Origin: Bacteroidota bacterium
GTDB lineage: Bacteria > Bacteroidota > Bacteroidia > CAILMK01 > JAAYUY01
Direction of reading: 5' to 3'
Assembly (NCBI GenBank): GCA_018698135.1
Contig: JABINZ010000114.1
Coordinates: forward strand, 1-43,034
DNA: 43,034 bases
Under the pieces are notes generated by a model. It saw only the letters and a list, made by a program, of their open reading frames with translations. It was not told where the DNA came from and ran no database searches. Each line of letters opens with the position of its first letter. The first letter of the stretch is position 1. A program made the translations under genes and the position numbers. Positions 1 to 43,034 of the stretch are shown piece by piece.

Positions 1-433
1 CTTTTTTCTTAGATAGGTATGCATAAAATTTAATTGGGATGCTAATGTATTGAAAGTTGTCTTTAAAAATACTGTGCAATTCTATTGAATCATTTTGAAT
101 TACCTGCAAATAGCGGTTATATACTTGATATCCTTTATTGGAGTACTGAAGTCCTGTTTCAAAATAGACTTTTTTGCTAAGTTTATAGTTAAAGCTTATT
201 GCTGTTGTAAAACCGGTTTTCGGTTCTTCAGTTAAATTTCGATAGGTGATGAATGAGGCGGCTGATGTATCATTTGCCTCATTTTCTTTAAGCGTCCTAT
301 AGCAGATATCAGAAGAGAAATAAACACCAACTTGAATTTTATCATTATTATGGATAGAAACCGATTCCTGATTTTGGCCATAAACTGCTAATGTCCCCAA
401 AGCGAAAATTAGTAAAGTTAATTTTTTTATCAT
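1..433 (-). CDS. Outer-membrane beta-barrel protein, N-terminal part (cut by window edge)
   Basis: An open frame runs on the minus strand from an ATG at 433 to the window edge with no stop, so only the first 144 codons are present. It opens with a signal peptide (MIKKLTLLIFALGTLAVYGQ) and continues with alternating hydrophobic/polar segments and phrases such as GVYFSSD, FETGLQYSNKG and ISIPIKFYAYLSKK. These are typical of small Bacteroidota outer-membrane beta-barrels (PorT/OMP_b-brl type). The predicted location is the outer membrane; no ligand or role can be inferred. A degenerate second copy of its first 28 codons and upstream region lies at about 2009-2186, so this gene was once duplicated. 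Confidence 0.72.
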   Translation of the reverse strand, partial: MIKKLTLLIFALGTLAVYGQNQESVSIHNNDKIQVGVYFSSDICYRTLKENEANDTSAASFITYRNLTEEPKTGFTTAISFNYKLSKKVYFETGLQYSNKGYQVYNRYLQVIQNDSIELHSIFKDNFQYISIPIKFYAYLSKKK

Positions 434-505
434 TTTACAAAGTTACATCCAATTTGAGTTTTGTAATGTTTTATCCATAGGAATGGTGTTGCTTTGAACT
501 AAGGC
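331..505. repeat. Direct repeat copy 1 (5' end of barrel gene plus upstream region)
   Basis: This stretch matches 2009-2186 in the same orientation, with scattered substitutions and small indels. The match covers the start of the barrel gene and about 70 bp upstream of its ATG, and fades at both ends. The two copies flank the accessory genes at 674-1961. Confidence 0.8.
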
Positions 506-673
506 AATAAGGCTTCTCTTTCCCATCCCTAGTTCTTGAGACTAATATCTTGAAATCTTTGTCAGCCAAAGTTTTAACAAAGGTGGCTTTATTTTAAGCA
601 CATTCAAATTCAAATATTATGTTTAGCTCTTTATCACATTTATGAAAAATTACAATCCAACCAAAATAATCCT

Positions 674-1066
674 CTAATTTATTAGAGTTTCCACCTTCAA
701 CATATTCAGCCTCATCTCCGCTATATTGAAATCTAGAATGATTTCACTATTTTTAGTACATGATTTAAGTGTAATATTTCTGAATTCTTCATTGTGGCTT
801 GATTCAAATATCTCATTTTGTCCTTCGTATCCATATTTTGATGCATCAAACAAAATGAGGTTATTATCATTTAAATCAATACAACTAATTACACTCCCTT
901 GACATTGATATTCGTTATTCCAGGTCATTTCAATTCTAGAAATTTCAAAATTTAGTATGAATACTGAAGTGCCTTTTCCATATTCTTTTTGAACTTTTTT
1001 TCGTGTTCTTCTATCACTTGAAACAACAAAATCCAATAAATATGATGGTGGGGTATTAATTTTCAT
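674..1066 (-). CDS. Hypothetical protein, 130 aa
   Basis: ATG at 1066 on the minus strand. The protein is soluble-looking, has no signal peptide or membrane helix, and is rich in beta-strand-like alternation (SVFILNFEISRIEMTW, SVISCIDLNDNNLILFDA). I do not recognise the family. Size and setting beside a broken BRO-type gene would fit accessory cargo such as an immunity-like protein, but that is only a guess. It lies inside the interval flanked by the two direct-repeat copies. Confidence 0.5.
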   Translation of the reverse strand: MKINTPPSYLLDFVVSSDRRTRKKVQKEYGKGTSVFILNFEISRIEMTWNNEYQCQGSVISCIDLNDNNLILFDASKYGYEGQNEIFESSHNEEFRNITLKSCTKNSEIILDFNIAEMRLNMLKVETLIN

Positions 1067-1113
1067 TTACTATTTGATTTCTTAGCATTCCTATATTTAT
1101 TGGATTTTGTTAT

Positions 1114-1961
1114 TTATTCTTCAATGCGTTTAATTTTATCGCTATCTCGTTTTCCCAGTTCTTTTGCATTCAGCGGACTTATTACACTTTCTCCTAATTT
1201 CTTTTCAATGTCTTTTCTTGCATTTCCAGCCACGGTGCCACCTGTTTTTGCTACTTTCTTATTTTCTTTTAAAGTCTTTGGTTTTTGCTTCTTTGAGAAT
1301 TCTGTTGTTGTTGTTTCTGCCAACATATTTAAAACTAATTCCAAATTTGTCATATTATCTCGAAGATTTTCTTTTTTCAAGTCTTTGAGATTTTTGTATT
1401 GTTTTGTTGTCAACCCAGTCCATGCTTTAGTTATTTCATTAGTTAAAATTGCATACTCCAATCCTTTTTTTACCCCACGCAAATCCCATTCATCGTAAGT
1501 TCTTTTCTGACTTCAATACTTTTTAGGCGTTGGTTAATCCAGTTTTTTGAATATCCTTTCTTCAGATATGTTTCCATTGCTCGCTCAAATGTAAGTTCGG
1601 GGTCCTCGGTCTCTTCAATTCGTTCATATCCAACTTTTGCCAGCCAAACTTTAAAAGGTTCTGCTTGCGGTGAGGGAATTGATTGAATTAAGCGTAGAAG
1701 TTGTTCTGTATCTGCAACATCTGTTAATCTTTGTTTTCCGTCTGCAGCCTGCATTTTCAACTGTCCCAATTTATGGGACAGTTCACTTCCTTCTTTTTTC
1801 AACTTGGTTTTTAAAGCATTCCAATATTTTCTTGGCCGTGGACTATCAGTTAGAACTTCAATAACATCAATAATAGAAAAGAGCCATTTTTCCTGTTCAT
1901 CATTCCACTGAACCCGAACCCGTTGGTCTTGGAATAGTTTTATTGCATTCTCTTTTGTCAT
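1114..1961 (-). pseudogene. BRO-N / antirepressor-like protein, broken by a one-base frameshift
   Basis: Two overlapping minus-strand frames belong to one gene. The first (1961 to 1470) begins MTKENAIKLFQDQRVRVQW and carries a BRO-N-like region: FSIIDVIEVLTDS, then W-ALK-KLKKEGSE, then KMQAADGKQRLTDVADTEQLLRLIQSIPSP. It runs as far as RLKSIEVRKELT and then reads out as MNGICVG and stops. The second (1482 to 1114) supplies the expected continuation, GVKKGLEYAILTNEITKAWTGLTTKQYKNLK and a basic C-terminus. Around 1493-1496 (minus strand CTTACGATGAATGG) one missing base would restore ELT-DEWDLRGVKKG. BRO-N/DinD-like proteins are known from phages and accessory islands, where they act as antirepressors or DNA-damage-associated proteins. 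The frameshift probably makes the gene non-functional, unless it is a sequencing error. Confidence 0.8.
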
Positions 1962-2008
1962 ATTTCCTTTTCAAAAAGTCAATTTCAAAATTAATCATTC
2001 TTTTTTAG

Positions 2009-2186
2009 CCTGAATTTCATCATTTTTAATGGATAGAAAGCGATTCCTGGTTTTGGCCATAAACTGATATTACCCCGAAAGTGAAAATTAGTAAAGCATG
2101 TTTCTTTATCATTTTAACGAAGTTACAACCAATTTGAATTTTGTAATGTTTTATGCATTGGAATGGTCTGACTTTGAACTAAGGCT
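2009..2186. repeat. Direct repeat copy 2 (degenerate)
   Basis: Second copy of the 331-505 sequence in the same orientation. It contains a decayed version of the barrel gene start and of its upstream region. Confidence 0.8.
2026..2112 (-). pseudogene. Remnant of a second barrel gene: signal peptide only
   Basis: Inside repeat copy 2, an ATG at 2112 opens a 28-codon frame that parallels the gene at 1-433. The signal peptide and the QNQESLSIH segment are conserved, but an extra T immediately after the His codon creates a stop. Removing that base restores similarity (N-D-E/K-I-Q) for a few more codons; beyond about 2008 no similarity remains. This is a truncated duplicate, most likely cut when the 674-1961 segment was acquired. 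Confidence 0.7.
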
Positions 2187-2189
2187 GAC

Positions 2190-2306
2190 TTTATTGACAT
2201 AGCTAAAAGCTCGTATTTTACCTACTTGTCTAGCGCCTATTACGATTATAGCTTTCCCACTATTGAATTTTCCTTTCATAGTAATTTCAATTGTTCTTGT
2301 AAACAT
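2190..2306 (-). pseudogene. Remnant of an AAA_14/DUF4143-type ATPase
   Basis: On the minus strand an ATG at 2306 reads MFTRTIEITMKGKFNSGKAI and then IVIGARQVGK before going out of register. GARQVGK is the start of the Walker A P-loop that AAA_14/DUF4143 proteins usually complete as GKTT. One extra base after GGTAAAA would give GKTTSF, so the fragment looks frameshifted as well as truncated: nothing recognisable follows, and the frame runs straight into repeat copy 2. The family has been linked to accessory and toxin-like loci, but only this scrap remains. Confidence 0.5.
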
Positions 2307-2626
2307 TTTTTGTTCTCAAAGATGAATATTAATATCTTAATGACCTATACTTATAATAAGTAGTCACTACGTTGTCGATTCCGACTGAGAATATAAATTT
2401 TGTATTTTACTTTGAACAAAATTCATGTTTTTACAGGAGAAATGTAGAGAATTTCAATTTTACTAATATGAATATAAAAATTAGAATGTCGATTTCCTGT
2501 TTGAATACTGAAATTTAAGCTTCAAAAGGATGATCGATAAACTAATTAGTAGATGATGTTAATTTTTAATCTCCTTGGTGACAATGATGTGGAAAGCTCT
2601 TATAATTGAAGTAAATTGAGTCATTA
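2307..2626. other. Gene-free stretch, nothing recognised
   Basis: About 320 bp of AT-rich sequence with several stops in every frame. I see no convincing ORF, RNA, repeat or promoter. It may be further decayed accessory DNA continuing from the ATPase remnant. Confidence 0.4.
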
Positions 2627-3223
2627 TCAATATATTTCGTCACCTATATAATTCCATGTTTGGGCAATACTATCCACTACATATGATCTGGAATATATTG
2701 GAATTTTTTTCTCCTCATAATGATCAACAAATCTACTTCCAGAAAAAATGTATTGATAAAGCGTAATTATCAAAGTATCATTTTCGACTACATTACGTTT
2801 TCCATTAATATTAAAGTTGTCATAAATAAAATAAAGACAACGTCCCTTATTTCGATTCCAAGGTTTTTTAAACCAATGTTGATAGTAGGGATCAAAGTTG
2901 TAATGAAATTGTTTGTCATTTATTTGAAAAGACATACCGCAATCAAATGCCCAAGGTTCTGAAACTATTAATATAAATCCATCCTTTTTTATTTCTTTTG
3001 CTCCTTTTTTTTCAATAAAATATCCTTGCACGGTTTCAAGATACCTATTTGATTTCAATTCTCTTAGAGGTCTGAAAAAATCATTATTTGTATAATTCCT
3101 ATTTAAAATCAGTGCATCTGTTGAATCAATATAATGTCGATCAATGATTTCACCTGTATTTGGTGGTTTAAACCTACATGATACTAATGATAGTAGTAAA
3201 AAGATAAATAGTTGAATTTTCAT
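2627..3223 (-). CDS. Putative lipoprotein, 198 aa
   Basis: ATG at 3223, followed by a short basic/hydrophobic leader (MKIQLFIFLLLSLVSC) ending in a lipobox with Cys16. The mature part is polar and beta-rich with many aromatic residues, and shows no motif that I recognise. It is probably anchored in the outer or inner membrane, facing the periplasm or surface. It stands alone on the minus strand, about 320 bp from genes on either side. Confidence 0.6.
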   Translation of the reverse strand: MKIQLFIFLLLSLVSCRFKPPNTGEIIDRHYIDSTDALILNRNYTNNDFFRPLRELKSNRYLETVQGYFIEKKGAKEIKKDGFILIVSEPWAFDCGMSFQINDKQFHYNFDPYYQHWFKKPWNRNKGRCLYFIYDNFNINGKRNVVENDTLIITLYQYIFSGSRFVDHYEEKKIPIYSRSYVVDSIAQTWNYIGDEIY

Positions 3224-3544
3224 TTTTTCAATAAAAGTAAATAAATAAGATGCCCATCATAAGTGATTGTAACCAGCTGTTTTGAATTTTCTTCGGTTTG
3301 AATCCAAAACCTATTTTAAGAGAAATTTACATCCAAATTTAGGGAAAGTTAATTTATGATAGTTTTAGGCTGAGCACAAATGCCAGTTATTCGGTTTTAA
3401 TCAGTTTATATGTGACATGAAAATGGCTTATGATTTAAACACAACTCTCTTCATCAACTCATTTTACCATTCACACCTAAAAAACCTTCATTCACCTGAA
3501 TAGTGTTTCTTAGCGCATTAAATTCTCTCACATTTGTTTACAAT
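3224..3544. other. Gene-free stretch between divergent genes
   Basis: This segment separates the lipoprotein at 2627-3223 from the reductase gene at 3545. It should hold both promoters, but I cannot point to a clear element. No ORF or RNA was seen. Confidence 0.4.
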
Positions 3545-4105
3545 ATGAAACACTCGAAAATTAAAATGATGAAGGTTGTAATTCTGAATGGAAATAAAGA
3601 AGCAGCTGCTTTCGATGAAAAGCTGTTAATCTGGGCAAAACAGTATCCCGAAAATGATTATGAAGTTGAAATCATTCAGCTCAGAGATTTAAACGTTAAG
3701 TATTGCACAGGTTGCTGGGGGTGTTGGGTGAAAACGCCCGGACAATGTGTTTTTACAGATGATTCTGCTCTAGTTTGCAAAGCCATGATTAATGCTGATT
3801 TAGTCGTTTTTGCTTCGCCAGTAAAAATGGGATTTGTTTCATCGCTCCTTAAAAAATCAATGGATAAAATGATTCCATTGGTTCATCCATATATAGAAAT
3901 AGTGAATGGTGAAAATCATCATCAAAAGCGCTATGAGAAATATCCTGAATTGGCAGTATTGCTCGAAACAGATAAGAATACAGATGATGAAGATATTGAA
4001 ATTATTACCAATATTTTTAAACGCTTGGCTCTGAATTTTAAAAGTGATTTGAAATTTGTTAAACTGCTTGAGACTAGTGAAGTTGCTCAACTAACTCAAA
4101 AATAG
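3545..4105 (+). CDS. Flavodoxin-fold NAD(P)H-dependent reductase with a four-cysteine motif
   Basis: The frame is open from 3503, but the family's first strand is MKVVILNGN, which begins at ATG 3569; ATGs at 3545 and 3566 are alternatives, and I list 3545 conservatively. The flavodoxin-like fold is shown by VVILNG, by ADLVVFASPVKMGFVSSLLKKSMDK (the NADPH-dependent FMN reductase signature region), and by KYCTGCWGCWVKTPGQC. In that last motif the Cys spacing C-x2-C-x2-C-x7-C resembles the cluster motif of iron-sulfur flavoproteins, so a [4Fe-4S] cluster next to FMN is possible. It is six bases upstream of a second flavodoxin-fold gene, suggesting an operon. The C-terminal third is less conserved. 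Confidence 0.75.
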   Translation: MKHSKIKMMKVVILNGNKEAAAFDEKLLIWAKQYPENDYEVEIIQLRDLNVKYCTGCWGCWVKTPGQCVFTDDSALVCKAMINADLVVFASPVKMGFVSSLLKKSMDKMIPLVHPYIEIVNGENHHQKRYEKYPELAVLLETDKNTDDEDIEIITNIFKRLALNFKSDLKFVKLLETSEVAQLTQK

Positions 4106-4111
4106 AGAATT

Positions 4112-4774
4112 ATGAAACTGACGATTATTAATGGTTCTCCAAGAGGAAAAGGGAGCAATACAAAGATTTTGATGGAGCATTTTCTGAAGGGCTATACGAG
4201 CATTTGTATGACAGATTTTAATGTTTCATACTTAATTCATGCAAAGGATCTTGAACAACAAGTACAACTTTTCAAAAATTCAGAATATGTAATTCTTGCA
4301 TTTCCACTTTATACGGATGCCATGCCTGCCATTGTTATGAATTTCATTGAAGAACTGGAGGGAATTGCTAATCTTGATGTTAAACCTGCCATTGGATTTG
4401 TTGTACAATCGGGATTTCCTGAACCTTACCAGTCAAGATTTGTTGAAAGATATTTAGTTAAGCTCAGTAAGAGATTGAACTGCGAATATCTTGGAACAGT
4501 TATTAAAGGTGGAGTTGAAGGCATCCAGATAATGCCAGAAAGCTGGACCAAAAAACTCTTTCAATCCTTTTTTGAACTGGGTGAACATTTTGGGAAAACA
4601 AAAGAATTTCATCCTGATATTATTGCCAAACTTGCTAAGAATGAAAAATTGAGTTCGAGTCGATTATTTGTTTTTAATCTGATGCAAAAACTGGGGCTGG
4701 CAAACTTTTATTGGAACAAAAAATTAAAAGATAACAAGGCTTTTGAAAGGAGATTCGACAGGCCGTATGTTTAA
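4112..4774 (+). CDS. Flavodoxin-fold NAD(P)H-dependent oxidoreductase
   Basis: It begins MKLTIINGSPRGKGSNTKILMEHFLKG, a classic first strand plus FMN-phosphate loop (GSPRGKGSNT). YVILAFPLYTDAMPAIVMNFIEEL follows, corresponding to the second flavin-contacting region. Unlike its upstream neighbour it lacks the clustered cysteines. At 220 aa it is a usual length for the family. It probably uses FMN to reduce quinones or other small electron acceptors in the cytoplasm. Cotranscription with the gene ending at 4105 is likely; the two could act as a redox pair. Confidence 0.75.
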   Translation: MKLTIINGSPRGKGSNTKILMEHFLKGYTSICMTDFNVSYLIHAKDLEQQVQLFKNSEYVILAFPLYTDAMPAIVMNFIEELEGIANLDVKPAIGFVVQSGFPEPYQSRFVERYLVKLSKRLNCEYLGTVIKGGVEGIQIMPESWTKKLFQSFFELGEHFGKTKEFHPDIIAKLAKNEKLSSSRLFVFNLMQKLGLANFYWNKKLKDNKAFERRFDRPYV

Positions 4775-4830
4775 TTTGTTTTTGTGATTATTGGCCTTTT
4801 TTGATGTTTTCATTTACTTTGCTGATCAAT

Positions 4831-5307
4831 ATGGAACAACTTTTCAAAGCGTATTATAAGTCTCCAATTGGTTTTATAGAACTCATTGCAAGCAATAAGG
4901 GTTTACGTTCTCTTTATTTTTCATCTAAAAAGGGTGAAAACGATACCCATGAATTTTTAGCAGAATCCCAAAAGCAACTGCATGAATATTTTACAGCAAT
5001 GCGTAAAGAATTTGATTTGCCCTTTGATTTGATTGGAACAGAATTCCAATTGAAAGTTTGGAACACACTTCTCAATATTCCTTTTGGCAAAACCGCTTCC
5101 TATCTGGATTTAGCAAATCTTGTTGCAACAGCAAAACATACACGAGCTGTTGGCTTAGCCAATGGTGCTAATCCAATCAGCATAATACTCCCGTGCCATA
5201 GGGTAATTGGTAAAAATGGAAAGTTGGTTGGTTATGGAGGAGGCTTAGAAAGAAAACAATGGTTACTTGATTTTGAATCAGAATCCAGGCAACTAAGCAT
5301 GTTTTAG
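4831..5307 (+). CDS. ogt: Methylated-DNA--[protein]-cysteine S-methyltransferase
   Basis: A suicide DNA repair protein that moves the alkyl group from O6-alkylguanine to its own cysteine. The acceptor motif PCHRVIG is present (Cys122, counted from ATG 4831), preceded by the HTH region FQLKVWNTLLNIPFGKTASYLDLA and followed by GKLVGYGGGLERKQWLL, all standard for the family. I chose ATG 4831 (MEQLF) because upstream codons in frame (TTG 4801, ATG 4804) add only a hydrophobic tail unlike Ogt proteins, and the start gives the usual length of about 158 aa. A TACTTTG at 4815-4821, with TTG at 4791, is a possible promoter, but it would leave almost no leader. Confidence 0.92.
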   Translation: MEQLFKAYYKSPIGFIELIASNKGLRSLYFSSKKGENDTHEFLAESQKQLHEYFTAMRKEFDLPFDLIGTEFQLKVWNTLLNIPFGKTASYLDLANLVATAKHTRAVGLANGANPISIILPCHRVIGKNGKLVGYGGGLERKQWLLDFESESRQLSMF

Positions 5308-5390
5308 CATTCTTTCTGTGGATATCTGGATTATTAGAATTGCTTATTAGCAAGCCATTTTACTACTTTTATAGTCTAATAATACATGTC

Positions 5391-6170
5391 ATGGCAAATG
5401 AAAACACTCGATATACCTTCTGGCACTGGTTTGGGATGATTGCAGCCTTTACCTTATTGATTTGGTTATCCTTTGTGGGATACCGCTATCTCGAAAGCTC
5501 TAGAGGGCCTAAGCTTGTTGCAACAGGAGAGTATCATAACTTCACAGTTCTTCCTTATCTCGATTATTGTATGAGCAAAAAGGATATGATTTTTCAGCAA
5601 GATACCCTCGAGAACATGATCAATGATAAAGATGGAGAAACTGCAGAACAGATATTTGACTATACTTTCAATTCTTTTTCGAAATCATATTCCGATTATT
5701 TAAAAAACTACAAAACCCTTTGGATATTTGAGTTGAGCAATTCAGGTGGCGATGTGGTTTCCGACATTTTTGTAGTGCTCCCTCATAGAGGGAAGTATCT
5801 TATCAGTATGACGGGTCTTGAAAGCAAATTTGCAGATTTTAATAAACGGATTCCGGTTGGTGACATGATGGTTGGTGATGAGACCACCATATTTGCCTGG
5901 ACTGAAGAGGATTTAGATGACTATAGCGCTTACCATGGCGATATTACTAAAATTGCAACTCGAAACGGAATTGTCGACATTGTCTATCCAACAAAAACAA
6001 CTGGCCTTCTAGCATGGAATATTCAAAAAGATAATTATCCGTTGATTATGGCCATGGCTGCGTTGTTTATAACAATCATGGTACTTGTAATCGTATTTTA
6101 TAACCTTGGTGCACGACATAATAAAACAGAAGATGGACCAACACATTTCAATTTTGGTCAAAATGCTTAG
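5391..6170 (+). CDS. Membrane protein with two transmembrane helices, unknown function
   Basis: The start was set at ATG 5391 (MANENTRYTFWHWFGMIAAF), since the longer frame from 5340 has a non-standard start and adds no conserved-looking sequence. One helix lies near the N-terminus (about residues 9-30), followed by a roughly 190-residue hydrophilic domain, a second helix near residues 223-248 and a short His/Asn-rich tail. The central domain, between two helices, is probably exported to the periplasm. I do not recognise the family. It is in the same direction as ogt and the following genes. Confidence 0.65.
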   Translation: MANENTRYTFWHWFGMIAAFTLLIWLSFVGYRYLESSRGPKLVATGEYHNFTVLPYLDYCMSKKDMIFQQDTLENMINDKDGETAEQIFDYTFNSFSKSYSDYLKNYKTLWIFELSNSGGDVVSDIFVVLPHRGKYLISMTGLESKFADFNKRIPVGDMMVGDETTIFAWTEEDLDDYSAYHGDITKIATRNGIVDIVYPTKTTGLLAWNIQKDNYPLIMAMAALFITIMVLVIVFYNLGARHNKTEDGPTHFNFGQNA

Positions 6171-6186
6171 TTTTACAGCTTAGAAA

Positions 6187-6200
6187 TATTTACGTAAATA
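6187..6200. promoter_or_regulatory. 14-bp perfect palindrome upstream of the 6220 gene
   Basis: TATTTACGTAAATA is perfectly self-complementary and lies 19 bp before the GTG start at 6220. It could be an operator for a dimeric repressor, but a palindrome this AT-rich can arise by chance. Confidence 0.25.
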
Positions 6201-6219
6201 GCTATAAAATAGATTTATT

Positions 6220-6675
6220 GTGCTGGAAGTACTTGAGCGATTCAAAAAAAAATATTCTCATCTTGAAGTTTTTGGACTAAAATTTCATGGGTTACAAGAA
6301 ATTAATTCTGAGAAGCGGACCACTGTAATTTGCATAAGCAAACCACTTATATTTGACTCCCGACTTATTCCTGATAAGTTTGAAGGACTTCGTATTAAGC
6401 GAACAATACATGGGAAACTTCCCAAAGAGTTCAAAGTTAGAAAACCAGACAATGATGGCCAGATGCTTGATTACATATGGGCACCTGAACGCTTCGAATT
6501 GTTTATTGATCGAAATATGGAAGAAATCCGCGAGAAATTAGGAAAAGCGGAAATGCAAAGAGAAGAAATTTTAGATGCACTTTGTTTCGGGAATTTTGAA
6601 GCTCATAAACTCAAATGTGAGCGATTAATTCGTGATGGCAAAATTCCAGAATACAGCTCGCAAGAGAAAAAATAG
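6220..6675 (+). CDS. Hypothetical protein, 151 aa, upstream of trpS
   Basis: Start GTG at 6220; no in-frame ATG would keep the N-terminal helix. The protein is cytoplasmic-looking, mixed alpha/beta and rich in charged residues. Features include TTVICISKPLIFDSRLIPDKFEGLRIKR and a C-terminal helical part (EIREKLGKAEMQREEILDALCFGN). Family not recognised. It ends 18 bp before trpS and is probably in the same transcript. Confidence 0.55.
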   Translation: MLEVLERFKKKYSHLEVFGLKFHGLQEINSEKRTTVICISKPLIFDSRLIPDKFEGLRIKRTIHGKLPKEFKVRKPDNDGQMLDYIWAPERFELFIDRNMEEIREKLGKAEMQREEILDALCFGNFEAHKLKCERLIRDGKIPEYSSQEKK

Positions 6676-6693
6676 CAGTTAAAGAGTAAGCAG

Positions 6694-7698
6694 ATGTCGA
6701 TAAAAAGAGTACTATCCGGTATTCAGCCAACCAGCGAAATACATATTGGCAATTATTTTGGAGCGGTAGCCAATTGGGTGAAATTGCAGGATCAATATGA
6801 ATGCTTTTATACTGTGGTTGACCTGCATGCCATGTCGATGCCATATAAACCTCAAGACCTGAAAAGAAATACGATTGAGATGTTTACCTCGCTTTTGGCT
6901 TGTGGTATTGATCCGGAAAAATCGGTTCTTTTTGTGCAATCGATGGTGCCTGAGCATAGTGAATTGAATTGGATATTGAATTGTGTTACGTCCTATGGTG
7001 AGTTAAGCCGCATGACTCAGTTTAAAGACAAAACCACCCTATTGCAAGAAAAATCAAAAGAGAATTTTGTTTCTGCTGCCTTGTTTAATTATCCCATTCT
7101 TCAAGCCGCTGATATATTACTTTATAAAGCCGATTTTGTTCCTGTTGGAAAAGATCAGGAGCAGCATTTGGAACTTTCACGCAATATTGCCATCCGGTTT
7201 AATAACCAATTTGGCGAGTATTTTGAAGCCCCACAGCCTCTATATACCAAAATACCCAAACTAATGTCTTTAGCCGATCCTGAAAAGAAAATGAGCAAAA
7301 GCCTGGGGCCAAAACATTTTATTGGATTGTTTGATGAAGAAAAGGTCGTTCGAAAAAAAGTAGGAAGTGCTGTTACAGATATAGGTGGAGTACCATCAGC
7401 TGAAATGAGTCCGGGTATTCGAAATTTATTTGAAATACTGAAAGCTTGCGAAAAACAAGATGAAATAGATCAGCTACAAAAGGATTTTGAAGCGGGAACT
7501 TTGAGTTACAAAAACTTAAAAGATACAGTTGGCGATGCCTTGGTTGAGCTAACTTCGGAGCTGATTATTCGTAGGAAAGTATTTGAAGAAAATCCTGAAA
7601 AGGTAAAGCAAATACTAAAGGAAGGTGCTGAAAAAGCCAGATATGTAGCTAATAAAACCATCACCAAGGTGAAAAAACGCGCTGGCTTACCAATTTAA
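6694..7698 (+). CDS. trpS: Tryptophan--tRNA ligase
   Basis: Class I aminoacyl-tRNA synthetase that charges tRNA-Trp with tryptophan and ATP. The HIGH motif appears as HIGN (residues 17-20, in GIQPTSEIHIGNYFGA) and the KMSKS loop is intact at 199-203 (EKKMSKSLG). VDLHAMSMPYKP, NWILNCVTSYGELSRMTQFKDK and PVGKDQEQHLELSRNIAIRFN are further TrpRS signatures. At 334 aa it is the usual bacterial length. It is followed after 10 bp by a tryptophan-degrading dioxygenase, so two enzymes that compete for free tryptophan seem to share a transcript. Confidence 0.97.
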   Translation: MSIKRVLSGIQPTSEIHIGNYFGAVANWVKLQDQYECFYTVVDLHAMSMPYKPQDLKRNTIEMFTSLLACGIDPEKSVLFVQSMVPEHSELNWILNCVTSYGELSRMTQFKDKTTLLQEKSKENFVSAALFNYPILQAADILLYKADFVPVGKDQEQHLELSRNIAIRFNNQFGEYFEAPQPLYTKIPKLMSLADPEKKMSKSLGPKHFIGLFDEEKVVRKKVGSAVTDIGGVPSAEMSPGIRNLFEILKACEKQDEIDQLQKDFEAGTLSYKNLKDTVGDALVELTSELIIRRKVFEENPEKVKQILKEGAEKARYVANKTITKVKKRAGLPI

Positions 7699-7708
7699 AA
7701 ACAGTTTT

Positions 7709-8668
7709 ATGCAAAATATGTTTACAACAGAAGAGCTTCAGTTATTGAAGCGCTTGAAGGAGAAATATGCCTCGAATGAGACCGAATTTCAAAATCAAAT
7801 ACAGGCGCTATTTAACGACAAAGGTGTTCATTACTGGGAATATATTCATTTAGATGCCTTGTTGGGAATTCAGCACACCAAAACCGAAGTTGATGATGAA
7901 ATGATATTCATTACCTATCATCAGATTTGTGAACTGTATTTTAAACTAATCAGGCATGAATTGTATTTGCTTACCGATCTCAATCGAAAGGAATTTTTAA
8001 TTCAAAACAATTGGATGAAGCGGGTAGGGCGAGTGATTAATTATTTCAATAAGCTCACACATAGTTTTGATATCATGAGCCCGGGAAAAGAAGACTCAGA
8101 TAAGCAGTTTTTTTCAACACAGGAGTTCTTGCAATTTCGACTTAACCTCATGCCTGCCAGTGGATTTCAAACGGTTTCTATGCGTAAAATAGAAATGATG
8201 TCGACCAGTTTGCAGAATCTTGTTAATAAAGAACAGCACACAGCCATTCAAGGAAGTGAGCTTGAAAAACAATATGATCAGCTGTTTTGGAAAACAGGGA
8301 GCCGTTTGCTATTAGAAGATGGTAGCACTATGAAAACAAAAACACTACTGGCTTTCGAAAAAAAATACGATAAAGAATTATTGGACTTTGCTACGCAATT
8401 TCAACACAGAAATCTGGCTTACATATTCTTTGACTATCAGGCTGACACTGAGGAGGAAAAGCAAAAATTGGCAGCTGTTCGAATGAACAAGAATGTTCAG
8501 CAACTGTTGAAGAAATACGACAAAGTTGTTAATGTGGACTGGAAGCAAAATCATTTTGATATCATCAAAAAGCATATGCCAGATGCGAAACATGGTACGG
8601 GAGGAACAAACTGGAAAAAGTATTTACCACCTACAGAACAGCAGATAAGTTATTTTCCGGATATTTAG
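7709..8668 (+). CDS. kynA: Tryptophan 2,3-dioxygenase
   Basis: Heme enzyme that opens the indole ring of L-tryptophan with O2 to give N-formylkynurenine, the first step of the kynurenine pathway. Family signatures include HYWEYIHLDALLGIQ, DDEMIFITYHQICELYFKLIRHEL (conserved His71/Gln72 pocket region), FLQFRLNLMPASGFQT (substrate-contacting Arg), WKQNHFDII (probable proximal heme His) and HGTGGTNWKKYL (the GTGG loop that closes over the substrate). It is 319 aa, slightly longer than compact proteobacterial enzymes. A second ATG at codon 4 is an equally possible start. It is followed by a kynureninase-like gene. Confidence 0.92.
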   Translation: MQNMFTTEELQLLKRLKEKYASNETEFQNQIQALFNDKGVHYWEYIHLDALLGIQHTKTEVDDEMIFITYHQICELYFKLIRHELYLLTDLNRKEFLIQNNWMKRVGRVINYFNKLTHSFDIMSPGKEDSDKQFFSTQEFLQFRLNLMPASGFQTVSMRKIEMMSTSLQNLVNKEQHTAIQGSELEKQYDQLFWKTGSRLLLEDGSTMKTKTLLAFEKKYDKELLDFATQFQHRNLAYIFFDYQADTEEEKQKLAAVRMNKNVQQLLKKYDKVVNVDWKQNHFDIIKKHMPDAKHGTGGTNWKKYLPPTEQQISYFPDI

Positions 8669-8678
8669 CCTATTTAAT

Positions 8679-8777
8679 ATGACAATAAAGCTGAAATTTT
8701 TATTCACTTTAATTATTTTTGGTTTATTATTTATTAGCTGTAGTAAAAAGGAATACATGTCTGATTTATATTATTAG
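8679..8777 (+). CDS. Mini-lipoprotein, 32 aa
   Basis: A short frame sits between the dioxygenase and the kynureninase-like gene: ATG at 8679, stop TAG at 8775-8777. It begins MTIKLKFLFTLIIFGLLFISC and continues with 11 polar residues (SKKEYMSDLYY). The first 21 residues are a textbook SPase II signal with lipobox FISC, so the mature product would be a 12-residue lipopeptide. The gaps of 10 and 9 bp to its neighbours match the spacing elsewhere in this operon, which argues for a real gene. It could instead be the residue of a longer lipoprotein. Confidence 0.5.
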   Translation: MTIKLKFLFTLIIFGLLFISCSKKEYMSDLYY

Positions 8778-8786
8778 GAAAATACG

Positions 8787-9974
8787 ATGTACAAAAAATA
8801 CTACAAATCATTTTTAGAAGCCAATAAAGGCAAGCAGCATTTTGCCTGTCATAGTCATTATTATTGGCCCGATGTTACCCGACAAGCCATGCTTGATTAT
8901 TGGGACGATAGTGCAAAATATGTAGATGCAAAGTGGGCTTATTTTTATCAGCATAAAATTCCTAAAGTACAAAGCTATATTGCCCAAATCTTAAATCTCG
9001 ATCATCCTGAACAAATAGTATTTGCCCCGAATACGCATGAATTTATCTTGCGCATACTTTCTTGTTTCGATAATAGCAAACAAGTAAACATATTAACCAC
9101 CAACAGCGAGTTTTATAGTTTTAGCCGTCAGATAGATCGCTTATCGGAACTTGATAATTTCCAAATCGATCGAATTGAATTCGACTCATTCGATACTTTT
9201 GAAGAAAGATTTATACAAGCGGCTCAAAAAAAGAAGTATGACCTGATATTTTTTAGTCAGGTGTTTTTTAATTCCGGAATTCCTATCAGAAGTTTAGATG
9301 CAATTGTTAACGCGCTAGCAAGTTCAGAGTCGATTATTGTTATTGATGGCTATCATGGATTTCGTTCTGTTCTTACTGATTTGAAAAACATACAGGACAA
9401 AGCTTTTTATATGGCCGGCTCTTATAAATATGCACAGGGGGGTGAAGGATGCTGCTTTATGCACGTACCTAAAGGAAATATAATGCGCCCCATAAACACG
9501 GGTTGGTTTGCCGATTTAGCCACTTTGGGGCAGGAAAAAAATAAGCAGGTTCAGTATGCGGATGATGGAAATCGCTTTGCCGGATCGACTATGGATTTCA
9601 GTTCTCTCTATCGCTTATTAAGTGTATTTGCATTGTTTGAAAAAGAAGGAATAGATCAAAATAGCATAAGGACACATATTCAAAAAATGCAGACCGCTTT
9701 CTTAGAAGAAGTTGCAAAATATGATCATCCATTAATCAATAAAAACAATTTATTGCTAGATGATTTGAACAAACATGGACATTTTTTGACATTTAAATTG
9801 GAGAATGCCGAGCAGGTAAGCAAAATGGCTCAACTCCTGAATGAGCATGATATTATTACAGATTATCGGGGCGATCGACTTCGTTTTGGATTTGCTCTAT
9901 ATCATGATGGACAATATGATTTGAGTGTTTTGAATACACGCAGAGCTTACTTTTTTGACGAATTGATTTTTTAA
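8787..9974 (+). CDS. Class V aminotransferase-fold PLP enzyme, kynureninase-like
   Basis: 395 aa with the fold-type I class V pattern: QIVFAPNTHEFILRIL (cofactor phosphate region), VIDGYHG (Asp187 and His190, pyridine-N and ring contacts), and AGSYKYAQGGEGCCFMH with Schiff-base Lys214. GWFADL and RFAGSTMDFSSLYRL are also as in kynureninase/isopenicillin-N-epimerase relatives. Position 3' of tryptophan 2,3-dioxygenase suggests it acts on kynurenine or formylkynurenine, releasing anthranilate and alanine. It is divergent from canonical KynU, so another substrate cannot be excluded. No formamidase gene is visible in the operon. Confidence 0.78.
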   Translation: MYKKYYKSFLEANKGKQHFACHSHYYWPDVTRQAMLDYWDDSAKYVDAKWAYFYQHKIPKVQSYIAQILNLDHPEQIVFAPNTHEFILRILSCFDNSKQVNILTTNSEFYSFSRQIDRLSELDNFQIDRIEFDSFDTFEERFIQAAQKKKYDLIFFSQVFFNSGIPIRSLDAIVNALASSESIIVIDGYHGFRSVLTDLKNIQDKAFYMAGSYKYAQGGEGCCFMHVPKGNIMRPINTGWFADLATLGQEKNKQVQYADDGNRFAGSTMDFSSLYRLLSVFALFEKEGIDQNSIRTHIQKMQTAFLEEVAKYDHPLINKNNLLLDDLNKHGHFLTFKLENAEQVSKMAQLLNEHDIITDYRGDRLRFGFALYHDGQYDLSVLNTRRAYFFDELIF

Positions 9975-9994
9975 ACACACATTCAGGAATTATA

Positions 9995-10504
9995 ATGGAT
10001 TTCAAAAGTGTATTCTTCGATAGTTCAAGATTAATAGCTGATCATGTAGTTTCTGTTATTGGCACAGATGCCGATAAGGTTGATGCTTTATTTCAATTTG
10101 TTCTGGAAAACCATCCGCAATATTCTGCCCGGGCAGCCCGTGTATTGGATCTGTTGAATGATCAAAATCCTCAAATGTTTTTAACATATCTGGAAACGAT
10201 AATTAATAATCTATCGATCAATAACACCAGTGTATTACGAGCTTTTCTGCGAATTTTAGTTAATCATGTGAATGATTTGAATGAAGCTCAATTTGGGATT
10301 GTCATGAATCATTGTTTTCTCATTTTAACAAATCCAGCATCAGAGGTGTCGCATATCGTTTACAGCATGCATATTTTGCATGAAATGTATAAAATTGAAC
10401 CCCTTATTAAAGATGAACTGAGGATTTCTATTGAAGGGAATTTAGAATTTGGAAGCTCTGGTGTTAAAAATGTTGGGAAGAAAATATTAAAAAAACTTAA
10501 ATAA
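9995..10504 (+). CDS. Hypothetical all-helical protein (HEAT-like), 169 aa
   Basis: ATG at 9995. Successive amphipathic helices (ALFQFVLENHPQYSARAARVLDLL, LETIINNLSINNTSVLRAFLRILVNHV, VMNHCFLILTNPASEVSHIVYSMHIL) resemble HEAT-type repeats used for protein binding. There is no signal peptide. The stop is two bases before anmK, so translation is probably coupled. Function unknown. Confidence 0.6.
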   Translation: MDFKSVFFDSSRLIADHVVSVIGTDADKVDALFQFVLENHPQYSARAARVLDLLNDQNPQMFLTYLETIINNLSINNTSVLRAFLRILVNHVNDLNEAQFGIVMNHCFLILTNPASEVSHIVYSMHILHEMYKIEPLIKDELRISIEGNLEFGSSGVKNVGKKILKKLK

Positions 10505-10506
10505 TT

Positions 10507-11586
10507 TTGACAGAAGTAAATACATATACTGTATTAGGAATCATGTCGGGTACATCTCTTGACGGACTAGATTTGGCCTTGTGCTCATTTCAGAAAGAAG
10601 ATGAAAGCTGGAGTTTCAAAATTATCAAAGCACAAACCTATGAATACGACTCCGTATGGAGAGAGAAGTTGGGACAATGCTCCTTATTAAGCTCATTTGA
10701 CTTATTGCAACTCGACAAGAATTTTGGATTTTATATTGGGAAGAAAGTCAATGCTTTTTTGAAAAATACAAAGTACAAACCAGATTTGATCGCCTCACAT
10801 GGCCACACGGTTTTTCATCAACCTGAAAAGGGAATTACCATGCAAATTGGTAGTGGCGAATTAATTGCTGCAAACTGTGGTATTCAAACGATTTCAGATT
10901 TCCGTTCGCTGGATGTTGCATTGGGAGGACAAGGAGCTCCCTTGGTACCCATTGGCGACCAAAAACTATTTTCCGAATTTGATTATTGTTTAAACTTGGG
11001 AGGCTTCTCCAATATATCCTTTAATGAAAAAGGCAAAAGGTTGGCATACGACATTTGCCCTGTAAATATTGCCATTAATAAACTATATCCTCCCTTTGAT
11101 GCAGATGGATTGGCTGGTCGTTCAGGTATATTAAACAAAAAACTTTTGTATGAGCTAAATAGCCTTTCTTACTATTCTATGCCCTATCCAAAATCTCTTG
11201 GAAGAGAATGGTTTGAAGGGAAATTCTTCCCCATTTTTCATGCATACGATATTCCAACTGAAGACAAACTTCGCACGCTGTACGAACACATTGCTATGAA
11301 AGTGAAAATGGCTGTTTCTAATAATATGGAAGGTTCTATGCTCATTACAGGTGGTGGAACACATAATGCCTTTTTAGTTGAACTTATAGCAGAAAAGTTT
11401 CAGGGACAAATAAGTATTCCAGAACTGGAGATAATAGAGTTTAAAGAAGCCTTGATTTTTGCTTTTTTAGGTGTTCTAAGGTTGCGAAATGAAATAAATA
11501 CGCTTGCATCGGTTACAGGTGCAAAAGCAGATAGCAGCGGAGGCCTCATATATTTGCATCAATTTGGCACGTCAGACAACTTATAG
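10507..11586 (+). CDS. anmK: Anhydro-N-acetylmuramic acid kinase
   Basis: Cleaves and phosphorylates 1,6-anhydro-MurNAc to MurNAc-6-phosphate in the cytoplasm during recycling of peptidoglycan. Family signatures: LGIMSGTSLDGLD (ATP-binding loop, residues 10-22), ASHGHTVFHQPE, QIGSGELIAANCGIQTISDFR, ALGGQGAPLVP, LNLGGFSNIS and LITGGGTHN. The length, 359 aa, is standard. The start is TTG at 10507; the first in-frame ATG lies inside the conserved GIMSGTS motif and cannot be the start. It is the last gene of the trpS-kynA run. Confidence 0.95.
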   Translation: MTEVNTYTVLGIMSGTSLDGLDLALCSFQKEDESWSFKIIKAQTYEYDSVWREKLGQCSLLSSFDLLQLDKNFGFYIGKKVNAFLKNTKYKPDLIASHGHTVFHQPEKGITMQIGSGELIAANCGIQTISDFRSLDVALGGQGAPLVPIGDQKLFSEFDYCLNLGGFSNISFNEKGKRLAYDICPVNIAINKLYPPFDADGLAGRSGILNKKLLYELNSLSYYSMPYPKSLGREWFEGKFFPIFHAYDIPTEDKLRTLYEHIAMKVKMAVSNNMEGSMLITGGGTHNAFLVELIAEKFQGQISIPELEIIEFKEALIFAFLGVLRLRNEINTLASVTGAKADSSGGLIYLHQFGTSDNL

Positions 11587-11701
11587 TAGCTATATTTCGT
11601 CATCATCTTGTTAGAGGCAAAATCAATTCAAATAATAGTTACTTTTCCGTTTTGTCTCAGACTAATGACTGTTTAGCAATTTTCGTGTATTATATTAAGG
11701 A

Positions 11702-14700
11702 ATGATAAAGACTACTTTCATTGCCGTTATTTTAAGTATAATTAGCTTTTTGTTAGTTGCACAGCCGATTGCTGAGTTTTCTGCAAATATCACCTCCGAT
11801 TGTAATCCGCTTACCGTTAAATTCACCGACTTATCAAGTGGAAACCCTACTTCATTCAGCTGGAATTTTGGTAATGGACAGACATCGGTATTACAAAACC
11901 CAACGATTAGTTATACATCAGCAGGAAAGTATACCGTTAGCCTAAAAGTAACAAGCTCAAATGGTTCATCAACCGAAACAAAAACACAGTATATTACCGT
12001 TTTTAAAAATCCAATTGCTTCCTTAAGTTCAACTAAACAAATAGCATGTATCGGTCAGCAAATTAGTTTTAGCGATATAAGTATTGCAGGAGATGCGACC
12101 ATAAATCAATGGTATTGGGATTTTGGAGACGGAGGCAGTTCAAGCTTGAAAAATCCTTCACATGCTTATAGCAATTCGGGTGTATTTAGTGTTACTTTAA
12201 TTGTTACTGATGCAAACAATTGTACTGGAACTTATACCAAAACCAATTATATAGAAATTCGAAAAGTTGATGCTGATTTTGCTTCCAATCAGGTTTATTT
12301 TTGCAACAGCCCTGCACAGGTTAATTTTTTAAATATTTCCTCTCCTAACAGCTCTACTTTCACTTATCAATGGGATTTTGGTGATGCGGCAACTTCAACT
12401 TCGAAAAGTCCAACACATTCGTATACGAATTCAGGAAAATTCACGGTTAAGCTAAAAATTACAGATGCGTATGGTTGTATTGATGAATTAACAAAAGCAG
12501 ATTATATTGTAGTTGAACCTATTATCGCAGACTTCTTTTATAAAGTTACTGACTATTGTCATCCGGCCAATGCTATGTTTTCAAATGCATCCACGCCTTC
12601 AAGTGGTATGAGCTTTCTGTGGGATTTTGGTGATGGGAGTACTTCTGCTAGTAAAAATCCCTCGCACATTTATCAAAATCATGGAACCTACACCATTTTG
12701 CTCACAGCAAATTATGGCAGCTGTCAGGATACTATTTCACGGCAAGTTACAATCTTACAAACACCCTCGGCCACTTTCTCTGCCGATACACAAAAGCATT
12801 GTAAAATTCCGTTTCAGGTTAAATTTTCATCGAATTCTACAACGGGTAGCACATTAGACTGGGATTTAGGAAACGGAAACACCTCAACAATTGCTTCACT
12901 AAGCACCTGGTATACTAAATTTGGATCATACGATATCAACTTAACAGTGAGCAGTAGTAATGGCTGTTCCAAGAAATACAAAAAACCAGCTTATATAATA
13001 AGTCAGCCTCCGCTGTTTTATAAGTCGGTGAATCCTAAAAGTGGATGTGTTCCGTTGACCATTCATTATGTAATTTATGATTCCAGCATGATTCCGCTTA
13101 CTATTTGGAAAATTAGCTCAGGTGATGGTCAAACTAAAACCACAACATCAGGTAGTTTTACTTATCAGGATACGGGAGTATATACCATGACACTTAGTGG
13201 TCGAAATAACAGAGGATGCTCGATAAGTTATACAGAAACAATCAAAGTGGGCATTCCTCCAGTAGCCGATTTTGAATATTTTTCTTATTCTGGATGCAAC
13301 AAGGCTTTTCAGTTTAATAACTTAACCAATACACATAATCCTAAAGCAGATGGGTTTTCGTGGGATTTTGGAGATGGAACGAAATCTAATGATGAACACC
13401 CAATACATAAATTTCAGGATACCGGCTTTATCAGTATTATTTTAACCGCTTCTTTATATGGATGTTCATCTACCATAAAATATGATAGCATGCTCTACAT
13501 TCTGGCGCCCATTGCGAGACTAACAGACCCAAGGGTATTTTGTGCATCAGCAGTAGTTAGGGGCTTAAACAACTCAATAGGAGGCAATAAATGGTATTGG
13601 GATTTTGGCGATAATTCTTATTCAACAAAGGAGAATCCAGATCATATTTACAGTAAAGGCACTTATCAAGTCAAGTTGGTTGTATGGGATACAATTACCG
13701 GCTGTGTTGATTCAGTGCTTGGGAATGTGTACGTATTGGATACGCCAAAGGATGATTTCACTGCATTTCCGTTGGAAAATTGCAGCAGTATTGAAGTAGC
13801 TTTTTCAGATACTTCTACCCAAGCGGTTGATTATTTTTGGGAATTTGGTGATGGAGGAACTGCGCGAATAAAATCTCCTAAACATTATTATGTTTATGGA
13901 GGAGCTTATGATGTTAGTTTGAAGATAACTAATGCGGCAGGTTGTGATACTTTTATTGTGAAAAAGGCCATGATCAAAATATCAGATATCAAACCAAATT
14001 TATTGGCAAATCCTGGACAAGGTTGTGTTCCGGTTACAATGTCTTTTATTGACAATGCGCGATCTGCCTTTCCCATTATTGAAAGAAAATGGAATATGGG
14101 CGATGGCGGTAGTTTTTATACATTCGATAAGGACACCTCTTATACTTATTTCTCTATACCCTCAGGTATGGATCAAAGTACGGGTTACGATGTTGTTTTA
14201 AAGCTTCAGGATAGTTTAGGATGTTATGCTTATTCAACAAAAAGAGTGTATCCTACTAATCCCAAAGCTATTATTTACTATCATGTTGCCGATCAATGCA
14301 AGGAAGCTGCAATAAAACTTGGGGTTTATGATCACGATACCTTAATTAATTCACTTAGTTCAGCTCTATGGTATTTCAATGGAAATTATGCCGGTTCTGG
14401 CCAGGAGTTATTCCATTATTTTAGTTCCGACACTATTATTACGGCTAAGGTTGTAGTAACTGATGTTTATGGTTGTCAGGACTCTGCTGAACAAATTTTA
14501 ACGATTATTAGCCGACCACCTAAGGCTGATTTTGCTTATACTATACAATCTACCGCAAATAATTGTCCGCCTGTTATTGTTCATTTTCAAGACAAATCAA
14601 TTCCTGGTAGCAAAGCAATTAGCTCTTATTTTTGGGATTTTGGAAATGCGTCTACTTCCACTCATAAAAACCCTTCAAATACATATAGAGAGCCCGGTTT

Positions 14701-16669
14701 GTATTCAGTTAGTTTAATAGTAAAAGATGTAGATGGATGTGAAGACACACTGATTTTGTCTGATATTATTCGAGTCAATGGGGCAACTGGGTATTTTCAT
14801 ATTGAACCATTATCTGGATGCGACAGTCTTGTTTGTGAATTTACTCCTATTACTTCCAAAGTAAAAGAGTATAGCTGGAGTTTTGGCGATGGAAGTATTT
14901 CTCATGATAGTGTGGTTATTCATCAATATACCTATCCAGGAAAGTTTTATCCTGTATTAATTATGGAAGATTCGTTGGGCTGTAAAACGAGTATTGAAAC
15001 AAAAGACACCATTTATGTTTATAAAAGTCCCATAGCAAATTTTCAGGTGAAAGGAAAAATGACCTGTGTTGGTCATGAAAGCGAATTCATTAATCTGACG
15101 TGGCACGAACAGGAAATTTTGTCGTGGACATGGTATTTGGGAAATGGACAAATAGTTACTGCTTTTGAACCGTCATTTACCTATATCGATACAGGGAAAT
15201 ACAGTGTAAGCCTTGTGGTGGTGGATGATCAGGGATGTTATGATTCTGTTAGAAAGGAAAATATAGTTCATATTTATTACGATACAATAAATCCCACTAA
15301 ACCATTCTTGTATAAAACAACTCATATTATTGATCCTTTATTAGACGAGGTTTTGTTTTCAGCTAATGCCGATTATGATTTTAAGAATTTCAAGATGAAT
15401 AGAGCGGATTATTGGGGGGTGGTTAAAAATAGTCGATATATTCAGCATGCTGAAGATACACTTGTTATTGATACACTAATAAACGGTCTTATTCCACAAT
15501 GCTATTACATTCAAAGTTTGGATTATTGCAACAACCAGAGCGATGCCAGCAAGCTACATTGTCTGATAAATTTAAAAGTTACAGCCGATAGTTTAGGAAA
15601 TCATCTGAACTGGACACCCTATGTGGGTTGGAATAAAGTAAGCAAGTACGAATTGTTTCGAAAGGATATGAAATCTTCAGGCTCTTTTAACCTTATGGCC
15701 TCAGTTGATGGAAGCATTTTGTATTATTTGGACACCAATATCAATTGTTCTGATACCTATTTCTATCAGGTTAAAGCCTATGAGGAAGATGGGCATTCTC
15801 AATTCTCATTTAGCAATGTGGATGATGTAGTAGCAGCTAAACATGTTTTTATCAATGCAATAGAATTGCTGAGAGTTTCCGTAGAAAATGAAATGATTTT
15901 GATTGAATGGGAAAAGGCAGACATCGATTTCGATCATGAATATCTCGTATTCAGATCAACCGATAATATCGACTATCAATATGTAAAGTCTTTGGATCAA
16001 AATGTTTTATCCTATACAGATGATGCTGTTAATACAAGTGAAAAATCATATTATTACAGGATTTATGTGATGCATAAAAACTGTTATTTTATAAGCAAAA
16101 AAAGCAATGTCGGGAAATCGATATTGCTAAAAATAAACAAGAGCAATTTAGATGAGGATATTGTATTGACCTGGTCGCATTACCAACATTGGGAAGAAGG
16201 AGTCAATCAGTATGAGATTCATTATTCCACAATGCAAAGTCCGGTATTTACGAATATTAATTCCGTGGGGTATGAAGATACTGTATATATTCACCAGATT
16301 GATCCCATGTTGATAAAACATGCCTATAAAGTGAGAGCCATTCGGAATTTGAAACCCGATATAATTTCAAATTCTAACATTGTTGTTGAAAGTATAGAAC
16401 CCAGCATATTTGTTCCAAATTCTTTTACGCCAAATGGCGATGGACTCAATGATTATTTTAGTGCAAAATGCTATGGTGCTGAAATAGTTGGAATGCAAAT
16501 TTTCAATCGTTGGGGTGAGTTAATCTTCGAATCAGCTGAAAATAACGCAAGTTGGGATGGTTATTTTAAAAACAAAATATCTCCTTTAGGTGTTTATTAT
16601 TATAATTTGCAAGTAAAGCTGGATGATGAGCTGGAAAGATATGCTGGCACTTTAAGTTTGTTGAGATAA
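11702..16669 (+). CDS. Giant multi-PKD surface/secreted protein with type B T9SS sorting domain
   Basis: 1655 aa. It opens with a signal peptide (cleavage near LLVAQ, residues 17-21). There follow about 13-14 PKD-like domains over roughly residues 22-1180, each with a W-[DNES]-x-G-[DN]-[GA] core such as WDFGDGGSS, WDFGDGSTS, WEFGDGGT, WSFGDGSIS or WYLGNGQ, and each ending in TVSLKVT-like strands. Several domains carry paired cysteines. Roughly residues 1200-1560 look like fibronectin-III-type beta domains (LNWTPYVGWNKVSKYELFRKD). The C-terminus, IFVPNSFTPNGDGLNDYF through IFNRWGELIFES to WDGYFKNK and GVYYYNLQVK, is a complete type B (CHU_C-like) sorting domain. Such proteins are exported by T9SS and act as adhesins or matrix components. 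No catalytic domain was seen. Confidence 0.9.
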   Translation: MIKTTFIAVILSIISFLLVAQPIAEFSANITSDCNPLTVKFTDLSSGNPTSFSWNFGNGQTSVLQNPTISYTSAGKYTVSLKVTSSNGSSTETKTQYITVFKNPIASLSSTKQIACIGQQISFSDISIAGDATINQWYWDFGDGGSSSLKNPSHAYSNSGVFSVTLIVTDANNCTGTYTKTNYIEIRKVDADFASNQVYFCNSPAQVNFLNISSPNSSTFTYQWDFGDAATSTSKSPTHSYTNSGKFTVKLKITDAYGCIDELTKADYIVVEPIIADFFYKVTDYCHPANAMFSNASTPSSGMSFLWDFGDGSTSASKNPSHIYQNHGTYTILLTANYGSCQDTISRQVTILQTPSATFSADTQKHCKIPFQVKFSSNSTTGSTLDWDLGNGNTSTIASLSTWYTKFGSYDINLTVSSSNGCSKKYKKPAYIISQPPLFYKSVNPKSGCVPLTIHYVIYDSSMIPLTIWKISSGDGQTKTTTSGSFTYQDTGVYTMTLSGRNNRGCSISYTETIKVGIPPVADFEYFSYSGCNKAFQFNNLTNTHNPKADGFSWDFGDGTKSNDEHPIHKFQDTGFISIILTASLYGCSSTIKYDSMLYILAPIARLTDPRVFCASAVVRGLNNSIGGNKWYWDFGDNSYSTKENPDHIYSKGTYQVKLVVWDTITGCVDSVLGNVYVLDTPKDDFTAFPLENCSSIEVAFSDTSTQAVDYFWEFGDGGTARIKSPKHYYVYGGAYDVSLKITNAAGCDTFIVKKAMIKISDIKPNLLANPGQGCVPVTMSFIDNARSAFPIIERKWNMGDGGSFYTFDKDTSYTYFSIPSGMDQSTGYDVVLKLQDSLGCYAYSTKRVYPTNPKAIIYYHVADQCKEAAIKLGVYDHDTLINSLSSALWYFNGNYAGSGQELFHYFSSDTIITAKVVVTDVYGCQDSAEQILTIISRPPKADFAYTIQSTANNCPPVIVHFQDKSIPGSKAISSYFWDFGNASTSTHKNPSNTYREPGLYSVSLIVKDVDGCEDTLILSDIIRVNGATGYFHIEPLSGCDSLVCEFTPITSKVKEYSWSFGDGSISHDSVVIHQYTYPGKFYPVLIMEDSLGCKTSIETKDTIYVYKSPIANFQVKGKMTCVGHESEFINLTWHEQEILSWTWYLGNGQIVTAFEPSFTYIDTGKYSVSLVVVDDQGCYDSVRKENIVHIYYDTINPTKPFLYKTTHIIDPLLDEVLFSANADYDFKNFKMNRADYWGVVKNSRYIQHAEDTLVIDTLINGLIPQCYYIQSLDYCNNQSDASKLHCLINLKVTADSLGNHLNWTPYVGWNKVSKYELFRKDMKSSGSFNLMASVDGSILYYLDTNINCSDTYFYQVKAYEEDGHSQFSFSNVDDVVAAKHVFINAIELLRVSVENEMILIEWEKADIDFDHEYLVFRSTDNIDYQYVKSLDQNVLSYTDDAVNTSEKSYYYRIYVMHKNCYFISKKSNVGKSILLKINKSNLDEDIVLTWSHYQHWEEGVNQYEIHYSTMQSPVFTNINSVGYEDTVYIHQIDPMLIKHAYKVRAIRNLKPDIISNSNIVVESIEPSIFVPNSFTPNGDGLNDYFSAKCYGAEIVGMQIFNRWGELIFESAENNASWDGYFKNKISPLGVYYYNLQVKLDDELERYAGTLSLLR

Positions 16670-16675
16670 ATATTC

Positions 16676-16972
16676 TTAGGCCCTCTGAGACTTTTCTCCG
16701 GTTTTCAATTCTTGCAACAGATCTTTCAGTATCACACGGGCATAAATCACTTTGTATTTTTTGTTTTCAGTAACCACCTCCAAAAACTCTTTTGTAAGCT
16801 CATGTGATTTGCCAATTTCAGTATTCAAAAAATCAATCATTTCTTTTTTAAAATCATTGAATAATTTCCAGTCGACATTATGACCTCTACAATCCTCAAC
16901 ACTGGTGGCCAATAATTCCTCAACTCTTAATAAAAAAAGAGATAGCTGAGTAATATGTTCTTCTTTACTCAT
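16676..16972 (-). CDS. Hypothetical protein, 98 aa, coupled to symporter gene
   Basis: ATG at 16972 lies inside the 3' end of the symporter gene (8-bp overlap), pointing to translational coupling. The product is an all-helical, charged cytoplasmic protein (LFLLRVEELLATSVEDCRGHNVDWKLF, then KKEMIDFLNTEIGKSHELTKEFLEVV). No known motif was recognised. It might be an accessory or regulatory partner of the transporter. Confidence 0.6.
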   Translation of the reverse strand: MSKEEHITQLSLFLLRVEELLATSVEDCRGHNVDWKLFNDFKKEMIDFLNTEIGKSHELTKEFLEVVTENKKYKVIYARVILKDLLQELKTGEKSQRA

Positions 16973-18422
16973 TTGATTTTTTACTGATTATTAATAGCCC
17001 AAGAAAAGTGAGTAAGCCATTGAGTATAAGGAGCTCGTAACCGAAAGTATAACCACCAAACCATTGCGCAGATTTTAGCGTAATCAAATAACAGAATAGG
17101 GGAGAAACTATCGTTATTATTGTAACTAAAATATTGTTAGGAAGGCTTCGTTTCGAGATTATCCCGAATGAAAAGAGTCCAAGCAATGGCCCATACGTAT
17201 AACTGGCTACTTTAAAAATTGTATCAATTACTGCAGAATTATTAAGCGCTTTAAATCCAAGAATGACAAATAGTAAAACGAGGGAATAACCCACATGAAC
17301 CCTTTTTCTAATGCGTTTAATTTTTGCCTCATCATTCAGTTTTTGCACATTAAGAATATCTACACTAAAAGAGGTTGTTAAAGCTGTTAATGCAGAATCA
17401 GCACTGGAGTAAGCGGCTGCAACAATTCCAACAATAAAAAACAAACCCAGTGTTGACCCTAAATAGCCTCCTGTGGCAATTAATGGGAATATTTGGTCGG
17501 TATCAATTGGCAGATTTATTCCATTTTTATTGGCAAATAAAATAAGTAATATACCCAGAGAAAGGAAAAGTAAATTTACAGGCACTAAAATAATACTGAA
17601 CCAAAACATATTCTTTTTGGCATCTTCGATGTTTTTGCAACTCAGGTTTTTTTGCATCATGTCCTGATCCAGTCCTGTCATAGCTATAGCCAGAAATGCT
17701 CCTCCCAGAAAGTGTTTCCAGAAGAAATGTTTCTCCTGCCAATTATCGAAAAAGAAAATTCTTGAATAGGATGAATCGGCCAAGGTATGGTACATCTCCT
17801 TAAAATTGAGATCAAGATTTTTTGAAATTAGAACTACGGATATAATAACAGCAGCCAACATAAAAAAGGTTTGCAAGGTATCCGTCCATATAATGGTTTT
17901 TATTCCCGCTCTGTTGGTGTATAAATAAATTAAAAGGATGGTAATGATTACTGTTACCAGAAAGGGAACATTCCATGCATCCAAAACAGTAAGTTGAATA
18001 ACACTTGCTACAATAAATAGTCTGGCAGCAGCTCCAAATGTGCGCGATGCCAAAAAGAAAAGCACACCGGTTTTATAAGCCCATTTACCAAACCTTTGTT
18101 CTAAATATGTATAAATAGAGGTCAGGTTTAATTTATAATAGAGGGGCATGAGTATGGTTGCAATAACCAAATATCCTATCAGATAACCTAGCACAACTTG
18201 CATATAGGATAGCTGGCTTAATCCAACCCAACCCGGAACAGATATAAAGGTTACTCCTGATAAAGAAGCGCCAATCATTCCAAAAGCAACTACAAACCAT
18301 GGTGAGCGCTTATTGCCAAGAAAGAAAGATGCATTGTCTGATTTTCTGCCTGTTAGCCAGGAGATACCAAGTAAAATCAGGAAATAGGTGCTGATGATTA
18401 TTATAACAGATATTGGGGACAC
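16965..18422 (-). CDS. Sodium:solute symporter (SSS family)
   Basis: 485 aa with 12-13 hydrophobic helices, matching SSS-family length and pattern. Signatures: the N-terminal helix, GRKSDNASFFLGNKRSPWFVVAFGMIGASLSGVTFISVPGWV (the sodium-binding TM1 region of LeuT-fold symporters), MTGLDQDMMQKNLSCKN, and VAAAYSSADSALTALTTSFSVDIL (second half of the Na2-type site). It probably imports a sugar, amino acid or organic acid with Na+; substrate cannot be read from sequence. The start is GTG at 18422: an in-frame TAA lies two codons upstream and no ATG is available near the N-terminal helix. Confidence 0.9.
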   Translation of the reverse strand: MSPISVIIIISTYFLILLGISWLTGRKSDNASFFLGNKRSPWFVVAFGMIGASLSGVTFISVPGWVGLSQLSYMQVVLGYLIGYLVIATILMPLYYKLNLTSIYTYLEQRFGKWAYKTGVLFFLASRTFGAAARLFIVASVIQLTVLDAWNVPFLVTVIITILLIYLYTNRAGIKTIIWTDTLQTFFMLAAVIISVVLISKNLDLNFKEMYHTLADSSYSRIFFFDNWQEKHFFWKHFLGGAFLAIAMTGLDQDMMQKNLSCKNIEDAKKNMFWFSIILVPVNLLFLSLGILLILFANKNGINLPIDTDQIFPLIATGGYLGSTLGLFFIVGIVAAAYSSADSALTALTTSFSVDILNVQKLNDEAKIKRIRKRVHVGYSLVLLFVILGFKALNNSAVIDTIFKVASYTYGPLLGLFSFGIISKRSLPNNILVTIITIVSPLFCYLITLKSAQWFGGYTFGYELLILNGLLTFLGLLIISKKSNE

Positions 18423-18524
18423 AGCTTATTTTTACTTCAAAAATAGAATTATTGTAAATCCTGAAAAACCCAAGTAATTCACAATACTGCAATAATATGC
18501 AGAATGATGATATGTAATATTTTG

Positions 18525-18532
18525 TAACTTTG
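18525..18532 (+). promoter_or_regulatory. Bacteroidota-type -7 element TAACTTTG
   Basis: Exact match to the Bacteroidota TAnnTTTG consensus, 36 bp before the ATG at 18569. No clear TTG element lies about 20 bp upstream, so this is a partial promoter call. Confidence 0.42.
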
Positions 18533-18568
18533 AGATGATAATCTTTTTTATTATTAAAATTGAACAAT

Positions 18569-19261
18569 ATGAAGGCTAAAAATTTATGGATCGTACTGGG
18601 TGTTTTCATGTTTTCGGGACTGGTATTTAATGCTTGTCAGGAACCAGAATCTTCTGCATCTGTTGATCAGGACAGAATTTATGTGATATATGAGTTATTC
18701 TATAATCAGAATACCGATATCACAAAAGCTAGAGCTACTTTTCGTTTTGGTAATGTTATAGGCACGCCACTCTATCTGGCAACAGGAAGTGAAGTGAGTT
18801 GTGATGGACAACTAATGAGCAAAATTCTAGATGTATTTACTATTTATGAGGTTGAATTTGCAGGTAAAAAAGACAGTGCTAGTTTTAAATGGATCGATAC
18901 CGATGCCAAAGAATTCGCAAACAAAGTTTACATGACAGAAATCGCTTATGTTGATACTATTGACGAAATTCCAAACGATGCTGCTTTTGAATTTTTCTGG
19001 GATGGAGATGCTTTGGCTGATGGTGAAAATGTTGCTTTGTTAATTGATGCTGTGGGCAATGCTAGTCAGCTATTTGGAGAAACGAAAACGGGTTCAACCA
19101 GTATTATCCTTGAAAAAACGAAGTTAGAAAAACTTCCTGAGGGTCAGGCAACTTTGTTTTTTGACAAGAAGCATGAAATCGATTTACAGGAAGCAACTTC
19201 TGCTGGTGGAACTATATTCTCAAAGTATAGACCAACAAATAAAACCGTAGAAATATTATAA
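18569..19261 (+). CDS. Putative lipoprotein, 230 aa
   Basis: ATG at 18569 is preferred over TTG 18560 because it directly precedes the basic/hydrophobic leader (MKAKNLWIVLGVFMFSGLVFNAC). The lipobox is FNAC. The mature domain is beta-rich, with repeated strands ending in acidic loops (FRFGNVIGTPLYLATGSEVSCDG, ASFKWIDTDAKEFANKVYMTEIAYVD). This is the look of an immunoglobulin-like surface lipoprotein, but no named family is recognised. Its stop is 15 bp from the first repeat block of the island that follows. Confidence 0.65.
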   Translation: MKAKNLWIVLGVFMFSGLVFNACQEPESSASVDQDRIYVIYELFYNQNTDITKARATFRFGNVIGTPLYLATGSEVSCDGQLMSKILDVFTIYEVEFAGKKDSASFKWIDTDAKEFANKVYMTEIAYVDTIDEIPNDAAFEFFWDGDALADGENVALLIDAVGNASQLFGETKTGSTSIILEKTKLEKLPEGQATLFFDKKHEIDLQEATSAGGTIFSKYRPTNKTVEIL

Positions 19262-19276
19262 CCTGAGTTATAATCA

Positions 19277-19302
19277 TCAGTGTCCACTATGTGAGACACT
19301 GA
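19277..19302. repeat. Hairpin TCAGTGTC / GACACTGA
   Basis: Perfect 8-bp inverted arms around a 10-nt centre. The same hairpin recurs at 21701-21728 and 23745-23772 (9-bp arms) and, with one arm mismatch, at 21873-21898. Confidence 0.8.
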
Positions 19303-19382
19303 ATGGACAAATGTCTGTATTTGAACATGATTTTTAAAAGCAAAAAACTTTCACTTTATAATCCTGTATGGTTGTTATTGCG
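19277..19382 (+). repeat. Repeat block R1 (hairpin plus conserved tail)
   Basis: A block of about 105 bp that matches 21873-21978. It begins with the TCAGTGTC hairpin and continues GGACAAATGTCTGTATTTG and ends ATGGTTGTTATTGCG. It stops 40 bp before the ACP-like gene; its copy stops 48 bp before the unrelated mntA-like gene. Confidence 0.8.
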
Positions 19383-19406
19383 TATTAAGCATTCGTTAGA
19401 AACCTA

Positions 19407-19416
19407 GTTAGAAAAC
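19407..19416 (+). repeat. Left end of cassette 1 (GTTAGAAAAC)
   Basis: The exact reverse complement lies at 19975-19984, just after the stop of the intervening gene. A second GTTAGAA is at 19395-19401. GTTRRRY/RYYYAAC pairs of this kind mark integron attC sites; here the outer base of the motif deviates. Confidence 0.45.
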
Positions 19417-19422
19417 ATTTGT

Positions 19423-19971
19423 ATGGGATTGGATAGTATTCAAATTTTAGTAGATATTGAAGAGTGTTTCGATATTACAATTGAAGATAATGAGGCAGAA
19501 AGAATTCGAACCGTTGGGGAATTGAGTGATCATGTATGGAGTTTAGTTGAAACCAAATCAGAAAAAGTATGTTTTAATCAACTCATTTATTTCAGATTGA
19601 GAAAATTTGTTACTTCAAATAGCACAATTTCTCCGATGAAATTCAGTCCAACTCTTAAAATATCTAAGATTTGGGATAAAAAAAGAAGACAAGAAGTTTG
19701 GGAAGATATTAGCAAAGAATTAGAATTAAAAATTCCAAAGTTTACAGGCTGGTTTTTGGCAAATAGAGATCAGGTATTTGCAAATGATACTATTCAAGAG
19801 CTGTCTGAAAAAATTGTAGTTCAAAATTTGGATAAGCTGAGGTCTGAGTTTGGGCTAAGTAGAAACAATGTTAATTCAATTGTTATCTCAATTATAAAGG
19901 ATATTTCTGGAGTTGATAGAAAGGAAATTGTTCCTGATGCAACATTTACTAATGACCTAGGAATAAATTGA
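19423..19971 (+). CDS. Acyl-carrier-like protein with the two ACP halves in swapped order
   Basis: 182 aa. It starts MGLDSIQILVDIEECFDITIEDNEAERIRTVGELSDHVW. That is the second half of an acyl carrier protein (helix II onward), with the phosphopantetheine-accepting Ser at residue 5 right after the start. A middle domain follows (CFNQLIYFRLRKFV, then W-DISKELELKIPKFTGW). The protein ends VNSIVISIIKDISGVDRKEIVPDATFTNDLGIN, which is the first half of an ACP (helix I and loop), stopping where DSL should come. Read in a circle, the two ends make one complete ACP around DLG-LDS. I believe proteins with this layout exist in other Bacteroidota and Planctomycetes, but could not check. The likely role is as an acyl carrier in an unknown lipid or polyketide-like pathway; no partner enzymes are nearby. 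Confidence 0.75.
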   Translation: MGLDSIQILVDIEECFDITIEDNEAERIRTVGELSDHVWSLVETKSEKVCFNQLIYFRLRKFVTSNSTISPMKFSPTLKISKIWDKKRRQEVWEDISKELELKIPKFTGWFLANRDQVFANDTIQELSEKIVVQNLDKLRSEFGLSRNNVNSIVISIIKDISGVDRKEIVPDATFTNDLGIN

Positions 19972-19974
19972 AAC

Positions 19975-19984
19975 GTTTTCTAAC
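19975..19984 (+). repeat. Right end of cassette 1 (GTTTTCTAAC)
   Basis: Perfect 10-bp reverse complement of 19407-19416, placed 4 bp after the stop codon of the ACP-like gene. CTAACAA at this position resembles the start of an attC site. Confidence 0.45.
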
Positions 19985-20004
19985 AATAGTTTTACAAAAT
20001 GGTT

Positions 20005-20068
20005 GCGCCCCTGTTGGTGTTATCACCAACAGCTTGTATTTATTTTAAAACAGCAATCTGCAGGAAGA
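20005..20068 (+). repeat. Repeat block R2 (CTGTTGGTG hairpin and AGCAATCTGC core)
   Basis: Contains a perfect 9-bp stem, CTGTTGGTG (20011-20019) and CACCAACAG (20024-20032), with loop TTAT. It is followed by a T/A-rich linker and the shared core AGCAATCTGCaGgaAGAAACATA. It matches the 3' parts of R3 and R4. Confidence 0.8.
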
Positions 20069-20176
20069 AACATAAGATTTTTCAAAATATTTTGACTTTG
20101 AATATACTGAATCGTTTATGATTAAAGGACTCAGTACAAATACAATAAAATTGGACGATAGTAAGCATTAGGAAAT

Positions 20177-20647
20177 ATGAAAAAAATAACAATACTAGGA
20201 TTCATGATATTGTTTTCCATTTCAGCAAAAGCGCAACACGTTGATTATATTTACTATAGTCCAATAGAAATTAGATTAATTAATCATATTTCAGGACCTC
20301 AAAAATTGAAAGTGGAACCCACGTATTTTAACCATAAGGAGGTTCTTAACGGAAGTAAGAATGATACACTTATTGTTTATACCGTTGAATTGGAGGACAA
20401 TCGATATGTACAGAATATATACTTAAATTTTATAGATTCAATATCCATTTATTTCCCAATAACTAACGAGTACGTAAGATTGGTTTACCTTTCGAATCCT
20501 TTATCATTTACGCAATTTCTACTTCCATTTAAATTGGACTTCACAAGTATTAGTATCACAGAGATTACAGATATGAAAGTAGAACTAACTTTCTTAAGGT
20601 ACGAAACAGCTTTTATGAAAATAATATTAGCAAATCCGAAAAAATAA
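20177..20647 (+). CDS. Small secreted protein, 156 aa
   Basis: ATG at 20177 with a clear signal peptide (MKKITILGFMILFSISAKAQ, cleavage after SAKA or AKAQ). The mature part is beta-strand rich with no Cys and no recognised motif (IRLINHISGPQKLKVEPTYF, DTLIVYTVELEDNRYVQNIYLNF). It stands alone between repeat blocks R2 and R3, as a single-gene cassette would. Function unknown. Confidence 0.55.
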   Translation: MKKITILGFMILFSISAKAQHVDYIYYSPIEIRLINHISGPQKLKVEPTYFNHKEVLNGSKNDTLIVYTVELEDNRYVQNIYLNFIDSISIYFPITNEYVRLVYLSNPLSFTQFLLPFKLDFTSISITEITDMKVELTFLRYETAFMKIILANPKK

Positions 20648-20660
20648 TAAACTACAGCCA

Positions 20661-20864
20661 ATAATTAGGCGTTCATTTGGTACGCAGTACCCAGAATGAA
20701 CTAGTGGTTGAACGACCTCCTCTCCTCCATAATTATTTCTGAGAGTAAAGCTAGATTCCATGAATTTATCAATTTTGTGCTCCTGTTTGTGTTTGTGCCC
20801 CTGTTTGTGTTTTCACCAACAGCTTATTTTTATTTTAAAACAGCAATCTGCCGATAAAAACAAC
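20661..20864 (+). repeat. Repeat block R3
   Basis: About 200 bp, beginning ATAATTAGG then GTTCATTTGGTAC 13 bp after the stop of the secreted-protein gene. It includes a CTCTC...GAGAG inverted pair around CCATAATTATTTC, a decayed CTGTTTGTG/CACCAACAG hairpin (20811-20832) and the AGCAATCTGCCGaTA core. It matches R4 over nearly its whole length. Confidence 0.82.
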
Positions 20865-20917
20865 AGCTCAAAACGTTAGCCAAAATGCTAGAATGGATCA
20901 GGTTTCAGGAAAATGAT

Positions 20918-20925
20918 TAACTTTG
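20918..20925 (+). promoter_or_regulatory. -7 element TAACTTTG for the toxin-antitoxin operon
   Basis: Exact TAnnTTTG match 17 bp before the antitoxin ATG at 20943, outside the repeat block. It suggests that this cassette carries its own promoter. The -33 region is unclear. Confidence 0.42.
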
Positions 20926-20942
20926 TATAAACCAAAAATGGA

Positions 20943-21161
20943 ATGGATATTCAAGCATTAAAATTAGAATTGGTTAGACAAATTCTGGATTTAGATAGTA
21001 AGGAAGTTTTAACAAAACTATTTCAAACATTAAAAAAATCAAATAAAGATTTTTGGTTAGATCTCTCAGAATCCCAAAAAGCTGAAATAGAATTAGGACT
21101 TAAACAGATTGAAAATGGTGAAACTATCGAATGGGAAGAATTTGTAAAGAATAATACATGA
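20943..21161 (+). CDS. Antitoxin of a RelE/ParE-type toxin-antitoxin system
   Basis: 72 aa, charged and helical (MDIQALKLELVRQILDLDSKEVLTKLFQTLKK, then LSESQKAEIELGLKQIENGETIEWEEF). The second part, ending in a W-x-E-hydrophobic tail, is characteristic of short addiction-module antitoxins whose C-terminus wraps the toxin. Its stop overlaps the toxin start by 4 bp (ATGA), the usual antitoxin-first coupling. Such antitoxins typically also repress their own promoter. Confidence 0.82.
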   Translation: MDIQALKLELVRQILDLDSKEVLTKLFQTLKKSNKDFWLDLSESQKAEIELGLKQIENGETIEWEEFVKNNT

Positions 21162-21472
21162 AAATTAAGTTAACTTCTCTTGCCTCATTTAAGCTTGTTA
21201 AACTACTTAACTACCTAGAAGAAGAGTGGTCGACAAAAACAAAACTTAAGTTTATTGAAAAAATGAACGATAAGTTTGAAATACTAAAATCCACTCCAGA
21301 AATATTCCCCATAAGTCAAACCAGGCCAGATTTAAGAAAATTAGTAATTACAAAGCAGTCAATAGCTCTATACAAAGTTGAGCAAGAAGTTATTTACATA
21401 ATAACAATTTTTGATTCAAGACAAAATTCAAGTGAGATTGAAAATGAGATTAAGAAACATTTTGGCTTATAA
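21158..21472 (+). CDS. RelE/ParE superfamily toxin
   Basis: 104 aa. It begins MKIKLTSLASFKLVKLLNYLEEEWSTKTKLKFIEKMNDKFEIL and ends with the core strands LRKLVITKQSIALYKVEQEVIYIITIFDSRQN, the RelE/ParE fold with its final beta hairpin and [FLI]-D-x-R-x-[ND] motif. Members either cleave mRNA on the ribosome or inhibit DNA gyrase; the sequence does not settle which. The stop codon (21470-21472) lies inside the first bases of repeat block R4. Confidence 0.85.
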   Translation: MKIKLTSLASFKLVKLLNYLEEEWSTKTKLKFIEKMNDKFEILKSTPEIFPISQTRPDLRKLVITKQSIALYKVEQEVIYIITIFDSRQNSSEIENEIKKHFGL

Positions 21473-21683
21473 TTAGGAGTTCATTTGGTACACACTACCC
21501 AGAATAAACTACCGGCTGAACTACATCCTCTCCTCCATAATTATTTCGGAGAGTAAAGCTAGATTCCATGAAGTTATCAATTTTGTGCTCCTGTTGATGT
21601 TTTTCACCAACAGCTTATTTTTATTTTAAATTAGCAATCTGCCGATAGAAACATATTTGTTGGTGATAATACCAACAAAGGCG
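21469..21683 (+). repeat. Repeat block R4
   Basis: Second copy of R3: ATAATTAGG, GTTCATTTGGTACAC, inverted CTCTCC...GGAGAG, CTGTTGATG hairpin arm, AGCAATCTGCCGATAGAAACATA. It is extended by a second hairpin, TTGTTGGTG, loop ATAA, TACCAACAA (21657-21678), and AAGGCG. It overlaps the toxin stop codon. Confidence 0.82.
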
Positions 21684-21686
21684 AAT

Positions 21687-21859
21687 AGTACTTGAAAATT
21701 ATCAGTGTCCACTGTGTGAGACACTGATTGGACAAAATTGGACAAACCTGCGTAATATCCACACAGTGTCTCCTGCAAGGGACACTGTGTTTGACTGTGA
21801 AAATAGCAATTTGCCGGTAGAAACATATTTGTTGGTGATAGCACCAACAAAGGCGGAAA
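21687..21859 (+). repeat. Repeat block R5
   Basis: Begins AGTACTTGAAAATTATCAG and contains three hairpins: ATCAGTGTC/GACACTGAT (21701-21728), a perfect 10-bp ACACAGTGTC/GACACTGTGT (21761-21790) and TTGTTGGTG/CACCAACAA, ending AAGGCGG. It matches R7 (23731-23893) closely, apart from an extra 10-bp ATTGGACAAA duplication here. Confidence 0.85.
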
Positions 21860-21872
21860 AGGAGGTAAATCA

Positions 21873-21978
21873 TCACTGTCCACTATGTGAGACACTGATT
21901 GGACAAATGTCTGTATTTGAACATATTTTTTAAAGGCATAAAACATTAGCTTTATCATCCTAAATGGTTGTTATTGCG
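21873..21978 (+). repeat. Repeat block R6
   Basis: Copy of R1 with a few substitutions. It directly follows R5 and ends 48 bp before the mntA-like start. Confidence 0.8.
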
Positions 21979-22014
21979 AAATAAACAAACTGAGCGTTAC
22001 AAATAAAAAATCTG

Positions 22015-22022
22015 TAAATTTG
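22015..22022 (+). promoter_or_regulatory. TAAATTTG promoter-like element before mntA-like gene
   Basis: Exact TAnnTTTG match only 4 bp before ATG 22027. If used, transcription would start at or near the start codon and give a leaderless mRNA. AT-richness makes a chance match possible. Confidence 0.28.
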
Positions 22023-22026
22023 AATT

Positions 22027-22317
22027 ATGCTTACAAAGCTTTTCATATTATCAAAATTAAAAGAACTAAAGCCTACACTTTCAAAAGAGTACGCAGTTAA
22101 AGAAATAGGCTTGTTTGGATCATTTTCAGAAGATGAATCAACTGAACTTAGTGATATTGACATTTTAGTTGAATTGGAAAGACCAATTGGCTGGAAAATC
22201 TTTTCACTTGAATTATATTTAGAGAAAATATTCAATAGAAAAATAGACCTAGTCACAAAAAATGCTTTGAAAGCACAGATTAAAGATAATATTCTTAATC
22301 AAGTCAATTACGTCTAA
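22027..22317 (+). CDS. MntA-like nucleotidyltransferase antitoxin
   Basis: 96 aa minimal nucleotidyltransferase. The signature GLFGSFSEDESTELSDIDILVELE contains the GS-x(n)-D-x-D motif that binds nucleotide and metal. In MNT/HEPN systems this protein neutralises the HEPN RNase, in studied cases by adenylylating it. Stop and start of the next gene overlap by one base (TAATGA), so the two are translated together. The pair forms one cassette behind repeat block R6. Confidence 0.88.
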   Translation: MLTKLFILSKLKELKPTLSKEYAVKEIGLFGSFSEDESTELSDIDILVELERPIGWKIFSLELYLEKIFNRKIDLVTKNALKAQIKDNILNQVNYV

Positions 22318-22667
22318 TGAAAAAAGAATATCGTGTCTTTCGTATGTATCTTGAAGACATCCAAGTCGCAATGAGTCGTATTGAAGAATATATAGAGAAT
22401 TTGACTTTCATGAACTTCAAACAAGACTATAAAACTGTTGACGCTGTAATTAGAAATTTTGAGATTATTGGTGAAGCAGCCAAAAATGTCCCCGAGGAAA
22501 TTAAAAACAAATATTCTGAAGTCCCATGGAGTGAAATGTACTTGCTAAGAAATAAAGTAAGTCATGAATACTTTGGAATTGATTATGAAATAATTTGGGA
22601 TATTGCGTCAAACTACCTTCCTGCAAATAAAATTCAAATTGAAAGTATTCTGAAAATAGAAGAATAA
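22317..22667 (+). CDS. HepT-like HEPN-domain RNase toxin
   Basis: 116 aa all-helical HEPN protein (DUF86-like). The catalytic R-x4-6-H motif is present as RNKVSHEYFG (R-x4-H), after NFEIIGEAAKNVPEEIKNKYSEVPWSEMYLLRN, the standard HepT helix. It probably cleaves RNA when unrestrained by the preceding MntA-like partner. The Y of HEYFG is in the place where related toxins are modified by their antitoxin. Confidence 0.88.
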   Translation: MKKEYRVFRMYLEDIQVAMSRIEEYIENLTFMNFKQDYKTVDAVIRNFEIIGEAAKNVPEEIKNKYSEVPWSEMYLLRNKVSHEYFGIDYEIIWDIASNYLPANKIQIESILKIEE

Positions 22668-22679
22668 GCACTTGGCTTG

Positions 22680-22739
22680 GCCTAACAATGATTTTAAGTT
22701 ATGTCAATAAAGTCAGCCTAGGTTGAAATTTCGGCTGAC
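22680..22739. repeat. GCCTAAC motif followed by a GTCAGCC/GGCTGAC hairpin
   Basis: 12 bp after the hepT stop is GCCTAAC (22680-22686), an exact RYYYAAC match. It is followed by 7-bp inverted arms at 22712-22718 and 22733-22739. The layout resembles one side of an attC site, but no complementary GTTAGGC was found at the start of this cassette, so it may simply be a transcription-ending hairpin without a T-run. Confidence 0.35.
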
Positions 22740-22875
22740 GAGGGTATAAGATTTTATGTGCTGAAAGCTTTCGGGATGGTGAAGAGAAGTGTTATTTTCA
22801 CAGCAAAAAGCTCAAACGATAGAACCAATTTGAAGTTGAGTAAATATATGATATTCAAGAGAAAAGGAAATTGAT

Positions 22876-23319
22876 ATGAGACTTGAATCTAATGCATCAC
22901 TACAAATTCAAAAACCAATAAACGAAGTTTTTGAAGGGATTGTAAATCCAGAGAAAATGACCAAATATTTCATTTCGGAAAGTAGTGGAAGATTGGAAAC
23001 TGGAAAAGACGTGATTTGGAAATTTCCGGAATTTCCTGATAAGTTTCCTATCAAGAATATTGAAATTGAAACCAATCGTTCAATTTCATTTATATGGGAT
23101 CCAGAAACTGTTGTAACCATTACATTAAAAAAGTTAGCAGACAATAGTACAATAGTAAGAGTAAACGAAAACGGAAAGGAACTTACTGCAGATAACCTTA
23201 AATGGGTTTTGGAAAATACGGAAGGATGGGCAAATTTCCTTGCTTGTATGAAAGCCTATTTGGAGTATGGTATCCAACTTCGTAAAGGAGCATTTGAGTT
23301 TATGAGAAAGGAAAAATAA
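22876..23319 (+). CDS. SRPBCC / AHSA1-family protein
   Basis: 147 aa. It opens MRLESNASLQIQKPINEVFEGIVNPEKMTKYFISESSGRL, with the SRPBCC start (strand, then PxxxVFxxIxxPExxxxYF). VIWKFPEFPDKFPIKNIEIE, ISFIWDPETVVTITLKKL and WANFLACMKAYLEYG follow, all as in AHSA1 (activator of Hsp90 ATPase homolog)-like proteins. The fold makes a deep hydrophobic pocket for small ligands; the ligand is unknown. The stop is 3 bp before the DUF2200 gene, so the two form one unit. Confidence 0.82.
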   Translation: MRLESNASLQIQKPINEVFEGIVNPEKMTKYFISESSGRLETGKDVIWKFPEFPDKFPIKNIEIETNRSISFIWDPETVVTITLKKLADNSTIVRVNENGKELTADNLKWVLENTEGWANFLACMKAYLEYGIQLRKGAFEFMRKEK

Positions 23320-23322
23320 GAT

Positions 23323-23664
23323 ATGAAAGTTTCACCGGAACATAATGAAGGTATAGCAAAAATGACTTATTCTTCGGTATATCCTCATTATTTGTCAAAA
23401 GTTGAGAAAAAAGGAAGGACAAAGGATGAACTTTTTCAGGTCATTGAGTGGTTGACTGGTTATGACGAAATAAAAGTGCAAGAATTTATTGATGATAAAA
23501 CAACCTTCAAAGAATTTTTTCAAAAAGCCGAATTAAATCCAAATGCCCACCTGATTAAAGGAGTCATATGTGGTTATAGAATTGAGGAAATAGTGAACCC
23601 ATTAACTCAACAAGTTAGGTTTTTAGACAAATTGGTTGATGAATTGCAAAAGGTCGAAAAATAG
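23323..23664 (+). CDS. DUF2200 family protein
   Basis: 113 aa. The family pattern is clear: IAKMTYSSVYPHYLSKVEKKGRTKDELFQVIEWLTGYDE, FFQKAELNPNAHLIKGVICGYRIEEI and RFLDKLVDELQK. It is a cytoplasmic protein of unknown function, of the full usual length. It sits directly after an SRPBCC gene; the pairing in one transcript suggests a shared but unknown role. Confidence 0.85.
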   Translation: MKVSPEHNEGIAKMTYSSVYPHYLSKVEKKGRTKDELFQVIEWLTGYDEIKVQEFIDDKTTFKEFFQKAELNPNAHLIKGVICGYRIEEIVNPLTQQVRFLDKLVDELQKVEK

Positions 23665-23676
23665 AGAAAATTTTAC

Positions 23677-23739
23677 GTGAAGAAAAAAAAAGAAACTGGT
23701 GCAATCAAAGAAATAGTGTATGATGCAGTTAGTACTTGA
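23677..23739 (+). pseudogene. Possible gene remnant truncated at repeat block R7
   Basis: A 20-codon frame (GTG 23677, reading MKKKKETGAIKEIVYDAVST) has coding-like composition but ends with a stop supplied by the first bases of R7 (AGTACTTGA). The same bases open R5. This may be the 5' stub of a gene interrupted by the repeat; it is too short to identify. Confidence 0.25.
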
Positions 23740-23893
23740 AAATTATCAGTGTCCACTATGTGAGACACTGATTGGACAAACCTGAGTTATATCCACAAAG
23801 TGTCTCCTGCAAGGGAAACTGTGTTTGACTGTGAAAATAGCAATCTGCCGGTAGAAACATATTTGTTGGTGATAACACCAACAAAGGCGGAAA
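23731..23893 (+). repeat. Repeat block R7
   Basis: Near-copy of R5: AGTACTTGAAAATTATCAG, hairpin ATCAGTGTC/GACACTGAT (23745-23772), a degraded ACAAAGTGTC/GAAACTGTGT pair, core AGCAATCTGCCGGTAGAAAC, and a perfect hairpin TTGTTGGTG (23863-23871), loop ATAA, CACCAACAA (23876-23884), then AGGCGG. It forms the right edge of the island, 13 bp from the stop of the convergent transglutaminase gene. Confidence 0.85.
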
Positions 23894-23905
23894 TGGAGAA
23901 TCCTT

Positions 23906-26212
23906 CTACTTTCTATATATCACTTTAGAAGTTATCATTGAATTTTCCTGATAAGCTTTAATAATATAAATACCATCAGAAATGCCATCGTCAGGTTTCC
24001 ACACAAAAGGTGAATGTTGCATTGTTTCAACAAGCTCTCCACACAAATTGAAAATTTCAATGTGGTTTGTATGTATTGGGGCTTTTATTGTGCAATTCTG
24101 ATTAAATGGATTTGGATATACTGTAATAGAATTGTCTTCTTCAAATTCATCCAATCCAGCCCAAATTGCATTACTAATTAGTTCCACATTTGCTTCGAGT
24201 TGCTGATAATTCGTTGTTGCTTCTTCATTAGAAAAAACGACATACCATTTTCCGACTGTAGGTACGGGGAGGTATAGATTTCCACTGTTGAAGTATTTTA
24301 CTGGGAAATAATAATCAAATGCTTGTCCTGCTTTATATTGGTCATAATTTGCCTGATCACAAACAAAAAAAGTAAGTGAACCATTATCAGGTGTTTTGAG
24401 GGCAAACGTGCTATTCTGAACATCTTCAGTGTTTTGTCCTGCAATAACTCCTTGTGCTGTGAAATTAATGTGCAAACCAAATGAAGCTGTTTTGGGCAAA
24501 TCTATTCTATTTCCATAATTCAACTCAGGCATGCTTCCTGCTAAAAATTGAGCTGTCACCGGATAGGTCTCTTTATCTAATGCAATAGTTGTGTTAATGA
24601 TGTTGGCTTGCGTGCTGTTAGGAATATAGCCAAAGTCTTTATGGAAAATTTGGTAACCGTATTTTTTCCCTGCTCCAACATTCACGCTGGCAATACCTGT
24701 ATGATCTGTCCAGGCAAATCCCACATTGTCGACCCAACCTGTGCTATAAGCACCGGGGCTACACCAGAATTCTACCTTTGCTCCATCAACTGCTTTGCCA
24801 TTTTGATCAGTTACCTGAATTTTGAGTGTGCACATTTTATCGTTGTAGTATGAAGATAAAATATCAGGATAACCATCTGCACGGGTTGTATGTGCAATGG
24901 AAGTAGTCCAACTATAGCTACCACCTTTCATCATATTGGTAATACCAGCAAAGGAGGGGCTGATTACTTGGCTGAATCCGCCTCTGAAAAACTCATAATG
25001 ATACCAATCTTCATCCCAAATCATCCCATAAGCATGATCTTCGCCATGAACACCAATATGAACAATCGGAATTAAGGCTGTTCTACAGGCAGCAGCAACG
25101 AGCAATGCATCCTCGTGACAATTTCCATTGTGCTCATTAATAATCTGATTAGGCTCAAAAGGTCGGTTGCCTGCAGCATCTATTGGCAAGGAGCGGGAAG
25201 CCCAATTGCCTAATACATCCAGTGCATGATCTTCTGGATCAAATGATCGATTGAATGGAAAGTATTTCTCAACCCTATCCCATAAATATTCGGGTTGCTG
25301 CATAATGGCACCGAAGCGTTGTATAGTATCAATTGTTCCTTTTGATGTAGTTATATTTACTTGAGTATAATCGAAAACTGAGTGCGGATTTGACCACAAA
25401 TATTCACGCCAGAAATAGCCATAAGTCCGAAACTGTGTGCTGGATGATCGGTCTTCTTTATAAACTCCTTCGCGATCAATTTTAGGCATAACTACATACC
25501 AATAGTAAATTTCCTTTGGAATTTCAGACCAGATAAAGTTAGATCCTTCTTTTATTTTATATTCAGTAGTGGTGTAATAATCTCCTGATGCATAACTGCC
25601 GTGTTCCACCAGCCTCACATATTTTAAGGAATCAACCACGTTATAAATATGTTGTGCGTTTTCTTTTACTAAATCAATAGTGCTTCGGAATCTTGAATCT
25701 TTAAGTGTTTCAGTGGATAAGTTTGCAATTTGAAAAGCAACTTCATCTACAATAGCATTGGGTGCATTAATTATTTGATTGGCAAAAATTCCATCTATTT
25801 TAAATACAGCAAGTTTTCTGAATTGACGATGTAAATCATCTTTTAACCAATTTGGAACTTTGTTTAATGCCGACTGACACAAAGGGTTTAATGTATATTC
25901 GGGCGTAATAAATTCGATACTTTGCGCATCGATATCAATCTGAAAAACTGCTTTTTCATTCGGAAAAAGTATTTCCTTTCCAGATGTGCTGCTAATTACA
26001 TCATTCGATTTTAGCGCGTTATGATTTATTTTTACTGATTGGTAATCAATAAAGGGAGTTGTGTTTTTATCCATTAACACACCTGCATTAATATCTTGTT
26101 TCAGGTATACAATTCCTTGCTCAGGAACACTTTTTTGAATACTGATTTGAGCGAATGAACAAGTGGAAATTAAGGCTGAAATTAGCAGAAAACATAAAAT
26201 TCTTGTGGGCAT
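23906..26212 (-). CDS. Secreted transglutaminase-like protein with type A T9SS sorting domain
   Basis: 768 aa. The signal peptide ends near CSFAQ (residues 18-22). The central transglutaminase-like core has a plausible catalytic triad: Cys365 in NEHNGNCHEDA, His393 in GEDHAYGMIW and Asp400 or Asp402 in WDEDWYHYE. A carboxypeptidase-regulatory-like beta domain follows (VTDQNGKAVDGAKVEFW to GKKYGYQIFHKDFGYI). The last 75 residues form a type A sorting domain: ITVYPNPFNQN, then IEIFNLCGELV, then DGIYIIKAYQENSMITSKVIYRK. It is expected to cross the outer membrane by T9SS and to act on the surface as a cysteine protease or peptide-modifying enzyme; actual chemistry is uncertain. Confidence 0.87.
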   Translation of the reverse strand: MPTRILCFLLISALISTCSFAQISIQKSVPEQGIVYLKQDINAGVLMDKNTTPFIDYQSVKINHNALKSNDVISSTSGKEILFPNEKAVFQIDIDAQSIEFITPEYTLNPLCQSALNKVPNWLKDDLHRQFRKLAVFKIDGIFANQIINAPNAIVDEVAFQIANLSTETLKDSRFRSTIDLVKENAQHIYNVVDSLKYVRLVEHGSYASGDYYTTTEYKIKEGSNFIWSEIPKEIYYWYVVMPKIDREGVYKEDRSSSTQFRTYGYFWREYLWSNPHSVFDYTQVNITTSKGTIDTIQRFGAIMQQPEYLWDRVEKYFPFNRSFDPEDHALDVLGNWASRSLPIDAAGNRPFEPNQIINEHNGNCHEDALLVAAACRTALIPIVHIGVHGEDHAYGMIWDEDWYHYEFFRGGFSQVISPSFAGITNMMKGGSYSWTTSIAHTTRADGYPDILSSYYNDKMCTLKIQVTDQNGKAVDGAKVEFWCSPGAYSTGWVDNVGFAWTDHTGIASVNVGAGKKYGYQIFHKDFGYIPNSTQANIINTTIALDKETYPVTAQFLAGSMPELNYGNRIDLPKTASFGLHINFTAQGVIAGQNTEDVQNSTFALKTPDNGSLTFFVCDQANYDQYKAGQAFDYYFPVKYFNSGNLYLPVPTVGKWYVVFSNEEATTNYQQLEANVELISNAIWAGLDEFEEDNSITVYPNPFNQNCTIKAPIHTNHIEIFNLCGELVETMQHSPFVWKPDDGISDGIYIIKAYQENSMITSKVIYRK

Positions 26213-26233
26213 AACAAATTGCTTTGATTAGCC

Positions 26234-26241
26234 CAAATTTA
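26234..26241 (-). promoter_or_regulatory. -7 element TAAATTTG for the transglutaminase-like gene
   Basis: TAnnTTTG on the minus strand, 21 bp before the ATG at 26212. No distinct TTG element was seen at the expected distance. Confidence 0.38.
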
Positions 26242-26289
26242 CTACAATTTTTGCTTTTTGATGTAGGTGATTTTATGATCGAAGAGTTT

Positions 26290-27372
26290 CTACTTCTTAT
26301 GTGTATTAATCATTAAGCTTGTCAGTTCCAATAATAGTTGGGCACCAAGTTGAGCATCCCAATTTTCATTTTCCTTTTTTGGACGTATACCGCATAAGTC
26401 AAAACCAATTATTCTTTTGCCACTTTGCATGAGTTCGGAAATCAGGAAGGAGATTTCTTCATAAGAAAATCCAGATGGTTGCGGAAATCCAACCTGTGGC
26501 ATTAAATGCGGTTGAAGCACGCTTGCATCAAAACTGATGTAAACATTTTTAGGCAAGGGACTAATTATTTCACTTATCAGCATCTTAAAGGTGGTGCCTT
26601 TAAATTGTTTTTCCTTGATATATTTGTCGGAATAGTACTTAATAATTTGGTAGTTTTTATCGATGACTTCTTTTTCTTCATAAGTAACCTCACGACAACC
26701 AGCTAAAACTAATTTTTTAACCTGATTTAGTTTCAACGCATGATACATACTAGAAAAATCAGAGTAATCTAAACCTTCGTAGCTTCTATATAAATTAGGA
26801 TAGGCATCCAAATGCAATATGCCAATATTATCGTAGTTACGTGATAATGCGGTAATAAAACCTGACGATATTGCCTGATCGCCACCTAACAAACCTACCA
26901 GTTTATGCGATTTCAGGTATTCGCCTGAAATATGTTCCACCCAATCATTAAGAAGTTTGCTCGTAAGGTTTATGTTTTTACAATCTGTAATTAATTCAGC
27001 TCGTTTAGCTTCTGAAAGTTTCTTGCGGAACTGGCGTTCAATCCGGTTTCTGATCTTTCGAAGTTTATAGCTGCTTTCCTTCCACTTTAGAGGGATGTTA
27101 TGCATGAAGATTCCATTTTTCCATGCATCTTCTAATTTTTCTTGAAACAGGCTTAAGCTTTTGGATGCTTCTAAAATTGCTTCGGGCGCGTTTGCTGCTC
27201 CATCATTTGGGGAACTTATATCCCATGGAATAGGGATGATAACCGCATCTGATTCATCCAGATCAAAAGGTAAAGCAAAGATGCCATCTGCACGTGGCCC
27301 TGCTTTGTTCACATCAAATTCAATGAGTTTCTTATCCCTTATTTTCTTCCTTTTGGCTGGACCTGCTGACAT
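26290..27372 (-). CDS. Arginase/agmatinase-fold protein with degenerate metal site
   Basis: About 360 aa from ATG 27372 (a longer frame from TTG 27399 is possible). The ureohydrolase frame is recognisable: VIIPIPWDISSPNDGAANAPEAI, VGLLGGDQAISSG, IGILHLDAYPNLYRSYEGLDYSD, VYISFDASVLQPHLMP and a C-terminal GFDLCGIRP. The ligands of the Mn2 centre are mostly replaced. GGDH is GGDQ (Gln166); DAHxD is DAYPN (Tyr191, Asn193); SxDxDxxDP is SFDASVLQP (Ser284, Gln287). Only two Asp ligands remain (189 and 282). It is unlikely to hydrolyse arginine, agmatine or formiminoglutamate; a non-catalytic or changed function is inferred. It lies 3' of an ornithine-type aminotransferase gene, which hints at a link with arginine/ornithine metabolism. 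Confidence 0.82.
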   Translation of the reverse strand: MSAGPAKRKKIRDKKLIEFDVNKAGPRADGIFALPFDLDESDAVIIPIPWDISSPNDGAANAPEAILEASKSLSLFQEKLEDAWKNGIFMHNIPLKWKESSYKLRKIRNRIERQFRKKLSEAKRAELITDCKNINLTSKLLNDWVEHISGEYLKSHKLVGLLGGDQAISSGFITALSRNYDNIGILHLDAYPNLYRSYEGLDYSDFSSMYHALKLNQVKKLVLAGCREVTYEEKEVIDKNYQIIKYYSDKYIKEKQFKGTTFKMLISEIISPLPKNVYISFDASVLQPHLMPQVGFPQPSGFSYEEISFLISELMQSGKRIIGFDLCGIRPKKENENWDAQLGAQLLLELTSLMINTHKK

Positions 27373-27500
27373 GTAGTTAAGACTGGATTTGTTGAACAAT
27401 GTTCGGGATTATGCGAGGAGTTTCAAAAAGGAGTTATTCACAGCAAATCAAATTTCAAAATATGTTCATCACCATGCCTCTTTGATTTAGGCCAGACCAA

Positions 27501-28691
27501 TCAAATCTCATCCAGCGTTTTCAGTATAATGGCACAACTCTCTTCAATTTCTTCTTCAGTAATGGTGAGGGGAGGGATAATACTAAAGGAGGTATTATCA
27601 AATAAAAACCAATAGGTGATAAGGCCATTTGGTATAACGTTTTCAACAAATTTTTGGGTGATTTCAGCATTTCCCAAATCCACTGCCAACAGAAATCCTG
27701 TTCCACGAATTTCCTTGATTTTGGAATGAACAAGAAGTTTTCGGAATAACAAGCTTTTGGATTCTATTTCCTTAAGATAGTTTTCGCTGCTAAGAACTTC
27801 TAATGTTGCCAAAGCAGTAGCACATACCATTGGGTGCCCACCAAAAGTGGTGGCATGACCCATTAAAGGATGTCCATTATTTAGAGAATTCATTATTTCG
27901 GGAGATGAAATAAAGGCGCCAATTGGCAAGCCACCGCCTAAACTTTTTGCCAGACATAAAATGTCGGGAACAACGTGGAAATAATCAAGGGCAAATAATT
28001 TTCCTGTTCGTCCCAAGGCAGTTTGAATTTCATCAAAAATAAGGAGTACCCCAGTTTTGTTACATTGTTCTCTTACTGATTGTAGGAAATTATCTTTAGG
28101 CATAATCATTCCTGAAGCCGTTTGAATAGGTTCAATTATTACACAAGCTGTTTGGGATGTTATTTCCTTTATTTGTTCAAAATTGTTGAATTCCAATTGC
28201 TTTTGTAATGGAGCTAAAGGCCGAAAAGGATTTTTGAATTTCTCATCTCCCAATAAACTCAATGTTGCTTGTGTGCTTCCATGATAGGAACCTTTAAATG
28301 AAATAATCTCATAACGATTGCTATGCAGTTTGGCAAGTTTAATAGCTCCTTCAATGGCTTCGCTTCCGGAGTTGACAAAAAATGAACTGCTTAAGCTTGT
28401 AGGTAAAAGGCTTGCTAATTTTTCAGCCAGTTTAACGGTTTCTTCCTGTACGAACTCACCATAAACCATAATGTGGAGGTATTTGTCGAGTTGTTTTTGT
28501 ATAGCATCCATTATTTTTGGATGCCTGTGGCCCAAGTTATTTACGGCAACTCCTGAAATTAAATCGATGTATTTTTTGCCCTCTTTATCGTGTAAATATA
28601 TTCCTTCTGCTTTTTCAATTTCCAGCTGTACAGGAGCAAAATTGGTGGTTTGAGCAAGATGTGTTTTATAGCTTTGAAAAAGATTTTCCAT
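27501..28691 (-). CDS. Class III PLP aminotransferase (ornithine/acetylornithine type)
   Basis: 396 aa. Fold-type I class III signatures: GIYLHDKEGKKYIDLISGVAVNNLGHRHPKI, FFVNSGSEAIEGAIKLAK (phosphate site), SFKGSYHGST, LLIFDEIQTALGRTGKLFA (Asp220 contacts the pyridine N) and LAKSLGGGLPIGAFIS with Schiff-base Lys249; HATTFGGHPMVCA completes the active site. It transfers an omega-amino group to 2-oxoglutarate; ornithine, acetylornithine or a related diamine/omega-amino acid is likely. The arginase-like gene follows after a gap of about 130 bp on the same strand. Confidence 0.9.
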   Translation of the reverse strand: MENLFQSYKTHLAQTTNFAPVQLEIEKAEGIYLHDKEGKKYIDLISGVAVNNLGHRHPKIMDAIQKQLDKYLHIMVYGEFVQEETVKLAEKLASLLPTSLSSSFFVNSGSEAIEGAIKLAKLHSNRYEIISFKGSYHGSTQATLSLLGDEKFKNPFRPLAPLQKQLEFNNFEQIKEITSQTACVIIEPIQTASGMIMPKDNFLQSVREQCNKTGVLLIFDEIQTALGRTGKLFALDYFHVVPDILCLAKSLGGGLPIGAFISSPEIMNSLNNGHPLMGHATTFGGHPMVCATALATLEVLSSENYLKEIESKSLLFRKLLVHSKIKEIRGTGFLLAVDLGNAEITQKFVENVIPNGLITYWFLFDNTSFSIIPPLTITEEEIEESCAIILKTLDEI

Positions 28692-28790
28692 TGTAATTGC
28701 GTATTAGCTAAACAAATTTAATTCATTAAGTTTGGAAAGTATAAGATAAAGTGACGAATACTATTTATAATTAATACACGTTTTATTTCT

Positions 28791-29426
28791 ATGAATCGAA
28801 TTTGGATATGGAGTGCATTATTTTTTCTAATTGTTTTGGGATGCACAAAGCGCGAAAACACGAAGGTGGCAATTCAGCCATTCACAGGTTTTCCTACTGA
28901 ACTTATTGATAGTGTTGAGTTTGCTATTCAACGCTTTTACGGATTTCAAACTATACGATTAGAGCCTATTGATATTCCTGAAAATTACTTTGTTCAGATT
29001 AAGTCACCACGCTATCGGGCTGATTCTATTATTCGATTCTTAAAGGAAAACCGACCAAAAGGTGTAGACCATATTATTGGTCTAACAACAAAAGATATAT
29101 CTACAACAAAAAGAGATAAATTCAGGAAAATTAAACAACCAGAAAGCAAATATGCTGATTGGGGCGTTTTTGGATTAGGTTATCGGCCAGGATCAAGTTG
29201 TGTTGTTTCCACATACAGGATTTTCTCTGCAGATAAAGTTAAAAACATTAATCGCTTGCAAAAGGTTAGTCTTCATGAATTGGGTCATAATCTGGGCATC
29301 CCACATTGTCCGGATATCGATTGTTTTATGCGTGATGCGAATGAAACAATTAAAACAATCGACTTTGTTGATGTAAATTTATGTGCTAAATGTAGGTCAC
29401 GAATTCATAAATTTAGCCTTCAATAA
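28791..29426 (+). CDS. Archaemetzincin (peptidase family M54), lipoprotein form
   Basis: 211 aa zinc metalloprotease. The catalytic site is HELGH (162-166), followed by NLGIPHC; the full archaemetzincin signature fits exactly: H-E-x2-H-x2-G-x3-C, four residues, C-x-M, 17 residues, then CAKC. The extra cysteines form the family's structural zinc site. The N-terminus MNRIWIWSALFFLIVLGC is a lipoprotein signal (Cys18), so this version is exported and membrane-anchored. Downstream by 10 bp is a small helical gene on the same strand. The substrate is unknown. Confidence 0.93.
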   Translation: MNRIWIWSALFFLIVLGCTKRENTKVAIQPFTGFPTELIDSVEFAIQRFYGFQTIRLEPIDIPENYFVQIKSPRYRADSIIRFLKENRPKGVDHIIGLTTKDISTTKRDKFRKIKQPESKYADWGVFGLGYRPGSSCVVSTYRIFSADKVKNINRLQKVSLHELGHNLGIPHCPDIDCFMRDANETIKTIDFVDVNLCAKCRSRIHKFSLQ

Positions 29427-29436
29427 ATAGTTTGCT

Positions 29437-29850
29437 ATGCCTCAATATGATTACCTGAAAAACCAAATCGATGAAATAGGTCGTTTTTTAGCACAGTTGG
29501 TTGCTGACTTCTTAAAAATGAAAAAAGGAGGAGAGCAAATTGAGGCTGTTGCTATGGTTGAAAATAGCTTGAAAGAAAACCTAGATCTTTCTCTGGATAA
29601 TTTGATTCAATTATCTGCTGAAGAAACGATTGCCTTATTGAAATCGGATTCAACAGCCAGTTTCATCTATCTGGATCATTTAGCTAAAATATTATTTCAT
29701 ATTGGAAGCGTGGAGAAAGACACGCAGAAAGCAAGAAAATTCATGCAGCAAGCCCAACAATTTTATAGGTATTTGCTAGATAAAGATCCAATATACTCTT
29801 TTGAACGACACCAGCAAATTGAGAAAATTGAAATGATTTTGAAAGGTTAA
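29437..29850 (+). CDS. Hypothetical helical protein, 137 aa
   Basis: ATG at 29437. The protein is almost entirely alpha-helical and cytoplasmic (YLKNQIDEIGRFLAQLVADFLKMKKGG, then a TPR-like segment TQKARKFMQQAQQFYRYLLDKDP). No enzyme motif. It lies 10 bp after the archaemetzincin gene, so cotranscription is likely. Its 3' end abuts the convergent regulator gene with a single base between them. Confidence 0.6.
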   Translation: MPQYDYLKNQIDEIGRFLAQLVADFLKMKKGGEQIEAVAMVENSLKENLDLSLDNLIQLSAEETIALLKSDSTASFIYLDHLAKILFHIGSVEKDTQKARKFMQQAQQFYRYLLDKDPIYSFERHQQIEKIEMILKG

Positions 29851-29851
29851 C

Positions 29852-30850
29852 TCAATCAGAATTTTTTAATCGACTTCTTAGCTTGTCTATTTTCTGATGC
29901 ATATTATTGAAAAATATGATACGTTCTCGTTCTGAAACTGAACTGATCAAAGCCGATTTTGAAATTACGTTTCGTAAATGTTTTTCGGTACTTTGACAAA
30001 AGTGAACGTCTGAAGTAGATAATAGACTAAGTACGTTATAGGTCAGGTAGGTTATTTGAGATTTGTCCATATTTACCAAAATGGTATTATCTCCTACAAT
30101 TACTTCACTTGAATAAAGCTGATAGTTATCGTTAGAATTATTGCTGGAATCCTGTTCCGTATATTTATAACCTCTTTCAGCCTGTAGTTTTATATGATTT
30201 ATTTCTTCATCCAAACGGTCACACAATATAAATGCATCTTCTGGGTTTTCAAAAACGCCAATGTCAAACGAGAATTCTATTTGTCTTAAAAAACTATTAA
30301 TAGTTTCTTGGTTCCAAATTTCTTTTGCTGGTATTCGCTCATAAGTCTGAATAATTTTTTTACCAATTTTCATGGTTGTTTCCAGCGTATCTTCAAATGA
30401 GAATTTTTTGTTAACATATTCAGGGAAAAGCAATACAGCTTTCAAATAAAAGAACACTTTAAAAGCAGCCAACTCAGGATGTCGGAAATGATGAAAAAGA
30501 GGAATATCCTGAGCAGAATAAATCATTTCTAGGTTTTCTGATCTAGCAAATTGCGAAAGACTTGCCTGTACAAAAGCCATATAATCTTCAAAAGAAAAAT
30601 GAATATGATTAATGTCGGATGCACTAAATAGAATATGATTTGTTTTGATATTAAAAAGCTTGTCAAGTGATATGTTGAAATGAGAACAGAGTTTCTGTAG
30701 TTCGTCAATGGATAAACTTTTTCCTGACCGGATTCTTCTGTAAGCACTATCTGAACTTATATTCAATAAATCAGATACTTCATCTACAAGCGAAAGATTC
30801 TGAGGGATTGAGTTTTTAATTTGTTGAAATAAAAGGGCTTGTGTTTCCAT
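29852..30850 (-). CDS. Helix-turn-helix transcriptional regulator
   Basis: About 332 aa from ATG 30850. The longer TTG start at 30871 falls inside the probable -7 promoter element, so ATG 30850 is preferred. The N-terminus has an XRE-like HTH (VDEVSDLLNISSDSAYRRIRSGKSLSIDELQKLCSHFNISLDKLF). The remaining roughly 260 residues are helical with no known ligand domain; similar HTH-plus-long-helical-domain regulators are common in Bacteroidota. It is divergent from the CsgG-like gene at 31125 and may control it. Confidence 0.78.
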   Translation of the reverse strand: METQALLFQQIKNSIPQNLSLVDEVSDLLNISSDSAYRRIRSGKSLSIDELQKLCSHFNISLDKLFNIKTNHILFSASDINHIHFSFEDYMAFVQASLSQFARSENLEMIYSAQDIPLFHHFRHPELAAFKVFFYLKAVLLFPEYVNKKFSFEDTLETTMKIGKKIIQTYERIPAKEIWNQETINSFLRQIEFSFDIGVFENPEDAFILCDRLDEEINHIKLQAERGYKYTEQDSSNNSNDNYQLYSSEVIVGDNTILVNMDKSQITYLTYNVLSLLSTSDVHFCQSTEKHLRNVISKSALISSVSERERIIFFNNMHQKIDKLRSRLKNSD

Positions 30851-30868
30851 TTCGTTAAAGTCTTTTGC

Positions 30869-30898
30869 CAAAGATACTTTTTTTTAGTAAATATCAAT
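30869..30898 (-). promoter_or_regulatory. Promoter of the HTH regulator (TTG, 19 bp, TATCTTTG)
   Basis: On the minus strand TTG at 30898-30896 and TATCTTTG at 30876-30869 are separated by 19 bp, matching the Bacteroidota promoter layout (-33 TTG, -7 TAnnTTTG). The start codon ATG 30850 lies 18 bp downstream. Confidence 0.55.
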
Positions 30899-30914
30899 AA
30901 TTTCCGATTTGGTT

Positions 30915-30931
30915 TTTGCAATTTTTGCAAA
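30915..30931. promoter_or_regulatory. Palindrome TTTGCAA-TTT-TTGCAAA, candidate operator
   Basis: Perfect 7-bp inverted arms around three T residues, about 15 bp upstream of the regulator's -33 element and in the region shared with the divergent gene. The natural candidate binder is the HTH protein itself; this is inferred from position only. Confidence 0.35.
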
Positions 30932-31124
30932 TTAAAGTGTTTCGTGTTCTATAAATTTGCTTGAATCAATAGAAACCATTGTTTATTCTCTCTAAATTAT
31001 TAAAACGTTTGTATAATATATAACAGGACGCGAAAACCAATTTCCACCACCTACCAGCTAATATTAGTTTTGAATCATATTATAAATTAACGTCAATCAT
31101 AGTGTTGACATAAATGAAAAAGTG

Positions 31125-32264
31125 ATGAAAAAACTAGTAACACTATTATTTGTAACCTTATTATTATGGTCAAATTCATTTTCTCAAAGCAAACAGAGTA
31201 TTGCTATTTTAAGCATTGATACTAAAAACTTCGAATATGATCAGGAGTCAGTGGCTGACTTGGTAAGAATTGAAGTTGAGAAGCTGAATATTTACGAAGT
31301 GATGGACAAATATGATATGTCGGATTTCGTAAAAATTAACAATATTGAAATTTGTTATGGGAAGAAATGTTTAATTGAGATTGGTAAAAAAATGGAAGTT
31401 GACTTTATGTTAACAGGTAATCTCGAACAATTGGGAAACAAAATCATTTTCAGCTTAAGATTGATCGATGTAAAGAATGAAGCAGTCAAAACAGCGAATG
31501 TGATGGAATACCTTATTATGCCTGAACATATTCAGAAAATGATCGAAATCTCTGTAAAAAATGTATTTGGTAAAGAAAATGATCCAAATGTTGTTAACAT
31601 GCTGGTGAATTATGATGACCCCATGAATACACCTCAAACTCGCTTAAAACTTAATGGTCCACGTATGGGAGCTGCCTATATTACGGGTAAATTAGGTCAG
31701 AGACTACAAGATCCAATCAATAGTGGAGGATGGGATGCTTTTCCATTAATGACTCAATTTGGATATCAATTTGAAACACAATACATGAGTGCTGGTAATT
31801 TTCAGGGTTTATTTGAATATTTATTTATGATTAGTGGATTGGAGCAGCAAATGTTTAACCCAAGCTTTATTTTTATGAATGGATTCAGAAGTAATAGCAC
31901 AGGATGGGAAATTGGTTTTGGTCCTTCAATGGGATTCAGAAGGGAAGCACGTGGCTTTTATGATACTCAGGGCTTAATTGGAGAAACTGGGAAATGGCAT
32001 ATTGAAAGTGAGTGGGATTATAGAGATCCTGTTACTGGTAATTATATGCATTATACTGAATTTTATGAAAGAGAAACAAATATCGATAAAAGAGGGAGTG
32101 CAAAATTTTCTTCCGGTTTTGTTTTCTCAGTAGGAAAAACTTTCCGTTCAGGCTATTTAAACATACCTGTAAATCTTTATGCCTCTCCTAAAAAATCAGG
32201 AACTTATGTAGGAGCATCAATAGGATTTAATGTCAATAAAAATGGACAGAAAACAACGAAATAG
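31125..32264 (+). CDS. Secreted CsgG-like protein with barrel-like C-terminal half
   Basis: About 379 aa from ATG 31125 (GTG 31122 precedes it). Signal peptide ends near NSFSQ. Residues of roughly 25-145 read like the CsgG/TolB-N-type domain seen in Bacteroidota envelope proteins: SIAILSIDTKNFEYDQESVADLVRIEVEKLNIYEVMDKYDM, then CLIEIGKKMEVDFMLTGNLEQLGNKIIFSLRLIDVKN. The C-terminal half is rich in Gly and aromatic strands (GWEIGFGPSMGFRREARGFY, GTYVGASIGFNVN), which suggests an outer-membrane barrel-like region. Periplasmic/outer-membrane role inferred. It is divergent from the HTH regulator and followed by a terminator. Confidence 0.68.
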   Translation: MKKLVTLLFVTLLLWSNSFSQSKQSIAILSIDTKNFEYDQESVADLVRIEVEKLNIYEVMDKYDMSDFVKINNIEICYGKKCLIEIGKKMEVDFMLTGNLEQLGNKIIFSLRLIDVKNEAVKTANVMEYLIMPEHIQKMIEISVKNVFGKENDPNVVNMLVNYDDPMNTPQTRLKLNGPRMGAAYITGKLGQRLQDPINSGGWDAFPLMTQFGYQFETQYMSAGNFQGLFEYLFMISGLEQQMFNPSFIFMNGFRSNSTGWEIGFGPSMGFRREARGFYDTQGLIGETGKWHIESEWDYRDPVTGNYMHYTEFYERETNIDKRGSAKFSSGFVFSVGKTFRSGYLNIPVNLYASPKKSGTYVGASIGFNVNKNGQKTTK

Positions 32265-32287
32265 GATTGAAACATAAATACACTCAG

Positions 32288-32313
32288 AAAGCCGGCTTAT
32301 GTCGGCTTTTTTT
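32288..32313 (+). terminator. Rho-independent terminator
   Basis: Stem AAAGCCG / CGGCTTT with an 8-nt loop, running directly into seven T residues, 23 bp after the stop of the CsgG-like gene. Confidence 0.88.
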
Positions 32314-32444
32314 GTTGAATACATGAACAGAATTGTCAAGTATTTTTACAGATTAATTTCACAGTAGATTTTACAACAGACACATAAACAGCAAGTTAGT
32401 TTGTTGGCATTTCCGTTGTATTCATTAGTTTAAAAACAATAGAT

Positions 32445-32897
32445 ATGAAAACAGTTAGTAAATGTGTCCTCTTGTTCTTATTCTTGACTAGCTCAAGCTT
32501 GCTATCAGCTCAGCAAATGCAATCCGACTATATCTGGAACGAAAAGGTTTGCCTGTCGGATGAGAATTTTGAAAATGATATTAAACCGATAAATACATCC
32601 AATTGGTGGAAATGCATAAAAGACAAGCCAACAACAGCTATCAAAGAAAATCAGGAAGAGAAAAGCATTAAAGCATATCCTAATCCATCCAATGGAATGT
32701 TTAATGTAGAAGTTTCCAAGGGAGTTGAAAAACTTAGTATTTGTTCTGCTTCAGGAGCTATTGTATTTGAAATGGATTTAGATGGCTGGGAAAAAGTAAT
32801 TCCAGTAGATTTAAGTACCTACGATCCGGGCATTTATTTCATATTCATGAGTAGGAAAGAAATAAATGATCTTATCAGAATTTCAATTGCACGCTAA
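32445..32897 (+). CDS. Minimal T9SS cargo: signal peptide, short linker, type A sorting domain
   Basis: 150 aa. The signal peptide ends SSLLSAQ. Only about 50 residues then precede the sorting domain, with two cysteines (KVCLSD and WWKCIKD) that could form a disulfide. The type A domain is complete: IKAYPNPSNGMFNVEVS, LSICSASGAIVFEMDL, IPVDLSTYDPGIYFIFM, IRISIAR. The protein is therefore nearly all secretion tag, and its passenger is a short peptide. The passenger's function is unknown. Confidence 0.82.
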   Translation: MKTVSKCVLLFLFLTSSSLLSAQQMQSDYIWNEKVCLSDENFENDIKPINTSNWWKCIKDKPTTAIKENQEEKSIKAYPNPSNGMFNVEVSKGVEKLSICSASGAIVFEMDLDGWEKVIPVDLSTYDPGIYFIFMSRKEINDLIRISIAR

Positions 32898-32909
32898 CAA
32901 CTCAGCTTA

Positions 32910-34838
32910 TTAATCCTTATTTATTGGCAAGGTAAAATGAATTGTAGTGCCTTTATTGGTCTCGCTTTCAGCCCATATTTTTCCGCCATTTTTTTCCACG
33001 AATTCTTTGCAAAGAATGAGTCCAAAACCGGTTCCCTTTTCATTATTTGTTCCAAAAGAGATGGCCTTGTCCAGAGAAAATAATTTTATCAGGTTTTCTT
33101 CGTCCATCCCAACTCCATTATCGATTATGGTGAATTCCAGTTCTTGATCTTTGGCTACTGTTGAAATGCTAATTGTTCCATCAAAGCGAGTGAATTTGAT
33201 GGCGTTCGAAACAAGATTCCGAATAACAGTTGAAACAGAATGAGTGTCACAATAAGCTTGATGATCTGCATGAATATCGATTCTACAATTGATTCTTTTC
33301 TCCTTTATGGCTGTTTCAAATAAGCCAAGAGTTTCATCAGATAATGCTTTAATGGAAACAATTTCCTTATTTAATTTTAGACTGCCAACTTGCAACTGCG
33401 ACCACTTTAGTAAGTTGCTTAATAAGGTGTTTAAATTAAGTGTTCCTTTGGAAATATATTCAGCATATTGCCGAATATCATTATTAGGTGAATCTTTAAG
33501 TTCGTTAGACAATAGGTTTGAAAACCCAATGATAGATTGAAAAGGATTAATCATGTCATGGGCAATAATAGAAAGTATTTTATCTTTTGTATTATTTAAT
33601 TCAGCTAACTGGTTACTCTGTTTTTCAATTTCTTCGTTTTGCTTAATTAGTGTGGTGTTTGTTTTAGCCAGTTTTTGCCTTTGCCGGTATAAACTATATG
33701 GAATTGTTAATGCTACTAAAACGATGATAATAATTAAAAGCAGCAGTATTTGTTGCCTGAAAATTTTACTTTTTTGCAATTCATTTTCTATTTGTAGTTT
33801 TTCAGTTTGTTGTATTCGTTTTTCAGTATCATATTTAGTTTGAATTTCAGCAATCATTTCGCTTCGGTTTGCATTAAATATTTGCCACCTAACCCCTGTA
33901 TAATCTTCATGATATTTTAAAGCTGAATCATAAGCATGAGTGGCTTTAAAAGCTCTGTATATTTGTAGTAAAGCTGTTTCCTGATAAGTTAAAATCTTTG
34001 TTTTATAGGATATTTTCAAACTTTCTTGTGCATAATAAATACAACTATCGTATAAATATTTATCCAAATGCAAGGCAGCAATATTGATATAGGATCCGGG
34101 AACATAAATCCAATCTTTAGAAGAAATACCCAGATGCAATGATTTATGCAAATAATATAGAGCTGAATCAAATTTGTCGAGTTCTTTATACAAAGCGCCC
34201 ATGATGTTAAAAGTATTTGACAAAAATGCTGCTGAATTGAGAGCAGGTTTGTGTTTCAATGAAGAATCAGCATAATGAAGGGCCTTTTGATACTCTTTTT
34301 TCTCAAACAAAACGGCAGATATTCGATTATAAATATTTTTTATCTCAATGTCAATCTGATGTTTTTTCGAAATATCAAGTCCTTTGAAAAGATAGGTTAA
34401 TGCTTTATCATGTTCTGCTTGTGCTCTATAATTTTCCCCAATTGCATGAAAACAAATTGCTATATTTTCGAAATTGTTGCTTTCTTCATAATATTTCAGT
34501 GCTTTAAATAAATAAGAAATACTTTCTTTGTATTCACCTTGTAAAGACAGAATATTGCTATATAAACTTGCAGTTTGTGCAAAAATTTCTTCCTGCTCAA
34601 ATTGCTTAGCTAGCATAATACTCTCAGAAATATAGTTGAATGCCAGATTGATATCAGTATCCAAGTTTTTTGAATAAAGAGCATTTAAAACCAGTATGCG
34701 TTCTTGATCGGCCAGCTTATTGTTTTCAAGAAGAACACTGAGACTATCAATTTCATTGTTTGATGCCGATGAAATATTCGGCAGGAACAAGACAAAAATA
34801 AGTAGGCAGGTTAGTTTAGTGATTGATGGAGTATTCAA
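32910..34838 (-). CDS. TPR-containing membrane sensor histidine kinase (paralogue 1)
   Basis: 642 aa with a TTG start; no ATG lies between the upstream stop and the signal-like leader. Signal residues 1-26; periplasmic TPR repeats roughly 60-310 (EYKESISYLFKALKYYEES, EHDKALTYLFKGLDISKK, KFDSALYYLHKSL, YDSCIYYAQESLKIS). TM helix 364-384; coiled coil to about 418; HisKA with phospho-acceptor His427 (ILSIIAHDMINPFQSIIGFSNLL); ATPase boxes VIRNLVSNAIKFT (N), DNGVGMDEENL (G1) and GTGFGLILCKEFVEKNGGKIWAES (G2). No receiver domain is attached and no response regulator is nearby. Probably senses a protein or peptide signal through the TPRs. Close paralogue of 36464-38380. Confidence 0.92.
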   Translation of the reverse strand: MNTPSITKLTCLLIFVLFLPNISSASNNEIDSLSVLLENNKLADQERILVLNALYSKNLDTDINLAFNYISESIMLAKQFEQEEIFAQTASLYSNILSLQGEYKESISYLFKALKYYEESNNFENIAICFHAIGENYRAQAEHDKALTYLFKGLDISKKHQIDIEIKNIYNRISAVLFEKKEYQKALHYADSSLKHKPALNSAAFLSNTFNIMGALYKELDKFDSALYYLHKSLHLGISSKDWIYVPGSYINIAALHLDKYLYDSCIYYAQESLKISYKTKILTYQETALLQIYRAFKATHAYDSALKYHEDYTGVRWQIFNANRSEMIAEIQTKYDTEKRIQQTEKLQIENELQKSKIFRQQILLLLIIIIVLVALTIPYSLYRQRQKLAKTNTTLIKQNEEIEKQSNQLAELNNTKDKILSIIAHDMINPFQSIIGFSNLLSNELKDSPNNDIRQYAEYISKGTLNLNTLLSNLLKWSQLQVGSLKLNKEIVSIKALSDETLGLFETAIKEKRINCRIDIHADHQAYCDTHSVSTVIRNLVSNAIKFTRFDGTISISTVAKDQELEFTIIDNGVGMDEENLIKLFSLDKAISFGTNNEKGTGFGLILCKEFVEKNGGKIWAESETNKGTTIHFTLPINKD

Positions 34839-34899
34839 TGAAATCGTGTTTTTGGTTGAGATGCTAAATTACTAAAATCCAATACTAATAAAACGGTTC

Positions 34900-35556
34900 T
34901 TAATAGCTTTTCAGCCTTTTGTCAATCTCTTTTAGGATGGTATCAAATTCAATTATAAGAACATCGATCTGGCTTCTGAAAAAATGCCCGGGATGAGCAT
35001 GCCAGGTTTCGATGGAATTATTAGCATCTTCGGAGCTAATATATACATCCGTAATTTCCAATGATACGTTGTTGTTATTAGCCTGAAAAATCAATGAATA
35101 CTGTACCTTGCTTTTCTCCTCACCAAAAAAAGTTTCATAATGTGATGGCATATTAACATGTGCAACTATACGATTTTCTTCAGGCTTTTTACTCTTATAC
35201 GTTTTTTTAAGTTCAGCATGAGGATCGGACATATATTTTGTAAAGCGCTCATAAATATCATCTTGGCTTAATCCATTTAGTTTGAAATTATGTGTGAATA
35301 CAATTCTTTCATCCCGATACACAACATCATGCTTTTCAGCAACTTCATATTCCCTGTTTGAATAAGTGTGTCTCTTAATCTTTGATTCTGCAATGCTCTT
35401 TTCCTTTTCTTTTCCGGCTTTAATGTAATAAACAGTGCCCTCCTTTACTGTATTGATTTTACAAATAATAGGCTTTCCTTTATGTTTGTATATAGTGTCC
35501 TGAGCAATTGTTAAGACAGGTAAAATAACCAGCATAAGTATAATTAATTTTTTCAT
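34900..35556 (-). CDS. Secreted protein, 218 aa, possible DUF4468-like
   Basis: ATG at 35556; signal peptide MKKLIILMLVILPVLTIAQ. The start of the mature part, DTIYKHKGKPIICKINTVKEGTVYYIKAG, resembles short beta modules common in Bacteroidota periplasmic proteins. The second half (ERIVFTHNFKLNGLSQDDIYERFTKYM to SLEITDVYISSED) is reminiscent of DUF4468, but weakly. There are no enzymatic motifs. It lies between the two paralogous kinases, 61 bp upstream of the first. Confidence 0.62.
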   Translation of the reverse strand: MKKLIILMLVILPVLTIAQDTIYKHKGKPIICKINTVKEGTVYYIKAGKEKEKSIAESKIKRHTYSNREYEVAEKHDVVYRDERIVFTHNFKLNGLSQDDIYERFTKYMSDPHAELKKTYKSKKPEENRIVAHVNMPSHYETFFGEEKSKVQYSLIFQANNNNVSLEITDVYISSEDANNSIETWHAHPGHFFRSQIDVLIIEFDTILKEIDKRLKSY

Positions 35557-35734
35557 GACATTGTGTTTTGTAAGTGAAAAATTTATTACACAATAAAATT
35601 ACGGATATTATTATTAATCCTAATAGAATTGAATTGCGTTTAGTTTAAAATACGTGCTTGGTGCTCACTATTATTTTTAATAATGAATTAGTGATTATAG
35701 CTTAAATTCGTATTAAAACAAAATACATTGAATT

Positions 35735-36352
35735 ATGAAAAATACTTTATCTCTATCATTTCTTATCATCATCTTTACAATTTCAATGTCATCATATAAA
35801 GTCAAAGCCCAAGCCTTGCATAAAGGAGATTTTGTGGTAGATGTTTTTTATGGTGGGCCCAATCTTTGGTCAGGTATCCTGACATCTTTTTATACAAATT
35901 TTAATACGATTGACATCGGATTGCATGTAATTGGGCCAATAGGTGCAAGGGGTGAATATATGCTAACTGACCAAATAGGTTTAGGTCTTGATCTTATCTA
36001 TGCATCAAATTCAATAGCATGGAGTGAAGAAGATTTTTTCACCCCAGGTGGTTATTTAAATTATAAACTATCGGTAACACGAATGAGAATTACACCTCGA
36101 TTGAATTATCATTTTTCAACTTATGATGATTTTGATTTTTATGCTGTTGCAGGTGCTGGCTATAAACATACACAATATGTTTTTGACATAGATGATCCGT
36201 ATTATAATGGGCAAAATGCAACGGCTATACTACCTGTTTCTATTCGATTGGCAATTGGTGCCAGGTATTTTATTACTGAAAAAGCAGGCATAGCTGCTGA
36301 AATAGGAATTGGATCGGCATTAGCAACTTTTGGAGCTACCTTTAAGTTCTAA
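35735..36352 (+). CDS. Outer-membrane beta-barrel protein, 205 aa
   Basis: Signal peptide ends SSYKVKAQ. The mature chain is made of Gly/aromatic alternating strands (IGARGEYMLTDQIGLGLDLIYAS, MRITPRLNYHFST, DFYAVAGAGYKHTQYVF, IRLAIGARYFITEKAGIAAEIGIGSALATFGATFKF), and it ends in Phe, the usual signal for assembly by the BAM complex. About eight strands fit. It lies between the two paralogous kinases and is divergent from the secreted 218-aa protein. Function unknown. Confidence 0.8.
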   Translation: MKNTLSLSFLIIIFTISMSSYKVKAQALHKGDFVVDVFYGGPNLWSGILTSFYTNFNTIDIGLHVIGPIGARGEYMLTDQIGLGLDLIYASNSIAWSEEDFFTPGGYLNYKLSVTRMRITPRLNYHFSTYDDFDFYAVAGAGYKHTQYVFDIDDPYYNGQNATAILPVSIRLAIGARYFITEKAGIAAEIGIGSALATFGATFKF

Positions 36353-36463
36353 CAAAATTTGCTGTCAAATTCTTTGTCTTGATTTGGCCAATATGAGCGC
36401 TATATTTGTCTCGTAGAACTTTTGGATACAACTGCTAGAGAAATTTCACTGTTCAGTTTTTAT

Positions 36464-38380
36464 CTAGCTTGAATAAGCTGGTAAATAAATCCTAAAAGTT
36501 GAGCCTTTTCCAAGTTCACTTTCTGCTACTATTCGACCGCCATTCAATTCCACTAATTCTTTACATAATATAAGGCCAAATCCACTGCCTTTCTCATTAT
36601 TGGTTCCGGCCGAAATAGTTTTATCCATGCTGAATAATGCATCCAGGTTGGCTTTATCCATACCAACACCATTATCAGTCACTACAATTTCTAATTCTTG
36701 ATTAGTTTGCTGAGTTCTAATCTGAATAATCCCTTGCATTGGCGTGAATTTAATGGCATTTGAAATCAGATTTCTAATGACTGCTGAGATCGAGTTCAGA
36801 TCGCAAAAAGCAAAATGATCGTCCTTGATATTACTGGAGAAATCAATATTCTTTTCTTTAATAGCTGTTTGAAATAGATTTCTAATTTCCTCTGATAAAT
36901 GACTCAATGATACTTTTTCGTTTCTCACTTTAAGGCTACCAACTTGCACCTGAGACCAGTTAAGCAAATTGCTTAATAGGACATCTAATTTTTGAGTTCC
37001 ATCAGAAATAAAACTAGCAAATTCTTGAATATTTGTATAGTTGGATTCTTTGATATCATCTGATAGAAGCCGTGAGAATCCAATAATCGATTGAAAGGGA
37101 TTCTTCATATCATGGGCAATGATTGAAAGAATTTTATCCTTTGTTTTATTTACTTCCGATAACTGTTTGCTTTTCTGTTCAATTTCTTGATTTTGAGTAG
37201 TTAGCAACTCATTTGCTTTTCTTAGCCGGATTCTGCTTTTATTGATTAATATTGGAATTACCATCACAATGAAAATGATCAAAATGATTAGAGCAATAAG
37301 GAATCGTTGCTTGACAATTTTTTGTTGTTGTAAAGTGTTTTTAACAAGAAGTTTGGCGTTTTCCTGCTCTTTTTTGTCAAGCTCATACTTTGATTTCATT
37401 TCAGCAAGATCTTTTGTGTTCTCCTCCTTATGAATTTGCCACCTGATACCAGTATAATGCGTGTGATTTACATATGCAGAATCAAATTTTTTCAAGGCTG
37501 CATATGACTCAAAAATATGTAAGTAGGCAATTTCCTGATAAGCTAATAGGCCAATTTTTTTTGATAGTTTTAAACTTTTGTGAGCATAGTATATGGCACT
37601 ATCATAATCTTGACTTTCCTGAAAAATCATTGACATATTATTATAGACCATAGGAAGATCCATGTAGTCGTTTATTTTAAGCCCTATTTTAAGTGATTTT
37701 CGCAGATAAGTTATAGCAGAATCATATTCTCCTAATTGTTTGTAACAGGCGCCTTTCAAATTATAAATATTCGAAATAAACTTATCCGAATTATTTTTTG
37801 GCAACATATTCAAAGAGGAATCAGCATAAGCTATAGCTTTTTTATGATTTTCCAGTTCGTAGTAAACAGCGCTAAATCTATGCAAAATCGTTTTTACTTC
37901 CGATAAATACTGAATCTTGCGGGCCAAGTAATATCCTTCTTGTAAATATTTAATTGAATTTTCATAATCCGCTATTGCCCGATAAGCTTCTCCAATTGAA
38001 TGATAGCATCTCACAACAATTTTATCATGACTGGTTTTCTTCAATAAGGTCAGGGTTTTAAAAAAAATAGGCAAGGATGCATGAATATCTCCTTTCACAA
38101 GCAAAGTGTTTGCATAGGACAAAGAAACAAAAGCGATTAAAGTATCATCGTTGAGTTCTTCTGCTATTTTCATGCTTTCTAAAGCCAATTCAATCGATTT
38201 CTCGATATCAGTTGACCAATAGCGGGTGCTTAGTCGTTTAAGAGTCTTTGCTTCATCTTTTCTACTCAGTGATTTATCAGTAAGAACTTTACTTAAACTG
38301 TCGATCTCTCGGTTTGTATTTTGAGAAAAAGAGAATATACTTGAAGTCATCAAGATGATAACTGAAAAAATTATTCGCAT
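36464..38380 (-). CDS. TPR-containing membrane sensor histidine kinase (paralogue 2)
   Basis: 638 aa from ATG 38380 (GTG 38401 is possible). The leader MRIIFSVIILMTSSIFSFSQ fits a signal peptide better from the ATG. Same architecture as the kinase at 32910-34838: TPR array (EYDSAITYLRKSLKIGLK, DYDSAIYYAHKSLKLSKK), TM helix of about 22 residues near 360-382, coiled coil, HisKA His423 (ILSIIAHDMKNPFQSIIGFSRLL), N box VIRNLISNAIKFT, G1 DNGVGMDKANL and G2 GSGFGLILCKELVELNGGRIVAES. The two share long stretches around HisKA and HATPase but differ more in the TPR region, so they probably sense different partners. Confidence 0.92.
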   Translation of the reverse strand: MRIIFSVIILMTSSIFSFSQNTNREIDSLSKVLTDKSLSRKDEAKTLKRLSTRYWSTDIEKSIELALESMKIAEELNDDTLIAFVSLSYANTLLVKGDIHASLPIFFKTLTLLKKTSHDKIVVRCYHSIGEAYRAIADYENSIKYLQEGYYLARKIQYLSEVKTILHRFSAVYYELENHKKAIAYADSSLNMLPKNNSDKFISNIYNLKGACYKQLGEYDSAITYLRKSLKIGLKINDYMDLPMVYNNMSMIFQESQDYDSAIYYAHKSLKLSKKIGLLAYQEIAYLHIFESYAALKKFDSAYVNHTHYTGIRWQIHKEENTKDLAEMKSKYELDKKEQENAKLLVKNTLQQQKIVKQRFLIALIILIIFIVMVIPILINKSRIRLRKANELLTTQNQEIEQKSKQLSEVNKTKDKILSIIAHDMKNPFQSIIGFSRLLSDDIKESNYTNIQEFASFISDGTQKLDVLLSNLLNWSQVQVGSLKVRNEKVSLSHLSEEIRNLFQTAIKEKNIDFSSNIKDDHFAFCDLNSISAVIRNLISNAIKFTPMQGIIQIRTQQTNQELEIVVTDNGVGMDKANLDALFSMDKTISAGTNNEKGSGFGLILCKELVELNGGRIVAESELGKGSTFRIYLPAYSS

Positions 38381-38426
38381 GCTCCGATTTGGAATTGACA
38401 CTATTGGGGTGTTTATTATTAGTTAA

Positions 38427-38434
38427 CAAAGTTA
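38427..38434 (-). promoter_or_regulatory. -7 element TAACTTTG upstream of kinase paralogue 2
   Basis: Exact TAnnTTTG on the minus strand, 46 bp before ATG 38380. The nearest TTG is too far for a standard -33 box. Confidence 0.38.
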
Positions 38435-38939
38435 GTCATTGTTTTAAAATTTAGCTGATGACAAGATCATGTTACATATCATGAATTAATGACCAATATT
38501 GAAGTGAGATATAGGATGGATACTGATTCTGTTCTCTGGTTACTGGTTAAAACCCTGCAATTCATTGCAGCTAATTGGTTTCTATAAATATCTATGATAG
38601 AAATCATAAATTCCAATCATCAAATCACAAATAATAACAAAATTTATTAGCTCAAATTGAATATCCGCTATTGTACCTATGATGTAAAAATTGCCACAGA
38701 TTTACAGATTTGTTTGTAGGAGGCAAGTGAAAATTCTACGAATTCTGTGACCTAAATTTAAATGGTATTACAGTAAATATGTTTGTGGGATAATAAAGGA
38801 TATACGCAAACCAAACTTCAAAATCTCCCTAGATTTCAACACTGTTTGGTTATTTTTGATATTTTTTGATTGTTTTTTGGTGTTTTGCAAATGAATTTCA
38901 TTCATAATCCGAACCTATAAATTTTCAATCCATAGTGGT
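38435..38939. other. 505-bp gene-free stretch with a small palindrome
   Basis: Stops occur in all frames and no gene is visible. A 16-bp inverted pair, CTGCAAT (38555-38561) and ATTGCAG (38564-38570), sits near the left end. The right end is T-rich with tandem TTTTTTGAT/TTTTTTGGT-like units (about 38850-38890). No RNA gene was recognised. Confidence 0.4.
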
Positions 38940-39743
38940 TTATTTTGTCTGAAGAACAAGTGTTTTAATTGAATCTTCAAATGATTTGTCAAATAAGGGA
39001 ATTGCCAGTTTGGGATTGGCCATATCAACAATTAAATGTTTGTTATTTTCTTTAGATGTGATTAAACCTGATTTATCATCATCTTCCCTAATATTAACTA
39101 ATAAAATATAGCTATTGTCCATCCTACTATAGGATTCAAGTCTGGATTGACTGGCAGTTAATTGAATGATATTTTGCCCATCTACATCACACATAAAAAG
39201 CACTTTTGGACAATATTTATAATATCTGTCTCTCAGGTCAAAACGTCTTTTTTTTGCTTCCTCTTTACTAATACCCATTATTTCTTCAATTTGTGCATTG
39301 GTTTTCCATTCTACTAATTCAAATAAAATGATTTCCCCTTTTCTTGTCATTTCATGTTCTCGGTCATGACTAAATAAATCTTCGAAATCAATGAGTCTGA
39401 AATTACTAATTAAGTCGATACTATCCTTTAGCAGTAAATGTTTCTTTTTTGTTTTTGGATTATAGAAAACGTAGTTTGCGTAATCATACCGATCCATCCC
39501 TTTTTCAAAATACTTTTCTTCAAGTATCATGGGTATAATCCAATAATCTGATGTTTTACTTTGTGTAACATGTCCAAATCGCAAATTGAAATTTTCAATC
39601 AGAATTTTGTCTTTCAGAGTGATTGTTGAATCCGTATTTTCTTCGACCTTTTGTTTTAGGGTTTCCAGGTTTTTATCTGTTGAAACTTGACATGAGAATA
39701 AAAGAAATAAGGAAGAAAATATGAAATAGTAAATATTTTTCAT
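38940..39743 (-). CDS. Putative lipoprotein, 267 aa
   Basis: Start ATG 39743 (GTG 39749 adds two residues). Leader MKNIYYFIFSSLFLLFSC with a lipobox Cys18. The mature part is beta-rich with paired strands (YDYANYVFYNPKTKKKHLLLKD, VLFMCDVDGQNIIQLTASQSRLESY, SYILLVNIREDDDK). The phrase CDVDGQNIIQLT is typical of TolB/WD40-like propeller blades, so a partial propeller is possible. Divergent from the PpiD-like gene. Function unknown. Confidence 0.62.
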   Translation of the reverse strand: MKNIYYFIFSSLFLLFSCQVSTDKNLETLKQKVEENTDSTITLKDKILIENFNLRFGHVTQSKTSDYWIIPMILEEKYFEKGMDRYDYANYVFYNPKTKKKHLLLKDSIDLISNFRLIDFEDLFSHDREHEMTRKGEIILFELVEWKTNAQIEEIMGISKEEAKKRRFDLRDRYYKYCPKVLFMCDVDGQNIIQLTASQSRLESYSRMDNSYILLVNIREDDDKSGLITSKENNKHLIVDMANPKLAIPLFDKSFEDSIKTLVLQTK

Positions 39744-39801
39744 GGTCACGATATTTGATATAAAAACGTAAGAATAAATAAAAAAGTATATTCGTATTAT
39801 A

Positions 39802-39820
39802 ATGTATTTAGAAAATACAT
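39802..39820. promoter_or_regulatory. Palindrome ATGTATTT-AGA-AAATACAT in divergent promoter region
   Basis: Perfect 8-bp arms with a 3-nt centre, between the divergent lipoprotein (start 39743) and PpiD-N-like (start 39880) genes. Possible shared operator; AT-rich, so uncertain. Confidence 0.32.
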
Positions 39821-39879
39821 ATTTCTTAAATTTAAGGATAATTGTGTATGCTCCAAATTAATCTAAAGATAATAATAGG

Positions 39880-40527
39880 ATGAAATATCTCTTATTTTTT
39901 TCAATCATATTTTTAAGTAAGCTGTCAGCCTTTGCTCAAGTTGATACTGAAATTGTAGGGATTATTGATACAATGCAAATAACCTATCAGGATTATAACA
40001 CAAGATTAAATGCACAGGCAGAAACGTATATGCATAACATGGGCCTTAAAAGTATTGATGAAAAGACTCTAAAACAACTGAATAATGAGTTTTGGAACCG
40101 TATTGTTCATCAGTATTTTACCGCAAAGCAAACAAAGGTATTTGGCTTGTATGTCTCAAATGAAGACCTGATGGATCAAATAACTGGACAAAATATACAT
40201 CCTGCAGTTATTTCTTTTTTTACTAGGCCGGAAACGAATGAATTTGATCAAAATATGCTTCTTGACTTTTTAAGTAATATTAACGATTATCCTGGAATAA
40301 AGCCAATTTGGTTAGATTTTGAAAATGAAATAGCAAGAGAAGCCGAAAGCGATAAGTTGCAATCATTATTATTACAAAGCCTTTATTCAACTCAATTAGA
40401 TGAAAGTGCTAAGAAAATAGTCCAATATAAGGAAAAGCAAGCCCTTAAATATTTTGTATATCAATATATTGTTGAAATATGTAAAGGAAGTTCTGTTATT
40501 GAAGACAATAGAGACAAGTTTTACTAA
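39880..40527 (+). CDS. Periplasmic PpiD/SurA-N-like protein lacking a PPIase domain
   Basis: 215 aa; signal peptide ends SAFAQ. The mature region follows the N-terminal chaperone module of Bacteroidota PpiD-like proteins in order: an ITYQDYNTRLNAQAE helix, KQLNNEFWNRIVHQYFTAKQTKVFGLYVSNEDLMDQITGQNIHP, FDQNMLLDFL, and IKPIWLDFENEIAREAESDKLQSLL. Full-length relatives continue into one or two parvulin PPIase domains and are anchored by a TM helix; here the protein stops after the chaperone module. A chaperone without isomerase activity is likely. Its 3' end overlaps the convergent TPR gene by 4 bp. Confidence 0.68.
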   Translation: MKYLLFFSIIFLSKLSAFAQVDTEIVGIIDTMQITYQDYNTRLNAQAETYMHNMGLKSIDEKTLKQLNNEFWNRIVHQYFTAKQTKVFGLYVSNEDLMDQITGQNIHPAVISFFTRPETNEFDQNMLLDFLSNINDYPGIKPIWLDFENEIAREAESDKLQSLLLQSLYSTQLDESAKKIVQYKEKQALKYFVYQYIVEICKGSSVIEDNRDKFY

Positions 40528-41135
40528 TACGAACTAATTTGTTCAATAAATAAATCTACATTTTGAGCCTCATTTGAATAAGGATGATTCATTTTGATTG
40601 ACTTTAGTAGTTTAAGAGCATTTTTAGTATCATCAATTTTATTGTAAATCAATGCTGCTTTCAATAAATAAATAGGCGTGAGTTTGGATCCGTTCAGGTT
40701 ATCAAGTGCCTTCAAGTAGTTTATTAGAGCATCTGAATATTGACCGAGTTCGGAATAGGAATCTCCAATTAATCCAAGTTTAAGAGCTGTAGACAATGAG
40801 TCTTTTGCATTAAATTGTCTCAAGTGGGTAATAGCTTTATTGAACTTTTGTAAATTTAAAAAACAGATACCTGCGTAAAATTGAGAAATGTTTGCGGAAT
40901 TACTGGTGGGATACTTTTCAATGATTTCTAAAAATCCATCAAATTGACGATGACCTGAGTTTTCAATTTTATTTCCGAATAAGGCTAAAGCAAATGAATC
41001 TTTTTCGAAGTAATTTTCTGCTATGAATAAATATTTTGCATCATTGCTATCTGCATTTGTTTTAAATCCGATTTGGCCAAATGACAATGATGCCAGCGAA
41101 AAGTTCAAAAGGAGAATAAATAATATAGTTTTCAA
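40524..41135 (-). CDS. Secreted TPR protein, 203 aa
   Basis: ATG at 41135; signal peptide MKTILFILLLNFSLASLSFGQ. Three to four TPR-like units follow (EIIEKYPTSNSANISQFYAGICFLNLQKFNKAITHLRQF, ALKLGLIGDSYSELGQYSDALINYLKAL, LLKAALIYNKIDDTKNALKLLKSI), similar to the C-terminal part of CpoB/YbgF-type periplasmic proteins. It starts 17 bp after the stop of pyrD on the same strand and may be read from the pyr transcript. Confidence 0.72.
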   Translation of the reverse strand: MKTILFILLLNFSLASLSFGQIGFKTNADSNDAKYLFIAENYFEKDSFALALFGNKIENSGHRQFDGFLEIIEKYPTSNSANISQFYAGICFLNLQKFNKAITHLRQFNAKDSLSTALKLGLIGDSYSELGQYSDALINYLKALDNLNGSKLTPIYLLKAALIYNKIDDTKNALKLLKSIKMNHPYSNEAQNVDLFIEQISSY

Positions 41136-41152
41136 TTTACATTAGCTTTAAC

Positions 41153-42064
41153 TTATGATATCATCCCGCCAATCAGTTCCTTCACATCTTTTACCCCTTG
41201 CTCAATACAATATTCTTCAATTCCGGCTATCACTTTTGTGCAAGTAGCCGGATCAATAAAAGTAGCCGTTCCTACCTGTATGGCTGTTGAACCTGCGAGC
41301 ATAAACTCAACAGCATCGGTTGCATTCATAATACCCCCCATTCCAATCACCGGAATTTTAATCGCATTATAAACTTGCCAAACCATACGGAGTGCAATGG
41401 GTTTAATGGCTGGCCCAGAAAGCCCTCCTGTAATTGTTGACAAAACAGGCTTTCTGGTTTTTGCATCAATGGCCATGGCTAAAAAAGTATTTACCAAGGA
41501 AACAGAATCAGCACCTTCATCTTCAACAGCTTTGGCAATATCTGCAATGCTAGTTACATTGGGCGATAATTTAACCATCATATGACGTTTCCATACTTTG
41601 CGAACTTCTTGAGTTACTGTGGCAGCTGCAGGGCAGGAAGTCCCAAAAGCCAGACCTCCTTCTTTAACATTTGGGCAAGAAATATTGACTTCAATAGCTG
41701 TGCAGTTTGGGAGGTCAGATAACATTTCGGCTACTGTTACATAATCTTCGATTTTTGAACCTGAAACATTTACAATGATATTATCATTCAAATGTTCAAT
41801 TCTTGGGTAGAGTTCGTCATGAAAATAGCGGGCGCCTTTATTTTGAAGGCCAATTGTATTCAGCATGCCACTGGCTGTTTCAGCCATACGTGGATACTCA
41901 TTTCCTTGCCTTGCTTCCAGTGTAGTTCCTTTCACTACAAGTGCACCCAAATCTGAAATATTCATGAAATCGACCAATTCTTCTCCATTTCCACAAGTTC
42001 CACTTGCAGTCATCACTGGGTTTTTGATGATCAATCCTCCTATGTCAACTGATAAATTTACCAT
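41153..42064 (-). CDS. pyrD: Dihydroorotate dehydrogenase, catalytic subunit (class 1B)
   Basis: Oxidises dihydroorotate to orotate in pyrimidine synthesis, passing electrons via FMN to PyrK. 303 aa. Signatures: IKNPVMTASGTCG, GALVVKGTTLEARQGNEYPRMAET, LNTIGLQNKG, and VNISCPNVKEGGLAFG with catalytic base Cys130 (Cys marks class 1; class 2 has Ser). MVKLSPNV, VSLVNTFLAMAID, GGLSGPAIKPIALRMV, PVIGMGGI and GSTAIQVGTATF bind FMN. The start overlaps the end of pyrK by 7 bp, so the two subunits are translationally coupled. Confidence 0.97.
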   Translation of the reverse strand: MVNLSVDIGGLIIKNPVMTASGTCGNGEELVDFMNISDLGALVVKGTTLEARQGNEYPRMAETASGMLNTIGLQNKGARYFHDELYPRIEHLNDNIIVNVSGSKIEDYVTVAEMLSDLPNCTAIEVNISCPNVKEGGLAFGTSCPAAATVTQEVRKVWKRHMMVKLSPNVTSIADIAKAVEDEGADSVSLVNTFLAMAIDAKTRKPVLSTITGGLSGPAIKPIALRMVWQVYNAIKIPVIGMGGIMNATDAVEFMLAGSTAIQVGTATFIDPATCTKVIAGIEEYCIEQGVKDVKELIGGMIS

Positions 42065-42819
42065 ACGATATCTTTTGTATTAAATACAGGGCCATGCAAA
42101 CATGTGGCTTCATTTCCTTTTGTGGTTTTCTTTACACAAGTCAAACAAACACCAATTCCACATCCCATAGTCTGATCAAGTGAAGCTTCGCAATTAATGT
42201 CTTTTTCTTCGGCAATATGGGCTACAGCTTCCATCATGGGTTCTGGCCCGCATGTATATATTTTGCCAAATCTTTCTTTCCAAATAGGATGATCAGTAAC
42301 TCTTCCTTTGTAACCAAGGCTTCCGTCTTCCGTGGTAATAGAGAGTTCCGCTAAATCCTTAAATTTATCAAGCAGAATAAAATCATGTTCTGTGCGTGCT
42401 CCAAACAGGAAATGTGGTTTTTTATCTTTTGAAATAAGCTCTTGTGCAATGTGGTAGAGTGGTGCTATTCCATATCCTCCGCCAACAAGCAATGCATTAT
42501 CTTCATCTGAAATTGTAAAGCCATTTCCAAGAGGAAATAAAACATCCATTTTGTCGCCAACTTTCATGTTCGACAATGCTTTGGTGCCATCTCCAACAAC
42601 TTTCATCATAAATTGTATGGAGTTTTTTTCATAATCAACTGTGTGAATGGAGAAAGGTCTGCGTACAAAAGTAGTTGGACTATCCTTTACATGTACATTG
42701 ATGAACTGACCTGGAACGATGTATGCAAATTCAGTATTTGATTGAATTTCCCAAAATATATAATCGCTGTGTAAAGCCTTTTTGTCAATGATTGTTAATT
42801 CCTCAACCCTTTTTTTCAT
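42058..42819 (-). CDS. pyrK: Dihydroorotate dehydrogenase, electron-transfer subunit
   Basis: 253 aa FAD/[2Fe-2S] subunit that moves electrons from PyrD to NAD+. FAD motif FVRRPFSIH (52-60), NAD-binding LLVGGGYGIAPLYHIAQEL and CGPEPMMEAVAHIAEE. The iron-sulfur ligands are Cys220, Cys225, Cys228 and Cys240 (TMGCGIGVCLTCVKK, then ATC). Complete and of standard length. It is the first gene of the pyrK-pyrD pair. Confidence 0.96.
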   Translation of the reverse strand: MKKRVEELTIIDKKALHSDYIFWEIQSNTEFAYIVPGQFINVHVKDSPTTFVRRPFSIHTVDYEKNSIQFMMKVVGDGTKALSNMKVGDKMDVLFPLGNGFTISDEDNALLVGGGYGIAPLYHIAQELISKDKKPHFLFGARTEHDFILLDKFKDLAELSITTEDGSLGYKGRVTDHPIWKERFGKIYTCGPEPMMEAVAHIAEEKDINCEASLDQTMGCGIGVCLTCVKKTTKGNEATCLHGPVFNTKDIVW

Positions 42820-43034
42820 GAACTATTATTTTCTCATGCGAAGTTAAATAAATTGATGAATGAGAGAAGATTATTTAATGATGATAAGGTCTGATTTTTG
42901 TAAATTTAAGACCGTTGCAAAACCAATTATTCTTTAATGTTTAAAATTTTATCCGTTTTTTTTGTGTTTTTTTCTTGATTCCATCCAATTTTTTCTTTTT
43001 TTCACAGAATAGGTGGGTGTTTTTATGATATTTC
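42820..43034. other. AT-rich leader/intergenic end of window
   Basis: Upstream region of pyrK running to the window edge. A TAACTTCG on the minus strand (near 42840) is one base off the TAnnTTTG promoter consensus. Long T runs near 42955-43000. No gene seen. Confidence 0.35.

What the first reader, a model, noticed from the sequence alone, without database searches (positions are those of the whole stretch)
26290..27372. Arginase-fold protein that has lost most of its metal site
Of six conserved Mn ligands only two Asp remain; GGDH is GGDQ, DAHxD is DAYPN and SxDxDxxDP is SFDASVLQP. The rest of the fold motifs are kept and the gene is intact, so it is maintained for another role. Its neighbour is an ornithine/acetylornithine-type aminotransferase, suggesting a regulatory or scaffolding role in arginine or ornithine metabolism.
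Basis: partly seen in the sequence, partly recalled or inferred. Interest (0 to 1): 0.55.

Follow-up and report, generated by a model that had tools for sequence, protein, structure and literature searches.

The report
A dead agmatinase kept intact
An uncultured bacterium and its closest relatives keep a well-preserved copy of a polyamine-making enzyme whose catalytic centre has been lost, so the protein very probably does some job other than catalysis; such "pseudoenzymes" of this family are already known from a few other organisms.

Summary
The gene at 26290-27372 (-) encodes a 360-residue arginase-fold protein (PF00491, E=1.5e-39) with two of six metal ligands (Asp189, Asp282); the catalytic His (205, now Asp) and substrate Glu (328, now Gly) are gone too. 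It belongs to a clade of four genomes (three genera, one family) inside a Bacteroidota agmatinase family; 52 of 57 aligned rows keep all eight residues. All four share Glu328Gly but lost ligands differently: 5, 4, 2 and 1 of 6 remain. The replacement residues are mostly not shared, so no substitute metal site is visible. Against its genus-mate the gene shows purifying selection like its neighbours (pN 0.15, synonymous sites saturated, no indel or stop). In three of four genomes it follows a class-III aminotransferase, probably co-transcribed. Some intact relatives lie beside polyamine genes, so the ancestral role was probably agmatinase, not arginine/ornithine metabolism. Best reading: a maintained pseudoenzyme that acts by binding; the partner is unknown. 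Precedents exist (MetCb of metformin hydrolase, the Fusobacterium Oda arginase domain, the T. brucei arginase-like protein): a new member of a known kind.

The parts
26290..27372 (-). arginase-fold pseudoenzyme (pseudo-agmatinase), 360 aa from ATG 27370-27372; an upstream in-frame TTG at 27399 exists, but the genus-mate's ATG aligns with 27372
26875..26877 (-). codon of Gln166, in place of the metal-ligand His of GGDH
26806..26808 (-). codon of Asp189, retained metal-ligand Asp (kept in all four degenerate members)
26800..26802 (-). codon of Tyr191, in place of the metal-ligand His of DAHxD
26794..26796 (-). codon of Asn193, in place of the second metal-ligand Asp of DAHxD
26758..26760 (-). 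codon of Asp205, in place of the His of the SHAS loop (catalytic role recalled)
26527..26529 (-). codon of Asp282, retained metal-ligand Asp of SxDxD
26521..26523 (-). codon of Ser284, in place of the second metal-ligand Asp of SxDxD
26389..26391 (-). codon of Gly328, in place of the Glu of FDLxE (substrate-binding role recalled); the loss shared by all four degenerate members
27501..28691 (-). class-III aminotransferase (ArgD / putrescine-aminotransferase-like), upstream and probably co-transcribed gene
28713..28720 (-). TAAATTTG, fits the Bacteroidota -7 promoter motif TAnnTTTG (consensus recalled), starting 29 bases before the aminotransferase ATG; same offset in the genus-mate
23906..26212 (-). 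secreted protein with a type IX sorting domain; third gene of the trio, found at E<=1e-20 only in this family (4 of 60 genomes). Its transglutaminase-like match is weak (E 0.016, below the Pfam cut-off)
26234..26241 (-). TAAATTTG starting 29 bases before the ATG of the secreted protein (a TATATTTG at 28 in the genus-mate): possible promoter of its own
23862..23885 (-). terminator-like hairpin (10 pairs) after the trio

Best explanation
It is a pseudoenzyme descended from the ~350-residue agmatinase family of Bacteroidota. In the ancestor of this bacterial family the Glu at position 328 became Gly, which should have ended hydrolysis (inferred; the role of this Glu is recalled from arginase and agmatinase work). 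The metal ligands were then free to drift and were lost piecemeal and differently in each lineage, while selection kept the fold (shown by alignment, tree and substitution pattern). The protein therefore works by binding rather than by catalysis (inferred). The most likely partner is the product of the aminotransferase gene just upstream, with which it appears to be co-transcribed, or itself as a homo-oligomer (inferred, weak). Stepwise: catalytically dead as a ureohydrolase about 0.9; maintained by selection about 0.95; partner is the aminotransferase about 0.3.
For: 52 of 57 aligned rows intact; Glu328Gly in 4 of 4 members of the clade; ligands left 5/6 (G002), 4/6 (G001), 2/6 (window), 1/6 (G003a). 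The four form one branch (100/100) on a tree built without the motif columns. Asp193 is lost in the window and in G002 but kept in the window's sister G001, so lost at least twice. Window against G001: pN 0.153, pS 0.815, divergence by codon position 0.21/0.11/0.54, 360 codons without indel; six neighbouring genes pN 0.118-0.177. Full ureohydrolase fold at high confidence. Aminotransferase / pseudoenzyme / secreted protein in this order in G000, G001 and G002, in G002 with other genes upstream. A -7-like box before the aminotransferase and the secreted gene in both genomes looked at, none before the pseudoenzyme. Ancestral role: intact relatives lie directly beside a fused SpeD-SpeE gene in G005, G008 and G010 and a deoxyhypusine-synthase-like gene in G039; of four intact ones scanned, the G039 one passes the agmatinase cut-off (178.3 against 174.3) and three fall short (164.2, 159.6, 138.9). 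The window's genome has a separate intact agmatinase in a decarboxylase / agmatinase / DS-like cluster, so the copy may have been redundant.
Against: No shared His or Cys in the four. In G003 the gene, the aminotransferase and the secreted protein lie on three different contigs. The aminotransferase is common (51 of 60 genomes) and, by the listed places, adjacent to an intact agmatinase only in G004 and G011. G002 keeps five of six ligands and might still bind metal. G002 has no agmatinase-type gene besides this one in its assembly, so redundancy does not explain all four. Concentration of losses on catalytic positions is weak: p 0.045 in the window, 0.063 G003a, 0.45 G001, 1.0 G002. Most genomes do not show the polyamine neighbours: AdoMet decarboxylase occurs in only 10 of 60. 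The -7-like motif is not enriched in the window (57 seen, 67 expected). Only four members are known.
Confidence: 0.6

Rival explanations
1. It is the non-catalytic subunit of a mixed hexamer with an active ureohydrolase of the same cell, as MetCb is for MetCa in metformin hydrolase: the dead subunit shapes or caps the partner's active site.
For: [quoted passage not shown] The model aligns to metformin hydrolase chains (8ryi, 8x3g, 8snf; Z about 32; which subunit each chain is was not checked). The window genome, G001 and G003 each hold an intact ureohydrolase.
Against: The possible partner is not adjacent (C123 against C114 in the window genome) and not of one kind: a distant agmatinase in G000 and G001, a ~350-residue family member in G003, none found in G002 (96% complete). 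The metformin hydrolase genes form a pair.
Confidence: 0.15
2. It still does chemistry, with a mononuclear or different metal, or metal-free, on another substrate.
For: Asp189 is kept in all four members and Asp282 in three of four. Divergent active members are reported, such as the mammalian agmatinase-like protein (abstract starts in the listing).
Against: No His or Cys is shared by the four. The His205 and Glu328 positions and much of the substrate loops are changed and differ between members.
Confidence: 0.12
3. It is a sensor that binds agmatine, putrescine or a related amine and regulates the aminotransferase or transcription.
For: Likely co-transcription with an aminotransferase whose best-scoring solved sequence is a putrescine aminotransferase (4uox, 246.5 bits), and ancestry from an agmatinase.
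Against: The old substrate-site motifs differ among the four members, the opposite of a kept ligand pocket. The aminotransferase scores higher with argD (351.5) than with putrescine models (298, 257), all below cut-off; acetylornithine aminotransferases score nearly as well among solved ones (239.5).
Confidence: 0.1
4. It is a dying gene with no function.
For: The site decays progressively, and G003a is very divergent (end branch 2.0).
Against: Purifying selection between two species with saturated synonymous sites, 360 codons without indel or stop (about 15 stops expected in a rough neutral simulation); open frames in all four genomes, though that of G002 runs into an assembly gap.
Confidence: 0.03

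Closest known systems
Intact ~350-residue agmatinase family of Bacteroidota (44 reference rows here)
   Same: Same family by sequence (up to 42% identity), length and fold; the degenerate clade branches inside it
   Different: All 44 keep six ligands, His and Glu; some lie beside polyamine genes; the window protein has lost six of these eight residues
MetCb subunit of metformin hydrolase (Aminobacter; PMC11271267: abstract, section 9 and passages seen)
   Same: Arginase-fold subunit with five of six metal ligands changed, kept for a non-catalytic role
   Different: Encoded as a pair with its active cognate MetCa; the window gene has no ureohydrolase beside it. Metformin hydrolase chains share 15-16% identity with the model in structural alignment (subunits not told apart)
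Arginase domain of Fusobacterium nucleatum Oda (PMC12826042: passages seen; PDB 8d27)
   Same: Arginase domain described as present in all sequenced F. nucleatum genomes although two metal-binding Asp are replaced by Ser and Asn
   Different: Fused to an ornithine decarboxylase; fewer ligands lost
Trypanosoma brucei arginase-like protein (paper not held; seen only as cited; that PDB 4rhi-4rhq are this protein is recalled)
   Same: Arginase fold that evolved without a binuclear Mn cluster
   Different: Eukaryotic; weak sequence match here (E 3e-5 to 2e-4)
GSSQ-type arginase-fold protein of Bacteroidia (L050:9980-11125 in this genome)
   Same: Arginase-family match with altered metal site, kept widely
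   Different: Distinct family with its own C-terminal region; 56 of 60 genomes; far from the window gene on the tree

Membership tests
Arginase/ureohydrolase fold superfamily (PF00491) | Profile match over the domain | tested here: met
   136.6 bits against cut-off 22, residues 51-359 of the TTG-start frame
Arginase/ureohydrolase fold superfamily (PF00491) | Ureohydrolase fold | tested here: met
   Model mean pLDDT 89.5; Z 33.5, 296 residues, 2.3 A to 3niq
Catalytic ureohydrolases (agmatinase, arginase, formimidoylglutamase) | Six ligands of the binuclear metal centre | tested here: not met
   2 of 6 kept
Catalytic ureohydrolases (agmatinase, arginase, formimidoylglutamase) | Catalytic His and substrate-binding Glu (roles recalled) | tested here: not met
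   Asp205 and Gly328; 52 of 57 rows have His and Glu together with all ligands
Catalytic ureohydrolases (agmatinase, arginase, formimidoylglutamase) | Score above the curated cut-off of a specific model | tested here: not met
   Agmatinase 106.1 of 174.3; arginase 66.9 of 227.6; hutG 49.2 of 229.15. Three of four intact relatives scanned also miss the agmatinase cut-off, so this test is weak
Pseudoenzymes of the ureohydrolase family | Lost catalytic residues with purifying selection on the gene | tested here: met
Pseudoenzymes of the ureohydrolase family | No catalysis and no bound metal | not testable with these tools
   Needs assay and ICP-MS or structure
MetCaCb-type enzyme/pseudoenzyme pairs | Paired gene for an active ureohydrolase subunit | tested here: not met
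   The other two ureohydrolase-family genes of the genome are on C123 and C161, not on C114
MetCaCb-type enzyme/pseudoenzyme pairs | Physical heterohexamer | not testable with these tools
   No complex prediction available

The most novel reading that the evidence does not exclude
A former agmatinase has become an obligate non-catalytic subunit of a PLP-dependent (putrescine- or ornithine-type) aminotransferase made from the same transcript, that is, a pseudo-ureohydrolase that controls an enzyme of an unrelated fold, perhaps the next step of the same pathway. Eleven positions are identical in all four degenerate members but rare in intact relatives, four of them between residues 231 and 264, and could mark a new interface. 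The graded series (5, 4, 2 and 1 ligands left) would let one watch an enzyme turn into a partner protein. I know of no such case (recalled; the listings show none).
Probability: 0.15. Interest if true: 0.55.

Novelty: new member of a known kind. Interest (0 to 1): 0.33.

Why it matters
It adds a bacterial, stand-alone case to the short list of arginase-fold pseudoenzymes, and one with living intermediates. The relatives keep five, four, two and one of the six ligands, all after the same Glu-to-Gly loss, so the order in which a dead metalloenzyme loses its site can be read directly. It also warns that an 'agmatinase family' label in Bacteroidota does not imply activity.

Tried and rejected
Recent decay in one strain: rejected, four genomes of three genera share the Glu loss. 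Replacement residues as a new conserved site: not supported, they vary among the four. Alternative metal centre from shared His/Cys: none shared by the four. Ornithine transaminase as neighbour: not supported, the genome's own is on C16. The first scan of genome contigs with the protein found nothing; the second, with the four-row alignment, gave eight loci, of which only the genus-mate's contig (L076) is degenerate. A dN/dS ratio could not be given for this gene: synonymous sites are saturated. A structured leader before the gene: no (z 0.36). Defence-system models: none. G003a as a recent duplicate of G003's intact copy: the trees separate them, but the AU test does not reject it (p 0.06); the bootstrap of the main tree had not fully settled and G003a sits on a long branch. 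The chains 4rhi-4rhq were not among the 50 rows listed or, only in the sequence search.

Rows left out: G028 and G048 (fragments as extracted) before the second alignment; L081 and L083 from the first tree, G000ss and G053 also from the second. The 44-row reference set was made after I had seen the motif table, by leaving out 13 of 57 rows: four degenerate, the GSSQ row, five of the other agmatinase type, G053, L081 and L083; the last eight are intact. The GSSQ family was read in 30 of 56 genomes hit. My first extraction of relatives read minus-strand loci on the wrong strand and was replaced.

Full report
What is there. The minus-strand ORF 26290-27372 (ATG at 27372; an in-frame TTG lies at 27399) encodes 360 residues. 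It matches the Pfam arginase family at E=1.5e-39 and no NCBIfam enzyme model above cut-off. The AlphaFold model, made with nine sequences, has mean pLDDT 89.5 and aligns over nearly its whole length with solved ureohydrolases: guanidinopropionase 3niq Z 33.5, proclavaminate amidinohydrolase 1gq6 33.1, E. coli agmatinase 7lba 31.9, metformin hydrolase 8ryi 31.9.

The metal site. It also has Asp205 for the His of the SHAS loop and Gly328 for the Glu of FDLxE (their roles as catalytic His and guanidinium-holding Glu are recalled from arginase and agmatinase work). In the 44 intact homologues used as reference these eight positions are invariant.

Relatives. A protein search of 60 relatives hit 52 genomes, in part by more distant ureohydrolases. 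Of 57 rows in the final alignment, 52 keep all eight residues; the other five are the window protein, G001 (same genus, 72% identity), G002 and G003a (same family, 47% and 38%) and the GSSQ-type protein of the window genome. Only four genomes of the family and twelve of the order are held, the window's included.

Order of loss. On a tree built without the motif columns the four form one clade (100/100), with topology (G002,(G003a,(G001,window))). All four have Glu328Gly, and Ser for the Asp at 74 that 43 of 44 reference rows have. Ligands kept: G002 five (Asp193 lost), G001 four (His166 and Asp284 lost), window two, G003a one. G001 keeps His191 and Asp193, which its sister, the window, has lost; G002 has lost Asp193 on its own. 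The simplest reading is that the Glu went first and the metal site was then released from selection. G003a's long branch makes its exact place less sure.

Selection. Between the window and G001 the gene has pN 0.153 and pS 0.815; six neighbouring genes have pN 0.118-0.177 and pS 0.66-0.81. Divergence by codon position is 0.21, 0.11 and 0.54, and all 360 codons align without a gap; a rough neutral simulation predicts about 15 stops. The protein is about as constrained as its neighbours. Of 60 positions conserved in the reference rows the window keeps 37, G001 38, G002 41 (three of its positions fall in the gap) and G003a 27. Catalytic positions are lost more often than others in the window (6 of 8 against 17 of 52, p 0.045) and, less clearly, in G003a (7 of 8 against 26 of 52, p 0.06), but not in G001 or G002. 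Eleven positions are identical in all four and rare in the reference rows, among them 231, 240, 248 and 264; whether they form a patch was not tested.

Neighbourhood. Upstream on the same strand, 128 bases away, is a class-III aminotransferase; downstream, 77 bases away, a secreted protein with a type IX sorting signal. The trio occurs in the same order in G001 and in G002, where the genes upstream of it differ. In G003 the three lie on different contigs. The secreted protein occurs at E<=1e-20 in 4 of 60 genomes, those of the family (one clade, so weak evidence). TAnnTTTG, the Bacteroidota -7 consensus (recalled), begins 29 bases before the aminotransferase ATG in both the window and G001 and 29 and 28 bases before the secreted gene, but is absent from the 128 and 185 bases before the pseudoenzyme; over the window the motif is not enriched (57 seen, 67 expected). 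No terminator-like site was found between aminotransferase and pseudoenzyme. So these two are probably co-transcribed.

The aminotransferase. Its best NCBIfam model is argD (351.5 bits of a required 410), and the 25 models shown, of 74 matched, are all below cut-off; the best-scoring solved sequence is a putrescine aminotransferase, 246.5 bits, with acetylornithine aminotransferase at 239.5. An ornithine transaminase lies on C16 (670 bits, cut-off 378.4). Relatives of the aminotransferase occur in 51 of 60 genomes at E<=1e-60; by the listed places only those of G004 and G011, one genus of another family, lie close to an intact agmatinase, in the opposite orientation with a small ORF between.

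Ancestral role. Intact relatives lie directly beside a fused S-adenosylmethionine decarboxylase / spermidine synthase in G005, G008 and G010 and beside a deoxyhypusine-synthase-like gene in G039. Of four intact ones scanned with NCBIfam, the one of G039 passes the agmatinase cut-off and three fall short. AdoMet decarboxylase is found in 10 of 60 genomes and not in G000-G003; a DS-like gene in 36 of 60, among them G000, G001 and G003 but not G002. Agmatinase, or aminopropylagmatine ureohydrolase as in Thermus (PMC10981699, passages), is thus the likely ancestral role. The window genome and G001 have an intact agmatinase of another branch in a decarboxylase / agmatinase / DS-like cluster; G003 has an intact family copy; in G002 none was found. 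Redundancy is a plausible but incomplete reason for the loss.

Known kinds. PMC11271267 (abstract, section 9 and passages seen) describes MetCb, a metal-free arginase-family subunit with five of six ligands changed that enables its partner MetCa, and says that arginase-family proteins without a binuclear centre are known in eukaryotes and prokaryotes, with elusive functions. PMC12826042 (passages) describes the non-functional arginase domain of Fusobacterium Oda. PMC5602898 (passages) mentions the T. brucei arginase-like protein; its own paper is not held. The searches for arginase or ureohydrolase with pseudoenzyme or missing manganese cluster listed 4, 10 and 2 papers; by title and start of abstract none concerns Bacteroidota; most subscription journals are not covered.

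Conclusion. The inference of a maintained pseudoenzyme is supported; the arginine/ornithine role is not, and polyamine metabolism is the better guess. Partner and function remain inferred. It is a new member of a known kind, with an unusually clear series of intermediates.

Noticed in passing
L050:9980-11125 (own genome, contig C161): A second arginase-family protein (GGSQ/GSSQ type, C-terminal RWWMEVP region) with relatives in 56 of 60 Bacteroidia genomes. In the 30 read, the His of GGDH is kept in 1, the His of DAHxD in 1 (no row has both), the second Asp of SxDxD in 0, while three Asp are kept in 28 each and the Glu in 26. A class-wide, conserved, probably metal-poor ureohydrolase relative far below the formimidoylglutamase cut-off (37.6 of 229.15); possibly more interesting than the finding itself.
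   Followed up: partly
window 23906-26212 (-): 768-residue secreted protein with a type IX sorting signal and a weak transglutaminase-like match (below Pfam cut-off), found at E<=1e-20 only in the four genomes of this family (4 of 60); a second, distant copy in G002.
   Followed up: partly
L040, L043, L045 (G005, G008, G010): Intact agmatinase-family gene directly beside a fused SpeD-SpeE gene (AdoMet decarboxylase plus spermidine synthase), suggesting an agmatine or aminopropylagmatine route to spermidine in these genomes.
   Followed up: partly
L039, L046 (G004, G011): Intact agmatinase divergent from a relative of the window's aminotransferase, with a small ORF between.
   Followed up: no
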